The translations under genes and the position numbers were made by a program. The notes under the pieces are model-generated. The model was not told the DNA's origin and did not search any database. It saw only the letters and a program-made list of their open reading frames with translations. 64,000 nucleotides of DNA. Origin: Streptomyces nitrosporeus (GTDB taxonomy: Bacteria; Actinomycetota; Actinomycetes; Streptomycetales; Streptomycetaceae). The stretch covers positions 4,998,001 through 5,062,000 of the forward strand of contig NZ_CP023702.1 of the NCBI RefSeq assembly GCF_008704555.1. The letters are read 5' to 3'. Below, piece after piece: positions 1-64,000 of the stretch. Every line of letters begins with the position of its first letter. The stretch's first letter is position 1.

Positions 1-326
1 TCCAGCGCCTCGGCCGGCGGCGGCGAGGTGATGGACCGCCAGGCGGGCACCACCACGGTGCCGGCCCTGCTGATCGCCTCCAGGCCGTACGGCGTGGTCA
101 GTTCGAGGCCGCCGGTGGTGCGCAGCGGTCCGTCCTCCCCGCCGCAGACCAGCAGCCGGTAGCGCGGAACTCCCGCGTCCTGGCGGTCGATTCCGAAAAC
201 GGAGAGCGGGATGGAGCTCTCGAAGATAGGGCCACCGCTGAACAGCAGCACGGCTACCACCTCCCGGCGTCGCCGGCCGGTCAGTTTCCGTGCAGCCTCC
301 ATCACGGTGGCGGAGTCCTGGCTCAT
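1..326 (-). CDS. GlxA-type transcriptional regulator, N-terminal part only
   Basis: The window edge cuts this gene; 108 codons are visible from an ATG at 326. The translation contains VVAVLLFSGGPIF and ESSIPLSVFG, which fit the start of the DJ-1/PfpI-like domain of GlxA-family AraC regulators (family pattern: LFDGv..fElavP.eVFG). The later RAGTVVVPAWRS segment fits the 'tvvvPg' strand of the same fold. The C-terminal AraC helix-turn-helix would lie beyond position 1 and is not seen, so the regulator assignment is partly inferred. A G-rich ribosome binding site (a run of six G) lies just upstream of the ATG. Members of this family sense a ligand through the amidase-like domain and control a nearby catabolic gene, here outside the window. 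Confidence 0.72.
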   Translation of the reverse strand, partial: MSQDSATVMEAARKLTGRRRREVVAVLLFSGGPIFESSIPLSVFGIDRQDAGVPRYRLLVCGGEDGPLRTTGGLELTTPYGLEAISRAGTVVVPAWRSITSPPPAEAL

Positions 327-1333
327 GACGCTAAGCCCCCCTCGGTGTTCGCGTCTCCCTGATCCCTACGGGCCTGTCGCACCTGCACGTTTCCCCTCGG
401 TCTCGCACGCGTCCCCAGTCCTCGGTACCCAAGATCGAAATCTACTGCGTTCCGCGGTGCCGGCGTGACACCTTCCCCCACGGCCGCTATGTCGACAAGG
501 CCACTTGGCGCGAAGCATTCGATCACGAAGCGTTCCACCCGCGCGGCCCCCAGGGAAGAGCGCTAGATGATCATGGCGTGTCTCCATCGGTTCAAAGCGT
601 ACCGCGCGGTCTATTCCTGCCTGCCCGCACGTGGGTTGGTCGGCCATGACGCCAGGAATCAGAAGGGTCGGTGAAGTTGGCTGAAAACGAGCGGTTGCGT
701 GCGCGGATTCCGGCCATGTGACCGGCGCACGACCTTGGGGGGTGAGAGCTTCAGTGCGCCCCTGCGTTCCCCTGGGCCCGGTATGTCTGCGCGGCGTGGA
801 CGAAGCGGAGTCGGACGATGGCGCGTTGTGACAGCCCCCGTGTTCCCCCGCGAAAGGCATTCAGCCGTGAGAACGGTGCCATGATCCCGGTCCGGGCCCC
901 GGTTCGGCTCCGGGCCGGCGGCGGGAACCGGTCTCCGGACGGGTTTCCGGGATGATCGTCCGGTCGGGTTGTCCGTCCGCGGGGCCGTCCCGGCGACGTG
1001 ATCCGGTCGGCCCGGCCGCCACGGTCCCCGAAACCGCCGGAGGGGCCGGCGGGCCCGGACGGAACGGTTCTTCACGCGGTGGGGGAGAGGGTCCGCGGCC
1101 GGGCGGCCGGACCCGAGCCGGATGTACGGCACAACCGGCATTGCCATACGGGGCTCTCTCCGGCATGCTCCCTGCAATGCCGCATGCGCTTCGCGAGGGA
1201 TGGGCAGTGAAGGAGTGGCGCCGTACCCTTGGGGGTAAGGGGTGGGGAAGACGATTCCCGGACACAGCTTCACCGCACAGCGACACCTCCGAACCGCTCC
1301 CTCCTCACGAGGACTCTCTTCGCCGAGACATCG
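327..1333. other. Non-coding stretch of about 1 kb
   Basis: No convincing gene is seen on either strand. Open frames here have irregular composition and no ribosome binding sites. Two small symmetries lie near the universal stress protein gene: an 8-bp inverted repeat (GGCATTGC at 1137-1144, GCAATGCC at 1174-1181) and a short hairpin (CCCTT/AAGGG, 1226-1241). Either could belong to the control region of the downstream stress gene, but no promoter consensus is clear. The stretch 430-700 looks less G/C-rich than its surroundings. Confidence 0.5.
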
Positions 1334-1855
1334 ATGGCCGGTCACGAAATCCCTGAACCCGCAGACCGCAAGCAGGTAGCCGACCCCTGGTCGGAGCCCC
1401 AGCCGGTCAAAGAGTCGCGCCCGTCCTGCGATCCGGCCTTCCGGCACGGAGTCGTGGTCGGCTTCGACGGCTCCACCTCCAGTGAACGAGCTCTCGCCTA
1501 CGCCATCGGAATGGCCAGCAGGCTGAGTTCCGGGCTGATCATCGTCCATGTCGCCAACCGGTTGCCCACCACCGTCTGGGCGGGCTGCGAGCCGCCCGTC
1601 TTCGTGGACGTGCCCGACCACCGCACCGAGGTGCTCGGGCTGGAGCTGGCCTGCGCGGACTACCTCTCCGAGGTGCCGTGGGTGCTCGTCGAGCGCGGCG
1701 GGGACATCTGCCACGAGCTGGAGGAGGTCGGCCGGGAGTACTCGGCGGACGCGATCGTCGTCGGCTCCACACACGGCATCGTGGGGCGCATCTTCGGATC
1801 GGTGGCCGGACGCCTCGCCCGGCGCGCCCAGCGCCCGGTCATCGTCATCCCCTGA
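1334..1855 (+). CDS. Universal stress protein, single UspA domain
   Basis: A 173-residue protein with one UspA fold. The first strand and loop read VVVGFDGSTSSERAL (residues about 40-54). The C-terminal nucleotide motif GSTHGIVGRIFGSVAGRLA fits the family's G-x2-G-x9-G-S/T ATP-binding signature, so this is probably an ATP-binding Usp. Usp proteins are cytosolic and accumulate in stress or stasis; the specific role is unknown. The ATG at 1334 is chosen because the reading frame further upstream (from 1229) is unlike Usp N-termini. The Shine-Dalgarno signal is weak. Convergent with glmS, with a strong hairpin between the two. Confidence 0.85.
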   Translation: MAGHEIPEPADRKQVADPWSEPQPVKESRPSCDPAFRHGVVVGFDGSTSSERALAYAIGMASRLSSGLIIVHVANRLPTTVWAGCEPPVFVDVPDHRTEVLGLELACADYLSEVPWVLVERGGDICHELEEVGREYSADAIVVGSTHGIVGRIFGSVAGRLARRAQRPVIVIP

Positions 1856-1952
1856 CGGCCCGTCAACACGGCCTGGAAGCCCTGCTGGTGCCCCTGGACG
1901 GGCCATCACGCCTTCCCGGCCTGAGGGCCTCACGGGCCTTATGGGAGCTTGG

Positions 1953-2015
1953 AGGGGCGGCCCCCGCGTCCGCGGTGCCCGTGGCGCGGTGACCGTGGAC
2001 GCGGGGGCCGCCCCT
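1953..2015. terminator. Bidirectional hairpin between usp and glmS
   Basis: Perfect 19-bp inverted repeat (1953-1971 pairs with 1997-2015) around a 25-nt loop that can pair further. It lies between two convergent genes, so it can terminate both. No long U tract follows, as is normal in Streptomyces. Confidence 0.75.
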
Positions 2016-2038
2016 CTCTTCGTGTGCGGGGCCGTGGG

Positions 2039-3868
2039 CTACTCGACGGTGACCGACTTCGCCAGGTTGCGCGGCTTGTCGATGTCCCGGCCCATGGCCA
2101 GCGCCGTGTGGTAGGCGAGCAGCTGGAGCGGGATGCCCATCAGGATCGGGTCCAGCTCGTTCTCGTTCTTCGGTACGACGATGGTGTGGTCGGCCTTCTC
2201 CTGCTCGCGGTGGGCCACGGCGAGGATCCGGCCGCTGCGTGCCTTGATCTCCTCCAGCGCCGCGCGGTTCTTCTCCAGCAGGTCGTCGTCGGGGACGATC
2301 GCGACCGTCGGCAGGGCGGGCTCGATCAGGGCCAGCGGGCCGTGCTTCAGCTCCGAGGCGGGGTAGGCCTCGGCGTGGATGTACGAGATCTCCTTGAGCT
2401 TCAGCGAGGCCTCCAGCGCGACGGGGTAACCCCGGACCCGGCCGATGAACATCATCGACTGGGCGCCCGCGTACTCCTCGGCCAGCTTCTTGATCTCGTC
2501 CTCGGACTCCAGGATCCGGCCGATCTGCTCGGGCAGCTTGCGCAGCCCCTCGATGATCCGCTTGCCGTCGGCGACCGACAGGTCGCGGATGCGGCCCAGG
2601 TGCAGGGCGAGCAGCGCGAAGGCGACGACGGTGTTGGTGAAGCACTTGGTGGAGACGACGCAGACCTCGGGCCCGGCGTGGACGTACATCCCGCCGTCCG
2701 CCTCGCGGGCGATCGCCGAGCCGACGACGTTCACGACGCCCAGGACGCGGGCGCCCTTGCGCTTGAGCTCCTGCACGGCGGCCAGCACGTCGTAGGTCTC
2801 GCCGGACTGCGAGACGGCGACGTACAGCGTGTCCGGGTCCACGACGGGGTTGCGGTAGCGGAACTCGGAGGCGGGCTCGGCGTCCGCGGGGATGCGGGCC
2901 AGCTCCTCGATGAGGCCGGCGCCGATCAGCCCCGCGTGGTAGGAGGTGCCGCAGCCGAGGATCTTGATCCGGCGGACCCCGCGGGCCTCGCGGGCGTCCA
3001 GGTTGAGGCCGCCCAGGTGGACGGTGGAGAACCGGTCGTCGATCCGGCCGCGCAGCACCCGGTCCACGGCGTCGGCCTGCTCGGAGATCTCCTTGTGCAT
3101 GTACGTGTCGTGGCCGCCCATGTCGTACGACTCGGCCTCCCACTCCACCGTGGTCGGCGTGGCCGTCGTGGTCGAGCCCTCGGTGGTGTACGTACGGAAG
3201 TCGTCGGCCTTGAGGGTGGCCATCTCGCCGTCGTCCAGGGTGACGATCTGGCGGGTGTGCGCGACCAGCGCCGCCACGTCGGAGGCGACGAACATCTCCT
3301 TCTCGCCGATGCCCAGGACCACCGGGGAGCCGTTGCGGGCGACGACGATGCGGTCGTTGAAGTCGGCGTGCAGCACGGCGATGCCGTACGTGCCCTCGAC
3401 GACCTTCAGCGCCTCGCGGACCTTCTCCTCCAGGGTCGCGGACTGCGCCCGGGCGATCAGGTGGACGAGCACCTCGGTGTCGGTCTCGGAGAGGAAGACG
3501 ACGCCGTCCGCGACCAGCTTCGCGCGGAGCTCGGAGGCGTTGTCGATGATGCCGTTGTGGACGACGGCGACCTTGTTCTCCGTGTCCAGGTGCGGGTGGG
3601 CGTTCTCGTCGCTCGGGGCGCCGTGTGTGGCCCAGCGGGTGTGGGCGATGCCGGTGGTGCCGGCGAACCGCTTGGGCACCCGGGCCTCCAGGTCGCGGAC
3701 CCGGCCCTTGGCCTTGACCGTCTTGAGGGTGCCCGGCCTGCCCGCCGCGGCCTTGCCGGTGATGACGATGCCCGCCGAGTCGTAACCGCGGTACTCCAGC
3801 CGCTGCAGGCCCTCCAGCAGCAGCGGAGCCACATCACGCCTGCCGATGTATCCGACGATCCCGCACAT
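2039..3868 (-). CDS. glmS: Glutamine--fructose-6-phosphate aminotransferase (isomerizing)
   Basis: 609 residues, full length for GlmS. It starts MCGIVGYIG, so Cys2 is the N-terminal nucleophile that releases ammonia from glutamine. The class II amidotransferase domain fills roughly residues 1-240, with HTRWATHG and HNGIIDN motifs. Two SIS sugar-isomerase domains follow (CGTSYHAG around residue 310; SQSGET shortly after). The C-terminus ends AKSVTVE, typical of the family. The enzyme makes glucosamine-6-phosphate, the first committed step to UDP-GlcNAc for peptidoglycan. It is transcribed leftwards. From memory, Streptomyces often carry two glmS genes and this position corresponds to the second (SCO2789-like) copy. 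Confidence 0.97.
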   Translation of the reverse strand: MCGIVGYIGRRDVAPLLLEGLQRLEYRGYDSAGIVITGKAAAGRPGTLKTVKAKGRVRDLEARVPKRFAGTTGIAHTRWATHGAPSDENAHPHLDTENKVAVVHNGIIDNASELRAKLVADGVVFLSETDTEVLVHLIARAQSATLEEKVREALKVVEGTYGIAVLHADFNDRIVVARNGSPVVLGIGEKEMFVASDVAALVAHTRQIVTLDDGEMATLKADDFRTYTTEGSTTTATPTTVEWEAESYDMGGHDTYMHKEISEQADAVDRVLRGRIDDRFSTVHLGGLNLDAREARGVRRIKILGCGTSYHAGLIGAGLIEELARIPADAEPASEFRYRNPVVDPDTLYVAVSQSGETYDVLAAVQELKRKGARVLGVVNVVGSAIAREADGGMYVHAGPEVCVVSTKCFTNTVVAFALLALHLGRIRDLSVADGKRIIEGLRKLPEQIGRILESEDEIKKLAEEYAGAQSMMFIGRVRGYPVALEASLKLKEISYIHAEAYPASELKHGPLALIEPALPTVAIVPDDDLLEKNRAALEEIKARSGRILAVAHREQEKADHTIVVPKNENELDPILMGIPLQLLAYHTALAMGRDIDKPRNLAKSVTVE

Positions 3869-3929
3869 AGAGTCTCTGCCCCTTCGACGATGTCACTTCT
3901 TCTCCCGCGCTCCGGCCCGCACAGGCCGT

Positions 3930-4205
3930 TCAGCCGTAGACGATGCGGCGCAGCTGGCGGAGCGAGAGCTCCTGCGGCGCCACCGCGCGGTGCGGCAGCT
4001 CGGCCGCGATCCGCTCGAAGATCTCCGTGTTCACCAGGCCGCCGGACTGCAGTTCGCGGTGGCGGCGCCGGACGAAGGCCTCCGTCGTCTCGTTGAAGTA
4101 CGCCAGCACGTCGAGGACCACCCTGGAGGCTTCCCCGCGCTGGAGCGAGGTGGAGCGTACGAGGTGATCGATCAGGTCGTCATAGGACGGGCGGCGTTCG
4201 AGCAC
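3930..4205 (-). CDS. Small conserved-looking protein of unknown function
   Basis: A 91-residue, soluble, helix-rich and charged protein, upstream of glmS on the same strand with a 61-nt gap. It begins MLERRPSYDDLIDHLV and contains VRRRHREL near the middle. There are no cysteines, signal peptide or membrane segments. I do not recognise a family. Its codon use matches the neighbours and it may be co-transcribed with glmS, but nothing links it to amino-sugar metabolism beyond position. Confidence 0.6.
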   Translation of the reverse strand: MLERRPSYDDLIDHLVRSTSLQRGEASRVVLDVLAYFNETTEAFVRRRHRELQSGGLVNTEIFERIAAELPHRAVAPQELSLRQLRRIVYG

Positions 4206-4292
4206 CCGTCGATATTGCTCGGAGCGGACGACTTTCGCAAGAAATCTGCCCGATATCGGGCAGGAGTCGCCCGTATTTCATCGTGATCATGC

Positions 4293-5213
4293 TCAGAGGC
4301 GTTTCAGTACGGCCTGCTTGGCGGTGGTGAACTCCTCGTCGGTGAGGATGCCCGCCTCGCGCAGCTCGCCGAGCTCCCTGAGTCTGCGCAGCAGTGCGTC
4401 GTGGTCGTCGGCGGCCGAAGCGGCGGCGGGCGCGGGAGAGGCCGCGGCGGGGGCCGGCTCCGGCGCGGCGCCGAGGGCGGCGGGGGCGGCGGGGGCGGTG
4501 GGGGCGGTGGGGGCGGTGGGCTGCTCGGGCATCCGTACGAGGACGGCGGCGGCGACCAGCACCGCGGTCCACTCCCGCTTGGAGAGCCCCCACAGATCCA
4601 GGGAGTACGGGTCGAACTTCGGCGGGGCGGAGGAGACCGTGCCGAACCGGTCGAAGCGCAGGGAGCCGTTCTCCAGCCCGATGGAGGGCACCCAGCGGAC
4701 CCCGGACACCTCGGTGACGGGGAACGAGACGGCGCCGCCCGCGGTCTTGGAATCCTCCGCCTTCCAGTTCCACACGAGGCGGATCGTTTCCCCGTCGAAG
4801 GAGGCGGTGCCGTCCCCGCCGCCCCCGGAGACCGGCACCGACGGGCCCGGCAGCAGATAGCCCTCCACCGGCCCGTCGGGGACCTGCTCGATCAGCAGGG
4901 CGTTCCGGATCTCGTCGACGAGGTACTCGGCCACACCGGTGCGGTCCTTCTCGACCAGCAGCTGATACGGATCGGACGCGTCCTTCAGCCGCCCGTCCGC
5001 GGCCCGCAGCACCGGGCACGCGCCCGCCCGCAGCCGCAGCCGGAGGCGGCCGCCCTTGCGGTCCGGCTCGAAGGAGGCCCCGGCCACCGCGCGCAGCGGG
5101 ACGGCGATCTCGCCGAGCTGCTGCCGCACCGGGTGCACCTTGCTTCCGGGGACGACGCGAAGGGTGTCCCCGTCGAAGCTCCACGTTCCGTCACGCGTGA
5201 TGATGTCCGCCAT
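4293..5213 (-). CDS. DUF4429 protein with C-terminal SHOCT motif
   Basis: 306 residues. Two tandem DUF4429-like modules are visible: one from the N-terminus (TWSFDGDTLRVVPG, with LRLRLRAGACPVLRA) and a second around residue 140 (TASFDGETIRLVWNW, with VRWVPSIGLENGSLRF). A low-complexity Ala/Pro hinge containing repeated PTA units follows. The last about 35 residues are a SHOCT domain (LRELGELREAGILTDEEF). Such proteins are common in Streptomyces and their function is unknown; SHOCT is thought to mediate oligomerisation. The ATG at 5213 starts the domain directly; the longer upstream frame is low-complexity and rejected. Confidence 0.8.
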   Translation of the reverse strand: MADIITRDGTWSFDGDTLRVVPGSKVHPVRQQLGEIAVPLRAVAGASFEPDRKGGRLRLRLRAGACPVLRAADGRLKDASDPYQLLVEKDRTGVAEYLVDEIRNALLIEQVPDGPVEGYLLPGPSVPVSGGGGDGTASFDGETIRLVWNWKAEDSKTAGGAVSFPVTEVSGVRWVPSIGLENGSLRFDRFGTVSSAPPKFDPYSLDLWGLSKREWTAVLVAAAVLVRMPEQPTAPTAPTAPAAPAALGAAPEPAPAAASPAPAAASAADDHDALLRRLRELGELREAGILTDEEFTTAKQAVLKRL

Positions 5214-5367
5214 ACGGCGGATTCTGCCAGCCCCTCCGGTACGGGCGGGGCGGGTCGCCGATGCCGGGCGGGGCGGGCCGCCCAGGCCGGGCGGCGGTGG
5301 GTCGCGGGCCGGGCTGCGGCGGTCGTCGGCCGGGCCCGGCACCCGACACGGCCGACCGGTCGTACGT

Positions 5368-5383
5368 AACCGACTGAACGGTT
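5368..5383. promoter_or_regulatory. TetR-type palindrome without an adjacent regulator gene
   Basis: AACCGACTGAACGGTT has perfect 5-bp half-sites (AACCG/CGGTT) around a 6-bp centre. It is flanked by a further CGTACG pair at 5361-5366 and 5395-5400. This layout is typical of TetR-family operators. No regulator gene is present between 5214 and 5603; the rest of that gap holds only GC-rich sequence and the desE-side terminator. Confidence 0.45.
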
Positions 5384-5534
5384 TGGTTGAACCACGTACG
5401 GCTGGTGTCTCCCGGCCGCCCCGGCCGGTTCCACCGCCTTCCGTGGCGCGATGCACCGGGGCCGTCCGGGGCGCCGGGGACGGGAGAGCCCCGGTGCGGG
5501 GAGGGGTGCGGTGCGGGGAGGGTCCCGGTACGGC

Positions 5535-5585
5535 GGCGGCCCCGCCCCCGAGTCGCACGGAGCGTGACTCGGGGACGGGGCCGCC
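5535..5585 (-). terminator. Terminator downstream of the siderophore-binding gene
   Basis: A 20-bp stem with one mismatch (5535-5554 with 5566-5585) and an 11-nt loop. It starts 19 nt after the stop codon of the DesE-like gene on the minus strand. Confidence 0.75.
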
Positions 5586-5603
5586 GCAGGAGAGACCGGG
5601 CGC

Positions 5604-6635
5604 TCAGCTGACCTTCTTCGCCTTCTCGATGGCCTCGGCAAGGTCTTCCAGGATCGGGGCGCACTTGTCGTAGGAGTAGATGGGCTCCGTCGTACGCGGG
5701 ACGACCTGGCCGGCCTTGACCGCGGGCAGCTGGGCCCAGGTCGGCTTGGAGGTCAGGGCGTCGGGCTGGAGGGCCGAGGAACGGTTGTCCATCATGATGA
5801 TGTCCGCGTCGTACTTGTCGACGTTCTCCCAGCTCAGCTCCTCGAAGAAACCGGCCTCGTTGACCTTCGGCTCGACGAACCGCACGCCGAGCTCCTGGAA
5901 GTAGAGGGTGTCGGCCGACATCTTGGCGAGCGAGACGTAGAAGAGGTCCTGGCTGGCGGAGCCGACCATGACCTTGATGTTCGGCTGGGACTTCGCGGCG
6001 GCGCGCAGCCGGGCGGCGGCCTTCTCGAAGCGGGCCTTGGCGTCCGTGACCTTCTTGGCCTCGACGTCCGCGCCCAGGGAGGCCGCGAGGTCCTCGTGGC
6101 GCTGGATCGCCTTGGGCACGGTGGTCTCGGCCGCCCACAGGGCCACACTGGGGGCCAGCTGGAGGATCTTGTCCTTGGACTGGTCCGGCACGTACCACAG
6201 GGCGTCCTTCTCCCACATGGCGGTGACGAGCAGCTCCGGGGCGAGCGAGGTGTACTTCTCGACGTTGAACTCGCCCCAGACGTTGCCCAGCACCTCGACC
6301 TTGTCGATGTCGAGGTCGCCGGCCTGCACGTCCGGCTTGCCGTCGGCGGTCTTCGTCGGTCCGAAGACGCCCTTCACCTCGACGCCGTAGTCGTGGAGCG
6401 CGGCGGCGACGCCGATGAACGCCACGATGTTCTTCGGGACCGAGTCGGCCTCGGCGGTCCGGCCGCGGTCGTCCTCGAAGCTCCACGGGCCCGACTTCGC
6501 CGTACCCGAACCGGACTCCGTGGAGGAGTCGCCGCCGCCGTCACCGCAGGCGGCGAGCACGGCGCCGAGACCGACGGCCCCGCCCGCGGCCAGCAGACCG
6601 CGACGGGAGAGGGAGGGTATCCGGACGTGGGGCAT
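5604..6635 (-). CDS. desE: Ferric-siderophore ABC transporter substrate-binding lipoprotein (DesE-like)
   Basis: 343 residues. The N-terminus has a twin-arginine-like SRRGLLAAGG followed by a lipobox ending LAAC (Cys30), so it is probably Tat-exported and lipid-anchored. The mature part is a class III periplasmic-binding-protein fold (Peripla_BP_2 type), with the opening DRGRTAEADSVPKNIVAF and the late EELSWENVDKYDADIIMMD segment. It should bind a hydroxamate ferric-siderophore outside the membrane and pass it to an ABC permease; no permease or ATPase gene is adjacent. A DmdR/IdeR-type iron box lies 50 nt upstream of the ATG. From memory, S. coelicolor desE (SCO2780) has the same right-hand neighbour acdH, which supports the name. 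Confidence 0.85.
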   Translation of the reverse strand: MPHVRIPSLSRRGLLAAGGAVGLGAVLAACGDGGGDSSTESGSGTAKSGPWSFEDDRGRTAEADSVPKNIVAFIGVAAALHDYGVEVKGVFGPTKTADGKPDVQAGDLDIDKVEVLGNVWGEFNVEKYTSLAPELLVTAMWEKDALWYVPDQSKDKILQLAPSVALWAAETTVPKAIQRHEDLAASLGADVEAKKVTDAKARFEKAAARLRAAAKSQPNIKVMVGSASQDLFYVSLAKMSADTLYFQELGVRFVEPKVNEAGFFEELSWENVDKYDADIIMMDNRSSALQPDALTSKPTWAQLPAVKAGQVVPRTTEPIYSYDKCAPILEDLAEAIEKAKKVS

Positions 6636-6684
6636 GTCAGTCTGCTTTCCTGCGGGTCATGGCGGGCCGCCAACGATTCGAAGG

Positions 6685-6703
6685 AAAGGTTAGCCTAACC
6701 TCA
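6685..6703 (-). promoter_or_regulatory. Iron box (DmdR1/IdeR-type operator)
   Basis: On the minus strand this reads TGAGGTTAGGCTAACCTTT, close to the Streptomyces DmdR1 iron-box consensus TTAGGTTAGGCTCACCTAA. The central AGGTTAGSCTAACCT is a strong dyad. Its place upstream of the siderophore-binding gene predicts repression when iron is plentiful. Confidence 0.88.
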
Positions 6704-6723
6704 CATTCCGGTCTCGCGTGGCT

Positions 6724-6763
6724 GGAAAGGGCCGCCCTTTCGTTACCGAGGGCGGCCCTTTCC
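6724..6763 (-). terminator. Terminator of the acyl-CoA catabolic operon
   Basis: Perfect 15-bp stem (6724-6738 with 6749-6763) and 10-nt loop, downstream of the last gene of the minus-strand operon that starts at 12814. It also insulates that operon from the iron-regulated promoter. Confidence 0.75.
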
Positions 6764-6773
6764 GGGTGAGACC

Positions 6774-6876
6774 GAGCGGTTGAGCGGTTGAGCGGTTGAG
6801 CGGCTGTGTGGCTGTGCCGCCGTGCGGCCGGACTGCCGTGCGGTCACCGCTCACTGTTCACCGCTCACTGTTCACC
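6774..6876. repeat. Short tandem repeats in operon 3' region
   Basis: Four head-to-tail copies of an 8-mer (GAGCGGTT, last copy GAGCGGCT) occupy 6774-6805. Two copies of a 14-mer (ACCGCTCACTGTTC) lie at 6846-6873. Both lie between the terminator and the acdH stop codon. They are probably slippage-generated; no function is apparent. Confidence 0.6.
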
Positions 6877-6914
6877 GGCCCTCCGGCCCCCGGCCCTCAG
6901 CCGCCGGTCCTCGG

Positions 6915-8081
6915 TCAGGCGTTCATCCCCAGCTCGCGGGCGATCAGCATCCGCTGGACCTCGCTGGTGCCCTCACCGATTTCGAGGATCTTGGAGTCGC
7001 GCCACATCCGGGCCACCGGGTACTCGTTCATGAAGCCGTACCCGCCGTGGATCTGGGTCGCCTCACGCGCGTTGTCCACGGCCACCGTCGAGGAGTACAG
7101 CTTGGCGATCGCGGCCTCCTTCTTGAACGGCTCGCCCGCCACCAGACGGGACGCGGCGTCCCGCCAGCCGACCCGGGCCATGTGCGCCCGCATCTCCATG
7201 TCGGCGATCTTGAACTGGATCGCCTGGTTGGCGCCGATCGGCTTCCCGAAAGCGTGACGTTCCTTCGCGTACTTCACGGACTCGTCCACACAGCCCTGGG
7301 CGAGCCCGGTGGCCAGTGCGGAGATCGCCACCCGGCCCTCGTCCAGGATCCGCAGGAACTGCGCGTACCCCCGGCCCTCCTGGCCGAGCAGGTTGGCCGC
7401 GGGGACGCGGACGTCCGAGAAGGACAGCTCGCGGGTGTCCGAGGCGTTCCAGCCGACCTTGGAGTACGGGGCGGCGACGGTGAAGCCGGGGGTGCCGGAG
7501 GGGACGATGATCGAGGAGATGAGCGGGGCGCCGTTCTCCTTGCGGCCGGTCACGGCGGTGACCGTGACCAGCTCGGTGATGTCCGTGCCCGAGTTGGTGA
7601 TGAAGCACTTGGAGCCGTTGATCACCCACTCGTCCGTCGCCTCGTCCAGTACCGCGGTGGTGCGCGTGCCGCCCGCGTCGGAACCGCCGTCCGGTTCGGT
7701 CAGCCCGAAAGCGCCGAGCGCCTCACCCGAGCAGAGCCTCGGCAGCCACCGCCGCTTCTGCTCCTCCGTGCCGAAGAGGTGGACCGGCATGGCGCCCAGC
7801 GAGACACCTGCCTCCAGGGTGATCGCCACGGACGAGTCGACCCGGGCCAGCTCCTCCAGGGCGATGCCCAGGGCGAGGTAGTCGCCGCCCATCCCGCCGT
7901 ACTCCTCCGGGAAGGGCAGCCCGAACAGGCCCATCCGCCCCATCTCGGCCACGATCTCGTACGGGAACTCGTGGCGCTCGTAGAAGTCACCGATCTTCGG
8001 GGCGATCACCTCGTGGGCGAACTCCTCGACGGTACGGCGCAGTTCCTCGTGCTCGGCGGTCAGCCGGTGGTCCAGGGACAT
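6915..8081 (-). CDS. acdH: Acyl-CoA dehydrogenase, branched-chain/isovaleryl type
   Basis: 388 residues, the usual length. It has the N-terminal helical domain, then AFGLTEPDGGSDAGGTRT (FAD/substrate contact), WVINGSKCFITNSG in the middle beta domain, and the C-terminal signature QIHGGYGFMNEYPVARMWRDSK. The Glu of IGEGTSEVQ, 14 residues before the C-terminus, is conserved in the family. It oxidises a short or branched acyl-CoA at C2-C3 and passes electrons to ETF. It is the last gene of a four-gene minus-strand operon with HMG-CoA lyase and a carboxylase, which points to the isovaleryl-CoA step of leucine breakdown. From memory it corresponds to SCO2779 acdH. Confidence 0.93.
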   Translation of the reverse strand: MSLDHRLTAEHEELRRTVEEFAHEVIAPKIGDFYERHEFPYEIVAEMGRMGLFGLPFPEEYGGMGGDYLALGIALEELARVDSSVAITLEAGVSLGAMPVHLFGTEEQKRRWLPRLCSGEALGAFGLTEPDGGSDAGGTRTTAVLDEATDEWVINGSKCFITNSGTDITELVTVTAVTGRKENGAPLISSIIVPSGTPGFTVAAPYSKVGWNASDTRELSFSDVRVPAANLLGQEGRGYAQFLRILDEGRVAISALATGLAQGCVDESVKYAKERHAFGKPIGANQAIQFKIADMEMRAHMARVGWRDAASRLVAGEPFKKEAAIAKLYSSTVAVDNAREATQIHGGYGFMNEYPVARMWRDSKILEIGEGTSEVQRMLIARELGMNA

Positions 8082-8089
8082 GGGAGGGA

Positions 8090-9049
8090 TCACTCCTTGT
8101 GAGAGAGGGCGCGGACGGTACGGGACGGGCTCGGCCGGCCCAGTTGTTCGGCCATCCACACGCTCGTGGCGGTGAGTGCGCCGAGATCGACCCCGGTCTC
8201 GATGCCGAGGCCGTCGAGCATCCACACAAGGTCCTCGGTGGCGAGGTTCCCGGTGGCGCTCCTGGCGTACGGGCAGCCGCCGAGGCCGCCCGCCGAGGCG
8301 TCCACCGTCGTCACCCCCTGCTGGAGCGCGGCCAGGGTGTTGGAGAGCGCCTGGCCGTACGTGTCGTGGAAGTGGACCCCGACCGCGGCGGTGGGCACAC
8401 CCGCCTCGGCCAGCGCGGCGAGCAGGGCCGCCACCTGGCCGGGGGTGGCCACACCGATCGTGTCCCCGAGGGACAGCTCGTCGCAGCCGAGGTCCATCAG
8501 GGCCTTCGCGACCCGGACCACCTGGCCGAGCGGCACGGCGCCCTCCCACGGGTCGCCGAAGCACATCGACAGGTAGCCGCGCACCGCGACCCCGTCCGCC
8601 CTGGCACGGGCGACGACCGGTTCGAACATGGCCAGCGACTCGTCCACGGTGCGGTTGAGGTTGCGGGCCGCGAACGTCTCCGTCGCCGAGCCGAACACCG
8701 CGATACGGCGGACACCCAGCGCCAGCGCCCGGTCCAGGCCGCGCTCGTTGGGCACCAGGACGGGGAGCTCGACGTCCCCGATGTCCGCGATGTCACCGAG
8801 CAGGGGGAACAGCCGCTCCGCGTCCGCGAGTTGGGGCACCCACTTCGGGTGCACGAAACTGGTCGCCTCGATCGTGCCCAGCCCCGCTTCGGCGAGCCTG
8901 CGGATGAACTGCGCCTTCACCTCGGTCGGGACGACGGTGGACTCGTTCTGCAGGCCGTCGCGGGCCCCGACCTCATGGATACGGACCCGGGCGGGCAGCC
9001 CGGACGCGGGCACGGTCATGGGCAGGGCGGTGCCGGGCGTGCCGGTCAT
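8090..9049 (-). CDS. Hydroxymethylglutaryl-CoA lyase
   Basis: 319 residues. HMG-CoA lyase signatures are clear: [11 protein letters not shown] near the N-terminus (catalytic Arg-Asp), [15 protein letters not shown] with the metal-binding His pair, and the GGCPYA loop with the catalytic Cys. It splits HMG-CoA to acetoacetate and acetyl-CoA, the last step of leucine catabolism. The ATG at 9049 overlaps the stop of the upstream carboxylase gene (ATGA, 4 bp), showing translational coupling; a much longer open frame upstream runs antiparallel to real coding sense and is ignored. Eight bases separate its stop from the acdH start. Confidence 0.95.
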
Positions 9050-11184
9050 GCTTCCTCCGCGACGGTGGCGTTGACGGTGTTGGGGCCGGCGGCGGGGTCC
9101 GGGCCGGTGCCGGTGGGCGCCGGGGTGACCACGGCCAGGACCTGGTCCATGGCAACCGTGGTGCCGGCGGTGACGTCCAGCTCGGTGACGGTCCCGGCGT
9201 GCGGGGCGGAGATGACGTGCTCCATCTTCATCGCCTCGACCACCAGCAGGCTCTGCCCCGCCGCCACCTCGTCCCCGACGGCCACCTTCACCACGGTGAC
9301 CGTCCCGGGCATGGGCGCGGCGAGCGTGTCGGCACCCGCGTGGGCCGCCCCGCTCAGCGAGGCCTCCACCGGGTCGTGGTCCTGCACGTGCCAGGCGTCG
9401 CCGTCCCGGCCGATCCAGACGCCCTCGGGGGAGCGGGCCAGGCTGAAGGTGTGGGTGACGGCGTCGAGTTCGACCGTGACACGGCGCCCCGGCGCCCCGA
9501 CCAGGCGGGCGGCCCCGGGTGCGGGGAGCGAAGGCACCGGGCCGCACGCGTCCGCCGGGTCCTCCCGCTCCCCCGGATACCCGAAGTCCAGCTCGGCCGC
9601 ACCGTCCGCGCCGGCCCGGACGCCGATCCGCACCGGATCGTGCCCCGGCACCCGGAAGTGGTGGAAGGTCCGGGCGGGAGTGCCTCCGAGCCGCCAGCCG
9701 CTCGGCACCGAGAACGGGTCCACCCAGCCGGGAGCACCCCCGGTGGCCGCGTCCGGCCCGGGTGCGGCCACCGGGGACGGCTGCCGCAGCAGCGCCGCCG
9801 CCGCGTACACCTCTTCCGGCACACCGTCCGGCACCAGGCCGTCCGCCTCGCGCTCCACCAGGCCCGTGTCCAGGTCGCCCGCCACGACCGCCGGGTGGGC
9901 CAGCAGCCGGCGCAGGAACCCGGCGTTGGTCGGGACGCCCAGCACCACCGTGTCCGCGAGCGCCGCTCGCAGCCGGCGCAGCGCCGTCGCCCGGTCGGGG
10001 CCGTAGGCGATGACCTTCGACAGCATCGGGTCGTAGGCGCTGCCCACGGGCACGCCCTCGCTCAGCCCGGAGTCCGTCCGCACCCCGCCGCCCTGCGGCT
10101 CGTGCAGGGCGAGCACGGTGCCGCCCGACGGCAGGAAGCCGCGCGCCGGGTCCTCGGCGCAGACCCGGGCCTCCACGGCGTGCCCGGTGAGCGTGATGTC
10201 CGCCTGGGTGTGGGACAGCGGCTCGCCGGAGGCGACCCGCAGCTGCCACTCCACCAGGTCCAGGCCGGTGACCAGCTCGGTGACCGGGTGTTCCACCTGG
10301 AGGCGGGTGTTCATCTCCATGAAGTAGTACGAGGACGGGTCGCTGCCCGGGACGATGAACTCGACGGTGCCCGCGCCGACGTAACCGCAGGAACGGGCCG
10401 CCTGGACGGCGGCCTCGCCCATCGCCGCCCTGGTCCGCTCGTCGAGCAGCACCGAGGGGGCCTCCTCGATGATCTTCTGGTGGCGGCGCTGGAGCGAGCA
10501 CTCCCGCTCGCCGAGGTGGACGACGTTCCCGTGGGCGTCGGCGAGCACCTGGATCTCGATGTGGCGCGGCCGGTCGATCCACCGCTCGACCAGCAGGGTG
10601 TCGTCACCGAAGGACGCGCGCGCCTCACGCCGGGCCGCCGCGATCTCGTCGCCGAGCAGCGCTTCGTCGCGCACCAGCCGCATGCCCTTGCCGCCGCCGC
10701 CCGCGGACGGCTTGAGCAGGACCGGTACGCCGATCTCCCGGGCGGCCCCGGCCAGCTGGGCGTCGGTCAGCCCGCTGCCCGACGATCCGGGGACCACCGG
10801 CACCCCGGCCGCCGCGACCGTCTCCTTGGCGCGGATCTTGTCGCCCATCAGGGAGATGGCCGAGGCGGGCGGGCCGATGAAGACCAGCCCCGCCTCCTCG
10901 CAGGCGCGGGCGAAGTGGGCGTTCTCGGCGAGGAAGCCGTATCCCGGATGGACGGCCTCGGCGCCCGTACGGCGGGCGGCGTCCAGGAGCCGCTCCACCG
11001 AGAGGTAGCTCCCGGCCGCGGCCGCCGGGCCGATACGGACGGCCGTGTCCGCCTCGCGCACATGGCGGGCGTCGGCGTCCGCGTCGCTGAAGACGGCGAC
11101 CGACCGGATGCCGAGCTCCCGCAGGGTCCGGATGACCCGGACCGCGATCTCGCCACGGTTGGCGACCAGAACAGTGCTGAACAT
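9046..11184 (-). CDS. Biotin carboxylase / biotin carrier alpha subunit (methylcrotonyl-CoA carboxylase type)
   Basis: 712 residues. The biotin carboxylase half shows [19 protein letters not shown], the ATP-grasp glycine loop [12 protein letters not shown] and [14 protein letters not shown]. The C-terminal biotinyl domain carries EAMKMEH, where the Lys receives biotin. With the neighbouring carboxyltransferase it forms an acyl-CoA carboxylase. Linkage to HMG-CoA lyase and acdH favours 3-methylcrotonyl-CoA as substrate over propionyl-CoA, though both are carboxylated by close relatives. The chosen ATG (11184) begins directly at the conserved N-terminus; 13 nt separate it from the upstream gene. 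Confidence 0.93.
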
Positions 11185-11197
11185 GCGGGTCCTCACC

Positions 11198-12814
11198 TCA
11201 CATCCGGAAGACGCCGAACTGGGGGTCTCCCAGCGGGGCGTTGGCACAGGCCGTCAGGGCGAGGCCCAGCACCTGGCGGGTCTCCGCCGGGTCGATCACG
11301 CCGTCGTCCCAGAGCCGCGCGGTGGCGTAGTAGGCGCTGCCCTGCTCTTCGTACTGGGCGCGGACGGGGGCCTTGAAGGCTTCCTCCTCCTCGGCGGGCC
11401 ACTCCCCGCCACGCCCCTCGATCTGGTCCCGCTTGACCGTGGCCAGGACGGAGGCGGCCTGCTCACCGCCCATGACGGAGATCTTGGCGTTGGGCCACAT
11501 CCACAGGAAGCGCGGCGAATAGGCGCGCCCGCACATGGAGTAGTTGCCCGCGCCGTAGGAGCCGCCGACCACGACCGTGAGCTTCGGGACCCTGGTGCAG
11601 GCCACGGCCGTCACCATCTTGGCGCCGTGCTTGGCGATGCCCCCGGCCTCGTAGTCGCGGCCGACCATGAAGCCGGAGATGTTCTGGAGGAACACCAGCG
11701 GAATGCCGCGCTGGTCGCACAGCTCGATGAAGTGCGCACCCTTCTGCGCCGATTCGGAGAACAGGATGCCGTTGTTGGCGACGATGCCGACCGGGTGGCC
11801 GTGGATCCGGGCGAAGCCGGTGACCAGGGTCTGGCCGTATTCCGCCTTGAACTCCTGGAAGCGCGAACCGTCGGTCACCCGGGCGATGACCTCTCGGACG
11901 TCGTAGGGCGTGCGCGAGTCGACCGGCACCGCGCCGTAGAGGCCGGCGGGGTCGGCCTTCGGCTCCTCCACGGCCTCCACGGACCAGGGGAGGGGGCCGC
12001 GGGCGGGGAGCGTCGCCACGATGTTCCGGACGATCCGCAGCGCGTGGGCGTCGTCCTCGGCGAGGTGGTCGGTGACCCCCGACGTCCGCGAGTGCACCTC
12101 GCCGCCGCCCAGCTCCTCGGCGGTGACGACCTCCCCCGTGGCCGCCTTCACCAGCGGCGGACCGCCGAGGAAGATCGTCCCCTGGCCGCGGACGATGACC
12201 GCCTCGTCGCTCATCGCGGGCACGTAGGCGCCACCGGCCGTGCACGACCCCATGACGGCGGCGATCTGCGGGATGCCGGCGCCGGACATCCGGGCCTGGT
12301 TGTAGAAGATCCGCCCGAAGTGCTCGCGGTCGGGGAACACCTCGTCCTGCATCGGCAGGAACGCGCCGCCCGAGTCGACCAGATACAGGCAGGGGAGGCG
12401 GTTCTCCAGGGCCACCTCCTGGGCCCGGAGGTGCTTCTTCACCGTCATCGGGTAGTAGGTGCCGCCCTTGACCGTGGCGTCGTTGGCGACGACCACGCAC
12501 TCACGGCCGCTGACCCGCCCGATGCCCGCGATCACCCCGGCCGCCGGAGCGGCTCCGCCGTACAGTCCCTCGGCGGCCAGCGGGGCCAGCTCCAGGAAGG
12601 GCGAGCCCGCGTCGAGCAGGGCGTCCACCCGCTCCCGGGGCAGCAGCTTGCCGCGTGCCACATGCCGGGCCCGGGCCTTCTCACCCCCGCCGAGCCGTGC
12701 CGTGGCGAGCCGCGTCCGCAGCTCCTCGGCGAGCGCCCGATGCGCCGCCTCGTTGGCCTGCCAGGCCTCCGAGGCGGGATCGGCCGCGCTCGCCAGGACC
12801 GGTGCCTGCTGCAT
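11198..12814 (-). CDS. Acyl-CoA carboxylase carboxyltransferase (beta) subunit, methylcrotonyl-CoA type
   Basis: 538 residues, first gene of the catabolic operon. It has the crotonase-type carboxyltransferase fold in two halves: [19 protein letters not shown] (residues about 150) and [19 protein letters not shown] in the N-half; [19 protein letters not shown] and MGGEQAASV in the C-half. This motif set is typical of MCC beta (AccD/LiuB-like) subunits. It transfers carboxyl from biotin to the acyl-CoA. Its start faces a divergent TetR gene across a 133-nt region with two palindromes, so TetR control is likely. Confidence 0.94.
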
Positions 12815-12879
12815 CGTGTCGAGCCCCCTTGCCCGTACCGCGGTAGTCGTTGAGCGTGCGCGCAGTGTTCCTGAGCGAG

Positions 12880-12924
12880 GTTAATGAGCGTTAACCCGCT
12901 TCTCTCAGGTTAACGAGCGCTAAC
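12880..12924. promoter_or_regulatory. Paired TetR operators between the catabolic operon and its regulator
   Basis: Two 16-bp near-palindromes, GTTAATGAGCGTTAAC (12880-12895) and GTTAACGAGCGCTAAC (12909-12924), begin 29 bp apart. The second overlaps the expected -35 area of the TetR gene; a candidate -10 TAGAAT lies at 12934-12939, so the TetR mRNA is nearly leaderless. The arrangement suggests repression of both divergent units. Confidence 0.7.
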
Positions 12925-12947
12925 GCCACTGTCTAGAATGAATCCTC

Positions 12948-13595
12948 ATGAGCACCCACGCCTCCGACCGCTCCGCCGCCCGCGCCATCTCCCGCGTCGC
13001 GGCGCCGACCCGCCGGGAGCAGATCCTGAAGGAGGCCGCCCGCCTCTTCGCGGAGCGCGGCTTCCACGGGGTCGGGGTCGACGAGATAGGAGCCGCCGTC
13101 GGTATCAGCGGCCCCGGCCTGTACCGGCACTTCCCCGGCAAGGACGCGATGCTCGCCGAGCTGCTCGTCGGCATCAGTGAGCGCCTCCTCGACGGCGGCA
13201 GGCTGCGGGTCAGCGAGGACGCCGCCTCGCCCGGCGGCTCTCCCGAGGCGCTCCTGGACGCGCTCATCGCGGGCCACATCGACTTCGCCCTCGACGACCG
13301 TCCCCTGATCACCCTCCACGACCGCGAGCTGGACCGGCTGCGCGACACCGACCGCAAACGGGTACGGCGGCTCCAGCGCCAGTACGTCGAGGTCTGGGTC
13401 GACGCGGTCCGGGCCCTGTACCCCTCCCTCGCGGAGGACGAGGCGAGGGTCACCGTGCACGCGGTGTTCGGCCTGCTGAACTCCACGCCCCACCTGGCGC
13501 GCCCCGAGGCGCTCCCCGGCCGGGAGGCCACCGCGGCCCTGCTGCACCGCCTGGCCCGGGGCGCCTTCGAGGCGGCCGGCGGCCCGACGGGCTGA
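12948..13595 (+). CDS. TetR-family regulator of the adjacent acyl-CoA catabolic operon
   Basis: 215 residues. N-terminal helix-turn-helix: RREQILKEAARLFAERGF, then VDEIGAAVGISGPGLYRHF and the KDAMLAELL helix (residues about 21-76). The C-terminal ligand domain is typical TetR in length but I cannot tell its ligand. It is divergent from the carboxyltransferase gene and faces two shared palindromes, so the natural reading is a repressor relieved by an acyl-CoA or related intermediate (inference). Confidence 0.9.
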   Translation: MSTHASDRSAARAISRVAAPTRREQILKEAARLFAERGFHGVGVDEIGAAVGISGPGLYRHFPGKDAMLAELLVGISERLLDGGRLRVSEDAASPGGSPEALLDALIAGHIDFALDDRPLITLHDRELDRLRDTDRKRVRRLQRQYVEVWVDAVRALYPSLAEDEARVTVHAVFGLLNSTPHLARPEALPGREATAALLHRLARGAFEAAGGPTG

Positions 13596-13704
13596 CACCG
13601 GACGCCCGCCGCGCCCGGCCTCCGCCGCCCGGCCGCACCGGGACGTGACCATCCGTCCTGCGGAGACCAGGCGCACGGCGTGTCTCCGACGGCACAATGG
13701 GTGC

Positions 13705-14547
13705 ATGCCGATACCCAGCCGCGCCGCCCTCGTCGAGCACCTCGTCCGCACGCGCATCGCGGGTGACGTCGCCACGCCCCGCGACAACAATCTCGATCAC
13801 TACCGCAGGCTCGCCAACGGCGACCGCCACTACTGGCTGGGACTCGAACTCGGCGACCGGTGGCGGGACGAGCAGGACGTCCTGGCCGTGATGGCCGAGA
13901 GATGCGGTGTCAACGACGATCCGGAGCACCGGCGGGGCCAGGACACCATCGACCCCGAACTCACGGTCGACGCCCTGGAGCGGATGGCCGCCCGGCTGCG
14001 GAAGGCGGCCCTGGGCAGGGAGCGGGTGCTGTTCGCCACCGGCCACCCGGGCGGGCTGCTGGACGTGCACCGCAGGACGGCCGAGGCGCTCGGACGGGCC
14101 GGCTGCGAGATCGTGACCATCCCCGGGGGCCTGGTGGCCGACGAGTGCATGGTCTTCCAGTTCGCCGACGTGGCCGTCCTGGAGCGCGGGGCGAGTCTGT
14201 GGCACACCCACTCCCCGGCGCCGATGGCGGCGATCCTGGACGGCCTGGAGCGCGAGGGCAGGCCGCTGCCCGACCTGGTGGTGGCCGACCACGGCTGGGC
14301 CGGGTGCGCCGGGCAGCGCGGCCTGGACTCCGTCGGTTACGCCGACTGCAACGACCCGGCGCTGTTCATCGGGGAGGCCGAGGGCACCCTCCAGGTCACC
14401 GTGCCGCTGGACGACCACGTCACCGACCCGCGGTTCTACGACCCGATGACGGACTACCTGCTGGACGCGGCCGGACTGCTGCCGCCCGGGGACGCGGCGG
14501 ACCCGGAGGGCGCGGCGGACCCGGACGGCGGGGTGGACCGGGTGTAA
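13705..14547 (+). CDS. Phosphatase-family protein (PF15698-like)
   Basis: 280 residues, soluble, no signal peptide. Recognisable features are DNNLDHYRRLANGDRHYWLG near the N-terminus, LFATGHPGGLLDVH in the middle and PDLVVADHGWAGCAG later. This fits the actinobacterial family labelled simply 'phosphatase' in databases; the conserved His/Asp residues are consistent with a hydrolase but no substrate is known to me. The last about 15 residues are a low-complexity Asp/Gly/Ala tail. ATG 13705 is close behind a CACAAT-like -10, so it may be leaderless. Convergent with the P450 gene. Confidence 0.65.
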   Translation: MPIPSRAALVEHLVRTRIAGDVATPRDNNLDHYRRLANGDRHYWLGLELGDRWRDEQDVLAVMAERCGVNDDPEHRRGQDTIDPELTVDALERMAARLRKAALGRERVLFATGHPGGLLDVHRRTAEALGRAGCEIVTIPGGLVADECMVFQFADVAVLERGASLWHTHSPAPMAAILDGLEREGRPLPDLVVADHGWAGCAGQRGLDSVGYADCNDPALFIGEAEGTLQVTVPLDDHVTDPRFYDPMTDYLLDAAGLLPPGDAADPEGAADPDGGVDRV

Positions 14548-14593
14548 CGCCGCGCCGGTTCCCGCATGCGGGCGACCGGTTCCGGCGGCTCGG

Positions 14594-15814
14594 TCACGGC
14601 CGCAGCCGCACCGGGAGCGTCCGGTGCCCGTTGCTGATCAGCGAGGGCAGCGGCCGCAGTTCCGCCGGGGCGACGGCCGCCCGCATGCCGGGGAACCGCT
14701 CGAACAGGACGCGCAGCGCGGTCTCGCCCTCCAGCCGGGCCAGTGCCGCGCCGAGGCAGAAGTGGATGCCGTGGCCGAAGGCCAGATGGTCCTTGGTGAC
14801 GCGGGTGACGTCGAACTCGTCCGGGTTCCCGTGCCAGCCGGGGTGGCGGTTGGCGGCGGCGTACGAGGCGAGGATGCCCTCTCCCTTCAGGATCACCCGC
14901 CCGTCGGGCAGGGGGATGTCGCGGACGGCGAAACGCATCGGGAGGTGTTTGACGGGCGGTTCGTGGCGCAGCGTCTCCTCCACCACGTCGGACCAGGTGG
15001 CCCGTCCCGCCCTGACGTGGGCGAGCTGCCCGGGACGGGTCAGCAGGGTGGTCACGGCCTGGTCGATCAGGTTGACGGTGGTCTCGTAACCGGCGTTGAT
15101 CATCAGCATCAGGGTGTCCCGCAGTTCCCTCTCGCCCAGGGCCGCCCCGCCGTCCTCGTCGCGCGTCTCGATCAGGGCGGACGCCAGGTCGTCACCGGGC
15201 TCCGCGCGTTTCACGGCGATGAGGGCGTCCAGCAGGCCGTACAGCGCCTGGGTGTTCGCGGCGGCCTCGCCGGGTGAGAGCGTGGTGTCGAAGACGCCGT
15301 CGACCAGCGCGCGGAACTCCTCCCAGCGGGGTTCGGGTACGCCCACGAGACGGCCGATGACGGCGATGGGCAGGGGGACGGCGAACCGTTCGCGCAGATC
15401 CGTGTCCGTCCCGGCCGGTGTGCTCTCCAGTGCGTCGGCGAGCCGGACCGTGATGTCCTCGACGACCGGCCGCAGCGCGGCCATCCGCCGGGCGCTGAAC
15501 GCGGGGGCGATGATGCGCCGGAGCCGGCGGTGGTCGCCGCCGTACGCGGTGAACATGTTGGTGGCGGCGATCCAGAGGGCCAGGGGCCACGTCCGCACCG
15601 CCTCGTCGAACCCGGGCCAGTGCCTGCGCCCGTCCTTGGAGACGTCGGGGCTGGTGAGCAGCTCCTTGAGCAGCACCGGGTCCGACACCGACCAGGCGGG
15701 CACACCGAGGATGTCGATCCGGGTCGCGGGCCCCCGGGCGAGCAGCAGGCGGTTCTCCGCGGCCGCGTCGGTCGCGGCGGGGTCGAGCACGAGCGGGTCG
15801 GACGGCCGGGTCAT
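14594..15814 (-). CDS. Cytochrome P450
   Basis: 406 residues. All P450 landmarks are present: I-helix NAGYETTVN, K-helix EETLRHEPP (ExxR) and heme loop FGHGIHFCLG with the cysteine ligand at about residue 353. It is of the soluble bacterial class I type, needing a ferredoxin and reductase, but neither is encoded nearby. The ATG at 15814 is chosen for the AGGAGA ribosome binding site 8 nt upstream; an upstream in-frame extension is Pro/Arg-rich and unlikely. The substrate cannot be predicted from sequence reading. Confidence 0.95.
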   Translation of the reverse strand: MTRPSDPLVLDPAATDAAAENRLLLARGPATRIDILGVPAWSVSDPVLLKELLTSPDVSKDGRRHWPGFDEAVRTWPLALWIAATNMFTAYGGDHRRLRRIIAPAFSARRMAALRPVVEDITVRLADALESTPAGTDTDLRERFAVPLPIAVIGRLVGVPEPRWEEFRALVDGVFDTTLSPGEAAANTQALYGLLDALIAVKRAEPGDDLASALIETRDEDGGAALGERELRDTLMLMINAGYETTVNLIDQAVTTLLTRPGQLAHVRAGRATWSDVVEETLRHEPPVKHLPMRFAVRDIPLPDGRVILKGEGILASYAAANRHPGWHGNPDEFDVTRVTKDHLAFGHGIHFCLGAALARLEGETALRVLFERFPGMRAAVAPAELRPLPSLISNGHRTLPVRLRP

Positions 15815-15962
15815 GGGCGGTCTCCTGGGTGCGTCGTGGCGTACCGGGTGCCCGGGTCCTACCCCTGGCCGCCGGGGCCGACTCCACCCCGCGCCCATGT
15901 CCCGCACAGCGACCTGGCACCGCTCGTACGATCACATGGAGCCGCTTGGGGAGACGCCCCGT

Positions 15963-17105
15963 TCAGTCCGCTCCCGTCTCCGCCGACCGCCGCCTCTGCA
16001 CCCGGCCCGGGGTCGGGTCCAGATAGACCCGCCGGATCGTGGGATACCGCTCCCGCAGCTGCGCCTCCGCCTCCTCGCAGGCCCACTCCACCTGCTCGGC
16101 GCTGGCCAGGTCCCGGAAGTCGATCTTCGCGGCGACGAGCATCTCGCGCGGTCCCTGGATGAGGGTGGTCAGCTCCAGCACGTCCACGATGTGCGGGACG
16201 GAGAGCAGCTCCTCGCGGACCCCCGCCCGTACCTCCGCGGGCAGCGGGCGGCCGATCAGCAGCTGGGCGTTGGACCGGCCCAGCACCCAGGCCACGTACG
16301 CCAGCAGCAGGCCGATCAGGACGGAGGCGACGCCGTCCCACGCCCCGGAACCGGTCAGCTGGCCGCCGAGCAGCCCTCCGGCGGCCAGCAGCAGCCCGAT
16401 CAGCGCCGCCGAGTCCTCCATGACCACGGCCTTGACGGCGGTGTCCGGGGTGCGCCGCAGATAGCGCGGGGCCGGCATGCCGAGCAGTCGTGCCGTGCCG
16501 CGCACCTGCCGCAGGCCGGTGCGCAGCGAGAAGCCCTCCAGCAGGAAGGCCACGGCCAGGACCAGGTAGGAGACGAGCGGATCGCCGAGTTCCTCCCCGG
16601 CGACCAGGGTGTGGATGCCGTCGTAGAGGGAGAAGACCGAGCCGCCGACGAAGGTGGCGACGGAGGCGAGCATCGCCCAGATGTAGCGCTCCGCGCCGTG
16701 GCCGAGGGGGTGTTCCTCGTCGGCGGGCCGGGCGCCGCGCCGGAGCGCGGTGAGCAGCATGACCTCGGTGACGGTGTCGGCCACCGAGTGCGCCGCCTCC
16801 GACAGCATCGCGCTGGAACCGCTGATCAGCCCCGCGACCAGCTTCGCCAGGGCGATCCCGAGGTTGGCCGCCGCCGCGACGACCACCGTGAACGCGGACT
16901 CCCCGCCGGGGCTCCCCCCGGACGGCGCGCCGGAGCCGTCCGGGGCCGGTGCGCCGGGTCCGGGCCGGGTCTGCCCACCGGGCCCGGGCGGGGGCGGGGC
17001 GTCAGGTTCGTCGTGGCGCGGGGCGTCAGGTCCGTCGGGGAGCGGGGCGCCGGGCTGTCCGCCGGGCCGTGCGGGCTCCCCACCATGGTTCCGCTCGTCA
17101 CTCAT
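15963..17105 (-). CDS. Cation diffusion facilitator family metal transporter
   Basis: 380 residues. After a Pro/Gly/Asp-rich cytosolic N-terminus of about 70 residues, six membrane segments follow. TM2 carries SEAAHSVADTVTEV (the HxxxD metal site) and TM5 carries VVMEDSAALIG, as in the zinc/iron-type CDF subgroup. The C-terminal cytosolic domain (LLSVPHIVDVLELTTL onward) has the usual fold. It should export a divalent metal against protons; which metal is not evident. The ATG at 17105 is chosen; a longer frame overlaps the thioesterase gene and is rejected. It is probably the third gene of a unit beginning at 19185. Confidence 0.88.
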   Translation of the reverse strand: MSDERNHGGEPARPGGQPGAPLPDGPDAPRHDEPDAPPPPGPGGQTRPGPGAPAPDGSGAPSGGSPGGESAFTVVVAAAANLGIALAKLVAGLISGSSAMLSEAAHSVADTVTEVMLLTALRRGARPADEEHPLGHGAERYIWAMLASVATFVGGSVFSLYDGIHTLVAGEELGDPLVSYLVLAVAFLLEGFSLRTGLRQVRGTARLLGMPAPRYLRRTPDTAVKAVVMEDSAALIGLLLAAGGLLGGQLTGSGAWDGVASVLIGLLLAYVAWVLGRSNAQLLIGRPLPAEVRAGVREELLSVPHIVDVLELTTLIQGPREMLVAAKIDFRDLASAEQVEWACEEAEAQLRERYPTIRRVYLDPTPGRVQRRRSAETGAD

Positions 17106-17133
17106 GGTGGGGAGTATGTCCGATGTGTCGCTT

Positions 17134-18009
17134 TCAGTCCCTCGGGACGCGGACCAGGCCCTCCTGGATGACCGTGATGGCGAGCTGTCCGTCCGCCGTG
17201 TAGATCCTGGCCTGGCCGAGACCGCGGCCGCCGGACGCCGAGGGCGACTCCTGGTCGTACAGCAGCCACTCGTCCGCCCGGAAGGGGCGGTGGAACCACA
17301 TCGCGTGGTCCAGGCTGGCGCCCACCACGTCACCGACCGACCAGCCGCCGCGGCCGTGGGCCAGCAGCGCCGAGTCGAGCAGCGTCATGTCCGAGACGTA
17401 CGTCGCCATGCACACGTGCAGCAGCGGGTCGTCGGCCAGCTTGCCGTGCGTACGGAACCACACCTGGGAGCGCGGTTCGCGCGGCTCGCCCGCGGTGGCG
17501 AACGGCGGGGCGTCCACATAGCGCAGGTCCACCGCCGCACGCGCCTCCAACAGCCGGTCCACCATGTCCGGACCGGCGAAGCGGTCCCCGTACCGGGCGA
17601 GCATCTCGGCGGACGTCGGCAGGGTCTCGGGGTCCACGGAGGCCGGCATGGGGGCCTGGTGGTCCATCCCCTCCTCGCGGACCTGGAAGGAGGCCGAGAG
17701 GTGGAAGACCGGTTTGCCGTGCTGGACGGCGACGACCCGGCGGGTGGTGAACGACCGGCCGTCGCGGATCCGGTCCACGCTGTAGACGATCGGCGCCCCC
17801 GGGTCCCCGGGCCGCAGGAAGTACGCGTGCAGCGAGTGCGCCGGGCGGTCCTCGGGCACGGTGCGGCCCGCGGCGACCAGGGCCTGGGCCGCGACCTGGC
17901 CGCCGAAGACGCGGGGCACCACCGCGCTGCGGCTCAGACCCCGGAAGATGTCCTGCTCGATCTGCTCCAGGTCGAGCAGATCGAGCAGGGATTCAAGTGC
18001 TGCGCTCAT
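17134..18009 (-). CDS. tesB: Acyl-CoA thioesterase II
   Basis: 291 residues, a double hot-dog TesB protein. FGGQVAAQALVAAGRTV in the N-half and SLDHAMWFHRPFRADEWLLY in the C-half are family signatures; the catalytic Asp/Thr/Gln set is consistent with D in ASLDH and Q in GGQV. It hydrolyses acyl-CoA esters in the cytosol. It sits 18 nt downstream of an acyl-CoA dehydrogenase, so the pair probably buffers acyl-CoA pools together. Confidence 0.93.
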   Translation of the reverse strand: MSAALESLLDLLDLEQIEQDIFRGLSRSAVVPRVFGGQVAAQALVAAGRTVPEDRPAHSLHAYFLRPGDPGAPIVYSVDRIRDGRSFTTRRVVAVQHGKPVFHLSASFQVREEGMDHQAPMPASVDPETLPTSAEMLARYGDRFAGPDMVDRLLEARAAVDLRYVDAPPFATAGEPREPRSQVWFRTHGKLADDPLLHVCMATYVSDMTLLDSALLAHGRGGWSVGDVVGASLDHAMWFHRPFRADEWLLYDQESPSASGGRGLGQARIYTADGQLAITVIQEGLVRVPRD

Positions 18010-18027
18010 GGAGAGAAGGTATTCCCT

Positions 18028-19185
18028 CTACAGGCCCATGGACTTGGCGATGATCGACTTCATGACCTCGCTGGTGCCGCCGTAGATGCGGTTGACGCGG
18101 TTGTCCGCGTAGAGGCGGGCGATCGGGTACTCGTTCATGTAGCCGTAGCCGCCGTGCAGCTGGAGGCAGCGGTCGATCACGCGGTGCGCGACCTCGGTGC
18201 AGAACAGCTTCGCGGAGGCGGCCTCGGCGGGGGTGAGCTCGCCGGCGTCCAGGGCCTCGATCGCACGGTCGCAGACGGCCTCGGCCGCGTCGACCTCGGC
18301 CTTGCAGGCGGCCAGCTCGAACTTGGTGTTCTGGAACGAGGCGACGGTCTTGCCGAAGACCGTGCGGTCCTGCGTGTACTGCTGGGCGAACCGCACGGCG
18401 GCGGCGGCCTGCGCGTACGCGCCGACGGCGATGCCGAGACGTTCCTGCGGGAGGTTCTGGCCGAGGTAGGAGAAGCCCTTGTTCTCCTCGCCGAGCAGGT
18501 CGCCGACGGGCACCTTGACGTCCACGAAGGCCAGTTCGGCGGTGTCGGAGACCTTCAGGCCCATCTTGTCCAGCTTGCGGCCGACCGAGTAGCCCTCGGA
18601 CTTGGTGTCGACGACGAAGAGCGAGATGCCGTGGCGGCGGTCGTCGGCCTTGGGGGCGTCGGTGCGGGCGCAGACGATGACCCGGTCGGCGTGCACACCG
18701 CCGGTGATGAAGGTCTTGGCGCCGTTGAGGACGTAGTGCGTGCCGTCCTCGGAGAGCTTGGCGGTCGTCTTCATGCCCGCCAGGTCCGAACCGGTGCCCG
18801 GCTCGGTCATGGCTATCGCGTACATCGTCTTCCCGGTGACGAAGTCCGGCAGCCAGCGCTTCTTCTGCTCCTCGGTGGCGTACGCCTTGAGGTAGGGCAG
18901 GCAGAGCAGGACGTGTACGCCGGAACCGCCGAAGGACACACCCGCGCGGGCGGTCTCCTCGTAGATGACGGCCTCGTACTTGAAGGACTCCTCGCCGGCG
19001 CCGCCGTACTCCTCCGGCACCTCGATGCCGAAGATGCCCAGCTCGGCGAGCTTGTAGTAGAAGTCGCGGGGCGCCTGGCCCGCCGCGAACCACTCGTCGT
19101 AGACGGGGACGACCTCGGCCTCGATGAAGGCGCGCAGGGTCTCCCGGAACGCCTCGTGGTCCTCGTTGTAAACCGTACGGCGCAC
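18028..19185 (-). CDS. Acyl-CoA dehydrogenase
   Basis: 385 residues with complete acyl-CoA dehydrogenase architecture: FGIEVPEEYGGAG, YAIAMTEPGTGSDLAG, VLNGAKTFITGG and the C-terminal LQLHGGYGYMNEYPIARLY. The IYGGTSEVMKSIIAKSMGL end is typical of the short/medium-chain or mycobacterial FadE-like group. It is distinct from the dehydrogenase at 6915-8081 in sequence and operon. First gene of a minus-strand unit with tesB and possibly the CDF transporter. An AAGCGCTT palindrome upstream suggests TetR control. Confidence 0.92.
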   Translation of the reverse strand: MRRTVYNEDHEAFRETLRAFIEAEVVPVYDEWFAAGQAPRDFYYKLAELGIFGIEVPEEYGGAGEESFKYEAVIYEETARAGVSFGGSGVHVLLCLPYLKAYATEEQKKRWLPDFVTGKTMYAIAMTEPGTGSDLAGMKTTAKLSEDGTHYVLNGAKTFITGGVHADRVIVCARTDAPKADDRRHGISLFVVDTKSEGYSVGRKLDKMGLKVSDTAELAFVDVKVPVGDLLGEENKGFSYLGQNLPQERLGIAVGAYAQAAAAVRFAQQYTQDRTVFGKTVASFQNTKFELAACKAEVDAAEAVCDRAIEALDAGELTPAEAASAKLFCTEVAHRVIDRCLQLHGGYGYMNEYPIARLYADNRVNRIYGGTSEVMKSIIAKSMGL

Positions 19186-19575
19186 GGGGTGCCTCCTGTG
19201 TCAGCTTCAGCTACAGCTTCGGTCGGAATGGGCTAAGCGCTTGCTCAGGCCACCTCAGAAGTTACCCGGCGGTCATCGCGGCTGTCCAGGGTGATGCCGA
19301 GCACTCCCGCGCCCGGGACCCGCACGTGCCCCCTCCCCGGGGGAGGGCGCGGACGCGTGCCACGGAAAGCTCCGGTCCGTACGCGTACGGAAGCGGCCGG
19401 GGCGGCCTCCCGGACCACTCTGCGGCCGACGCCGCGTTCGTGCCGTGTTCACGCGCCCCACAGCCGGCCCTCATGTCCCCGAAGCCTGCCTGCCCGAACA
19501 TCTGTTGCCCTCGGGACCGGCCGCCCCCTCGGGCGCCGGCCGGTCCGAACCGGCGCTCATCCAGGGGGACATGAG
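19186..19575. other. Divergent intergenic region, 390 bp
   Basis: It separates the acyl-CoA dehydrogenase gene (left) from the membrane-anchored binding protein gene (right). The left end holds a direct repeat CAGCTTCAGCTACAGCTTCG and the GCTAAGCGCTTGC palindrome. The remainder is GC-rich with no credible gene; open frames in it are low-complexity. Confidence 0.5.
19232..19245. promoter_or_regulatory. Candidate TetR operator upstream of acyl-CoA dehydrogenase
   Basis: GCTAAGCGCTTGCT contains the perfect 8-bp palindrome AAGCGCTT with flanking GC pairs. It lies about 50 nt upstream of the dehydrogenase start. GCAAGCGCTTGC-like sites are familiar in front of actinobacterial fatty-acid genes; the regulator is not encoded next to it. 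Confidence 0.4.
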
Positions 19576-21201
19576 ATGTTCGAGACGATCGCCGATTTCT
19601 TCGGCGGGCTGAGCGACGGGCAGATGTGGGCGGCCACCCTGACGGCCGTCGTCTCCTCCGGGTTCGCGGCGTCCTGGCTGAACCGCTACCAGGGATGGCG
19701 GCGCATCAGCTGGAGCGAGGTCTACAACGGTCCGATCAACAAGCACATCAACAGCCGTCCCCCGCACGGCATGTGGCAGATCCACTGGGAAGGCCGGCAG
19801 ATCAGCGAGGGCAGCCTGATCATCCTGGAGGTGCGCAACTCCGGGGTGCAGACCCTCGAACCGGAACACTTCGCGACGCCTCTCGTCTTCACCTTCACCG
19901 GCAAGAAGGTCGTCCACTTCAAGGTCCGGGACGCCAACGAGCCCCTGGAGGCGGCCCTGCGCCCGGCCCAGCGCCCGAGGCTCGTGTCCGACGCCCCCGG
20001 AGGCGGCCACGGCCCGCAGGCCGCCGGGAGAGGCCCCTCCGACACGATCGTCCTGCCCCTGTTCACCCTCAACCGGCGCGAGTACTTCCGGCTCCTGGTG
20101 CTGCTGGAGGACGACGGAACGGGGAACTCGCCGAAACCCCTCAAGATCACTTCGGGCGGGACGCTGAAGGGCGGCCGCATCAAGCGGACGGCGGGGCGGG
20201 CCAGACGCCGCTGGGCGACCGCCGTCGCCGTGGCACTCGTCGCCGCGACGAGCCTGGGCGCGGGCATGTACGCCAACGCCAGGAGCCTCAGGCTGGACGC
20301 CACCTGCTCCCAGGGCACGCTCACCCTCGCCGGCTCCACCGCCTTCTCACCCGTCGCCCACCAGGTCAAGGAGAGGTACGAGGAGCGGTGCCCCGACGCC
20401 ACCGTGGTGCTGGAGGCGACCAACAGCGGCGAAGGGGTGGACCGGCTGCGCCGGTACCCGACCGGAGCGCGGATCGCGATGGTGGACACCGTGCCCGGCC
20501 AGGAACCGGAAGAGGGCCTCGACGCCCACCACGCCGGTGTCATCGTCTACGCGGTGGTCGCCCACCGGGCCCTGGAGGACGACCTGGGCGAAGAGGTCTG
20601 GGACGAGGGCCTGAGCCACGACCGGCTCCGGCGGGTGTTCACCGGGGGCGGCCTCGGCCAGGACGGCGGGCGCCCCGCCCATCCGTCCGTGGCGGTGGTC
20701 CGCGCCGACGGATCGGGCACCCGCAACGCCTTCGAGAAGAGGGTGCTGGGCGCGAAGAGCCCCAGGAGGACCGCACCCTGCGGGACCGGCTCGACGGGGG
20801 TCTGCTCCGTGACCTCCACGATGGAACTGCTCCGCTACGTCAACCGGACGCCGGGCGCCATCGGGTACGCGGAGGCCGACGCGCTGCCGTTCTTCCCCAA
20901 CGTGCGGAGCGTGCCGATCGACAGCAACACCCCCACCGGGGAGAACGTCCTCAACGGCGACTACGACTTCTGGGCCAGGGAAGTCCTCTACACCCGGCAG
21001 GGGGCGACCGGGCTCGCGGGGAACTTCCTGGACTTCCTCAGCAGCCGGGGCATGTCGAAGGTCCTCGAAGGCCGGGGGTTTCTGACCTGCCGGGAGCTGG
21101 AGGACGCCAGGAACACGGAGGCGAGGTGCGGCGCGGCCCGGCAGGGCCGCCTGCCGGGCCGCGCCACCGCACAGGGGGCCCGGCTCCGGGCACGCCCATG
21201 A
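19576..21201 (+). CDS. Membrane-anchored PstS/phosphate-binding-like protein with a cytosolic insertion
   Basis: 541 residues with an unusual layout. A first hydrophobic segment covers about residues 17-35. A cytosolic-looking domain of about 175 residues follows (ISWSEVYNGPINKH, LEVRNSGVQTLEPEHF), then a second membrane helix at about 213-233 after basic RRR. The rest is a periplasmic-binding-protein type II domain: LTLAGSTAFSPVAHQVKERY resembles the PstS phosphate loop, and ADGSGTRNAFEKRVLG plus GAIGYAEADALPF are also PstS-like. No lipobox is present. It may sense an extracellular anion and signal inward. No transporter genes accompany it. ATG 19576 follows a GGGGG run; an ATG 5 nt earlier is out of frame. 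Confidence 0.6.
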   Translation: MFETIADFFGGLSDGQMWAATLTAVVSSGFAASWLNRYQGWRRISWSEVYNGPINKHINSRPPHGMWQIHWEGRQISEGSLIILEVRNSGVQTLEPEHFATPLVFTFTGKKVVHFKVRDANEPLEAALRPAQRPRLVSDAPGGGHGPQAAGRGPSDTIVLPLFTLNRREYFRLLVLLEDDGTGNSPKPLKITSGGTLKGGRIKRTAGRARRRWATAVAVALVAATSLGAGMYANARSLRLDATCSQGTLTLAGSTAFSPVAHQVKERYEERCPDATVVLEATNSGEGVDRLRRYPTGARIAMVDTVPGQEPEEGLDAHHAGVIVYAVVAHRALEDDLGEEVWDEGLSHDRLRRVFTGGGLGQDGGRPAHPSVAVVRADGSGTRNAFEKRVLGAKSPRRTAPCGTGSTGVCSVTSTMELLRYVNRTPGAIGYAEADALPFFPNVRSVPIDSNTPTGENVLNGDYDFWAREVLYTRQGATGLAGNFLDFLSSRGMSKVLEGRGFLTCRELEDARNTEARCGAARQGRLPGRATAQGARLRARP

Positions 21202-21213
21202 TGGGATGGGGCT

Positions 21214-21606
21214 GTGAGCCGCGCCGCAGAAGAGACCAACCGCCGAATGCTCCGGGCGCGGGACGCGATGGACCGTGACTACGCGCAGCCGCTGGACATC
21301 CCCGCGCTGGCCCGTATCGCACATGTCTCACCGGCACATTTCATCCGGACCTTCCGGAGCACGTTCGGGGAGACCCCTCACCGTTACCTGCAACGACGCC
21401 GGGTGGAACGGGCGATGTTCCTGCTGCGCGAGACGAGCCGCAGTATCACGGACATCGGCTTCGAGGTCGGCTACACCAGCCCCGGCACCTTCAGCCGCAC
21501 GTTCCGCGACATCACCGGCCGGCCGCCTCGGACCTACCGCAAGGAAGCCGTGGCCGTCGGTGTGCCGACGTGCTTCACGATGGCCTGGACCCGGCCGGGC
21601 GGCTGA
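21214..21606 (+). CDS. AraC-family regulator, DNA-binding domain only
   Basis: 130 residues, starting at GTG 21214 behind GGATGGGG. Almost the whole protein is the double helix-turn-helix: LDIPALARIAHVSPAHFIRTF and ITDIGFEVGYTSPGTFSRTF. No sensor domain is attached; the C-terminal about 20 residues (VPTCFTMAWTRP) are short. In many actinobacteria such stand-alone AraC proteins precede a VOC-superfamily gene, as here (93 nt downstream). It probably activates that gene. Confidence 0.88.
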   Translation: MSRAAEETNRRMLRARDAMDRDYAQPLDIPALARIAHVSPAHFIRTFRSTFGETPHRYLQRRRVERAMFLLRETSRSITDIGFEVGYTSPGTFSRTFRDITGRPPRTYRKEAVAVGVPTCFTMAWTRPGG

Positions 21607-21699
21607 CCGTGCCGCGGGGACGCGCGGGGGAGGGGCCGCCCCGGAGACCGAGCACTTCTGGATAAGTTTTCGCCGCGGCCGCTCGGTAGCGTGAACGCC

Positions 21700-22110
21700 A
21701 TGTTCAACGCCATCACGCAGTCGCAGATATACGTCCTCGACCAGGACCAGGCCCACGAGTTCTACGTCGGAAAGCTGGGGCTGGAGGTCGTCGCGGACAT
21801 CGACATGGGGTTCATGCGCTGGCTGACCGTCAGCGTCCCCGGCCACCCCGAACGGCAGATCCTTCTGGAGAAGCCCGGTGCGCCGGCGATGTCCGAGGAG
21901 ACAGCCGAGCAGGTGCGCGAGCTGGTGACCAAGGGGGCCATGGGCGGCTGGCTCATCTTCACCACGGACGACTGCCGTAAGACCTACGAAACCCTGCTGG
22001 ACAAGGGGGTGGAGTTCACCGAGGAGCCCACCGAGCGTCCGTACGGCACGGACTGCGGTCTGCGCGACCCCTTCGGCAACCGGATCCGTTTCACCCAGCC
22101 GAAGGCCTGA
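21700..22110 (+). CDS. VOC (glyoxalase/bleomycin-resistance) superfamily protein
   Basis: 136 residues, one VOC beta-alpha-beta-beta-beta repeat pair: SQIYVLDQDQAHEFYVGKLG at the start and GTDCGLRDPFGNRIRFTQ at the end. VOC proteins bind a metal with His/Glu/Gln side chains and act as glyoxalases, dioxygenases, isomerases or resistance proteins; the activity here is unknown. ATG 21700 is preferred over GTG 21691 because a TAGCGT-like -10 sits just upstream, which would give a leaderless message. The AraC gene immediately before is the likely regulator. Confidence 0.85.
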   Translation: MFNAITQSQIYVLDQDQAHEFYVGKLGLEVVADIDMGFMRWLTVSVPGHPERQILLEKPGAPAMSEETAEQVRELVTKGAMGGWLIFTTDDCRKTYETLLDKGVEFTEEPTERPYGTDCGLRDPFGNRIRFTQPKA

Positions 22111-22147
22111 AAAGCGTTCCGGGAGCCCCGCCCGGGGCATGCCCGAA

Positions 22148-22186
22148 GCACGGCTCCGGCGTGGGACACCCCCGCCGGAGCCGTGC
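22148..22186. terminator. Bidirectional terminator
   Basis: Perfect 14-bp stem (22148-22161 with 22173-22186) with an 11-nt loop between the convergent VOC gene and the I36-type secreted protein gene. Confidence 0.75.
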
Positions 22187-22209
22187 CGCACGCTCTGTCG
22201 CTCCGGCCC

Positions 22210-22581
22210 CTACTGGGGCTGGAAGGAGCGGATCTGGTAGTTGCCCTGGAGGTTGCCGCCGTTGCCGTTCGGCGTCGAACCGACCCGGGAGTTGTAGTTG
22301 GTGCCGGTGTAGTACTGCACACGGTGACCGGCGGAGTTCCACACGGACCGGACGTTCTGGCCGCGCTGGATGAAGGAGCAGTCGTCGGCGGTGTTCGCCT
22401 TCCGGTCCTGGGACCACTGACAGCGGGTACCGCCGCCGTTCCAGTCGCTGTAGATGCAGAAGTAACCGGCGGAGCAGCTGTACGCGGGGGCGGGCGCGGA
22501 CTCTGCGGCGGTCGCGGGGCCGGAGCCCAGTCCGAAGGTCAGGGCGAGGGCGGTGGCGGCCAGTGCGGTGAGGCGGTTCAA
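22210..22581 (-). CDS. Secreted peptidase-inhibitor-family I36-like protein
   Basis: 123 residues. A Sec signal peptide (MNRLTALAATALALTFGLG..., cleavage probably near ATAAES) precedes a small disulphide-rich beta/gamma-crystallin-like domain. GYFCIYSDWNGGGTRCQWS and DCSFIQRGQNVRSVWN fit the I36 (SMPI-like) family. Some relatives inhibit metalloproteases; many are only crystallin-fold secreted proteins, so inhibition is not certain. Monocistronic, with its own hairpin terminator. Confidence 0.82.
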   Translation of the reverse strand: MNRLTALAATALALTFGLGSGPATAAESAPAPAYSCSAGYFCIYSDWNGGGTRCQWSQDRKANTADDCSFIQRGQNVRSVWNSAGHRVQYYTGTNYNSRVGSTPNGNGGNLQGNYQIRSFQPQ

Positions 22582-22858
22582 GGCGGGACCCTTCCTCTGG
22601 CGGGCGGACCCGGGCGCGGTCGGAGGACCCGGGCCCGCCCTGTTCTGCGGTGATCGGCATCAGAGTGGCACCCCGCCCGGCCGCCCCGACAGCGCCCGAA
22701 CGGGGGGCGCCCGGGGTTCGTGTGATGAGAGAAGTCGCGCCCCCGCGCACCGGGGCACCCGGGTGTCCGAGCGCCGGGACCGGGTGTCAGTGGCGTGGTG
22801 CAGGATCGGACCGGACAGACGGAGCACCGGTCGGAGCAGTCGGAACAGGGGGTGGGTC

Positions 22859-23200
22859 GTGACCGTCACGAACCCGCGTATGAGGGAACACGCGTTTCTG
22901 CACGGGCTGTACGAGGACGCGTACTTCCCGGACCACGTCGTGGACAAGGGCCGGGACATCCTGGTCCGGCTCTGCGAACGCATCGAGGCGGACCGCCCCG
23001 CCGACCTGGCCGCCCTGTACGCGCTCACGCACGCGGCGACCGAGGAGTTCAACGACCTGGAAGCCGAGTTCGAGGCGGCCGGGAGCGAGATCGAGACCAC
23101 CGCGCGCGAAGAGATAGGCGAGGACTTCTGGTCCGTCGCGGTCGCGTACGGCTTCGAGGACGCCGATCACGAAGAGCTGATAGCCCCCCGGGACTGGTGA
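22859..23200 (+). CDS. DUF5713 family protein
   Basis: 113 residues from GTG 22859 (GGGGGTGGG just upstream); an ATG 21 nt later is the alternative. The protein is acidic, helical and cytosolic: HGLYEDAYFPDHVVDKGRDI, ALTHAATEEFNDLEAEFEA and FGFEDAD-like end with ELIAPRDW. This matches the DUF5713 family, of unknown function, sometimes found near contact-dependent or immunity-type genes in other phyla; there is no such context here. Its stop overlaps the next GTG (GTGA). Confidence 0.78.
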   Translation: MTVTNPRMREHAFLHGLYEDAYFPDHVVDKGRDILVRLCERIEADRPADLAALYALTHAATEEFNDLEAEFEAAGSEIETTAREEIGEDFWSVAVAYGFEDADHEELIAPRDW

Positions 23201-23784
23201 CGGCGCGCATGGTGGACGAGGGCGACCTGTGGCGAAGACTGGCGGGACTCCTCCCGCCGGCGGACACCGAATCGGTCCTGGAGTGCCGGGAGATCGGCGA
23301 GCAGGAGGCGGGGATCCATCTGCTCGTCTCCCGGCTGTTCGACCAGTGCGTGCCCATCGGCGAGACAGCACGCGCCGAACTCGCGATGCTGGCCGAGGTC
23401 TGGGGCGTACGGGAGGAACTCGCCCCGGACCTGACGCGCATCGCGAGCGGCCCGGAGGGCGAGCCGTCGCCGCTGGAGCTGATCGAGACGGCGGACATGG
23501 AGCCGTTGCGGGGCGCCTCCGTGGGGGGCGGGAAGGCGCTGGACGGCCTCCTGGTCGTCCCATGGATCGCCTGCCCGAGCCGGATCCGCGTACTCGCCCG
23601 CGCCCATCGGCTCGAATGGTGGGGCGGCCTTTCCTGGCTCACCGCGTACTACGTGCTGTTCACACCCGGCGACCCCGCCCACACCCGGGTGTTCGAGACG
23701 GACGCGGCCTGGGAGGCGCTGGGGGAGCTGCGGTACGGGCCGTCAGGGGGTGAGGAGGCCGTCCTTGAGGGCGATGACGAATGA
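23197..23784 (+). CDS. Uncharacterised Streptomyces protein
   Basis: 195 residues from GTG 23197, which overlaps the DUF5713 stop by 4 bp (translational coupling); ATG 23209 is the alternative start. It is acidic, with two hydrophobic but not membrane-like stretches (LDGLLVVPWIACPSRIRVL; LSWLTAYYVLFTPGD). I do not recognise a domain. Its last 42 bases overlap, antisense, the 3' end of the DUF397 gene. Co-expression with the DUF5713 protein is the only functional clue. Confidence 0.65.
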   Translation: MTARMVDEGDLWRRLAGLLPPADTESVLECREIGEQEAGIHLLVSRLFDQCVPIGETARAELAMLAEVWGVREELAPDLTRIASGPEGEPSPLELIETADMEPLRGASVGGGKALDGLLVVPWIACPSRIRVLARAHRLEWWGGLSWLTAYYVLFTPGDPAHTRVFETDAAWEALGELRYGPSGGEEAVLEGDDE

Positions 23785-23964
23785 CGTCCAGCTCGCGGCG
23801 GGGATGAGGAGCGCGGGGCCGTGGGGGGCCTTGGAGTCGCGTACGGGGACGGCGGTGGGGTGGTGGTCGATGACCTCTACGCAGCTGCCGGACTCACTGT
23901 TACTGAAGGACGACTTGCGCCAGCCGTTGAGTGAAGAGGCGCTGGGAATGATGCGCTCAGTCAT
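23743..23964 (-). CDS. DUF397 protein
   Basis: 73 residues: WRKSSFSNSESGSCVEVI, VPVRDSKAPHGPALLIPAASW and FVIALKDG are the standard DUF397 landmarks. These small proteins are almost always paired with an XRE-DUF5753 regulator in Streptomyces, as here (8-bp overlap with the upstream gene). BldB-like developmental roles and toxin-antitoxin-like behaviour have been proposed for such pairs; the exact function is open. Confidence 0.92.
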   Translation of the reverse strand: MTERIIPSASSLNGWRKSSFSNSESGSCVEVIDHHPTAVPVRDSKAPHGPALLIPAASWTSFVIALKDGLLTP

Positions 23965-24751
23965 GCTCTTCGAAGCCCTTCGCTGTCGCCTTGAGCAGTG
24001 CCAGCGATTCCTTCAGTGGCAATGCGTCGCTCAGGGCGAGATTGTAGCGGCCTTGCAGTGCCTCAACCACGGACGGGGCGTCATGCAACTTGCCCATGTG
24101 CAGGCCCTCGCTGTATGCGACCGGCGGTTGATCTTCGAACCACATGAGAGTCAGCATGTTCTCAAGCAATGGGTGATATCCGAGTGAGAACGGAATGATG
24201 TGTGCTCGGATGCGTGTGCTCTCTACCAGTTCCACGATGTGATTGAGCTGTTCGGCCATGAGTTGCGGATTCCCGATCGGACGTCGCAGGACAGCCTCGT
24301 CCAGAAGGGCCCAGACCACTGGTGCCGTCGGATTGCGGAGGATCTGGGATCGGTCGAGTCGTGCGACGACAGCCTTGTCACGCTCGATTTGGTCCAGTGG
24401 AGGGAACCCCATGCCCAGCACGGCACGTGCGTACTTCTCGGTCTGGAGAATCCCCGGCACGAAGGAGAGGGCGAACTCGCGGATCACTGTTGCTTGCTGT
24501 TCGAGCTGCCTGGCTGCCTCGAAGTAGTCGGCGACTGCCGCGTTCTGCTCGGGCAGGAAGCTGCTCAACACGTTCCCCGTGTTCAGGGCCATGTCCAGCC
24601 GCCGGGCATCTTCCTGGGAGGGGATTCGGCGGCCCGCCTCGATGTGCGAGATGTGCGAGCGCGTCATGATCGCCATGTCGGCCAGCTGCTGCTGCGTCAG
24701 TCCCGCCGCTTCGCGCTGTGCCCGTAGCCAGTCCCCATAGGTGTTACTCAA
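23957..24751 (-). CDS. XRE-family regulator with DUF5753 domain
   Basis: 264 residues. The N-terminal lambda-repressor-like HTH (LRAQREAAGLTQQQLADMA, SHISHIEAGRR) covers residues about 8-65. The DUF5753 domain follows: FVPGILQTEKYARAVL, ALLDEAVLRRPIGNPQLM and QPPVAYSEGLHMGKLHD. It is the usual partner of the DUF397 protein encoded immediately downstream with an 8-bp overlap. The base composition is a little lower in GC than the neighbours (for example 24000-24250), suggesting more recent mobility of this cassette. Confidence 0.93.
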   Translation of the reverse strand: MSNTYGDWLRAQREAAGLTQQQLADMAIMTRSHISHIEAGRRIPSQEDARRLDMALNTGNVLSSFLPEQNAAVADYFEAARQLEQQATVIREFALSFVPGILQTEKYARAVLGMGFPPLDQIERDKAVVARLDRSQILRNPTAPVVWALLDEAVLRRPIGNPQLMAEQLNHIVELVESTRIRAHIIPFSLGYHPLLENMLTLMWFEDQPPVAYSEGLHMGKLHDAPSVVEALQGRYNLALSDALPLKESLALLKATAKGFEEHD

Positions 24752-24885
24752 CGTCAGCTCCCGTGCGACGAATCGCCTGTCACCAGCAAACCTCTGGCGA
24801 GCCTAGCTCTCCCGGTCTCACTCTGTGTACAGATCGCTACAGAGCGACAGATTCGATCGCACCCTCACACAACGGAGCTGATGAC

Positions 24886-25194
24886 GTGCAAGACCAGACA
24901 CCAGGAATCCCACGGCTGCTCCCCTGGGCAGGCCCGGACGGCAAACCCGCCTTCGTGCTCGGGGACGGGACCGGTCCCGTGTCCCGTATGGCGGACAACA
25001 TCGAGAGCGTGCAGTTGGGGATGGCCGCCGATCTGCTGGGCCACGCGGAGGACATGCTGGACGACCTGGACGTCACCCCGGTCCAACTCCGTTTCGTGAC
25101 CGCCCGCATGGCGGAGGCGCTGCGCGATGTGCACCGGATCGCGGAGATCCGGGGCGATCGCCTGGCCGCGCTGCTGGGTGGTCCAAAGGGCTGA
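24886..25194 (+). CDS. Small conserved Streptomyces protein next to the XRE/DUF397 pair
   Basis: 102 residues from GTG 24886, with GGAG 9 nt upstream. It is acidic: PRLLPWAGPDGKPAFVLGD at the start, then helical (MAADLLGHAEDMLDDLD, VTARMAEALRDVHRIAEIRG). No known domain is evident to me. It is divergent from the XRE gene, and the 134-nt spacer could serve both, so it may be a target or accessory of that regulator. Confidence 0.65.
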   Translation: MQDQTPGIPRLLPWAGPDGKPAFVLGDGTGPVSRMADNIESVQLGMAADLLGHAEDMLDDLDVTPVQLRFVTARMAEALRDVHRIAEIRGDRLAALLGGPKG

Positions 25195-25261
25195 GCGGAC
25201 CGGGGGCCGAGCGGGAAGGGCGGCCCGGGGTTGTGCGGGCCGCCGGGGGCCGGTGTGGCGG

Positions 25262-25672
25262 TCAGGCGTCGAGTACGGCCGCCACGGCCTCGATCTCCAC
25301 GAGCTGGTCGTAGTACCCGAGGACGGTGACTCCCATCAGGGTGCTCGGCACGTCATGGTCACCGAAGCCGGCCCGGACCACGTCCCAGGCGGTCACCAGG
25401 TCCTCCTGGCGGGTGGTGGCGACGAGGACCCGGGTGCTGATGACGTCCTCCAGACCGGCGCCCGCGTCGGCGAGCGCGGTCCGCATGTTCTCCAGGGCCT
25501 TGGCCGCCTGGCCGGCGTAGTCGCCGACGGCCGCCGTCGTGCCGTCCTCGTTCAGCGGGCACGCCCCGGCGAGGAAGATCAGCCGGGCGTCGGCGGGGGC
25601 GGTGGCGGCGTAGGCGTAATCGGCCACGTCGGACAGGGTGGAGGAACGGATGAGCGTGACGGCGCGGGGCAT
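25262..25672 (-). CDS. RidA family (YjgF/YER057c/UK114) protein
   Basis: 136 residues. GACPLNEDGTTAAVGDYAGQAAKALENM and VISTRVLVAT fit the RidA fold; FLAGACPLNEDG corresponds to the usual 'SGQ.pld..G' strand. The conserved active-site Arg is probably in STRVLVAT. RidA enzymes hydrolyse reactive enamines/imines; more divergent members have other roles. Here the G-Q/L-P pocket sequence is altered (AGACPL), so deaminase activity is uncertain. The ATG at 25672 begins the domain; the longer upstream frame runs through the transposase relic on the other strand and is rejected. Confidence 0.82.
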   Translation of the reverse strand: MPRAVTLIRSSTLSDVADYAYAATAPADARLIFLAGACPLNEDGTTAAVGDYAGQAAKALENMRTALADAGAGLEDVISTRVLVATTRQEDLVTAWDVVRAGFGDHDVPSTLMGVTVLGYYDQLVEIEAVAAVLDA

Positions 25673-25796
25673 GGCGGGTCGGGCCTCTTTCCTGGGGCGG
25701 TTTTCCATGTTCGCAGGGCCGGGGAACGCGGGCAGGGGATTTTTTCCGCCCGGCCCCGCCCGGTCCCACCGGGGCGGGTATCGAGACGGATCTTGA

Positions 25797-25991
25797 GCTG
25801 CGAACCGCGAGAAGCCCGGTTCCCTCGGCGGACGGCCGGGTTCAACGCCGAGGACCACAAGGCCCGGCATGCCGTCGAGTGCGGCATCAACCGCCTCGAC
25901 AAGGAATCGGGTTGTGGCCACGGGACACGACGAGCTCGCGGGCCGCCACGAGGCCACTGTCCTCGTAGCGGCCGTCAGCGAATGGCGGTGA
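25797..25991 (+). pseudogene. Decayed IS5-family transposase C-terminal fragment
   Basis: Three reading-frame pieces together spell the end of a Streptomyces IS5-type transposase. ANREKPGSLGGRPG (from 25800) is in one frame. [19 protein letters not shown] (25841-25897) is in a second. [20 protein letters not shown] followed by AAVSEWR and a stop (25908-25991) is back in the first. Intact relatives, from memory, read [39 protein letters not shown] across this part, written here only as a family pattern in pieces. At least two indels and a missing N-terminus make it a relic. I could not find clear terminal inverted repeats. Confidence 0.8.
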
Positions 25992-26039
25992 CCAGCTCAA
26001 TCAGGGGCGACGGACGGACGTCCGTGGAGTGGTGGAGGT

Positions 26040-26846
26040 TCAGGCGTTGATGGCGTGTTCGATGAACTGGCCGCAGGCGCGGAACCCCAGGCGGCGGTAC
26101 ACGGGTTCGCCGTCGGCAGACGCCTGCAGGACCGCGGTGTGGTGGTCTCGCTCGCGGGCAGCGTGAAGGGCCGCGAGCGTGATGGCTCCGCCGTAGCCGC
26201 GTCGGCGGTGGGCGGCCAGGGTGGAGATGTTGTAGATGCCGGCGACTCCCGCGTGGTGGAACACCTCGGCAGAGCAGACCGGACGGTTCTCCACGTAGCC
26301 GACCAGGTACCGGGCCGGACAGGTGGCGGCCAGCGCCTGGGAAGCGGCCCGGGCGAAGAAGTCACGGACGGTTTCAGCGGGTGGATTCCAGTTCGCGGCG
26401 AGGACCGTGGCGTAGTCGGCGAGCTGCTCGGGCGTGGTCACCGTTCGGATGTCCAGACCCGGGACAGAGGGAATCGGCAGGGTGGCGTCCAGCTCGGCCC
26501 ACATCGCCGTCTCACGCTCGGACACAGGCAGGCCGGCCGTGGCCAGGCGGGTGGTGAGGTCTGCCGGTGTCGAGGCAGGCCCCACCCACCAGGAGAAACC
26601 GCGGCCGGTGCCGGCCAGCGACCTGACGGTCCCGGAGATGCGGGCCGCGGCATCGTCGGCGGTGAAGCGGGCCGCGGCGACGATGTTGAACGTGTCGTCG
26701 TCCAGGCCGCTGTCCGCGACCAGGAGGTCACCGCTCTCCGCGACAGTCGCACCGGACATGTCCCTGTGCAGATGGCAGGCGTGTTCCGCCAGGTTCCGCT
26801 CCATCCTGTCCGTCAAGTCGGCTTCATTGGGAAAGTAATCATTCAT
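26040..26846 (-). CDS. GNAT-family N-acetyltransferase
   Basis: 268 residues. The C-terminal half is a GNAT domain: [20 protein letters not shown] is the acetyl-CoA loop (R/Q-x-x-G-x-G/A) and [14 protein letters not shown] the last motif. The N-terminal half ([16 protein letters not shown]) is a degenerate GNAT-like extension common in actinobacterial members. Substrate unknown. ATG 26846 is chosen; frames further upstream lack a good ribosome binding site. It lies just beyond the transposase relic, so it may have arrived or been disturbed with that element. Confidence 0.85.
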
Positions 26847-27086
26847 AGGGGTTGATCCCAGCACGACCGAGTGAAGACCGCATGCCATTTCAGGCGGTGC
26901 CACGCCGACGACCAGCACTTTCGCTACCCGCCCTGGCCCCGTCCGGTGGGGCCGGGGTGCCGCACGGCAGGCGTTCTGTGCCGGGCGTCGCGCGGATGGC
27001 TCTGCTCTTCCCCGCCACGCCGTCGCCGCCGGTAACCATGAACTTCGGCGGCTCCGGCGGTTCCTGACGGGTCGACGGCGATCGGG

Positions 27087-27473
27087 TCATTCCCCGCCCG
27101 AGGAGGCGGCGGCGGCAGCGGCTTCGGCCAGCTGGTCGAACGTGCGGTTCAGCACCGAGCGCCGCGCCTCCTTGAAGGCCGGTGACGGCTCCAGATCGTC
27201 GATGCTCCTGTCCCAGACGGCCATGAAGCGCCCCTTCCACCCGTCGATCACCTCGGCGCGCGGCAGGCGGCCGGCGTCGTGACCGGCCCGGGCGAGGACG
27301 TACAGCAGTTCCAGATGGCAGGGGACGGCTACCCCCCAGTACTCGTCGGCCTCGATGCCGGCCGGGTCGCCGTCCATGACCTCGGTGACCTCGGTGACGA
27401 GCCTGTCGATGACCGACGACAGGTGGTCCGCAGCCGTGTCACTGTCGAAGTTCCCGCTTCCCCACGTGCCCAT
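27087..27473 (-). CDS. DUF4259 protein
   Basis: 128 residues; begins MGTWGSGNFDSDTAADHL, the hallmark of DUF4259. GAGGGAGGG just upstream of the ATG fixes the start. The rest is helical (IDRLVTEVTEVMDGD; VDGW-like IDGWKGRFMAVWD). Function unknown; proteins of this family are often short, cytosolic and next to immunity or signalling genes. Its C-terminus is an Ala-rich tail. The upstream kinase gene ends 103 nt before it on the same strand. Confidence 0.85.
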   Translation of the reverse strand: MGTWGSGNFDSDTAADHLSSVIDRLVTEVTEVMDGDPAGIEADEYWGVAVPCHLELLYVLARAGHDAGRLPRAEVIDGWKGRFMAVWDRSIDDLEPSPAFKEARRSVLNRTFDQLAEAAAAAASSGGE

Positions 27474-27575
27474 GGGCCCTCCCTCGCGTGGTGGTGCCGT
27501 GCCGACGGGGTCCACTGAACCAGGAGGCACTGACACACCGGGCGCGCGCCGGGGGCCGGGGCACCGCGGCCGGGG

Positions 27576-29840
27576 TCAACGGCGGTAGACGCGTGCCTCC
27601 TGGAGTTCGGTCAGCCGCCGGATGACGGAGATGGTCAGCACCGCGCCCGGGATGCAGAGCAGGTGCAGGAAGACGGCCCAGCGGATGGCCGTGAGCATCT
27701 GGCCGAAGTCGATGTACTCCGGGTAGTGGACGGCCGACGCCAGCACGTCGGGGAGGAAGACGAGGACGGCGGCGGCGATGCTGAAGACGATGGTGGACAC
27801 CCACCACCAGGCGAGCCGGGTACGCCCCGGCCAGTACAGGCCCGTTCCCCAGCCCTGCTCGCCCGGCCTGCCCCGATAGCGGTCCTGGAGCGACGCGTAC
27901 CAGATGTCGAAGGTGATCCTCCCCGGGATGATCCAGCTCGCCACCGGGATGAACCAGCTGCCGATCGCCATGCCGGGGGAGTACCGGTGCTCGCCCGGGG
28001 CGAAGACCTCCGCGTTGCCGCGCACCCGCCAGAACCACACCAGCGTGGGAATGCCCACCGCGAGGCCGATGAGGGCTTCCGCGGTGACCAGCAGATCGGC
28101 GTCGCCCACCAGTTCCTCGGTGTCGGTCCACAGCGCGTAGTCCGCTTCCCGCCAGCCGGAGACGTCGCTGCCGAAACCGATGTGCATCGCGACGGCCACG
28201 CACTTGAAGGCGATGTAGAAGCCGTAGAGCCAGGTCAGGGCGGTGGCCAGACTCTCCGGGGAGCGCAGTTCGCTCTGCCGTGCGGCCCAGGGCGAGGGCG
28301 GCAGGGCCGGGTGGCTGCGGGAGGAGGTGGAAGGGGCGGGAGCGGAAGGGGAGGGAGTGGGGGAAGCGGGAGCGGAAGCGGCGGGGGCGGGGCTCTCCTC
28401 CCGCCGTACGTAGTGGGGGCGCCGGGCGGGGGCGGGCTCGGCGGGAGGGCGTGCGGCCGGTACGGGCCCGGCGGGCGGCGGAGCGGCGGCTGCCGGGGGC
28501 GCGGGGTGCGGAGCCTGCGGTGCGGCCGGGGGAGCGGGGTGCGGAGCCTGCGGTGCGGCCGGTGCGGGGCCGGGGGCGTGCGGGGGCCGCCGGGGTGAGG
28601 ACGGGGTGGCGGGCCCCGGAGGTGCGGTGATCGTCGGGACGTAGGACAGGCCGTCGGGCGGGGGTGGCGGCGAGGCCGGGACGGGCGAGGCGGCGGGGGT
28701 GGCGGGGGTGGTGGGGGCGGCAGGAGGAGCCGGGATGCCAGGGGTGGGGGAGGCGGAGGGGGCGGCCGGGGCGAGAGGGGCGGGAGCCGGGGCGGCGGGC
28801 CGCGCCGGGGGTGCGCCGGTGGGCTCACCGTCCGTCACGCGGTCCTCGTCACCCCCGCCGCCCTCGCCGTCCCCGTTCCGCCCGCTCCCGGCGCCCCGTA
28901 CCCGCCATTCGCCCTGGGTGACGGCACGGCCGGAGATACGGGCCACCTCGGCGAGTGCGCGCGCCGGCAGCCAGGGCTCGGGGTCCCGCGCCCCGGTGCC
29001 GCCGTCCAGCGCGGTGGCGTACTCCTCCAGGAGTCCGGCCAGCGCGGCGGCGTCCGGACGGCCGGCCTGGTCCTTGGCCAGGCACGCCGCGACCATGTCG
29101 CGCAGCCCGGCGGGGACCCGGTCCAGCATCGGGTCCTGCTGGACCACGGCGAACATCAGCGCGTGCTGGTTGGTGGTGTCCTCCACGGGGAAGGGCAGTT
29201 CACCGGTGGTCGCGAACACCAGGACACCGCCCAGCCCGAACACGTCACCGGCCGACGAGGGGGCACGGCCGAGCACCTGTTCCGGCGACATGTAGCCCGG
29301 CGAACCCACGGAGGCGCCGGTGCGGGTCAGCCCCCCGCCGGTCGAGGCGTCGACGAGCCGGGCCACACCGAAGTCGATCAGCCGGGGGCCTTCGACGGTG
29401 AGCATGATGTTCGACGGCTTGATGTCGCGGTGCACCAGTCCCGCCGCGTGGACCGCCTCCAGGGACCGGGCCAGCCCGAGGGCGAGCGCCCCCGCGCTGC
29501 GCGTGGGCAGCGGCCCCTGCGTGGCCACCAGCTGCTGGAGGGAGAGCCCCGGCACGAACTCGGTCGCCACCCAGGGCTGTTGCCCGTCGTCGCCCGGTTC
29601 CGACTCCACGACCCGGGCGACACCCTCGGCCCGGATCATGCCCGCGGTCTCGATCTCCCGTACGAAACGGGCGCGGAACCCCGGTTCATGGGCGTAACCC
29701 TGCCGGATGCACTTCAGGGCGACCCGCTCGCCCCTGCGGCCCTCCGCGAGGAACACCGTCCCCATGCCGCCCTCGCCCAGCCGTGCCAGCAGCCGGTACG
29801 GCCCTATCCGGAGCGGGTCCACCCGGTCCAGCGGCCACAT
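27576..29840 (-). CDS. Ser/Thr protein kinase with C-terminal DUF4328 membrane domain
   Basis: 754 residues. The Hanks-type kinase domain covers about residues 13-270: GEGGMG loop, Lys43 (VALKC), HRDIKPSN with catalytic Asp139, DFG at 156-158 and SPGYMSPEQ. A proline/alanine-rich linker of about 200 residues follows, including a duplicated AAPQAPHPAPP unit. The C-terminus is a DUF4328-type membrane domain with four predicted helices (LATALTWLYGFYIAFKCVAV; AIGSWFIPVASWIIPG; STIVFSIAAAVLVFLPD; AVFLHLLCIPGAVLTISVI). No PASTA or other extracellular sensor is seen, so the membrane part itself may sense. GGGGAGGA supports ATG 29840; a 39-codon upstream extension is rejected. Confidence 0.93.
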   Translation of the reverse strand: MWPLDRVDPLRIGPYRLLARLGEGGMGTVFLAEGRRGERVALKCIRQGYAHEPGFRARFVREIETAGMIRAEGVARVVESEPGDDGQQPWVATEFVPGLSLQQLVATQGPLPTRSAGALALGLARSLEAVHAAGLVHRDIKPSNIMLTVEGPRLIDFGVARLVDASTGGGLTRTGASVGSPGYMSPEQVLGRAPSSAGDVFGLGGVLVFATTGELPFPVEDTTNQHALMFAVVQQDPMLDRVPAGLRDMVAACLAKDQAGRPDAAALAGLLEEYATALDGGTGARDPEPWLPARALAEVARISGRAVTQGEWRVRGAGSGRNGDGEGGGGDEDRVTDGEPTGAPPARPAAPAPAPLAPAAPSASPTPGIPAPPAAPTTPATPAASPVPASPPPPPDGLSYVPTITAPPGPATPSSPRRPPHAPGPAPAAPQAPHPAPPAAPQAPHPAPPAAAAPPPAGPVPAARPPAEPAPARRPHYVRREESPAPAASAPASPTPSPSAPAPSTSSRSHPALPPSPWAARQSELRSPESLATALTWLYGFYIAFKCVAVAMHIGFGSDVSGWREADYALWTDTEELVGDADLLVTAEALIGLAVGIPTLVWFWRVRGNAEVFAPGEHRYSPGMAIGSWFIPVASWIIPGRITFDIWYASLQDRYRGRPGEQGWGTGLYWPGRTRLAWWWVSTIVFSIAAAVLVFLPDVLASAVHYPEYIDFGQMLTAIRWAVFLHLLCIPGAVLTISVIRRLTELQEARVYRR
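28501..28563. repeat. 33-bp tandem duplication inside the kinase linker
   Basis: Two almost identical 33-bp units (28501-28533, 28534-28566) encode the repeated APQAPHPAPPA segment. Being a multiple of three, the copy number can change without a frameshift. Confidence 0.75.
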
Positions 29841-30035
29841 AACGGTCCTCCCCCGTAGAGCCTCGCGGGCCCGCGCCGTCCGCGCCTGTGCCCCTGATCC
29901 AGGACGGGCACCCGGCCCGCGGTCCCGTCGCGGTCCCGGTGGCGCCCGCCCTCCCATGATCGCCGGACCAGCCTGCCCGACACCGTGGTGTCCGCGCCAG
30001 GGCCCCCGTCGTACGGACCCCGGCCGCGGGGCCGG

Positions 30036-30791
30036 TCACCCCTGGCCGGGCCGCGGCCCGGCGGTGTCGTCCGCGGCCGTCACGGGCTTCGCACGGAGGA
30101 TGTCACGGGCCTGTTCCGCGGCACGGGCGATGCTCTCGGAGACGAAGTCGAGGAAACGGGCGATGTTCTCCAGGCGTTCGGCGGCCGGGGTGCCGGAGTG
30201 GAGGATGCCGACACCCTGGCGTGCGACCGCGGCGACCTGGAGGGTGGTGCGGACGCTCGCCACCATCGACCGGTACCAGACGTCGTCGTCGACGACATAA
30301 CGCTCACGGCGGCGTTCGTCCTGTTCCCGGCGGACCATGCCCTGGCTTTCGAGGAACGCGACCGCCTTGGAGATGGACGCCGGGCTGACCTGGAGGCGCT
30401 GGGCGAGCTCGGACGCGGTGAGGCTGCCGGAGTCGGTCAGGGTCAGACAGGCCATCACCCGGGACATCATCTTCGGCACGCCCGATTCCATCATGACGGT
30501 GGTGAACAGCTCCTCGTACGCGCGCACCGCCTCGGCGTCGCGTCCGTAGGGCTGCGGGGACGCCCCCGTCCCCCGGGGGGCGGACTGCCTGCGGCGTTGC
30601 GCGCGGTGTTCGGTGGCGCGGTGGGCGAGGTCGGCGCGGTAGCCGGCGGGGCCGCCGTTGCGCATCACCTCGCGCGTGATCGTCGAGGTCGGGCGGTCCA
30701 GGCCTCTGGCGATCTCGGCGTAGGAGAGGTCGTCAGCCAGTCCCAGCGCGATCTGCCGGCGTTCCTGCTGGGTGAGCCTGCCTCCCGGCAT
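30036..30791 (-). CDS. MarR/GbsR-type regulator with extra N-terminal HTH
   Basis: 251 residues. The N-terminal part (LTQQERRQIALGLADDLSYA, EIARGLDRPTSTITREV) resembles an IS30/HTH_38 helix-turn-helix. The C-terminal part is a winged HTH of the MarR/GbsR type (LTDSGSLTASELAQRLQVSP, ASISKAVAFLESQGMVRRE). Two DNA-binding modules in one chain are unusual but recurrent in Streptomyces regulators beside drug-type ABC transporters. GGAGA 7 nt upstream supports ATG 30791. It is divergent from the DUF4097/ABC operon and is the likely repressor of it. Confidence 0.87.
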   Translation of the reverse strand: MPGGRLTQQERRQIALGLADDLSYAEIARGLDRPTSTITREVMRNGGPAGYRADLAHRATEHRAQRRRQSAPRGTGASPQPYGRDAEAVRAYEELFTTVMMESGVPKMMSRVMACLTLTDSGSLTASELAQRLQVSPASISKAVAFLESQGMVRREQDERRRERYVVDDDVWYRSMVASVRTTLQVAAVARQGVGILHSGTPAAERLENIARFLDFVSESIARAAEQARDILRAKPVTAADDTAGPRPGQG

Positions 30792-30886
30792 CGCGGTCTC
30801 CTTCACGCTCCAGGGCGGGCCCGGACCCCTGGCGGTCCGGGCCCCGGTGGCCCTGCGGGGTCGAGTATAGCGTTCAGTTCCAGCTC

Positions 30887-31010
30887 ATTGCAATGGACGG
30901 CATGGCTGACGTTGCGTTACTTTTAGGGTCATCGCAACGATTGGGCAACTCTGAGCTGCGATTATGAGAGTTTACTGCAATAAACGTGTTGCCTGATCTG
31001 GAAACGCAAC
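30887..31010. promoter_or_regulatory. Cluster of TTGC/GCAA dyads in the regulator-ABC operon intergenic region
   Basis: ATTGCAAT (30887-30894) is a perfect palindrome. CGTTGCGTT (30910-30918), ATCGCAACGAT (30931-30941), the dyad GTTTACTGCAATAAAC (30970-30985) and AACGCAACGT further right share the TTGC/GCAA core. The 124-nt stretch is AT-richer than its surroundings and lies between two divergent genes. It probably holds both promoters and the operators of the MarR-type regulator. Confidence 0.55.
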
Positions 31011-31054
31011 GTAGCTTTTCCTTCATCGGAAACAGCGAGTCCAAGGAGGGCGCG

Positions 31055-31726
31055 ATGCAGAAGTTCGACACCCCCGCCCCCGTCTCCACCGTCCTCGACA
31101 TCCCCGCCGGACGCGTCCGGTTCATCGCCGCCGACCGGGCCGACACCACGGTGGAGGTCCTGCCCGCGGACGCCTCGAAGAGCCGGGACGTGAAGGCGGC
31201 GGAGCGGACCGGGATCGCCTACGAGGGCGGGGTCCTGCGGATCACGGCCCCGGAGGCGAAGAACCAGTACTTCGGCTCCACCGGATCCGTCGAGGTGACC
31301 GTCCAGCTGCCCGCCGGCTCCCGGGTCGAGGCGAAGGCGGCCGCCGCCGAACTCCGGGGCGTCGGACGGCTCGGCGACGTCACCTTCGAAGCCGCGCAGG
31401 GCGACGTCAAGCTGGACGAGGCCGCGAGCGCCCATCTCACCGCCCAGGCCGGCGAGATCACGATCGGACGTCTGGGCGGCCCCGCCCGGATCAGCACCCG
31501 GAAGGGCGGCATCCGCATCGACGAGGCCATGGGCGGCACCCTCACGCTGGCCACCGAGATGGGCGACGTCTCGGTCTGCGCCGCCCGCGGGGTGTCCGCG
31601 TCCCTGGACGCCGGCACCGGCCACGGCCGTGTCCGCAACACCCTCAGGAACACCGGCGGCGCCGACGCCGGCCTGACCATCCACGCGACCACCGCCTACG
31701 GCGACATCACCGCCCGCAGCCTGTGA
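31055..31726 (+). CDS. DUF4097 (adhesin-like beta-helix) protein
   Basis: 223 residues from ATG 31055, behind AAGGAGGG. The sequence is a run of short beta strands with alternating hydrophobics (VEVTVQLPAGSRVEAKAAAA, LGDVTFEAAQGDVKLDEAAS, TLATEMGDVSVCAARG) typical of DUF4097/DUF4098 right-handed beta-helix folds. No signal peptide or membrane helix is seen. In actinobacteria it commonly precedes a daunorubicin-resistance-type ABC transporter, as here (26 nt gap). Role unknown, perhaps in sensing or scaffolding. Confidence 0.85.
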   Translation: MQKFDTPAPVSTVLDIPAGRVRFIAADRADTTVEVLPADASKSRDVKAAERTGIAYEGGVLRITAPEAKNQYFGSTGSVEVTVQLPAGSRVEAKAAAAELRGVGRLGDVTFEAAQGDVKLDEAASAHLTAQAGEITIGRLGGPARISTRKGGIRIDEAMGGTLTLATEMGDVSVCAARGVSASLDAGTGHGRVRNTLRNTGGADAGLTIHATTAYGDITARSL

Positions 31727-31752
31727 CCCGCCAAACCGGAAGGAGCTTTCCC

Positions 31753-32754
31753 ATGAACGACCTGGCCATCGCGGCGAACGGGCTGCGCAAGTCCTACGGG
31801 GACAAGACCGTCCTCGACGGTGTGGACCTCGCCGTCCCCACCGGCACGGTCTTCTCCCTGCTCGGCCCGAACGGCGCCGGCAAGACCACCGTCGTGAAGA
31901 TCCTCTCCACCCTCGTCACCGCCGACGCCGGTGCGATACGGATCGGCGGGCACGACCCGGCCGCCGACCCCCGGGCGGTGCGTGCCGCGATCGGCGTCAC
32001 GGGGCAGTTCTCCGCCGTCGACGGGCTGATCACCGGCGAGGAGAACATGCTGCTGATGGCGGACCTGCACCACCTGTCCCGGAGCGAGGGGCGGCGGGTG
32101 GCGGCCGGACTGCTGGAGCGGTTCGACCTGGTGGAGGCCGCGAAGAAGCCCGCTTCCACCTACTCCGGCGGTATGAAGCGCCGCCTGGACATCGCCATGA
32201 CACTGGTGGGCGACCCGCGGATCATCTTCCTCGACGAACCGACCACCGGCCTCGACCCCCGCTCCCGGCACAACATGTGGCAGATCATCCGCGAGCTGGT
32301 CACGGGCGGTGTCACCGTCTTCCTCACCACGCAGTACCTGGAGGAGGCCGACCAGCTCGCCGACCGCATCGCCGTACTCAACAACGGCAGGATCGTCGCC
32401 CAGGGCACCGCCGACGAGCTGAAGCGGCTCGTACCCGGCGGCCACATCCGGCTCCGCTTCACCGACCCGGCCGCCCACCGGTCCGCCGCCGCCGCGCTGC
32501 GCGAGGTCGTCCTCACCGAGCCCCGGCTCCCCTCGGACGGAGGCGACCCCGCGGAGGAGGCGCTGTCCCTGCGGATCCCCAGCGACGGCAGCCAGCGCGA
32601 ACTGCGCTCCGTCCTCGACCTGCTGGACTCCGCCGGCGTCGAGGCGGACGAACTGACCGTGCACACCCCCGACCTCGACGACGTCTTCTTCGCCCTCACC
32701 GACACCACCGACATCCCCGGCCAGGCCGGGCAGCCCAAGGAGACCGTCCGATGA
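31753..32754 (+). CDS. ABC transporter ATP-binding protein (DrrA-like)
   Basis: 333 residues. Walker A is GPNGAGKTT, the signature loop is YSGGMKRRLDIAM, Walker B with catalytic Glu is IIFLDEPTTGLD, and the switch is TTQYLEEADQLADRI. The C-terminal extension of about 90 residues is characteristic of DrrA-type drug exporters. It overlaps the permease gene by 4 bp (ATGA) and must work with it. Probable substrate: a hydrophobic drug or lipid; regulation by the divergent MarR-type gene. Confidence 0.95.
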   Translation: MNDLAIAANGLRKSYGDKTVLDGVDLAVPTGTVFSLLGPNGAGKTTVVKILSTLVTADAGAIRIGGHDPAADPRAVRAAIGVTGQFSAVDGLITGEENMLLMADLHHLSRSEGRRVAAGLLERFDLVEAAKKPASTYSGGMKRRLDIAMTLVGDPRIIFLDEPTTGLDPRSRHNMWQIIRELVTGGVTVFLTTQYLEEADQLADRIAVLNNGRIVAQGTADELKRLVPGGHIRLRFTDPAAHRSAAAALREVVLTEPRLPSDGGDPAEEALSLRIPSDGSQRELRSVLDLLDSAGVEADELTVHTPDLDDVFFALTDTTDIPGQAGQPKETVR

Positions 32755-33539
32755 GCTCCCTCTCCCTCGCCGTGCGAGACTCGTCCACGATGCTGCGCCG
32801 CAACCTGCTGCACGCCCGGCGCTACCCCTCCCTCACGCTGAACCTGCTGCTCACGCCGATCATGCTGCTGCTGCTCTTCGTCTACATCTTCGGCGACGTG
32901 ATGGGCTCGGGCATCGGCGGCGGCGGGGGCCGCTCCGACTACATCGCGTACATCGTCCCGGGCCTGCTCCTGATGACCATCGGCTCCACCGTGATCGGGA
33001 CCGCGGTATCCGTCTCCAACGACATGACCGAGGGCATCATCGCCCGCTTCCGCACCATGGCGATCCACCGCGGTTCGGTCCTCGTCGGGCACGTCGTCGG
33101 CAGCGTCCTGCAGTCGGTCCTGAGCGTGGTCCTGGTCGGCGCGGTCGCCGTGGCCATCGGCTTCCGGTCCACCGACGCCACCGTCCTGGAGTGGCTGGCC
33201 GCGTTCGGACTGCTCGTGCTCTTCGCCCTGGCGCTCACCTGGATCGCGGTCGGTATGGGCCTGGTCAGCCCCAACGCCGAGGCCGCCAGCAACAACGCGA
33301 CGCCTATGATCCTGCTGCCCCTGCTGTCCAGCGCCTTCATCCCGGTCGACACCATGCCCGGCTGGTTCCGGCCCATCGCCGAGTACCAGCCGTTCACCCC
33401 CGCCATCGAGACCCTCCGGGGGCTGCTGCTCGGCAGCGGGATCGGCCACAACGGATGGCTCGCCGTCGCCTGGTGCCTGGGTCTCGTCGTACTCGGCTAC
33501 TTCTGGTCCACCTCGAAGTTCAACGGCGACCCGAAGTAG
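32751..33539 (+). CDS. ABC transporter permease (DrrB/ABC-2 type)
   Basis: 262 residues with six hydrophobic helices and the ABC-2 layout: NLLLTPIMLLLLFVYIFGDV, IVPGLLLMTIGSTVIGTAV, then DMTEGIIARFRTMAIHRGSV (coupling helix region) and the conserved LLPLLSSAFIPVDTMPGW. It is translationally coupled to the ATPase gene. Together they form a homodimer or 2+2 complex that should export an amphipathic compound. Confidence 0.95.
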   Translation: MSSLSLAVRDSSTMLRRNLLHARRYPSLTLNLLLTPIMLLLLFVYIFGDVMGSGIGGGGGRSDYIAYIVPGLLLMTIGSTVIGTAVSVSNDMTEGIIARFRTMAIHRGSVLVGHVVGSVLQSVLSVVLVGAVAVAIGFRSTDATVLEWLAAFGLLVLFALALTWIAVGMGLVSPNAEAASNNATPMILLPLLSSAFIPVDTMPGWFRPIAEYQPFTPAIETLRGLLLGSGIGHNGWLAVAWCLGLVVLGYFWSTSKFNGDPK

Positions 33540-33725
33540 CGGCCGTGCCGACGCGGGGCCCCCGCCCGCATCCGCCCGCCGCTCCGTCCCGCACCGCCCC
33601 ACGGCGGCGTACCCCGGCCTCCACACGCCGGAGTGCGCCGCCGCTTCCGTGCGCGGGCCGCACGAGCGGGCCCGCCCGCCGCTCCCCGCCCGCTTCCCCC
33701 GGTCCGCTTCCCCGGCCGGTCTTCC

Positions 33726-35123
33726 TCAGCCGGCCCGTTCCGCCGCCGGTCCGGAGGCGGCGGAGGGCCCGGGGGCGGAGGGCCCGGCGGCGGAGGGCCG
33801 AGGCGCCGGTTCCGGTCCGGCCGGCCGGACCAGGCGGTGCTGGAAGAGGCAGGCGGCCGCCAGGCTCACGCCCAGGACCGGCCAGGCGAGCGGGCCCGCG
33901 CCGACGGCCGCGCCGACGACCACCGGGCCGAGGCTGCGCTGGGCCGACTGGGCCAGGCCGTGCACGCCGACGTAGGCGCCCTGGGCCTCACCGGGAGCGA
34001 GGGCGACCGAGAGTTCCCAGGAGGAGAGGGAGTGCAGGATCTCCGCCAGGGTGAAGGCGGTGGCCGCGAGAAGGAGGGCGCAGGTCGCGAACCAGGGGCC
34101 GCCGGCCGCCGAGACGGCGAGCGCCGCACCACCCGTCAGGAAGGCGGCGGCCAGCGGCAGGAGCAGACGGCGGGCGGCGGCGGAGGTCCCGGCGAAGCGG
34201 GAGAGCGGCACCTGGAGCGCGACGACCAGCACGCTGTTGAGGACGAGGAGCAGAGGGACCAGCCCCACCGGGGCGGTGGTCGCGTGGACGATCCAGAGCG
34301 GGAACCCGACCTGGAACACACTGTCGTCCAGGAACAGCCACACCTCCGTACCGGTGAACGCCAGATACCGGCGGTCGCGCCACGGGGACGGCCCCTTGCC
34401 GGCCCTCCGCGCCTTGCCCGCCCTCCCCGCCTTCCCGGTTCCCGGGCGCGCGGCACCCTCGGGGGAGGCGGCCCGGCGGGCCACCACGCGGCTGGGGGAG
34501 GGGGGTTCCGCGCACCGGAGGGTCAGGGCCGCGATCACCGCGTACGAGGCGACGTCGGCGAGCAGCAGGGCCTGGTAGGCGGCGGTGGTGCCGATCGCGA
34601 GCACTCCCGCGGCCCCGAGCCCGCCGACGGCCCAGCCGATGTTGACCGCCGTGCGCTGGACGGCCTGGTACCGGACGCGCTGCGGCCCCGCCACGCGGGC
34701 GGCGAACAGCTTCGTCAGCACGCTCGACGCGCGGTCGGGCAGAGCGCCGAGGGCCGAGAAGAGCATCAGCGCCAGGAACTCATGAGTGGTCAGCAGGGCC
34801 AGCAGGGCAGCCCCGCGCGCCAGTTGGGTCACGACCAGGAGACGGGTCACCGGGAAGCGGTCGGCCAGGCGCCCGGCGAGCGGCGGACCGACGAGTCCGA
34901 AGGCGCCCGCCGCCCCCACCAGGGTGCCGATCTGAGCCACCGACAGATGGGCGACCTGGATGAAGTAGAGCGTCGACACCCCTGCCCACAGGCCGGTGCC
35001 GATCTTGTCGACGACCGCGACCACCAGCATCAGCCGGCCGTCCCGGCCGCCCGGCACGACGAAGCGCCGTACGGGAGGGACGCGGCCGGGCACCCTCCCC
35101 GCGCGGCCGGACGTCCTGCGCAT
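33726..35123 (-). CDS. Major facilitator superfamily transporter
   Basis: 465 residues with about 12 membrane helices. MFS loop motif A appears as GRLADRFPVTRLLVV after the second helix. Ala/Lys/Gly-rich central loop (GKAGRAGKARRAGK) separates the halves. A basic N-terminus of about 25 residues precedes helix 1. It is divergent from a MocR-type regulator gene with only 45 nt between start codons, so the regulator probably controls it. Substrate unknown, likely efflux. AGGGGGAACG fixes ATG 35123. Confidence 0.9.
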   Translation of the reverse strand: MRRTSGRAGRVPGRVPPVRRFVVPGGRDGRLMLVVAVVDKIGTGLWAGVSTLYFIQVAHLSVAQIGTLVGAAGAFGLVGPPLAGRLADRFPVTRLLVVTQLARGAALLALLTTHEFLALMLFSALGALPDRASSVLTKLFAARVAGPQRVRYQAVQRTAVNIGWAVGGLGAAGVLAIGTTAAYQALLLADVASYAVIAALTLRCAEPPSPSRVVARRAASPEGAARPGTGKAGRAGKARRAGKGPSPWRDRRYLAFTGTEVWLFLDDSVFQVGFPLWIVHATTAPVGLVPLLLVLNSVLVVALQVPLSRFAGTSAAARRLLLPLAAAFLTGGAALAVSAAGGPWFATCALLLAATAFTLAEILHSLSSWELSVALAPGEAQGAYVGVHGLAQSAQRSLGPVVVGAAVGAGPLAWPVLGVSLAAACLFQHRLVRPAGPEPAPRPSAAGPSAPGPSAASGPAAERAG

Positions 35124-35143
35124 CGTTCCCCCTTGACAGTTCT

Positions 35144-35159
35144 TTTGTATCGGTACAAA
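35144..35159. promoter_or_regulatory. Operator between MFS and MocR genes
   Basis: TTTGTATCGGTACAAA: perfect 6-bp arms with 4-nt centre, in a 45-bp spacer between the two start codons. A TTGACA -35-like box (35133-35138) is adjacent. GntR/MocR proteins bind such GTA...TAC dyads, so one dimer could control both promoters. Confidence 0.65.
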
Positions 35160-35168
35160 CTTGAATCT

Positions 35169-36488
35169 GTGGCAGAACAATATGTGACGACCGGGCGGAC
35201 CGCCAGGGAGATTTCCGCATCCGTCGAAAGCCGGGTCGCCGACGGCACCCTCCAGCCGGGCGCCTCGCTGCCTCCGGTGCGCCGGCTGGCCGAGGAGCTG
35301 GGGGTGAGTCCCGGCACGGTCGCGGCGGCGTACAAGGAGCTGCGGGCGCGCGGGGTGGTGAAGACCCTCGGGCGCGGCGGCACCGTGATCGCCGCCGCGC
35401 CCGCCGTCACCTCCCGGCGGCCCCCCAAGGTGCCCGAGGGGCTGCGCGACCTCGCCGGCGGGCACCCCGACCCCGCCTTCCTGCCCGTGCTCCACCCGCC
35501 CGCCCGGGTGGAACCCCTCCCCGGCTCGCACCGCGCCTCGCCCCGGCTCGCCGCGCTGGAGGACGCCGCCCGCGCCTGGTTCGACCGGGACGGCGTGCCC
35601 ACCGGATCGGTGACGTTCGCCCACGGGGCCCTGGACTGCGTCGCCCGGCTCCTGTCCGCCGAGCTGAGGCCGGGCGACGCCGTCGCCGTCGAGGACCCCG
35701 GCTTCCACCACCTGCTCGACCTGGTCCCCGCCCTCGGGCTGCGCATGCTGCCGGTCCTCGTGGACGACGAGGGCATCCGGCCGGAGGCGCTGCGGTCGGC
35801 CCTGCGAGGAGGGGCCCGTGCCCTGGTGTGCAGTCCCCGGGGGCAGAGTCCGCTCGGCGGGCGCTTCACCCCCGGGCGGCTGGACGCGCTCCTGGCGGTG
35901 CTGCGCGACTTCCCCGACGTGCTGGTCGTGGAGGACGACCACAACGCCGACATCGCCGGGGCCGGGGCGGTGACCCTCGCCTCCGGCGGCCTGCCCCGCT
36001 GGGCCCAGGTGCGTACCGTCTCCAAGCACCTCGGGATCGACCTGCGCTGGGCCGCCCTCGCCTGCGACCGGGCGACCCTGGCCCGCCACGACGGGCGGAT
36101 GCTGCTGACCTCCGGCTGGGTCAGCCACATCCTCCAGGCGACGGTGGCCGACCTGTTCGCCGACCCCGGGGCGGGCCGGCTGGTGGCCAGGGCCGCCACG
36201 GAGTACACCACCCGCCGTGAGGCCCTGCGCACCGCGCTGGAGCGGCACGGCATCGCCTCGCACGGAATGAGCGGCCTCAGCGTGTGGGTCCCGGTCGCCG
36301 ACGAGTCCGCCGTCGTCAACGGCCTGCGCACCCGGGGCTGGTGGACGGCGGCCGGCGCCCGCTTCCGGATCGCCTCGCCGCCGGGGGTGCGGATCACCGT
36401 CGCCACCCTCACCCCGGACGAGGGCCGCCGCCTCGCGCGCGACCTCGCGGACACGCTGGGGGAGTCGGAGCCGGTGTACGGAGGGTGA
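35169..36488 (+). CDS. MocR-type (GntR-aminotransferase) transcriptional regulator
   Basis: 439 residues from GTG 35169 (GTG 35184 is an alternative). N-terminal GntR winged HTH: GASLPPVRRLAEELGVSPGT, VAAAYKELRARGVVKTLGRG. The C-terminal domain has the class I aminotransferase fold: VAVEDPGFHHLLDLV, VCSPRGQSPLGGRFTP, VVEDDHNADIAGA and TVSKHLGIDLRWAAL, where Lys of VSK is the candidate PLP lysine. MocR proteins use PLP or an amino compound as effector. It is likely to control the divergent MFS gene. The downstream agmatinase operon begins after a repetitive 340-bp gap. Confidence 0.9.
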   Translation: MAEQYVTTGRTAREISASVESRVADGTLQPGASLPPVRRLAEELGVSPGTVAAAYKELRARGVVKTLGRGGTVIAAAPAVTSRRPPKVPEGLRDLAGGHPDPAFLPVLHPPARVEPLPGSHRASPRLAALEDAARAWFDRDGVPTGSVTFAHGALDCVARLLSAELRPGDAVAVEDPGFHHLLDLVPALGLRMLPVLVDDEGIRPEALRSALRGGARALVCSPRGQSPLGGRFTPGRLDALLAVLRDFPDVLVVEDDHNADIAGAGAVTLASGGLPRWAQVRTVSKHLGIDLRWAALACDRATLARHDGRMLLTSGWVSHILQATVADLFADPGAGRLVARAATEYTTRREALRTALERHGIASHGMSGLSVWVPVADESAVVNGLRTRGWWTAAGARFRIASPPGVRITVATLTPDEGRRLARDLADTLGESEPVYGG

Positions 36489-36830
36489 GGCCGCGCGGAC
36501 AGCGGTGGCGACGGGGCGGGCGTACGGACGGTGCGGGCGTACGGGCGGTGCGGGCGCGCGGGCGGTAGGGGTACGGGCGTACGGGCGGTGCGGGTGCGCG
36601 GGCGGTCGGGGCACGCCGGTGGTACGGGCAGTGCGGGCACGCCGGCGGTACGGGCGGGCGGGGCGGCGGAAACGTACACTTCGGCGTCGCGGCCACCCGC
36701 CGCCCGGCGATCCCCCGGACCGTGCCACCGCACGCGCCCCGGGCGCCGCAGACACCCGTGAGCACCGGGACCCGTGTCCCGCGCGGGAACGCCCACGAGG
36801 CGCCCGCCCGAACGAAAGGCACCCGCACCC
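36489..36830. repeat. Degenerate 18-bp-type tandem repeats in a 342-bp gap
   Basis: From about 36519 to 36662 the sequence is a run of imperfect copies of GGGCGTACGGGCGGTGC and GGGCGCGCGGGCGGT-like units. The remaining part up to the agmatinase start is ordinary GC-rich leader with an AAAGG ribosome binding site. No gene is supported. Confidence 0.6.
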
Positions 36831-37799
36831 ATGAGCAGCACCGACTCGCCGCGCGGCCCCGTCGACTCCTCCCGCGTCCCGAGGTATGCCGGGCCCGCCA
36901 CGTTCGCCCGGCTGCCCCGGCTCGACGAGGTCGCCACCACCGACGTCGCCGTGGTCGGCGTGCCCTTCGACAGCGGGGTCTCCTACCGCCCCGGCGCCCG
37001 CTTCGGCGGCAACGCCGTCCGTGAGGCGTCCCGGCTCCTGCGCCCGTACAACCCCGCCCAGGACGCCTCGCCCTTCGCGCTGGCCCAGGTCGCCGACGCG
37101 GGCGACATCGCGGTGAACCCGTTCGACATCAACGAGGCCGTCGAGACCGTCGAAGGCGCCGCCGACAGCCTGCTCGCCACCGGGGCCCGGCTGATGACAC
37201 TCGGCGGCGACCACACCATCGCGCTGCCGCTGCTGCGGTCCGTCGCCAAGAAGCACGGGCCGGTCGCCCTGCTCCACTTCGACGCCCACCTGGACACCTG
37301 GGACACCTACTTCGGCGCCGAGTACACCCACGGCACCCCGTTCCGGCGGGCCGTCGAGGAGGGCATCCTCGACACCGAGGCGCTGTCCCACGTCGGCACC
37401 CGGGGCCCGCTCTACGGCAAGCAGGACTTCACCGACGACGCCAGGATGGGCTTCGGCATCGTGACCTCCGCCGACGTCATGCGGCGCGGCGTCGACGAGG
37501 TCGCCGACCAGCTGCGGCAGCGCATCGGCGACCGGCCGCTCTACATCTCCATCGACATCGACGTCCTGGACCCGGCCCACGCCCCCGGCACCGGCACCCC
37601 CGAAGCGGGCGGCCTCACCTCCCGCGAACTCCTGGAGATCCTGCGCGGGCTCGCCTCCTGCCACCTGGTCTCCGCCGACCTGGTGGAGGTGGCCCCGGCG
37701 TACGACCACGCGGAGATCACCTCCGTCGCCGCCTCCCACACCGCCTACGAACTGACGACGATCATGGCCCGACAGATCGCGGAGAGCCGCACCTCATGA
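36831..37799 (+). CDS. speB: Agmatinase / ureohydrolase
   Basis: 322 residues. The ureohydrolase Mn-binding motifs are complete: [10 protein letters not shown] (His), [12 protein letters not shown] (Asp-x-His-x-Asp) and [20 protein letters not shown] (two Asp). This set and the length fit SpeB-type agmatinases, which split agmatine to putrescine and urea; guanidino-acid hydrolase relatives are hard to exclude. Its stop overlaps the next start (ATGA), so it is co-translated with a TPP-enzyme homologue, a pairing I recall from other Streptomyces. Confidence 0.92.
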
Positions 37800-39448
37800 G
37801 CCACGACCACGACGACCGCCCCCGGCTGACCGCCGCCCAGGCCGAGGCCGCCCTGAACCCTCCGCCCGGCCGGCTCGGCGGCGATCTCGTGGTGGAGACC
37901 CTCCAGGGCCTCGGCGCCACCACCGTGTTCGGCGTGCCCGGCGCCCCCGTGCCCGGCACCGCCGACGCACTGGACCGCTCCCCGCTGACCTACGCCGGCC
38001 TGGCCACCGAGAGCGGCGCGGGCTTCGCCGCCGACGCCTACGGCCGGATCACCGGCGAGGTCGCCACGCTGCTGCTCACCGCCGGGCCCGGCGCGCTGGC
38101 GGCCCTGCCCGCCCTCCAGGAGGCGGCGGCCGCCTCCGCGCCGGTACTCGCCGTCTGCGCCCAGGTACCGGCCGCCGGACTCGGCGGCGGACGGCACGGA
38201 TACCGGCGCGAGCTCCGCGACCAGCAGGCGTCGTTCCGGGACGTCGTCAAGTCCGTGCACACCGTACGCACGGCCTCGCAGATCCCCTCCGCGATCGCCG
38301 CCGCCTGGGAATCGGCCCTGACCGCACCGCATGGCCCCGTCTGGGTCGAGATCCCCGAGGACGTCCTGAGCGCCGGGACCGCCCTGCCCCCGGTCAGCGC
38401 ACTCGACGCCACCCCGAGGGAGCTCTACCCGCGCCCCGAACTCACCCTCGTCGCCGCGGACCTGCTCACCCGCGCCGAGCGCCCCGCGGTCATCGCGGGC
38501 GGCGGAGTCGTACGCGCGGACGCGAGCGGCAAGCTGCGCGCGCTCGCGGAACGGATCAGCGCCCCCGTCGCCACCACCTACGGCGGCAAGGGGGCCTTCC
38601 CCTGGACCCACCCGCTGTCCCTGCGGTCCTGGCCGGCCGGCCCGCACACCACCGAACTGCTGGAGTCCGCCGACGTACTGCTCGTCGTCGGTACCGGGCT
38701 CGGCGAACTCACCACCGAGGGGCGGACGTTCGCGCCCCGCGGCCGGATCGTCCACATCGAGGCCGACGCCGGGAAGCTGGAGGCCAACCACCCCGCGCTC
38801 GGCATCCACTCCGACGCCCGCGAAGCCCTCGACGACCTGCTGGACACGGTGGACCGGCGCGAGGACCCCACCGCCGCGGAACGCGTACGCGCGGCGCTGG
38901 ACCAGCACCGGGGGCCCGGCCAGGAGCCCGGCCCGGAACAGCGGACGCTGGACGCCGTCCGTGCCGCGCTGCCCGCCGCCTCGCCCGGCTTCTGGGACCT
39001 CACCCCCCTCACCACCTGGGCCTGGGCGGTCTTCGACGCCCGACGCCCGAACACCATGCACTCCGCCCAGGGCGCCGGCGGCCCCGGCTACGCCCTCCCG
39101 GCCGCCATCGGCGCGGCCTTCGCGGACCGGGGCACCCCGGTGCTCGCCGTCTCGGGAAGGGACGACGCCCTCCGCTCGGCCGCCGAGCTCTCCACCGCGG
39201 CCCGCCAGGGACTGCCGGTCACCTGGCTGATCACCGACGACGGCGGGCACGAGCCGCCACCGGAGGAACAGGGAGCCGGACCGGCCGCCCCCGACCTCGT
39301 CGCCCTCGCCGCCGCCTTCGGCGTCCCGGCGCTCCGTACGGCCCCCGAGTCGCTCACCGCCGACCTGACCGGGGCACTGCGCGCCCCCGGCCCGTCGGTA
39401 CTCGTGCTGCCGGGCCGGATCAGAAGCCGCACCCCGGGGCGGGACTGA
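37796..39448 (+). CDS. TPP-enzyme homologue (acetolactate-synthase-like) with altered cofactor motif
   Basis: 550 residues. The N-terminal pyrimidine-binding domain keeps the catalytic Glu ([14 protein letters not shown], Glu72) and the GVPGAP loop; the central domain has [16 protein letters not shown]. In the C-terminal domain the canonical GDG...NN thiamine/Mg motif is replaced: [11 protein letters not shown] where GDG is expected and [10 protein letters not shown] where NN usually lies. It may bind TPP weakly or not at all. Coupled to agmatinase by a 4-bp overlap; a role in guanidino/polyamine metabolism is only an inference. Confidence 0.8.
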
Positions 39449-39545
39449 GCGCACGCCGGAGCGGGACTGGGAGCCGGCCGGGACTCCCCCCGGGGAGGGA
39501 CTGGGCGCCGGCCGGGACCCCTCGGGGCGCCCGTCCCCTGCTCGG

Positions 39546-39551
39546 TAGAGT
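39546..39551 (+). promoter_or_regulatory. -10 element giving a leaderless mRNA
   Basis: TAGAGT ends 7 nt before ATG 39559, the usual spacing for leaderless Streptomyces transcripts. It supports 39559 as the start of a gene whose frame is then broken. Confidence 0.5.
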
Positions 39552-39558
39552 GCCGGGT

Positions 39559-40145
39559 ATGGGTGCGACGTCCGCCCGGCCCGCCGGGCGCCCCGCTTCG
39601 TGGTGGCGCGAACAGTGCCTCCGGCTGCTCGACGCGGATGAGGGTACGAGCTGTACCGCGCGGCGAAGTCCTGGCGCGTCGCAGGCGGGGGGTCGTCCAC
39701 CCCGGACGCCTGGCTGATGGACGTGTGCGCGGCCCTGCTGCTCCACCGGCCGAAGACCGCGCTGCACTGCTGCGACATGGCGCTGAGCACCTGGGTCGAA
39801 CGGCCCGGCGACCGGGCCGTGCTCCGCTTCGTCCGCGGTCTGGTGATCGCCGACCACCTCAGGGATCCGCGGCGCGCCCTGGACGACCTGGAGTCCGCAC
39901 TGCACGGGCCGGACTGGCTGGCGGCGCGGGCCGCACACGAGCTGGACCGGGTGTCGGCGGAGGCGCGGCGTTCACGGGTGCGCGTGCCCCGTGCCACTCC
40001 GGCACCCGAGCTGGACACGGACTACCGGGAGCTGATCTCCTCCCGGGCTTCGTCCTCCGCTCCGGCCCGGACGGCTCCCCTGCCGCCGGACGGAGCGGTC
40101 CCCTCGCTCTGGAGCCCGGCCATGACCCGCCTCCGGCGTCCCTGA
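39559..40145 (+). pseudogene. Uncharacterised gene with a single frameshift
   Basis: From ATG 39559 the frame reads MGATSARPAGRPASWWREQC and LRLLDADEG, then fails after about 52 codons. Near 39648 a one-base shift to the third frame continues smoothly as YELYRAAKSWRVAGGGSSTP, DAWLMDVCAALLLHRPKTAL and LSTWVERPGDRAVLRFVRG to the stop at 40145. Restored, it would encode about 195 residues rich in helices with CC pairs. I do not recognise the family. The intact leaderless promoter suggests either a sequencing error or a recent inactivation. The part from 39717 could be translated alone from ATG. Confidence 0.6.
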
Positions 40146-40314
40146 CCCGCCTCCGGCGTCCCCGACCTCCGCGCGGCTCACCGCCCCGGATCCCCTCGAC
40201 CGCGCCTGCGGCCATCGGCCGGGAATTGTTACGGCGGGATGAAATCCGCAGCTCGCCACGTTGGTGAGTTGCGGCAGAGCAGGTGGACGGCGCGGCTGGA
40301 ACGGAGGCGTACGG

Positions 40315-43300
40315 GTGGCGGGCGCGAGGAAACAGGCATCGGAGCGCGAGGCCGGGGGAGGGCCCCCGGCCGGACGACAGGGCGGCGGACGGCAGGGCGA
40401 CGGCCGGCAGGACGGCGGCGGGCAGCAGGCGGGCTGGGCCCGGCGGCTGACCGGGTACGCGTGGCGCTACCGGCGCAACGTCGTGCTGGCCCTCGGCTCC
40501 TCGCTTTTCGGCATGGGTGTGATGGCGCTCGTCCCGCTGATCACCAAGGTGATCATCGACGACGTCGTCACCGACCACACGCGCTCCCTCGCCCTCTGGA
40601 CCGGCCTGCTGGTCGTGGCGGCCGTGATCGTCTACATCGCCACCTACATCCGCCGCTACTACGGCGGCCGGCTCGCCCTCGACGTCCAGCACGACCTGCG
40701 CACCGAGATGTACACGACGCTTACCCGGCTCGACGGGAAGCGGCAGGACGAACTGTCCACGGGGCAGGTCGTCGGGCGCGCGACCAGTGACCTCCAGCTG
40801 ATCCAGAGCCTCCTGTTCATGCTCCCGATGACCATCGGGAACATCCTGCTCTTCCTCATCTCCCTGGTGATCATGGCGTGGCTCTCACTGCCGCTCACCC
40901 TGATCGCCCTGGCCGTCGCCCCCGCCCTCTGGTACATCGCCCGCCGCTCCCGCGCCCGGCTCTTCCCCGCCACCTGGTACGCCCAGAGCCAGGCCGCCGC
41001 CGTCGCCGGGGTCGTCGACGGTGCCGTGTCCGGCGTCCGGGTCGTCAAGGGCTTCGGACAGGAGGAGCAGGAGACCGGCAAACTGCGCGAGGTCAGCCGG
41101 AAGCTCTTCGCCGGCCGGCTCCGCACCATCCGGCTGAACTCCCGCTACACCCCGGCCCTCCAGGCCGTCCCCTCGCTCGGACAGGTCGCGATGCTGGCCC
41201 TCGGCGGCTGGCTGGCGACCCGGGGCGAGATCACCCTCGGCACGTTCGTCGCCTTCTCCACCTACCTCGCCCAGCTCGTCGGCCCGGTCCGGATGCTCGC
41301 CATGGTCCTCACCGTCGGCCAGCAGGCCCGTGCCGGTGTGGAGCGCGTCCTGGAGCTCATCGACACCGAGCCCTCGATGCGGGACGGCGTGAAGGAACTG
41401 CCCGCCGACGCCCCCGCGAGCGTCGAGTTCGACGACGTCCGCTTCGGTTACGCCGAGGAACGCCCCGTCCTGGACGGCTTCTCCCTGACCATCGAGCCCG
41501 GCGAGACGGTCGCCCTCGTCGGCGCCTCCGGCAGCGGCAAGTCGACGGTCTCCCTGCTGCTGCCCCGCTTCTACGACGTGACCCACGGCGCGGTCCTGGT
41601 CGGCGGCCACGACGTACGCGAACTGACCCAGGAATCCCTGCGCGCCGCCATCGGGCTCGTACCGGAGGACAGCTTCCTCTTCTCCCAGTCGGTCCGCGAG
41701 AACATCGCCTACGGGCACCCCGGCGCCACCGGGGAGCAGATCGAACAGGCGGCACGGGCCGCCCAGGCGCACGGCTTCATCTCCGAACTGCCCGAGGGGT
41801 ACGACACCAAGGTCGGCGAGCACGGGCTCACCCTCTCCGGCGGCCAGCGCCAGCGCGTCGCCCTGGCCCGCGCCATCCTCACCGACCCCCGGCTGCTCCT
41901 CCTCGACGACGCCACCTCCGCCGTCGACGCCCGGGTCGAGCACGAGATCCACGAAGCCCTGGCCCAGGTCATGGCCGGGCGCACCACCCTGCTGATAGCG
42001 CACCGGCGCTCCACCCTCGGCCTCGCCGACCGCATCGCCGTACTCGACCAGGGGCGGCTCGCCGACATCGGTACGCACGCCGAACTGGAGGGGCGCTCCG
42101 CGCTCTACCGCCGGCTGCTCACCGACCCCGACGAACTGGGCGGCACCTCACCGGGCCACCGGCGGACACCGCCCCCGGAGCCCGAGGACGGCCGCGCGCT
42201 CCAGGAAGAGCTGGACGCGGAGTTCGACGCCGAGCGGGGCATCACCCCGCAGCTGTGGATCCGCGGGAAGGAGGAGCGGCGCGACCCGGCCGCGGCCGGC
42301 ATGCCCGCCACACCCGAGCTGCTCGCCCAGGTCGAGGCGCTGCCGCCCGCCACCGACGTCCCCGCCGTGGACGAGGCGGCGGCCGTCCGGCCCGAGGAGT
42401 CCTACGGGCTGCGCCGGCTGCTGCGCGGCTTCGGCCTCCCGCTGCTGGTCAGCCTGGGCCTGGTCGCCGTGGACGCGGGCATGGGCCTGCTCCTGCCCAT
42501 CCTGATCCGGCACGGCATCGACGAGGGCGTCACCCGGCTGGCGCTCGGCGCGGTCTGGGCGGCGGCCGGACTCGGCCTGCTCACCGTCCTCCTCCAGTGG
42601 GCGGCGCAGATCGGCGAGACCCGGATGACCGGGCGCACCGGCGAGCGGGTGCTCTACTCCCTGCGGATCAAGATCTTCGCCCAGCTCCAGCGGCTCGGCC
42701 TCGACTACTACGAGCGCGAGCTGACCGGCCGGATCATGACCCGGATGACCACGGACGTGGACGCCCTGTCGACGTTCCTGCAGACCGGGCTGGTCACCGC
42801 CTTCGTCTCCGTCGTCACCTTCGTCGGCATCGCGGTCGTGCTGCTGGTCCTCGACATCCAGCTGGCCCTGGTGGTCTTCGCGACGCTGCCGGTGCTGATC
42901 GTCGGCACGTTCTTCTTCCGCCGCAGGAGTGTGAAGGCATACGAACTCGCCCGGGAGCGCATCGGCGTCGTCAACGCCGACCTCCAGGAGTCGGTCTCCG
43001 GACTGCGGATCGTGCAGGCGTTCCGCCGCGAGCACGACGGCGCCGAGCGGTTCGCGGCGCGCAGCGACCACTACCGCGAGGCCCGGGTACGCGGCCAGTG
43101 GCTGATCTCCGTCTACTTCCCCTTCGTCCAGCTGCTGGCCTCGGTCGCGGCTGCCGCCGTGCTGATCGTCGGCGCGGGCCGGGTGGACGACGGCACCCTC
43201 ACCACCGGCGCGCTGGTCGCCTACCTGCTCTACATCGACCTGTTCTTCGCCCCGGTGCAGCAGCTCTCCCAGGTCTTCGACGGCTACCAGCAGGCCACCG

Positions 43301-44151
43301 TCTCGCTCGGCCGGATCCAGGAACTGCTGCGCGAACCCACCTCCACCGCCGACCACGAGCAGGCCCGCACGGTGACCTCGCTGCGCGGCGACATCGCCTT
43401 CGAGGACGTGTCCTTCGCGTACGGGGCCGGCGAGGGCGAGGAGGCGGCGCTGAGCGGCATCGACCTGCGTATCCCGGCCGGCCAGACCGTCGCCTTCGTC
43501 GGCGAGACCGGGGCCGGCAAGTCCACGCTGGTGAAGCTGGTCGCCCGGTTCTACGACCCGACGAGCGGCCGGGTGACGGCGGACGGCACCGATCTGCGCG
43601 CGCTGGACATGACGGCCTACCGCCACCGCCTCGGCGTCGTACCGCAGGAGGCGTACCTCTTCGCCGGTACGGTCCGTGACGCCATCGCCTACGGGCGCCC
43701 CGAGGCGAGCGACGCCCAGGTGGAGGCGGCGGCCAGGGCGGTCGGCGCGCACGACATGATCGCCACGCTGGAGGGCGGCTATCTGCACGAGGTGGCCGAA
43801 CGGGGCCGCAACCTGTCCGCCGGGCAGCGTCAGCTGATCGCGCTGGCCAGGGCCGAGCTGGTCGACCCCGACGTCCTGCTGCTCGACGAGGCCACCGCCT
43901 CCCTGGACCTGGCCAGCGAGGCCCAGGTCAACCAGGCCACCGACCGGCTCGCCGGCCGGCGCACCACGCTGGTGGTCGCCCACCGGCTGACCACGGCGGC
44001 CCGCGCCGACCGGGTCGTGGTGATGGACCACGGGCGGGTCGCCGAGGACGGCACGCACGAGGAACTGCTCGCCCGGGGCGGGACCTACGCCCGGCTGTGG
44101 CGCACCTTCATAGGGGAGGACCTGGGGGAGGGCGCCCCGGCGGGGGTCTGA
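40315..44151 (+). CDS. Giant fused ABC exporter (two TMD-NBD halves in one chain)
   Basis: 1278 residues from GTG 40315 (GGAGG 8 nt upstream). Half 1: six-helix TMD (about residues 45-350) and NBD1 with Walker A GASGSGKST (about 403), signature LSGGQRQR and Walker B LLLLDDATS near 530. Half 2: linker of about 90 charged residues, TMD (about 700-985), NBD2 with Walker A GETGAGKST (about 1063), signature LSAGQRQL and LLLDEATAS near 1190. NBD1 has Asp where the catalytic Glu is expected; NBD2 has Glu. This asymmetry is the hallmark of heterodimeric type IV exporters such as BmrCD/TmrAB, here encoded as one polypeptide. Substrate unknown. Confidence 0.93.
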   Translation: MAGARKQASEREAGGGPPAGRQGGGRQGDGRQDGGGQQAGWARRLTGYAWRYRRNVVLALGSSLFGMGVMALVPLITKVIIDDVVTDHTRSLALWTGLLVVAAVIVYIATYIRRYYGGRLALDVQHDLRTEMYTTLTRLDGKRQDELSTGQVVGRATSDLQLIQSLLFMLPMTIGNILLFLISLVIMAWLSLPLTLIALAVAPALWYIARRSRARLFPATWYAQSQAAAVAGVVDGAVSGVRVVKGFGQEEQETGKLREVSRKLFAGRLRTIRLNSRYTPALQAVPSLGQVAMLALGGWLATRGEITLGTFVAFSTYLAQLVGPVRMLAMVLTVGQQARAGVERVLELIDTEPSMRDGVKELPADAPASVEFDDVRFGYAEERPVLDGFSLTIEPGETVALVGASGSGKSTVSLLLPRFYDVTHGAVLVGGHDVRELTQESLRAAIGLVPEDSFLFSQSVRENIAYGHPGATGEQIEQAARAAQAHGFISELPEGYDTKVGEHGLTLSGGQRQRVALARAILTDPRLLLLDDATSAVDARVEHEIHEALAQVMAGRTTLLIAHRRSTLGLADRIAVLDQGRLADIGTHAELEGRSALYRRLLTDPDELGGTSPGHRRTPPPEPEDGRALQEELDAEFDAERGITPQLWIRGKEERRDPAAAGMPATPELLAQVEALPPATDVPAVDEAAAVRPEESYGLRRLLRGFGLPLLVSLGLVAVDAGMGLLLPILIRHGIDEGVTRLALGAVWAAAGLGLLTVLLQWAAQIGETRMTGRTGERVLYSLRIKIFAQLQRLGLDYYERELTGRIMTRMTTDVDALSTFLQTGLVTAFVSVVTFVGIAVVLLVLDIQLALVVFATLPVLIVGTFFFRRRSVKAYELARERIGVVNADLQESVSGLRIVQAFRREHDGAERFAARSDHYREARVRGQWLISVYFPFVQLLASVAAAAVLIVGAGRVDDGTLTTGALVAYLLYIDLFFAPVQQLSQVFDGYQQATVSLGRIQELLREPTSTADHEQARTVTSLRGDIAFEDVSFAYGAGEGEEAALSGIDLRIPAGQTVAFVGETGAGKSTLVKLVARFYDPTSGRVTADGTDLRALDMTAYRHRLGVVPQEAYLFAGTVRDAIAYGRPEASDAQVEAAARAVGAHDMIATLEGGYLHEVAERGRNLSAGQRQLIALARAELVDPDVLLLDEATASLDLASEAQVNQATDRLAGRRTTLVVAHRLTTAARADRVVVMDHGRVAEDGTHEELLARGGTYARLWRTFIGEDLGEGAPAGV

Positions 44152-44192
44152 CCGGGCGGAAGCCCCACCGGGCGGAAGCCCCACCGGGCGGG
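44151..44192. repeat. 16-bp tandem repeats after the ABC exporter gene
   Basis: Two exact copies of ACCGGGCGGAAGCCCC (44151-44166, 44167-44182) and a partial third begin at the last base of the stop codon. They can fold as GGGC/GCCC stems and may help terminate transcription. Confidence 0.6.
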
Positions 44193-44343
44193 GCCCGGCG
44201 GGGCGGCCCGGCGCTCCGGGGCGGGGCGACGGGCGGCGCGGGGGACGGGCGAGCCCGGCCGTGCCGGCGGTCCGGTGCCGGTGCCGGGGCTGCCCGGGGC
44301 GGAACCTTTCGGCCCGCCCCCGACGTCGTACTCAGATACGCAC

Positions 44344-44847
44344 ATGTGTCTGATGGCGATTGAAACGTTCGATGAGGTGGGGCGGATGGGACGGCTGGGG
44401 CGGATGCGCAGGGCGGCGGAGCCGCTGCCGACCGAGGGGCGGTCGCGGGAGGAGCGCCGGGGCTTCGGCAGACGCCTTGCCGCGTCCCTGCTCGTCCTGC
44501 CGATGCTCGGGACGGCGGGCCTGGTGCTGGGCACCGCCGGGGCCGGCAGCGCCGAGGCCGCGTCCGCCTGCTCCGGACGGCTGGTCAAGACCGTGCCGTT
44601 CTCCACCGGATCGCTGCGCGTCTACAAGACCCGTTCCTACGCCTGCGCCATGACCGTCGCGAAGAAACCGGGCCCCCGCCGTGTGATGAGGGTGTCGCTG
44701 CAACCGCGCGGAGGCAAGGCGGTCGTGGACAGCGGCAGCTACACGAAATGGGCCGGCCCGGTCCGGGTGCACGCCCTGAACCGGTGCGTCCGCGCCTCCG
44801 GTTCCGTCGCCGGGGCGTCGGGTTCGACCGGGTGGATCGAGTGCTGA
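44344..44847 (+). CDS. Secreted or membrane-anchored small protein of unknown function
   Basis: 167 residues from ATG 44344 (ATG 44353 is an alternative). A long basic N-region (about 45 residues, Arg-rich) precedes a hydrophobic stretch LAASLLVLPMLGTAGLVLG and an AEAASA-like cleavage site, so the protein is probably exported. The mature domain of about 90 residues has four cysteines (ACSGRLVK, SYACAM, LNRCVRAS, IEC at the C-terminus) and Lys/Arg-rich beta-type sequence. I do not recognise a family; the pattern suggests a disulphide-stabilised spore- or mycelium-surface protein. Context gives no further clue. Confidence 0.7.
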   Translation: MCLMAIETFDEVGRMGRLGRMRRAAEPLPTEGRSREERRGFGRRLAASLLVLPMLGTAGLVLGTAGAGSAEAASACSGRLVKTVPFSTGSLRVYKTRSYACAMTVAKKPGPRRVMRVSLQPRGGKAVVDSGSYTKWAGPVRVHALNRCVRASGSVAGASGSTGWIEC

Positions 44848-44936
44848 GATCCGAGCCGACACGCAACCGGGTCTGGCGTGAGGGGTGTTGCCCCCGCTAG
44901 GTTCACGGCGTCTGTCGTGAATCAAGGGGAGGGTGC

Positions 44937-46418
44937 ATGCGCAAGACGCTCAGAGGGGTTCTCTCGCTCGCGGTGCTCATCGGCACGGTGAGTGCGACGG
45001 GAGCCTCGGCCGGTGCGGCCACCGCCGCACAGCCGGCCACCACGTGGAGCGGCTCGACCAGCAGCAGCGAGAGCGGCGCCGAGGACATCAAGGACCGCAT
45101 CCTGGCCATCCCGGGAATGAGCCTGATCGAGGAGAAGCCCTACCCCGGGTACCGCTTCTTCGTCCTGGAGTACACACAGCCCGTCGACCACAAGAAGCCG
45201 TCCAAGGGCACCTTCCAGCAGCGCATCACCCTGCTGCACAAGGATGTCAGCCGCCCCACCGTCTTCTTCACCAGTGGCTACAACGTCTCGGTCAACCCGA
45301 GCCGCAGTGAGCCGACGCAGATCGTCGACGGTAACCAGGTCTCCCTGGAGTACCGTTTCTTCACCCCGTCCCGCCCGGAGCCGGCCGACTGGTCGAAGCT
45401 GGACATCTGGCAGGCGGCCAGCGACCAGCACCGCGTGTACAAGGCGCTGAAGAAGATCTACTCCAAGAACTGGCTGAGCACCGGCGGTTCCAAGGGCGGG
45501 ATGACCGCCACCTACTTCGAGCGCTTCTACCCCGAGGACATGGACGGCGTCGTCGCCTATGTCGCGCCCAACGACGTGGTGAACGACGAGGACTCGGCGT
45601 ACGACCGGTTCTTCGCCCGCGTCGGCACGAAGGAGTGCCGCGACCGGCTGGGCGGGGTCCAGCGCGAGGCGCTCGTCCGCCGTGACGCGCTGGAGAAGAA
45701 GTACGCGGCCTACGCCGCCGAGAACAAGCTCACCTTCACCACCGTCGGCAACCTCGACAGGGCGTACGAGGCCGTGGTGATGGACTACGTCTGGGCGTTC
45801 TGGCAGTACAGCCTGCTGGCCGACTGCGAGGCCATCCCGGCCGACGCCCGCAAGGCCACCGACCAGGAGATCTGGGACTCCGTCGACGGCATCTCCGGCT
45901 TCTCGGCCTACGCCGACCAGGGGCTCGCGCAGTACACGCCGTACTACTACCAGGCGGGCACCCAGCTCGGTTCGCCCGACATCCGGCAGCCCTGGCTGGG
46001 CAACCTCAGCCGTTACGGCTACCAGCCGCCGCGCAACTTCGTGCCGCGCTCCATCCCGATGAAGTTCGACCGCTCCGCGATGCGGGACGTGGACCGCTGG
46101 GTCAGGAACAACGCCCGGCAGATGATGTACGTCTACGGCGAGAACGACCCGTGGGGCGCCGAACCGTTCCGCCTCGGCCGGGGTGCCAGGGACAGCTACG
46201 TCTACACCGTCCCCGGCGGCAACCACGGCTCCAAGGTCGCCGGACTCGTCGCCGGTGAGAAGGCGAAGGCCACCGCCGCCATCCTGCGGTGGGCGGGCGT
46301 CGCCCCGGCCGCCGTACAGGCCGACCCGGCCAAGGCCGAGCCGCTCGCGAAGTTCGACGCGCGCCTCGACAAGAGGGACGCGGAGCTGGAGCGGAACCAG
46401 GGCACCCTGCGCCCGTGA
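44937..46418 (+). CDS. Secreted S37-family tripeptidyl aminopeptidase
   Basis: 493 residues. A Sec signal peptide (about residues 1-30, ending ASAGAATAA) precedes the mature enzyme. Family S37 (PS-10) landmarks: PTVFFTSGYNVSVNPSRSEP, nucleophile serine in WLSTGGSKGGMTATYF, catalytic Asp in YGENDPWGAEPF and catalytic His in PGGNHGSK. These enzymes release tripeptides, often after proline, from peptides outside the mycelium, and feed secreted-protein turnover. GGGGAGGG fixes ATG 44937. Monocistronic, ending in a 20-bp perfect hairpin. Confidence 0.93.
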   Translation: MRKTLRGVLSLAVLIGTVSATGASAGAATAAQPATTWSGSTSSSESGAEDIKDRILAIPGMSLIEEKPYPGYRFFVLEYTQPVDHKKPSKGTFQQRITLLHKDVSRPTVFFTSGYNVSVNPSRSEPTQIVDGNQVSLEYRFFTPSRPEPADWSKLDIWQAASDQHRVYKALKKIYSKNWLSTGGSKGGMTATYFERFYPEDMDGVVAYVAPNDVVNDEDSAYDRFFARVGTKECRDRLGGVQREALVRRDALEKKYAAYAAENKLTFTTVGNLDRAYEAVVMDYVWAFWQYSLLADCEAIPADARKATDQEIWDSVDGISGFSAYADQGLAQYTPYYYQAGTQLGSPDIRQPWLGNLSRYGYQPPRNFVPRSIPMKFDRSAMRDVDRWVRNNARQMMYVYGENDPWGAEPFRLGRGARDSYVYTVPGGNHGSKVAGLVAGEKAKATAAILRWAGVAPAAVQADPAKAEPLAKFDARLDKRDAELERNQGTLRP

Positions 46419-46422
46419 GGCA

Positions 46423-46469
46423 CACCGCCCCCGGTCCGTCCGCGCTTCACGGACGGACCGGGGGCGGTG
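46423..46469. terminator. Bidirectional terminator, 20-bp perfect stem
   Basis: 46423-46442 pairs exactly with 46450-46469 across a 7-nt loop. It begins 4 nt after the S37 peptidase stop and lies 19 nt from the GH3 stop on the other strand. Confidence 0.85.
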
Positions 46470-46488
46470 CCGCCTTCCGGGAAGGACC

Positions 46489-48324
46489 TCAGTACGACAG
46501 GCCGTAACCCACCGGGTAGAGCGCCTGGGCCGGGGCGTCGGCGCGCTGCACCGGCACCGGCAGCCTGCCCCGGGGCTCGGCGCGGCCCGCGATCACCCGT
46601 ACCGCGGCCCGCAGTTCGACATCGGTCCAGGAGTACGCGGCCAGGCTCGCCCGGTACCCCGTACCGGCCAGGTGCGCGATGTCGTACGGGTTGCGGACGG
46701 CCAGGGTGATCACCGGGACCCCGGTCGCCGCCAGCGCGGTGACCAGGGCGCGCTGCGCACTCGTCGCGGTGACGTTGTACGTCCCCACCAGCACCGCGTC
46801 CTTGCCGGCGGCGGCGGCCACCGCCTCGGCGATCTTCGCCTGCGAGGGCGCCGTCCCGGTGGACAGGGCGCTCGCCGTGAACCCCAGCTCCGTGAAGGCC
46901 TCGGCGAGGGTCCTGGTCGGCGGGCCCGTCGTGCCCGACGGGGACGCGGGATCGGCGCCGACCACGAGGACGTTCCCGTGGGTGCGGCGGGAGAGGGGCA
47001 GCAGCCGGCCCTCGTTGGCGAGCAGGGTGGTCGTCCGCTCGGCGATGCGGTCGGCGGTGGCCAGATGTGCCGCGGTGCCGACGGTGCGGTCCACGCCCCG
47101 GCGGGTGACGTAGGGATCGCGGAAGAGGCCCAGCTTCGCCTTCAGCCGCAGGATGCGCAGAACCGATTCCTCGACGCGGGCCTCGCTGAGTTCACCGCTC
47201 TTCACCGCCTCCAGCACGGCGTTCCAGGCGACCCGCAGGTCCGGCGGGTTCAGCAGCTGGTCCACACCGGCCAGGAGCGCGAGCACCGGCACCCGTTCGT
47301 CGCCGTACTTGGTGCGGACCCCCTCCATGCCCAGCGAGTCGGTGACCACGACCCCGTCGTAGCCCAGCTCCTCGCGGAGGATGCCGGTGAGGATGGGGCG
47401 GGAGAGGGTGGCGGGGTCCTCGGAGGGATCGAGGGCGGGGACCACGATGTGCGCGGTCATGATCGAGTCGATGCCCGCGGCGATGGCCGCCCGGAAGGAC
47501 GGGGCGTCCAGTTCCTCCCACTCCTCGCGGGTGTGGTGGATGTAGGGCAGACCGGTGTGGCTGTCCGTACTGGTGTCCCCGTGGCCCGGGAAGTGCTTGG
47601 CCGCGGAGGCGATCCCGGCGCTCTGGTACCCCTTCACCTGGGCCGCCACCATCCCGGCCACGGCCTCGGGGTCCGAACCGAAGGACCGTACGCCGATGAC
47701 CGGGTTGGCCGGGTTGACGTTCACGTCGGCGACCGGGGCGTAGTTCTGGTTGATCCCGAGCGCGGCCAGCTCGGCCCCCGCCACCCGGCCCGCGGTACGC
47801 GCGTCGGAACGGGAACCGCCCGCGCCCAGGGCCATCGCCCCCGGCATCAGCGTCGCCGGCTCGCCGACGCGGCAGACGATGCCGTGCTCCTGGTCCGTGG
47901 AGACGATGAGCGGCAGCGGAGTGGGCCCGGCGAGCCCGGCGCGCTGGATGCCGTTGGACAGGTCCGCGATCTGGTGCGGGTCGCGGGTGTTGTGCGCCCA
48001 GGCGAAGTAGATGATCCCGCCGACGTGGTAGGTGGAGATCAGCTCGGCCGCCGTACGCACCCCGATCTCGGAGAGGTTGGCGTCGATGTCCGCCTGGTCG
48101 GGGGCGGTGGCGGAGTGCCCGTACACCCGCATCACGAAGAGCTGGCCGACCTTCTCCTCCAGGCTCATCCGGGAGATGAGCCGCTTGAGGCGGCTGTCCG
48201 TGGACACGCCGGACGTGCCGGAGGCCTGCGCCGCGCCACCGACGGCGACGGTGCCGGCCGCCGCCGCGACGGCGGTGGCCGCGGTGGCGGTGAGGAGGGT
48301 GCGTCTGGAGGTGCGGTAGTGCAC
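46489..48324 (-). CDS. Exported glycoside hydrolase family 3, beta-N-acetylglucosaminidase (NagZ) type
   Basis: 611 residues. A twin-arginine signal (TSRRTLLTATAATA) suggests Tat export. The catalytic domain has the NagZ hallmark AAKHFPGHGDTSTDSHTGLP, with the His/Asp acid-base dyad, and the nucleophile Asp in VVTDSLGMEGVR. The C-terminal domain (LVVGADPASPSGTTG to the end) is the usual GH3 second domain. It should remove GlcNAc from cell-wall or chitin oligomers outside the cell. From memory it corresponds to SCO2758 of S. coelicolor. A -35/-10 pair lies upstream. Confidence 0.92.
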   Translation of the reverse strand: MHYRTSRRTLLTATAATAVAAAAGTVAVGGAAQASGTSGVSTDSRLKRLISRMSLEEKVGQLFVMRVYGHSATAPDQADIDANLSEIGVRTAAELISTYHVGGIIYFAWAHNTRDPHQIADLSNGIQRAGLAGPTPLPLIVSTDQEHGIVCRVGEPATLMPGAMALGAGGSRSDARTAGRVAGAELAALGINQNYAPVADVNVNPANPVIGVRSFGSDPEAVAGMVAAQVKGYQSAGIASAAKHFPGHGDTSTDSHTGLPYIHHTREEWEELDAPSFRAAIAAGIDSIMTAHIVVPALDPSEDPATLSRPILTGILREELGYDGVVVTDSLGMEGVRTKYGDERVPVLALLAGVDQLLNPPDLRVAWNAVLEAVKSGELSEARVEESVLRILRLKAKLGLFRDPYVTRRGVDRTVGTAAHLATADRIAERTTTLLANEGRLLPLSRRTHGNVLVVGADPASPSGTTGPPTRTLAEAFTELGFTASALSTGTAPSQAKIAEAVAAAAGKDAVLVGTYNVTATSAQRALVTALAATGVPVITLAVRNPYDIAHLAGTGYRASLAAYSWTDVELRAAVRVIAGRAEPRGRLPVPVQRADAPAQALYPVGYGLSY

Positions 48325-48367
48325 GTGAGCCCCTTCCGGTGCTGAAAGAAACTTCCAAGAAGGTACG

Positions 48368-48394
48368 GATATACGGAAAGTAACTACCAGTCAA
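48368..48394 (-). promoter_or_regulatory. Probable promoter of the GH3 gene
   Basis: On the minus strand TTGACT (48389-48394) and TATATC (48368-48373) are 15 bp apart; TATCCG two bases further gives the ideal 17-bp spacing. The region is AT-rich for this genome and lies 44 nt from the GH3 start codon. Confidence 0.45.
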
Positions 48395-48584
48395 GAGGGT
48401 GATCCGATAAACGACTGGGGCGTGTTCCGAAAGTCCCGCCTGTCCGGCGATGCCCGGCGCACCACGCTCCCGCACGCCGCCACGCGGGCACTCGTCCTCC
48501 CGGCCGCACCGCCCGGCCGTGCGCCGGAACGGGTGAATCCCGCCCGCCCGGGAATAGCGGGCGCGGGACGCTGTTGGCCCGGTC

Positions 48585-49475
48585 ATGACTTCTCAGAAGC
48601 ACGAGACATTCGGACGGGTCGGTATCTGGAGCAGTGCCCTGCACATGTCGCGGACGGACGACGCGGGAGGGAAGGCGATCGCCGAGGCGGCCAGGGAGCT
48701 GGAGGAGCTGGGTTTCGGCACGATCTGGCTCGGCGGCAGCCCCTCGCCCGAGGACGCCGCGGCCCTCGTCGAAGCCACCCGCACCGCCACCGTCGCCACC
48801 GGCATCCTGAGCATCTGGGACCACACGGCCGAGGCGGTCGCGGCACGGATCGCGGCGATCGACGCGGACGCGCGCGGGCGGTTCGTCCTCGGCCTGGGTG
48901 TCAGCCACGGCCCGATGGTGCCGCAGTACTCCAAGCCGTACAGCGCGATGGTCGCCTACCTCGACGCCCTCGACGCCGCCGCCCCGCCGGTGGAACCCGG
49001 ACGCCGGGTCCTCGCCGCGCTCGGCCCGAAGATGCTGGAGCTGGCGGCCGGCCGGGCGCTCGGCGCCCACCCCTACCTCGTCACCACCGAGCACACCGCC
49101 GAGGCCCGTGAGGCGCTCGGCTCCGACGCGCTGCTCGCCCCGGAGCTGACGGTGGTGCTCGACACCGACCCCGACCGGGCCCGCACCACCGCGCGGAACA
49201 TGCTGGGGATGTACCTCCAGCTGCCCAACTACACCGACAACCTGTTGCGGCTGGGGTTCGCGGAGAGCGACTTCGACGGCGGCGGCAGCGTCCGCCTCCT
49301 CGACGCCCTCTTCGCCCTGGGCGACGCCGAGCGGGTGAAGGACAGGACCCGGGCGTACCTCGACGCCGGGGCCGACCACGTCGCGCTCCAGGTCCTCACC
49401 GCCGCCGAGGGCGGTGGCGGGCTGCCGCTCGCCGAATGGCGCGAACTGGCCGCGGTGTTCGGCGACGAACTGTAG
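48585..49475 (+). CDS. F420-dependent LLM-class oxidoreductase (TIGR03620-like)
   Basis: 296 residues, a single TIM-barrel luciferase-like monooxygenase domain. FGRVGIWSSALHMSRTDD at the start, then LEELGFGTIWLGGSPSPED, TVATGILSIWDHT and FVLGLGVSHGP follow the actinobacterial F420-dependent subgroup. It probably uses reduced F420 or FMN with an unknown substrate. It stands alone between two divergent genes. ATG 48585 gives the expected N-terminus. Confidence 0.88.
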   Translation: MTSQKHETFGRVGIWSSALHMSRTDDAGGKAIAEAARELEELGFGTIWLGGSPSPEDAAALVEATRTATVATGILSIWDHTAEAVAARIAAIDADARGRFVLGLGVSHGPMVPQYSKPYSAMVAYLDALDAAAPPVEPGRRVLAALGPKMLELAAGRALGAHPYLVTTEHTAEAREALGSDALLAPELTVVLDTDPDRARTTARNMLGMYLQLPNYTDNLLRLGFAESDFDGGGSVRLLDALFALGDAERVKDRTRAYLDAGADHVALQVLTAAEGGGGLPLAEWRELAAVFGDEL

Positions 49476-49550
49476 GAGCGGGTCAGGGTCCGCTGTCGGT
49501 CAGGTCCGCTGCCGGGCCGGGTGCCACCCGGGTCCGGCAGCGGAACCGGC

Positions 49551-50459
49551 TCAGCTCAGCCCGGCCTCCGCGCCCCGCTCCCGCAACGCCTCCACCGCCG
49601 CGGTGATCGCGGGCCGGCGCGCGGCGCGGGCGCGCCAGAGCGCGTACAGCCGCCGTACCGGCACGGGGTCGAGCCGCACCGCCACCACCCCCGGCGGCAG
49701 CGGCCCACGGCCCAGCCGGGGGACCATCGCCACCCCGAGCCCGGCCTCGACCAGGGCGAGCTGGGTGTGGTTCTCCTCGGCCTGATGCCGGATGTCGGGC
49801 TCGCACCCGGCCGCCCGCAGCGTGCGTACGAGCCAGTCGTGGCAGACCGTGCCGGGCGGCTGGCACACCCAGCGCTCCTGGGCGAGGTCCTCTCTGCGTA
49901 CCGCCCGGCGGCCGGCGAAGGGGTGCCCCGCCGGGACCAGGAGATCGCACTGGTCGTCCCCGATCACCGCCTGCGCCACCCCCTGCGGAGCGGGCAGCGG
50001 GGCGATGTCCCAGTCGTGCGCGACGGCCAGGTCGATGACGCCCTTCGCCACCAGGTCCACCGAGAGGTGCGGGTCGACCTCCGTCAGCCGGACGTCCAGC
50101 GCGGGGTGGGCCCGCTCCAGACCGGCCAGCACCCCGGGCAGCAGCCCGCGCGCCGCCGACGCGAACGCGCCGATCGACAGCCGCCCGGTCGGCAGGCCCC
50201 GGCGCTCCTCCAGCGTGGTCTCCGCCTGTTCCACGATCGCCAGCAACCGCTGGGCGGTGGAAGCCAGGTGCAGGGCCTCCTCGGTGAGCGCCACCCCGCG
50301 CCCGCGGCGCTCCAGCAGCGTCGTACGGGTCTCCCGCTCCAGCTTGGTGATCTGCTGGGAGACCGCCGAGGCGGTGTAGCCCAGCGCCGAGGCGGCACCC
50401 GCCACCGAGCCGTGGACGGACACGGCATGCAGGGCGCGCAGCCGGGAAAGGTCGAGCAC
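49551..50459 (-). CDS. LysR-family regulator
   Basis: 302 residues from GTG 50459, with GGGAGG 8 nt upstream. N-terminal winged HTH: LRALHAVSVHGSVAGAASAL, YTASAVSQQITKLERET. The effector-binding domain follows from GRLSIGAFASAARGLLPG. It is divergent from an EamA exporter gene, so it most likely activates that gene in response to an exported metabolite. The in-frame extension upstream of GTG is Pro/Arg-rich and disfavoured. Confidence 0.92.
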   Translation of the reverse strand: MLDLSRLRALHAVSVHGSVAGAASALGYTASAVSQQITKLERETRTTLLERRGRGVALTEEALHLASTAQRLLAIVEQAETTLEERRGLPTGRLSIGAFASAARGLLPGVLAGLERAHPALDVRLTEVDPHLSVDLVAKGVIDLAVAHDWDIAPLPAPQGVAQAVIGDDQCDLLVPAGHPFAGRRAVRREDLAQERWVCQPPGTVCHDWLVRTLRAAGCEPDIRHQAEENHTQLALVEAGLGVAMVPRLGRGPLPPGVVAVRLDPVPVRRLYALWRARAARRPAITAAVEALRERGAEAGLS

Positions 50460-50512
50460 CGGAACCTCCCGGAGGGGCGGGCGAGGCGGAACGGACAGCA
50501 GCACTTAATCCA

Positions 50513-50545
50513 ACCATGTAGAAATCCGCGCTGGTGCTACATGGT
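50513..50545. promoter_or_regulatory. LysR operator in the LysR-EamA intergenic region
   Basis: Perfect 9-bp arms ACCATGTAG (50513-50521) and CTACATGGT (50537-50545) with a 15-nt spacer, in the 108-nt divergent spacer. Size and position fit a LysR recognition/activation site. Confidence 0.65.
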
Positions 50546-50567
50546 CTCTGCACCTGATCCTCGGTGC

Positions 50568-51533
50568 ATGCGTCCCCTCCACATCGCCCTGGCCGTGCTC
50601 GTCACCGCCGTCTGGGGTGTGAACTTCGTCGTCATCGAGCTCGGTCTCGACCACTTCCCGCCCCTGCTCTTCTCCGCGCTGCGCTTCCTCGTCGCCGCCC
50701 TGCCCGCCGTGTTCTTCGTCGGCCGCCCCAAGGTCGCCTGGAAGTGGATCGTCGGTGTGGGCCTCGCCCTGGGGGTGGCCAAGTTCGGGCTGCTGTTCAT
50801 CGGGATGGACCGGGGGATGCCCGCCGGGCTCTCCTCCCTCGTCCTCCAGGTCCAGGCGGTCTTCACCGCGCTCTTCGCGGCACTGGTCCTGTCCGAACGC
50901 CCGGGGAGGACCAGGGTCCTGGGGATGTGCGTGGCGCTCGCCGGCATCGGGCTGGCCGCCGTGGACGAGGGCGCGAGCGGGCCCGTGCTCGCCTTCGTCC
51001 TGGTCGTCGCGGCGGCGGCCTGCTGGGGCGTCTCCAACATCCTCACCCGCAGGGCCGCCCCGCCCGACTCCCTCAACTTCATGGTGTGGGTCTCGACCGT
51101 CCCCGTACTGCCGCTGCTCGGCCTGTCCCTGCTGTTCGAGGGCTGGGACCGCGACACGGAGGCGCTCGCCTCGCTGGACCCGGGCGGCGCGGGCGCCCTC
51201 CTCTACGTCGCCTGGGTCGCCACCGTCTTCGGTTTCGGGGCCTGGGGCTTCCTGCTCCGCCACCATCCGGCGTCCTCGGTGGCGCCGTTCAGCCTGCTCG
51301 TACCGGTCTTCGGGATGTCCTCGGCCGCCCTGTTCCTCGGCGAGACGGTCAGCCCGCTGCGCTGGTGCGCGGCCGGCCTCCTGGTCGGCGGGGTGGCCCT
51401 GACCTCACTGGCCCGCCCCCGGCCGGCGGCCGTACCAAGGCCCGGGTCCGTACCGGGGTCCGGGTCCGTGCCGGGGCCGGGGCCGGGGCAGGAGCGGGTG
51501 CCGGAACCGCGGCCGGAGACGGTGAAGGGCTGA
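50568..51533 (+). CDS. EamA/DMT-family metabolite exporter
   Basis: 321 residues, ten membrane helices in two EamA repeats. The first starts LAVLVTAVWGVNFVVIELGL and the second about AFVLVVAAAACWGVSNIL; each ends in the typical Gly/Pro pattern (VLSERPGR; LFLGETVSPLRW). The last about 40 residues are a Pro/Gly/Val repeat tail (GSVPGSGSVPGPGPG). It should export an amino acid or small metabolite. It is paired with the divergent LysR gene across a dyad. Confidence 0.93.
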   Translation: MRPLHIALAVLVTAVWGVNFVVIELGLDHFPPLLFSALRFLVAALPAVFFVGRPKVAWKWIVGVGLALGVAKFGLLFIGMDRGMPAGLSSLVLQVQAVFTALFAALVLSERPGRTRVLGMCVALAGIGLAAVDEGASGPVLAFVLVVAAAACWGVSNILTRRAAPPDSLNFMVWVSTVPVLPLLGLSLLFEGWDRDTEALASLDPGGAGALLYVAWVATVFGFGAWGFLLRHHPASSVAPFSLLVPVFGMSSAALFLGETVSPLRWCAAGLLVGGVALTSLARPRPAAVPRPGSVPGSGSVPGPGPGQERVPEPRPETVKG

Positions 51534-51615
51534 GCCGCTCCCCGGGTGCCGGACTGTCCCCCGGGCGTGCGGGGCCGCCTCCGGGGTGCGCGGGGCCGTC
51601 CCCCGGGCTGCGGGG

Positions 51616-52404
51616 CTACTCCTTGGGGGCGCCGAGGCGCAGCAGGTGTTCCCGCCCCGCGGACAGCATCCGCGGCAGCTCCGCCGCGTCCGGGTACCAC
51701 CGCTTCTCGTACTCCCAGCAGACCCAGTCACCCGGGTCCAGCAGGTCCAGGCAGGTCTTCAGCGGCAGCACCCCGGCGCCCAGGGCCAGCGGGGTGGTGT
51801 CCTCGGGCGACGCGATGTCCTTGACCTGGACGTATCCCAGGTGCGGGGCCAGCACCGCGTGGGAGGCCACCGGTTCCTCACCGGCCAGCCAGGTGTGCAT
51901 CACATCCCAGACCGCCCCGATCTGCCGGTGTCCGACCGTCCCCGCCACCCGGGCCACGTCGGCTCCCGCGGGGTGCGAGTCATGGGTCTCCAGGAGGATG
52001 CGTACGCCCTGGTCGGCGGCGTGCGGTGCGGCGGCTCCCAGCCGCCGGGCGGCGATCGGGCCGGCCTCGGCCGGGTCCTGGTCGCCGCCGCCGGGGAACA
52101 CCCGGACATAGGGCGCGCCCAGGTCGTGGGCCAGGTCCACCAGCCCCGCCAGTGCGGCCAGTACGGGTCCGTCCTCACCCGGGGCGGCCACGCGCGTGTA
52201 TCCGGCGACGGCCAGGATCTCCACCCCGGCCCGCCCGAACTCCTCGGCCACCGAAGCCCGTTCGACCGGTCCGAGACCGGGGTGGACCGGTTCCTCGGGG
52301 TGGGCGCGCAGCTCCACCCCCTGGTATCCGTGTGCGGCGGCCAGCCGTGCCACCTCGGTCACCGGCACACCCGGCACTCCGAGGGTCGAGAAAGCGAGCT
52401 TCAC
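51616..52404 (-). CDS. Sugar phosphate isomerase/epimerase (xylose isomerase-like TIM barrel)
   Basis: 262 residues from GTG 52404 with GGAAGGACGG upstream. KLAFSTLGVPGVPVTEVARL, GVELRAHPEEP, RILLETHDSH (metal Glu/His) and GAVWDVMHTWLAGE fit the AP-endonuclease-2 type TIM-barrel fold, with C-terminal DWVCWEYEKRW. It probably isomerises or epimerises a small sugar or cyclitol; the specific reaction is unknown. It stands alone, with tandem octamers in its upstream spacer. Confidence 0.85.
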   Translation of the reverse strand: MKLAFSTLGVPGVPVTEVARLAAAHGYQGVELRAHPEEPVHPGLGPVERASVAEEFGRAGVEILAVAGYTRVAAPGEDGPVLAALAGLVDLAHDLGAPYVRVFPGGGDQDPAEAGPIAARRLGAAAPHAADQGVRILLETHDSHPAGADVARVAGTVGHRQIGAVWDVMHTWLAGEEPVASHAVLAPHLGYVQVKDIASPEDTTPLALGAGVLPLKTCLDLLDPGDWVCWEYEKRWYPDAAELPRMLSAGREHLLRLGAPKE

Positions 52405-52544
52405 GGTCCGTCCTTCCGTCGGTGCCTTCGACGCGGCCGGGACGTGCCCGGCGTTCCCGTACCGGCCGTCACCTGGGGGAACGGCCGGTCCCGGGCTCCT
52501 GCCCACCGGACCGGCCGCCAATCCCGTACGCCCGTCAGCGTACG

Positions 52545-52576
52545 GCCCGTCAGCCCGTCAGCCCGTCAGCCCGTAA
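52545..52576. repeat. Four tandem octamers
   Basis: GCCCGTCA repeated three times plus GCCCGTAA, immediately upstream of the GAF gene's 3' end in the spacer between genes. Same class of short slippage repeats as at 6774. Confidence 0.6.
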
Positions 52577-52600
52577 CCCGACAGCCGTCGGCCCAGGCCG

Positions 52601-53194
52601 TCAGCCCGTGCCCCGCAGCAGCCGCTCCAGGCTTCCGAGCAGTTGCAGCGCGTCCTCGCGGCGCTCGTCGTCCAGGGGGCCGGCGGCCGGGGCGCCCGGG
52701 AAGGCGGGCGGCCGGGAGACCACCCGCAGGGCGGCCGCCGCCTGCCGGGCGAACATCGCCAGCAGATCCAGCTCGCCCAGCTGCGACCGTGCCTGGGGCG
52801 AGGGGTCCAGCACCTCCAGCACCCCCAGCACCCGGGAGTCGCTGATCAGCGGGGCCGCCATCAACGCGTCCGGTACGTAGCGGGTGGACTCCGCCAGTGA
52901 GCGGTCGAAGGCGGTGTCGTGGCTGAGGTCGTCGACGACCATCGGCTCGCCCGAGGTCGCCACCCAGCCGGCGATACCGCGCCCCGCGGGGAACCGGCGG
53001 CCCACCAGGAACTCCTCGCCCTCGCCGGAGACCGCCTGGAAGACCAGCTCGCCCGCCTCCTCGTCGAGCAGGCAGACCGAACTCGCCGCCGCCCCGAAGA
53101 TCGCACGGGCCACGTCGACGACCGACTGGAGCAGTTCGCGCCGGGCGACGTCGGCCGGGGCGAGAGCGAGGGTGACGTCAGTTCTCGGAGTCAT
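52601..53194 (-). CDS. GAF-domain protein
   Basis: 197 residues. One GAF domain covers nearly all: VCLLDEEAGELVFQAVSGEG, FPAGRGIAGWVATSGEPMVV and the VLEVLDPSPQARSQLGELD end. It lacks a kinase or output domain, so it is a stand-alone ligand sensor or a partner of the neighbouring cyclase/ATPase. It overlaps the S8 peptidase gene by 17 bp and thus belongs to a three-gene unit. Confidence 0.87.
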   Translation of the reverse strand: MTPRTDVTLALAPADVARRELLQSVVDVARAIFGAAASSVCLLDEEAGELVFQAVSGEGEEFLVGRRFPAGRGIAGWVATSGEPMVVDDLSHDTAFDRSLAESTRYVPDALMAAPLISDSRVLGVLEVLDPSPQARSQLGELDLLAMFARQAAAALRVVSRPPAFPGAPAAGPLDDERREDALQLLGSLERLLRGTG

Positions 53195-54062
53195 CACGGA
53201 TATCTCCTGCCGCTGGGGAGGGACGCGGACCGGCGTGCACATTGGCCGCGGAGAGATAGAGGGCGTTCTTGAGCTGGAAGGCCGTCATCCTGGGGTGCCC
53301 GGACAGCACCCGGGCGCAGAGCCCGGCGACGTACGGGGTGGCGAAGCTGTTCCCGGTCGTGCGGATCGTCCTGCCGCCCAGCCAGGGCACCGACACGTTC
53401 TGCCCCGGCCCGAAGAACTCCACCGGGGGGTCCGGGTTGTACAGGTGCAGTTCGGGGTCGTCCTCCTGGTGGCTGCCCACCGAGATCACCGAGGCGAACC
53501 GCCAGGGGAAGCTCTCCACCGGGGTGTTGTGCGCCGACGCCACGAGCACCGTACGGCCGAAGTAGGCGCGGTCGGCGAGGCTGTGCAGCTCCTCGGCGAA
53601 CCGGGTCCTGGTGGTCGACAGACTGAGGTTCACCACGTCGAAGCGCTGCTCCACGGCCCACCGCAGCCCCGCCATCAGCACGTCGCCCGTCCCGGAGAAA
53701 CGCTCCCCGAGGACCCGGACACTGTGGATCTCGCAGTCCGGCGCGGTACGGCGGATGATGCCCGCGCACGCGGTGCCGTGCCCGCAGGTGTCCCCGGTGG
53801 TGGTCGGCTCGACCGTGATCGTGCCGCTGGTCCCGTCCTTGACCACCACCCAGGAGCCGGCCACCTCGCCGACCAGCGGATGGTCGCGTTCCACCCCCGA
53901 ATCCACCACACACACCCGCACACCGCGCCCCCGGGCGTGCGGCGCGGGACGGCCGCCCGCCGGTCCCGGGTCCGCGGGCACCGGCACGTCGTCCGGTCCC
54001 CGGCCCCGCAGACTCCAGGTCAGGCCCTGCCCCGGCGCCGTACCCGTCACGGTTCCGCCCAT
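53178..54062 (-). CDS. Cytosolic S8-family (subtilisin-like) serine peptidase
   Basis: 294 residues. The triad is complete: Asp in VCVVDSGVERDH, His in TCGHGTACAGI and Ser in GNSFATPYVAG; oxyanion Asn is in SAHNTPVES. No signal peptide, propeptide or membrane helix is seen, so the enzyme should act inside the cell. Its start lies 3 nt from the cyclase stop and its end overlaps the GAF gene. The nearby RiPP genes make leader-peptide removal one possible job, but regulated cleavage within the signalling unit is equally possible. Confidence 0.9.
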   Translation of the reverse strand: MGGTVTGTAPGQGLTWSLRGRGPDDVPVPADPGPAGGRPAPHARGRGVRVCVVDSGVERDHPLVGEVAGSWVVVKDGTSGTITVEPTTTGDTCGHGTACAGIIRRTAPDCEIHSVRVLGERFSGTGDVLMAGLRWAVEQRFDVVNLSLSTTRTRFAEELHSLADRAYFGRTVLVASAHNTPVESFPWRFASVISVGSHQEDDPELHLYNPDPPVEFFGPGQNVSVPWLGGRTIRTTGNSFATPYVAGLCARVLSGHPRMTAFQLKNALYLSAANVHAGPRPSPAAGDIRDDSEN

Positions 54063-54065
54063 CGG

Positions 54066-57000
54066 TCAGCTCCTCTCCGTCGTGGTCGCCATGGCCTGCT
54101 CCGGCAGCAGACCGGCCGCCCGGCGGACCCCGGGCAGATGGCCCTTGCCCGCGAAGTACTCCCCGGCGGTGCGCGCCCGGGCCAGTGCCTCCGCCCGCCG
54201 CCCCAGCAGCGCCAGCGTGCGGGCCCGGTCCAGCTCGGCCGTCGCCTGGACCAGCGGGGAGTCGGTCAGCAGGGACGCCCGGACCGCGCGGTCGGCGTGC
54301 GCCCCGGCCTCGGCGGACCTGCCGTCCGCGGCGGCCAGCCGGCCCCGCATCCCCTCCAGGTCCACCGCGTCCGCGTGGCTCAGATCCACCGGGTCGCCGA
54401 TGCCGCCGAGCCAGGCGGCGGCCCTCTCCGGCCGGTCCTCGTCCAGCTCGATCCGGGCCGCGTCCAGTGCCACCGCCGTCCGCATCCCCACCGCACCGGC
54501 CCGCCGGGCCGCCGCGTCGGCGCGCCCGAGCAGTTCCAGCGCCGGGCCGCTACGGCCCGACAGCGACTCCACCGCGGCCCGGAACACCGGCAGGAAGACC
54601 TCCGCCTCGGCGAACCGGAGCTTTTGGGCCAGCGCCTCGGCCTCGGACAGGCAGGCGTGGGCCCGGCCGGGCCGGTCGTCGAGCGCGTACAGCACGGCCA
54701 GCGGGCAGTTCAGGGTCAGCCGGACCGTCGGGCGGCCGTGGCCGTGCGCCTCCAGCAGGGCACGGCAGCGGGCCACCGCCTCCGGCACCGGCAGCGGCCC
54801 GCGCCACAGGGAGATGCCGATGGCCCCCAGCGCCCCGGCGCGCTCGGGCTCGGCCCCGGCCAGCACCGCCTGCTCCAGGGCCCGTGCCTGGTCGCGTTCC
54901 GCCTCCTCGTGCCGCCCGGCCTGCTGGAGGCGCTGGGCGAGCCGCAGATGGGCGCGGGCCAGGCCCACCGCGTCCCCGGCCGCCTCGAAGACCGGCAGCA
55001 CCGCGCGGGCCGTGGCGGCGAGACCGGGCCCCGGGCCGCCGGGGTCCAGCACCACCAGGGCCAGCCGCGCGTGGGCGGCCTCCACCGGCGCGGACTCCAG
55101 GTCCCGTACGCGCCGCAGCAGCCGGGCCCCGCCCTCGGTATCCCCGAGCGCGACACGGACCTCACCGAGCCGGCGCAGCGAACCCGCGTCCTCGGGGTCC
55201 AGAGCGGAGGCCCGCTCCAGCAGGCTCTCGGCCCAGGACAGGTCGGAGCGGGCGGCGGCCTGGGCCCCGGCCCGGCCGAGCGCCCGTGCCGCCCGGACGC
55301 GCAGCCGCCCGGTCAGGTCGTCGAGCAGTCCCAGCTCGGCGCGGAAGCGGTAGGCGCGCTCCAGATGGCCGCCGACGGCGCCGTCCCCGGCCCGCAGCAC
55401 GCTGGGCAGCTCCGCCGCCCAGGCGTGGCGGTCCGCCTTGGCACGCTTGGACAGCGAGTCGTAGGTCACCTCGTGGACCAGGCCGCTGCTGAAGCGGTAC
55501 CCCGAGAGCTCCTGCGGCCGCGGCGGCACCGGCGGTACCGGCGGTTCCGGTGTCCCTGAGGCCCCCTGCGGTCGCGGGGCCCCTGGGGTTCCCAGGTCTC
55601 CCGGGGCTCCTGGAGGCCCCGGGGCTCCTGGGGGTCGCGGGGCCTCCGGGCCCCTGGGCGGCGCCCACTCGACCAGGCGCCGCCGGCTCAGTGCCGCCAG
55701 GGTCTCCTCGACCCGCCGCAGGTGCGGTCCACGGCCGGCCGGTGAGGCGGCCCCGCCGGGGGGCGTGCGGTGCTCGGCGTACCGGGCGGCGTCCTCCAGC
55801 AGTACCAGTTCCGCCGCGGTGAACTCCCGGCCGATCACGGCGGCCAGATCCACCAGGGTGCGTTCCGTCCTGGCCAGCGCCCCGAGGCGGGCACCCAGCA
55901 GCGCCTGCAGGGTGGGCGGCAGACCGGCCGCCGTGCCACCGGCCCCCGCCCCGTCGCCCCGGTCCGTGACCAGCAGCTGCTCCAGATAGAGCGGATTGCC
56001 CTCCGCGCGGGCCAGCAGCCGTTCGTCGACCGGCGCGGTACGTCCGTCGAGCCGGGCCAGACGCGAGGCGAGCAGGGCGGCCTGCTTTGGGGGCAGCCCG
56101 GTGAGCTGGAGGCAGTCCGCGTTCCCGGCCGACCCGTCCGGGCGGCCCACACAGAGCACCAGCACCCCCGCGGGCCCCGGATGCTCCGTCAGCCGCTCCA
56201 GGGTGCGCGTGAGCAGAGGCGCCGCCGCGTGCGCGTCGTCCAGCACCAGCACGACCGGCCGCTCCCGGGCGGCCCTGGCCAGCACCGTCGTCAGGGCGGC
56301 GCACATGTCCTCGAAGGAGGCGTTCGGCGTCCCGTCGTACAGCAGCCCCGCCGAGAGCAGGGCCATCGCGTCGTCGGCCGCCTCCCCGGTCCCGGCCGCC
56401 TCCCCGGTCCCGGGCTCGGATCCGGTCCCGGGCATGGATCCGGACCCTGGAATGGACCCGGACCCGGACCCGGACATGGTTCCGCTTCCGGCCCCGTGGC
56501 CCCCGCCGTCCTCGCCGGCCCGGCCGCTCCCGTCGTCCTCCGTACGGGGGCCGGCCGCGCGCACGGCCGAGGACGGCAGGGCGCGCAGCGCGTCGGCGAG
56601 CGGGGTGAGTGTTCCCTGGTCCCCGTGGTCGCGGCAGCGCCCGGCCCCGTAGGAGAGTGCGCCCGAGGCGGACCGGCGCGCCAGCCACTCACGTACCAGC
56701 CGGGTCTTCCCGGTGCCCGCCTCCCCGGTGATCCGGAGCAGTCCCGCGCCCCCGTCCCCGACGGTCTTCGCCAACGCCGCGTCCAGGGCGCGCTGTTCAC
56801 CCTCACGCCCGACGAAGGGGACGTCGAAGCGGCGCATCAGCGCCGGGTCGTCCGCGCCCAGCGCGATCAGCCGGTAGGCGTCCACACGGTCCTGCTTGCC
56901 CTTGAGGAGGAGCGGCCCGGTGGGTTCCGCCGACACCGTCGGCCCGGCGGCCAGCAGGGTTTCCGGTCCGATGAGGATCTCGCCGGCGGCGGCGTTCTGC

Positions 57001-57518
57001 TCCAGCCGGGCGGCGATGTTGACGGTCTCACCCGACACCAGGGCCTGACGGGCCGTCGCGTCGCCACCGGCCACCACCTGGCCGGTGTTGACCCCGATCC
57101 GGACCGCCAGCCGGACCCCGAGCGTGGCGTGCAGCTCCTCGTTGAGCCCGGCCAGCGCCTCCCGCATGGCGAGCGCCGCGGCCAGCGCGCGCCGGGCGTC
57201 GTCCTCGCGGACCACGGGGACCCCGAACACCGCCATCACGGCGTCGCCGATGAACTTCTCCGGGGTGCCCCCGTGGGCGGTGATCCGGCCGCTCATCGCC
57301 TCGAAGTACCGCAGGGTCACCGTGCGCAGGGTCTCCGGGTCCAGCACCCCCGACAACGCGGTCGACCCGACGAGATCGCAGAAGAGCACCGTCACCGGCT
57401 TGCGCTCGTCCTCGACGGGGGCGGGGACGGCCGCGGGGGCCCCGGCGCACGGGGCGCCGCAGGACATGCAGAACCGGGCCTCGGGCGGCAGGTCCTGACG
57501 GCATGAGGAACAGGTCAT
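54066..57518 (-). CDS. Zinc-ribbon/class III adenylate-guanylate cyclase/AAA ATPase/TPR protein
   Basis: 1150 residues. A CxxC...CxxC zinc ribbon (CSSCRQDL, FCMSCGAPC) opens the protein. The class III cyclase domain (about residues 45-215) keeps the metal aspartates (VLFCDLVGST; EKFIGDAVMAVFG) and the Asn/Arg pair (VNIAARLEQ), so it looks active. An AAA/NACHT-like ATPase follows: Walker A GEAGTGKTR near 265, Walker B VVLVLDDAHAAAP. The C-terminal half is TPR-like. Two collagen-like Gly/Pro-rich linkers are present. Such proteins integrate signals and make cNMP. The upstream frame extension into position 57932 is a shadow of another gene. Confidence 0.92.
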   Translation of the reverse strand: MTCSSCRQDLPPEARFCMSCGAPCAGAPAAVPAPVEDERKPVTVLFCDLVGSTALSGVLDPETLRTVTLRYFEAMSGRITAHGGTPEKFIGDAVMAVFGVPVVREDDARRALAAALAMREALAGLNEELHATLGVRLAVRIGVNTGQVVAGGDATARQALVSGETVNIAARLEQNAAAGEILIGPETLLAAGPTVSAEPTGPLLLKGKQDRVDAYRLIALGADDPALMRRFDVPFVGREGEQRALDAALAKTVGDGGAGLLRITGEAGTGKTRLVREWLARRSASGALSYGAGRCRDHGDQGTLTPLADALRALPSSAVRAAGPRTEDDGSGRAGEDGGGHGAGSGTMSGSGSGSIPGSGSMPGTGSEPGTGEAAGTGEAADDAMALLSAGLLYDGTPNASFEDMCAALTTVLARAARERPVVLVLDDAHAAAPLLTRTLERLTEHPGPAGVLVLCVGRPDGSAGNADCLQLTGLPPKQAALLASRLARLDGRTAPVDERLLARAEGNPLYLEQLLVTDRGDGAGAGGTAAGLPPTLQALLGARLGALARTERTLVDLAAVIGREFTAAELVLLEDAARYAEHRTPPGGAASPAGRGPHLRRVEETLAALSRRRLVEWAPPRGPEAPRPPGAPGPPGAPGDLGTPGAPRPQGASGTPEPPVPPVPPRPQELSGYRFSSGLVHEVTYDSLSKRAKADRHAWAAELPSVLRAGDGAVGGHLERAYRFRAELGLLDDLTGRLRVRAARALGRAGAQAAARSDLSWAESLLERASALDPEDAGSLRRLGEVRVALGDTEGGARLLRRVRDLESAPVEAAHARLALVVLDPGGPGPGLAATARAVLPVFEAAGDAVGLARAHLRLAQRLQQAGRHEEAERDQARALEQAVLAGAEPERAGALGAIGISLWRGPLPVPEAVARCRALLEAHGHGRPTVRLTLNCPLAVLYALDDRPGRAHACLSEAEALAQKLRFAEAEVFLPVFRAAVESLSGRSGPALELLGRADAAARRAGAVGMRTAVALDAARIELDEDRPERAAAWLGGIGDPVDLSHADAVDLEGMRGRLAAADGRSAEAGAHADRAVRASLLTDSPLVQATAELDRARTLALLGRRAEALARARTAGEYFAGKGHLPGVRRAAGLLPEQAMATTTERS

Positions 57519-57570
57519 GAGGGGGGTTCCTTCTCTCGGGGCCGGGCGGTACGCGACGGCGGGCCGGACC

Positions 57571-57603
57571 GCGCGGACCGGACCGGCCCGGCCCGGTCCG
57601 CGC
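57571..57603 (-). terminator. Hairpin between the aroma-sacti-like gene and the cyclase gene
   Basis: Perfect 11-bp stem (57571-57581 with 57593-57603) and an 11-nt loop in the 119-nt gap. It may end or attenuate transcription of the radical SAM operon before the cyclase unit. Confidence 0.55.
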
Positions 57604-57637
57604 GGACACCGGCCCGTGACCGCACCCGGGCGCGGTC

Positions 57638-57877
57638 TCAGAACAGGGCGCCGCCGGCTATCTCGCCGTGCGCCCGCACCTCGGGTTCGACCGCGTCCAG
57701 CCGGCTCTTGATGTCGAGCAGCACCGCCAGTTCCGCCGGGGTGAGTTCGCTGAGTACCTGACGCTGTTCCTCGCTGAGCAGATCGACGGGCAGGCCCGCC
57801 TCGTACAGCGCGGCGGACAGCTCGGCCGGGCCGCTGCCGCCGGGCTGCGGGGGTCCGCTGCCGGGTGGTCGGGTCAT
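57638..57877 (-). CDS. Small 'aroma-sacti cluster'-like protein
   Basis: 79 residues from ATG 57877, overlapping the redox-enzyme stop by 4 bp (ATGA). It begins with a Pro/Gly linker, then AALYEAGLPVDLLSEEQRQV and LSELTPAELAVLLDIKSRLD form helices, and the tail is EPEVRAHGEIAGGALF. The SPEQ/LxxLSxxE-type pattern and the ...RAH...GG.xF tail match, from memory, the NCBI 'aroma-sacti cluster domain'. It may be a precursor or a carrier for the radical SAM enzyme. It has no cysteine, so it cannot itself bear a sulphur-to-carbon (sactionine) link. Confidence 0.6.
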   Translation of the reverse strand: MTRPPGSGPPQPGGSGPAELSAALYEAGLPVDLLSEEQRQVLSELTPAELAVLLDIKSRLDAVEPEVRAHGEIAGGALF

Positions 57878-58752
57878 GGTGTGACTCCCATCGGTGAGGA
57901 GGGTCCGGCTCCCCGGAGCGACGGCGCCGCAACGGGGCGCCCGAGCCGGACGAACAGCCGGGTGAGCGCGTCGAGGGAGTGCATGGCGCTGACCGTCACG
58001 TCCGCCTCCTGGGCGCGGGTCAGCGGCAGCCGGTCCAGCAGCGTGTACAGCTCGTCGAGATGACCGGTGTCGAGCACCGCGTGCTCCCGTACGGTCCGCA
58101 GAGCGGTCTCGGGGAGGCCGGTCGCGGCGGTGATCCGGGACGTCAGGCCGGGTGCGGGGGCGTAGCCCTCCAGGACGGCGATGTACCCGAGCAGCGCGAC
58201 GGGGTGGTGGTGCTCGATCCAGTAGTACTGGGGGCCGGCGAGCGCGGCGACGGCCGGCGGGGGCATCGGCAGGAGCGCGTCCTCGCCCGCCGCACCGGCC
58301 GCGGCCAGGTCCTCCAGCAGCCAGGCGTCGTGCCCCTCCTCCTCCCGGATGTGCTCGGCCAGGTACCCGGCCAGCGGCCCGGCCACCGGGTCGCCGCAGG
58401 ACTCCAGCAGCAGCGCGCGCTCCCGGGCCCGCAGCATCAGGGGTACGGAGGCCCGCACCACCGCGTGCATGGCGCACAGATACGTGCGGTAGCGCGGCAG
58501 CAGGTCCTCCGGGCGCCACAGGCGGTCCATGGCCCCGCGCAGACCGCCGTCCAGCAGCCGCAGCGCCACCCGCAACCGGGCGGAGGCACGCGGCGGGGCG
58601 CTCGCCGGGGCGCCCGGGGGAGCGCCGCCCGTCGCGGCGCTCCCCGGTGACCTCCCCGGCGCCGCCTCCGGAGCGTTCCCCCGCGCGCCCACCGGCGCCT
58701 TCCCCGGCGCGCCCGCCCGCGCGTCCGCCTCCACGCCTGCCCACGCGTTCAC
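57874..58752 (-). CDS. Iron-containing redox enzyme of the haem-oxygenase-like oxidase family
   Basis: 292 residues from GTG 58752. A Gly/Ala-rich N-terminal stretch of about 60 residues precedes an all-helical domain. Candidate metal ligands are EHIREEEGHDAW, YYWIEHHHPVALLGY and HAVLDTGHLDELY. This fits the 'iron-containing redox enzyme' (HDO) family, whose members use a dinuclear iron centre for oxidation, decarboxylation or desaturation. The start overlaps the radical SAM stop by 4 bp (GTGA) and the end overlaps the small gene (ATGA), so all three are one translational unit. Confidence 0.85.
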   Translation of the reverse strand: MNAWAGVEADARAGAPGKAPVGARGNAPEAAPGRSPGSAATGGAPPGAPASAPPRASARLRVALRLLDGGLRGAMDRLWRPEDLLPRYRTYLCAMHAVVRASVPLMLRARERALLLESCGDPVAGPLAGYLAEHIREEEGHDAWLLEDLAAAGAAGEDALLPMPPPAVAALAGPQYYWIEHHHPVALLGYIAVLEGYAPAPGLTSRITAATGLPETALRTVREHAVLDTGHLDELYTLLDRLPLTRAQEADVTVSAMHSLDALTRLFVRLGRPVAAPSLRGAGPSSPMGVTP

Positions 58753-59837
58753 CGGGAGCCGCCCGGCACACCGTCCGGGGCGCCCGCCGCGACCAGCGGT
58801 GCGTACGCGGCGCAGCCGTGGCGCCGCACCACCCCCACCGCGCCCTCCGCGGCTCCCTGCCGGGCCGCGGCCAGGTCCAGCAGCGCACCGGCCGGTCCCG
58901 CCGCCACCGACCGGGCGTCGGCGGCCACCCGCGCGTCCCCGCCCAGTGACCGGCAGCCCTCGCAGTACCCGCCGGCGGCGGGGACGCCGGAGCGTGCGGC
59001 CAGATGGGCGGGGCCGACGGTACGGATCATGCGCAGTACCGGGGACTCCACCGCCCGGCGGCGTACGGCCGCCCAGTCGTCGGTGGCGATATGGCCCAGC
59101 CGCAGATGGGCGGGCGCGGGCCGCCGGTCCACGGTGTCCTGGTTGCAGCAGGCGAGCACCGTGCCGTCGAAGGCCACCACGGGCCAGGCGGCCATCGCGC
59201 ACGGCGACACCGCGTCCCCGGCCGGTCCGGTACGGGCGGGGGCGGCCCAGGAGGCCGCACGGCCGAACGCCCGCACCTCGTTCACCAGGGACGGCACCCG
59301 GCCGCCGAACTCCTCCTCGACGGCCCGGGTCACCTCCGCGAGATAGGGATCGTCCGCACCGGTGCCGGTGAGGTGGAAACTCACCGCGACCCCCAGCTCC
59401 CGGATCCGGTGCACGGCCCGGAAGACGTCCGCGCGCGGCACCTCCCGCTCGTGGTGGAGGTCGAGACTGGCGGAGAAGTGGTCCACTTCCCCGATCGCCC
59501 GCAGGAGAGGCGCGGGAATGTGCCGGGAACGGGCGAAGAACATGCCGCTGAGCAGGGCCGTACGCGATCCGGCCGCACGGGCCGCCGCGCTCAGCTCCCG
59601 TACGAGGCCGGGCAGCAGCAGCGGTTCACCACCGGTCAGCATGACCACGTCGGGCCGGTCCGTCCCGGTGAACGACCGGACGAAGCGCACCAGGCTTGCC
59701 GCTTCTGGTTCCTGACGTGCCGTCATGTTCGAGCCGGTCGAGCAGTGGGCGCACGTCAGGGGGCAGCGCCGGGTCAGGGAGAGCAGCAGGCCGGCGGCCG
59801 GGAAGGGCCGCCGGCCGACGAGTTCGCCGAGTTCCAT
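58749..59837 (-). CDS. Radical SAM protein with C-terminal cysteine motifs (RiPP-maturase-like)
   Basis: 362 residues from ATG 59837; GGAGG 9 nt upstream decides this start over ATG 59852. The radical SAM cluster motif is CPLTCAHC (Cys25, Cys29, Cys32); MLTGGEPLLLPG is the GGE segment that binds SAM. The C-terminal part has further cysteines (SPCAMAA, LACCNQD, YCEGCRS), suggesting a SPASM-like auxiliary cluster. Such enzymes make C-S, C-C or C-O bonds in peptides. Gene order radical SAM - iron oxidase - small protein, divergent from a lanthipeptide precursor, makes a RiPP maturase the leading interpretation. Confidence 0.9.
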   Translation of the reverse strand: MELGELVGRRPFPAAGLLLSLTRRCPLTCAHCSTGSNMTARQEPEAASLVRFVRSFTGTDRPDVVMLTGGEPLLLPGLVRELSAAARAAGSRTALLSGMFFARSRHIPAPLLRAIGEVDHFSASLDLHHEREVPRADVFRAVHRIRELGVAVSFHLTGTGADDPYLAEVTRAVEEEFGGRVPSLVNEVRAFGRAASWAAPARTGPAGDAVSPCAMAAWPVVAFDGTVLACCNQDTVDRRPAPAHLRLGHIATDDWAAVRRRAVESPVLRMIRTVGPAHLAARSGVPAAGGYCEGCRSLGGDARVAADARSVAAGPAGALLDLAAARQGAAEGAVGVVRRHGCAAYAPLVAAGAPDGVPGGSR

Positions 59838-60199
59838 GCGGGCCGCCTCCATCTCGGGACCGGGAGCGCGGGTACCGTGGGGGCCGCTTCCTGCGGACCC
59901 ACCGGCGTGCGCGGAAGTCTTCCCAGGGTGTGACCCGCCGGTTCGGCGGCGGTCCACCCGCGCTTCAAAAGCGGTATGGGCCCAGCTCGGCCGGGGTCAG
60001 GGCCCACCGCGGGGCCCGCCTGCCGGCGGTCACAACCCCGGTGGGCTGGGCCGATACCGGAGCCATACCGCCGCCGAAGCGTTCGCCAGGCCGGCCCTCC
60101 TAACTTTCTCGGCAACGGCAGGCAACAGCCCGCCGCACCGGAACCCCGGCACCTCAGGGCCCCCGGCACCAGCGCAGTGACGAGTGGACGGAGACCACC
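59838..60199. promoter_or_regulatory. Divergent control region between the two RiPP operons
   Basis: 362 bp without a gene. It carries a 15-bp inverted repeat with one mismatch (CGGTATGGGCCCAGC at 59972-59986; GCTGGGCCGATACCG at 60045-60059) and a third related half-site CCATACCGC at 60063-60071. A 5' GGAG precedes the precursor ATG. No clear -10/-35 was found. Confidence 0.5.
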
Positions 60200-60358
60200 A
60201 TGTCCGAGAACACCAAGCCCGCGGCCGACGACAACAACGAGACCGAGACCCCCGAGGTCGAGGCGCACTCCGTGCTGGACCTCCAGGAGACGGCCGTCGA
60301 CAAGGTCGTGGTCCCGGGCAGCTGTGTCAGCGTGATCAGCGTCGTCATGGAGAACTGA
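60200..60358 (+). CDS. Class III lanthipeptide-type precursor peptide
   Basis: 52 residues, too short for ordinary ORF calling, with GGAG 8 nt before ATG 60200. The acidic leader (many Glu/Asp/Asn) contains HSVLDLQET, matching the LxLQ recognition motif of class III precursors such as RamS (LFDLQ) and LabA. The C-terminal core is VVVPGSCVSVISVVMEN. It has one Cys (42) and Ser at 41, 44 and 47, unlike the usual Ser-x-x-Ser-x-Cys pattern because Cys comes first. The neighbouring LanKC and MFS genes fit this role. Confidence 0.8.
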   Translation: MSENTKPAADDNNETETPEVEAHSVLDLQETAVDKVVVPGSCVSVISVVMEN

Positions 60359-60374
60359 CCGGACGCACCGGGAC

Positions 60375-60408
60375 GGCGCCACGGAGGCCCACCTCCCGCC
60401 GTGGCGCC
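60375..60408 (+). terminator. First hairpin after the precursor gene
   Basis: Ten-bp stem GGCGCCACGG/CCGTGGCGCC (60375-60384 with 60399-60408), 17 nt downstream of the precursor stop. Confidence 0.55.
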
Positions 60409-60425
60409 CGGCCGGCCGGTGATGT

Positions 60426-60455
60426 GGGGCGGTTCCGTCACGGCGGAACCGCCCC
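60426..60455 (+). terminator. Second, stronger hairpin after the precursor gene
   Basis: Perfect 12-bp stem (60426-60437 with 60444-60455) and a 6-nt loop. With the previous hairpin it may cause partial termination so that the precursor is made in excess over MFS and LanKC. Confidence 0.65.
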
Positions 60456-60648
60456 GCCGTCGCTTCCGGCCCGACAGCCCGGCCCGACAGCCCGGCCCGG
60501 CCGAACGGTCCGGCCGGACGGCCCGGACCGACGCGGCCCACCCGGCCCGACCGCCCCTCGCAGTACCCCCGGGGACCCCGTCCCCGGCCGGCGGCCCGGA
60601 CCGGGCCGCGCCCTTCGTCACGGCCCCGACCGACACCGGGAGTTCACG

Positions 60649-61956
60649 ATGACCAAGCCGCTGCGCGACAACAGGGACTTCCGGCTGCTCTGGCTGAGCG
60701 GCCTCTTCGCGGTCCTGGGGGCGCAGATGAGCGCCCTCGCCCTTCCCCTGCTGGTACTCAAGGAGACCGGTTCCGCGGTGCAGGCCGGTGCCGTCGGAAC
60801 GGTGTCCGTGGGGGCCGTCCTGATCACCATGCTGCCCGGCGGGGTGATGGCGGACCGTGTCGAACGCCGCCGGCTGATGAGGCTGTGCGACGTCGGCAGC
60901 CTGACCGTCGTCACCGCTCTCACCGTGGCCGTCTGGTCCGGGCACGCCCCCATGCCGCTCGTCCTGCTCGTCGCCGCGGCGGGCGCGATCCTCAGCAGTA
61001 TCTACGGACCGGCCGTCTTCGGCCTGATGCGCGCGGTGGTCCCGGCCGACCAGATGGGCACCGCCACCGCACGCCTCCAGGCCCGCACCCACACGGCCCG
61101 GCTGGTCGGACCGCTCCTCGGGGGAGCCCTGTTCGGTATCCACCCGGCCCTGCCGTTCGCGGCCGAGGCGCTGGGCCTGCTGCTCTCGACCGTCTGCGTG
61201 ACCCTCGTACGCACCCGCTCCCGGGCGAGGAAGACGGCGGGCGCGGTGTTCAGCAGACGCGAACTGCTGGCGGGCCTGACGTTCCTGTGGAAGATCCCCT
61301 ACCTGCGGACGGTCCTCCTCGTCTTCGGCCTGGGCATGAACTTCGCGTTCGGGGCGCTCACCTTCACCGCGCTGACCGCGTTCTCCGAAGGGGGACGCTC
61401 CGGCGTCGGCGGCGGATTCGTCATCACCTGTGTCTCCGCCGGGGCGCTGGCCGGGGCACTGCTCGCGCCGAGGATCGGCCCCGACCGGCACTCCCGGGCC
61501 CTGATCCTCGCCACCTGCTGGGCCTGTGTGACGGCCGCCGGGGTGATGGCCTGGACCGAGCAGTCCCTGGTGGCCGGGATCATGTGCGCGCTCTGCATGT
61601 GCCTGTCGACGATCGCCAGCATCGGATTCCTCTCCAAGCTGCTGATCGTGACCCCGGACGAACGGGTGGGCCGGGTACAGAGCGCGGCGGGCTTCCTCTC
61701 CTCCATGGTCCAGCCGTTCGGCCCGCTGGCCGGCGGTGCCCTGCTGTCCGCCTTCGGCGCCCGCTGGGCCTTCGTCCTGACCGGCTGTGTGCTGGCGGGG
61801 TCCGCCCTGGTGGTCACCTTCGCCCCCTCGGCGCGGACCGTACCGGAACCGCACGACGACGCGGCGGAACCCTCCGGCCCGCCCGGGGCCGCCCCGCCCG
61901 GGGCCGGTGCCGACCGCGCGGCGGCCGGCGCGCCCCGCGCCGACCTCGGGGACTGA
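60649..61956 (+). CDS. MFS transporter, probable lanthipeptide exporter
   Basis: 435 residues from ATG 60649 with GGGAG 9 nt upstream. Twelve membrane helices; motif A after helix 2 reads GGVMADRVERRRLMRL. The second half contains FGLGMNFAFGALTFTALTAF and PDERVGRVQSAAGFLSSM. The C-terminal about 45 residues are a Pro/Ala/Glu tail. It fits the macrolide/drug-efflux MFS group. Lying between the precursor and LanKC genes, it probably exports or confers immunity to the product; ABC transporters are more usual in class III clusters. Confidence 0.9.
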   Translation: MTKPLRDNRDFRLLWLSGLFAVLGAQMSALALPLLVLKETGSAVQAGAVGTVSVGAVLITMLPGGVMADRVERRRLMRLCDVGSLTVVTALTVAVWSGHAPMPLVLLVAAAGAILSSIYGPAVFGLMRAVVPADQMGTATARLQARTHTARLVGPLLGGALFGIHPALPFAAEALGLLLSTVCVTLVRTRSRARKTAGAVFSRRELLAGLTFLWKIPYLRTVLLVFGLGMNFAFGALTFTALTAFSEGGRSGVGGGFVITCVSAGALAGALLAPRIGPDRHSRALILATCWACVTAAGVMAWTEQSLVAGIMCALCMCLSTIASIGFLSKLLIVTPDERVGRVQSAAGFLSSMVQPFGPLAGGALLSAFGARWAFVLTGCVLAGSALVVTFAPSARTVPEPHDDAAEPSGPPGAAPPGAGADRAAAGAPRADLGD

Positions 61957-62046
61957 TCCGCGGTCCGTGGCCCTCCGGGCCCCACCGCCCCACCGCCCCC
62001 GCCACCGTCCGTGCCCCGGGCGGGCCCCGGAAAGTCCGGAGAAGCC

Positions 62047-62091
62047 CCGAGAACTTCCGAGAACTTACGAGAACTTCCGAGAAGTTCCGAG
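62047..62091 (+). repeat. Four 10-bp tandem repeats before LanKC
   Basis: GAACTTCCGA, GAACTTACGA, GAACTTCCGA and GAAGTTCCGA occupy 62051-62090, each in helical phase. The fourth copy is the complement-like GAAGTTC, so it can also form a dyad with its neighbour. The array sits 16 nt upstream of the LanKC start. Confidence 0.85.
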
Positions 62092-62106
62092 CAGAGAGAG
62101 CCGAAC

Positions 62107-64000
62107 GTGCCAGGCATCCAGGAAATGCAGCTGTACTGCCTCGCCGACCGTACGTACTACGACACCCCGGACCGGCTGCCCGACGCGGAGTCCCGGTACC
62201 GGCTCGACACCGACCCGCCGCCCGAGGGATGGCGCCGCGAGGCCGTGGGACTGTGGACCTCGCTGGTGCCCGAGCACGCCGCACCGGCCGAACAGGGCTG
62301 GAAGATCCACGTGTCCGCCGTCCCCGGCGAGGCCGAGGCCACCCTGAGGGACACCGCCCGGATCTGCCTCCGCCACGGCGTACCGTTCAAGTTCCTGCGC
62401 AGCGAACGGGCGTTGCTGCTGATGGCGGACAAGTACATGAACCGCAGCGGGGCGGGCAAGTTCATCGCGGTCTACCCGCCCGACGAGACGGTGTTCCTGG
62501 CCCTGGCCGACGAACTCTCCCGGGCCCTGGCCGGGCGCAGCGGCCCCTACATCCTCAGCGACCTGCGGATCGGTGACGCACCGGTCCACACACGCTACGG
62601 GGCCTTCGTCCCCCGCTGGTGCACCGATGCCGAGGGCCGCCGGGTCCTCGCCCTGCGGGACCCCTCCGGGAAGCTGGTACCGGACGAACGCGGAGTGGTC
62701 TTCCGGGTGCCCGCGTGGGTCGAGGTGCCCGCGGCCCTGCGGCCGCACCTCGCGGCGCGCGCCGCCGCCCGCGACGACACCTTCCCCTACACGGTCACCA
62801 AGGCCCTCCAGTTCTCCAACGCGGGCGGGATCTACCTGGCCACCCACCGGGAGACGGGCCGGCGGGTGGTGCTGCGCGAGGCGCGTCCGCACTGCGGCCT
62901 CGACAGTGCGGGCGACGACGCCGTCACCCGTCTGCACCGCGAGTACCGGGCGCTGACCGCACTGGCCGGACTGGACTGCGTGCCCGAGGTCCACGGGGTA
63001 CGGACCGTCTGGGAGCACCACTTCCTGATCGAGGAGCACATCGAGGGGCACACCCTGCTGGAGGAGATCACCGCCCGCTTCTCCCTCGTACGCGGGGCGC
63101 GGACGGTGGAAGACCTCGCCCCCTACGTCGCCTGGGCCGACTCGGTGGTGGACGGGCTCGCCCGGGCACTGGAGGCGATCCACGCACGCGGACTGCGCTT
63201 CGGCGACCTGCACCCCTCCAACATCATCGTCCGGCCCGACGGACGCGTCGCCCTCGTCGACTTCGAGTACGCCACCGCGCTCGACGACGAGGACACCCCG
63301 CTGGCCGGGGCCCAGGGCCTCCAGGCACCCCCGGGGACCCCGGGGGCGGAGGCCGACGCCTACGCGTTGTGGGCGACCTGGCTCACCCTCCTGGTGCCGG
63401 TCACAGAGATGGCCGGACTGGAACGGGCGAAGGCCCTCACCCTGGAACGCTGGGCCCGGCGGCGCTACGGGCTGCCGGCCGACGCGGGCCCGCCCCGGCC
63501 CCGGCTGCTCGACGGCATCGACGCCTCACGGCGGCGCGAGGCCGGGGTGGCCGCCCTGTTCGAAGGGCCGGACGTGGACTGGGCGGGCATCCGTACCCGC
63601 CTGCTGTCCGGTATCCACGCCGGAGCCACCCCCGCACGGAAGGACCGCCTCTTCCCCGGCGCCCCGGGCCTCTTCGCCACCGGCGGGACGGACCTCGCCA
63701 ACGGGGCGGCCGGAGTCCTGTACGCCCTGCACCGGGTGGGCGCCCCCGTCCCCGGCGAGTGGACCGACTGGCTGGCGGCGGCGGCGCTCCGCAGGGACCC
63801 CGCCGGTGCGGGCGGGCTCTTCGACGGACTGCCGGGCACCGCCCTGGTGCTCACGCTCCTGGGCCGTACCGAGCAGGGACGGGAACTGTGGGACCGCGCC
63901 CTGTCCGCCGCCCCGCCCGTCTCGGCGGACCTGCTCACCGGGCGCGCGGGCATCGCGCTCGCCGCACTGCGGATGGCCCGGACCGGTGGAGCGGCCCCCG
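62107..64000 (+). CDS. Class III lanthipeptide synthetase (LanKC), truncated by the window end
   Basis: 631 codons are visible from GTG 62107 (ATG 62125 lacks spacing for its GGAA). The start MQLYCLADRTYYDTPDR is the class III hallmark (RamC/LabKC-like) and opens the lyase domain (to about residue 220). A kinase domain follows: glycine loop SNAGGIYLA, GDLHPSNIIV with Asp367, and DFE at 385 instead of DFG, as known for LanKC. The position usually occupied by the ATP lysine is Arg257 (VVLREARP). The cyclase-like domain begins near residue 525 (PGAPGLFATGGTDLANG) and is cut off. It should dehydrate and cyclise the adjacent precursor. Confidence 0.9.
   Translation, partial: MPGIQEMQLYCLADRTYYDTPDRLPDAESRYRLDTDPPPEGWRREAVGLWTSLVPEHAAPAEQGWKIHVSAVPGEAEATLRDTARICLRHGVPFKFLRSERALLLMADKYMNRSGAGKFIAVYPPDETVFLALADELSRALAGRSGPYILSDLRIGDAPVHTRYGAFVPRWCTDAEGRRVLALRDPSGKLVPDERGVVFRVPAWVEVPAALRPHLAARAAARDDTFPYTVTKALQFSNAGGIYLATHRETGRRVVLREARPHCGLDSAGDDAVTRLHREYRALTALAGLDCVPEVHGVRTVWEHHFLIEEHIEGHTLLEEITARFSLVRGARTVEDLAPYVAWADSVVDGLARALEAIHARGLRFGDLHPSNIIVRPDGRVALVDFEYATALDDEDTPLAGAQGLQAPPGTPGAEADAYALWATWLTLLVPVTEMAGLERAKALTLERWARRRYGLPADAGPPRPRLLDGIDASRRREAGVAALFEGPDVDWAGIRTRLLSGIHAGATPARKDRLFPGAPGLFATGGTDLANGAAGVLYALHRVGAPVPGEWTDWLAAAALRRDPAGAGGLFDGLPGTALVLTLLGRTEQGRELWDRALSAAPPVSADLLTGRAGIALAALRMARTGGAAP

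Follow-up and report, generated by a model that had tools for sequence, protein, structure and literature searches.

The stretch of Streptomyces nitrosporeus DNA analysed here, called the window (64,000 nt, NZ_CP023702.1, assembly GCF_008704555.1, positions 4,998,001-5,062,000; coordinates below are in window numbering), probably holds two neighbouring RiPP pathways, arranged back to back and under joint control, namely a leftward cassette around the small protein AroS and a rightward class III lanthipeptide arm. Gene content, co-inheritance of the arms, the tie between AroS tails and the enzyme pair, and promoter repeats were all computed; the arms appear to have a regulator in common, and perhaps also a protease. 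A sequence-only reading had described rightward precursor, MFS and LanKC genes, a leftward overlapping operon of radical SAM (rSAM), HDO and AroS genes, and a control region of 362 bp between them. This layout is correct: the three rightward genes were found where they had been placed, the rSAM/HDO and HDO/AroS overlaps are 4 bases each (GTGA and ATGA, respectively), and the control region is exactly 362 bp long. The rightward extension which the same reading proposed places the end of LanKC at 64704, followed by a SARP gene on the minus strand. The left operon is longer than described, with cyclase/AAA/TPR, S8 and GAF genes added downstream, giving a six-gene cassette (rSAM, HDO, AroS, cyclase/AAA/TPR, S8 protease, GAF) from 59837 down to 52601. 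The features are as follows.

52601..53194 (alternative start 53242), minus strand: GAF-domain protein, last cassette gene, named by eye from the sequence and recurring downstream of S8 in homologous loci
53178..54062, minus strand: subtilisin-like S8 peptidase, a candidate leader protease for both arms (PF00082, 87.5 bits)
54066..57518, minus strand: adenylate/guanylate cyclase-AAA-TPR protein, 1150 aa (PF00211, 83 bits; PF13191, 70.7 bits)
57638..57877, minus strand: AroS, 79 aa, aroma-sacti domain, likely precursor of the rSAM/HDO pathway (NF045560, 76.5 bits)
57874..58752, minus strand: HDO, haem-oxygenase-like iron enzyme (PF14518, 41.3 bits, cut-off 28.9)
58749..59837, minus strand: radical SAM enzyme, 362 aa (PF04055, 49 bits, cut-off 29.5)
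59838..60199, no strand: shared control region, 362 bp, assigned by length and content
59961..59977, minus strand: direct repeat of 11-bp period towards rSAM, ATACCG N5 GAAGCG (14/18 group A loci, at most 1 mismatch)
60054..60081, plus strand: three half-sites with an 11-bp period, directed towards the precursor, ATACCG N5 ATACCG N5 GAAGCG (18/18 group A loci, at most 1 mismatch)
60200..60358, plus strand: lanthipeptide precursor, 52 aa (EVEAH-bearing homologs at 18/18 group A loci)
60649..61956, plus strand: MFS exporter (PF07690, 110 bits)
62125..64000 in the window, ending at 64704, plus strand: LanKC, class III lanthionine synthetase (NF038151, 697 bits)
64787-66727, just past the window, minus strand: SARP gene (BTAD, PF03704, 128 bits; NB-ARC)

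AroS is the likely precursor of the leftward pathway and a candidate substrate of the rSAM/HDO pair. It ends in PEVRAH-GEIAGGALF and scores well above the cut-off of 30 bits for the aroma-sacti family NF045560. Its tail is tied to the presence of the enzyme pair: aroma-sacti proteins at rSAM/HDO loci end in Phe or Trp in 47 of 47 cases (42 loci), against 1 of 27 elsewhere (19 loci), counts subject to the caveats that most members behind the AroS profile have aromatic tails and that related loci do not count as independent observations. The aromatic ends at rSAM/HDO loci comprise 10 different 6-residue tails; away from the pair the proteins end in DLKLL, ELKLV, VSVKVV, NVVC or CxC-type cores, and the sole Phe/Trp-ending exception comes from a genome with an rSAM/HDO pair 20 kb away (L136, L069). 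In a second set, collected through rSAM, the aromatic end is present in 31 of 32 proteins, the remaining one being a weak match to another protein. Codon counts on the tail were set aside because the 32 sequences had been chosen by a tail-containing pattern. RiPP precursors often occur in tandem copies, and tandem AroS genes with different tails were found in L163 and L218 (four each) and L214 (three). Against a precursor role counts L069, where rSAM and HDO have no adjoining AroS.

The rSAM protein carries the CX3CX2C motif, with C25, C29 and C32 invariant in 21 sequences, as are C213, C230, C292 and C295, and its predicted structure (pLDDT 89.6) matches the radical SAM fold. EpeE/YydG is its nearest relative both by solved structure (8ai2, E 4.1e-12, TM 0.64/0.71, 16% identity) and by sequence profile, but the window rSAM scores 31.1 bits against a TIGR04078 cut-off of 300, and the substrate, partner enzyme and neighbours of EpeE/YydG are unlike those found here. 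A family search found no RRE in the rSAM protein. HDO exceeds the PF14518 cut-off, its predicted model matches the haem-oxygenase-like fold of UndA and 3dde, and MboA is a weak profile match; it differs from UndA/MboA-type enzymes in its low identity to them (about 16-20%) and in its setting beside rSAM and a ribosomal precursor. E138, H141, E195 and H224 are invariant in 24 sequences, with D228 and H231 conserved at 90% or more; these are candidate metal ligands, corresponding to those of HDO enzymes, of a predicted diiron centre. The S8 peptidase finds its best NCBIfam match in QhpE (NF049966, 103 bits, under the cut-off of 165), and the cyclase/AAA/TPR protein gives 106 bits with the TOMM kinase/cyclase model TIGR03903, below its cut-off of 705.75. 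Open-licence papers yielded nothing describing this radical SAM/HDO pair, and nothing on aroma-sacti or on C-terminal-aromatic precursors of this kind. The nearest literature on radical SAM, HDO and RiPP together concerns polyoxin PolF, and that on heme oxygenase-like enzyme, radical SAM and precursor peptide concerns thioamidated RiPPs, at least in the portions of these sources that were available.

Relatives of rSAM (E ≤ 1e-20) were found in 38 of 246 same-genus genomes. All six cassette genes are present in the examined stretch at 36 of these 38 loci, one of the incomplete cassettes being cut at a contig end and the other being without AroS. In 18 of the 38 the precursor-MFS-LanKC arm lies divergent to rSAM, and because of this recurrence and the completeness of the cassette the gene arrangement is not chance. 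A second RiPP arm adjoins the cassette in 32 loci: LanKC in 20, and in 12 a whole or partial rSAM/SPASM-glycosyltransferase-POP set; the pair thus stands without LanKC in 18 loci. The six loci of group C were initially thought to be armless because rSAM and SARP lie only about 0.5 kb apart; this was rejected, as parts of the group B set lie beyond GAF, on the other flank, in 6/6. Support for a swappable slot between the rSAM promoter and SARP comes from groups A and B only. Rows left out were L138 (same locus as L064) and L195, L205, L215 and L222 (contigs of loci already counted); L137 was kept as a pair locus although a contig end cuts its rSAM. In the wider locus set the first 30 of 80 loci were analysed, the other 50 being partial matches of 26-40% identity. 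Two alphaproteobacteria, Mesorhizobium temperatum and a Sphingorhabdus, harbor a bare AroS-rSAM1-rSAM2-HDO operon. The rSAM/HDO/AroS family is represented in actinomycetes and in two or more alphaproteobacteria, and the leftward pathway is a member of this little-studied family with precursors ending in Phe or Trp.

LanKC has a full length of 859 amino acids, of which the 625 in the window exceed the class III cut-off (575 bits) and give 350 bits with the class IV model (cut-off 650). The precursor is composed of an N-terminal extension (MSEN..PEVEAH), then LDLQ, which agrees with the LxLQ leader motif and recurs in the group A homologs adjoining LanKC, and then the core SCVSVISVVMEN with C-x-S-x2-S, as in the listed group A precursors. 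The arm thus resembles class III clusters of the SapB/RamS type and others in its LanKC score, leader motif and adjoining exporter; it differs in the EVEAH extension, and in a core that does not carry S-x2-S-x3-C, the labionin-type motif called characteristic (not class-defining) of class III in PMC7268733. With the best three candidates per genome scored, at least 20 LanKC matches in at least 19 genomes are 51-100% identical to that of the window and all lie beside the cassette, among the matches listed; the next reach at most 45%, and the co-inheritance persists down to 54-63% identity in the same list. Cassette LanKCs fall into two distinct clades, neither of which takes in any of the non-cassette LanKCs sampled, and the second, distant clade includes Kitasatospora, Actinoplanes and Planobispora loci. 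In open-licence papers we found no class III lanthipeptide with a radical SAM and a heme oxygenase-like enzyme. PMC7268733 notes that lanthipeptide clusters can contain radical SAM genes, so LanKC with some rSAM is not new.

The control region contains direct repeats at 11-bp steps facing both ways, the spacing described for SARP repeats in PMC10936776 and PMC3367932; together with the BTAD regulator these are candidate SARP sites. Plus-strand repeats occur in all group A and all six group B loci, with exact ATACCG N5 ATACCG in 16/18 of group A, and minus-strand repeats extend to 4/6 of group C, compared with 12 among 1605 other windows of 420 bp, although the pattern was derived from the same sequences in which it was counted. 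It is absent from L049 and L050. SARP may be the reader of the repeats on both arms.

A second link is EVxAH, common to AroS (PEVRAH) and the lanthipeptide precursor (PEVEAH), which suggests a common protease for both. The motif occurs at all 18 group A lanthipeptide precursor loci; away from cassettes, 31 LanKC genes had a candidate precursor, and none of these showed it. It immediately precedes the core in L204, L213 and L224, and is repeated ahead of each unit of the multicore precursor of L221. In group A it stands before LDLQ, so that a cut there would keep most of the class III leader, and it is missing from some cassette lanthipeptide precursors, namely those with LxLQ at L166/L215 and, at L050, two out of three. 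Actinobacterial leaders in general may carry EVxAH, and DVEGH stands in a small ORF of L070. The S8 peptidase is probably the enzyme that cuts it. AmyP, an S8 protease for class III leaders, recognises (T/S/A)EVE, which resembles the PEVE found here, but it is a Bacillus protease, likened to the window enzyme by family and motif only (PMC10885120).

The sequence-only reading had offered one product of both arms or two peptides expressed together. The latter is supported by the two-way SARP repeats, the co-inheritance of LanKC and cassette and the shared EVxAH. A single hybrid, which was the first reading, was downgraded once AroS tails were compared; it is unsupported because the pair has its own candidate precursor in the same operon, because the C-terminal Phe/Trp of AroS follows the pair, and because AroS, rSAM and HDO occur without LanKC, including in the alphaproteobacterial four-gene operon. 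The refuting conditions set by the sequence-only reading give a mixed result: it would have yielded if the arms never occurred together, which LanKC at 20/38 loci contradicts, or if the rSAM arm had a separate precursor elsewhere; a separate one does exist, though inside the locus. In a true hybrid, rSAM and HDO would also modify the lanthipeptide precursor by way of its AroS-like MSEN..PEVEAH, LanKC would read LDLQ, and one peptide would bear both modifications. We consider this quite unlikely. The extension is absent from the sampled control class III precursors and resembles the AroS junction, and LanKC of this lineage occurs only beside the cassette among the matches listed; but the lanthipeptide core is without a terminal aromatic residue, in the first set AroS accompanies the pair at 42 loci, the pair dispenses with LanKC in nearly half of the Streptomyces loci and in the alphaproteobacteria, and precursors from loci that lack rSAM/HDO also show extension-type motifs (AVEGQ in L131, DVVAH in L135).

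There is likewise little chance that AroS is a helper, a leader-binding or regulatory protein, with rSAM and HDO acting on something else. AroS-like proteins ending in DLKLL or ELKLV adjoin cyclase/S8/GAF in loci without the pair and therefore have a role there without it, and the AGGALF tail hardly varies, in contrast to many RiPP cores; yet the tail switches sharply with the enzyme pair, tandem copies bear different tails, and StsA-type sactipeptide precursors use the same domain as a leader. It is highly improbable that the two clusters are unrelated and merely adjacent for historical reasons in a single Streptomyces clade: one joining event could account for group A, and 18 loci do without LanKC, but co-inheritance reaches down to 54-63% identity, a second distant LanKC clade is found at cassettes too, and the repeats are shared.

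Under the preferred reading of two co-expressed pathways, the leftward cassette would make its own peptide from AroS, in which a helical aroma-sacti leader is joined through the EVxAH junction to a short core with an aliphatic-aromatic pair at its end (here GEIAGGALF). This tail would be modified by HDO and the EpeE-like radical SAM enzyme and released by the S8 peptidase, which probably cuts both precursors at EVxAH; regulation would fall to the cyclase/AAA/TPR, GAF and SARP proteins. The rightward precursor, LanKC and MFS exporter would yield a class III lanthipeptide, and SARP, acting on the two-way repeats, would join the arms. A possible though rather doubtful extension is that the AroS end, cut off and remodelled by rSAM/HDO, becomes a conserved small-molecule signal which the cyclase/AAA/TPR, GAF and SARP proteins sense to switch on the adjoining RiPP arm. 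This would account for a tail that is almost fixed next to arms that can be exchanged and, if true, would place a signal derived from a peptide inside a peptide-antibiotic cluster. In mycofactocin biosynthesis, an rSAM enzyme acts on the aliphatic-aromatic dipeptide at the C terminus of a short precursor, and mycofactocin and PQQ are small molecules cut from a precursor end and remodelled. The AroS end may be analogous to that of mycofactocin, a lead only, as the enzymes differ from rSAM/HDO.

The radical SAM/HDO pair gains a candidate substrate, AroS with its terminal Phe/Trp, and its chemistry is therefore directly testable by two- or three-gene expression. A constant cassette that travels with differing second RiPP pathways, under apparently one regulator, is also a pattern that would lead cluster-mining tools to false hybrid calls.

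AroS as a sactipeptide precursor was rejected. StsA-type precursors, as in the actinomycetotal StsA/StsB/StsC system (PMC12710340), share the aroma-sacti leader domain, but AroS contains no Cys and scores 25.9 bits with NF045559 (cut-off 75), and HDO and another rSAM are part of the window cassette. Cyclase/S8/GAF genes also adjoin StsA-type precursors in the Streptomyces loci L134, L135, L172 and L173, which by family name alone may correspond to the Sts cluster of that paper.

The source genome is a single contig of 7.58 Mb, and both arms described by the sequence-only reading were located at the end of the window, where two divergent gene sets flank the shared region as that reading had rightly observed:

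59838-60199: region of 362 bp between the two arms
Right arm, rightward: precursor (60200-60358), MFS exporter and class III lanthionine synthetase LanKC, which extends to 64704
Left arm, leftward: radical SAM enzyme (rSAM), haem-oxygenase-like iron enzyme (HDO) and the small aroma-sacti-domain protein AroS, then cyclase/AAA/TPR, S8 peptidase and GAF proteins
60054, 60065 and 60076: three half-sites in 11-bp steps towards the precursor
59972-59977 and 59961-59966: two half-sites towards rSAM

The rSAM, HDO and AroS genes are joined by 4-base overlaps, and LanKC is followed by a SARP-type regulator gene oriented towards it. The sole tRNA in the window is tRNA-Val (cac) at 46375-46445 on the minus strand.

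Relatives of rSAM (E ≤ 1e-20) occur in 38 of 246 genomes of the same genus, source genome included, and about 20 kb was fetched around each of the 38 loci. The complete six-gene cassette of the left arm is present in 36 of these stretches; locus L045 is truncated by a contig end and L069 is without AroS. At 18 loci (group A) precursor, MFS and LanKC genes diverge from rSAM, and LanKC is also found at two further loci, L049 and L050. Six loci (group B) carry in the same place a set encoding a small peptide, a glycosyltransferase, two DUF6895 proteins, an rSAM/SPASM enzyme, an MFS protein and a prolyl oligopeptidase; these families were searched in L051 and L055, and the remaining four loci were assigned by matching to these two. 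Parts of this set lie on the opposite flank, beyond GAF, at six loci (group C), and neither the LanKC arm nor the group B set was found in the stretches of the other six. A SARP relative was found in the fetched stretches of 29 of 37 loci, the window's own excluded, the misses being mostly at stretch ends or in divergent loci. Locus L050 (genome G183, contig C166) has three LanKC genes and three different small precursors around one cassette. At 16909-17055 of L070 (genome G186) lies a small ORF whose product contains DVEGH and has a Cys at its C terminus; it may be the precursor of another RiPP.

With one mismatch permitted, the repeat pattern of the control region was found on the plus strand in all group A (18/18) and group B (6/6) loci, and on the minus strand in 14/18 group A, 0/6 group B, 4/6 group C and 1/6 other loci; L049 and L050 have it on neither strand. 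It occurred in 12 of 1605 other 420-bp windows and 45 of 3800 shuffles, a control that shows rarity rather than function because the pattern was derived from these same sequences. SARP targets are typically direct repeats in 11-bp steps, according to PMC3367932 and PMC10936776.

LanKC genes are generally common (146 of 246 genomes, E ≤ 1e-100). Among the matches listed, with the best three candidates per genome, at least 20 from 19 genomes share 51-100% identity with the window LanKC and all adjoin the cassette; the next-best listed identities after the cassette-linked ones are 45% or lower. In a tree with non-cassette LanKCs the cassette-linked proteins appear to form two distant clades, one consisting of group A and the other of L049, one LanKC of L050, L166, L171, L204 (Kitasatospora), L207 and L224 (Actinoplanes); the controls were picked outside cassettes as the best matches to the window LanKC, so that the second clade may have cassette-free members which escaped sampling. 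The window precursor and its group A homologues have a C-x-S-x2-S core in which Cys precedes both Ser, the reverse of the order in S-x2-S-x3-C cores, and an unusual ring topology is therefore possible.

AroS is likely the substrate of the rSAM/HDO pair. All 47 aroma-sacti-domain proteins at 42 loci with the pair terminate in Phe or Trp, as against 1 of 27 at 19 loci without it, and this lone exception (genome G177) has a pair some 20 kb off. The other tails at pair-free loci are DLKLL, DLKLV, ELKLV, SVKVV, NVVC or NVLC, or those of CxC precursors of the sactipeptide type. Fisher's test gives p = 1.8e-19 (one duplicate still included), which is not a fair probability because the loci are related. 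In a later set, obtained via an rSAM profile and without part in forming the AroS idea, 31 of 32 proteins have the Phe/Trp tail, the exception being a 20-bit match to a repetitive precursor of Catenulispora. Tandem AroS genes occur in L163 and L218 (four each) and in L214 (three). In two Alphaproteobacteria of the later set AroS, rSAM1, rSAM2 and HDO stand alone and consecutively, with the AroS tail VGGFVW:

L216, 9650-12785: compact operon of Mesorhizobium temperatum, AroS first
L220, 9995-13079: compact operon of a Sphingorhabdus sp., AroS last

No cyclase, S8, GAF or LanKC matches were found in the fetched stretches of these two loci. Given their rSAM1 and rSAM2, a second rSAM is present in some cassettes and missing from the window's. 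At L131, L132, L133 and L174, aroma-sacti-domain peptides ending in NVVC/NVLC, divergent from AroS ending in DLKLL, neighbour a protein of ~460-500 amino acids with a Cys-rich end, perhaps another RiPP type.

This association of tail and pair indicates that the proposal of one hybrid product made by both arms is probably wrong. Its alternative, that the back-to-back arms yield two co-expressed peptides, is well supported by computation, with repeats towards both arms and a cassette-linked LanKC lineage. AroS-rSAM-HDO is of interest both as a family of RiPPs for which a substrate is predicted and for its tendency to travel with another RiPP arm. The nearest structure to the rSAM model (pLDDT 89.6) is the epimerase EpeE (16% identity), and the nearest to the HDO model (pLDDT 84.7) are 3dde and the decarboxylase UndA. 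This likeness is too distant to assign a reaction; that rSAM acts as an epimerase or cross-linking enzyme, and HDO as a hydroxylase or oxidative decarboxylase, is guesswork.

From motif likeness we infer that one protease may be common to AroS and the lanthipeptide precursor. AroS carries PEV(Q/R)AH upstream of its tail, and group A lanthipeptide precursors are extended at the N terminus, with EVEAH ahead of LDLQ (18/18 loci); where the AroS junction is EVEGQ instead, the adjoining small precursor carries AVEGQ. The controls were 32 LanKC genes at 30 cassette-free loci, many of one, SapB-like, type; a candidate precursor was found for 31 of them, in no case with the EVxAH motif. In Bacillus, an S8 protease that acts on class III leaders reportedly uses (T/S/A)EVE (PMC10885120). 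Against a shared protease, however, a simple leader cut would require the group A motif on the other side of LDLQ, and the motif is absent from two of the three L050 lanthipeptide precursors and from the LxLQ precursors of L166 and L215. In favour of one, the motif stands immediately before the core in L204, L213 and L224. A repetitive ORF at L221 (Catenulispora pinisilvae, 9283-9777, minus strand), which has an rSAM/SPASM-POP set and a cassette with AroS as neighbours, resembles a multicore RiPP precursor: its units follow the pattern PEVIAH-SG(E/D)DTPWCGVNTGSAATEDD, and the motif recurs ahead of every unit.
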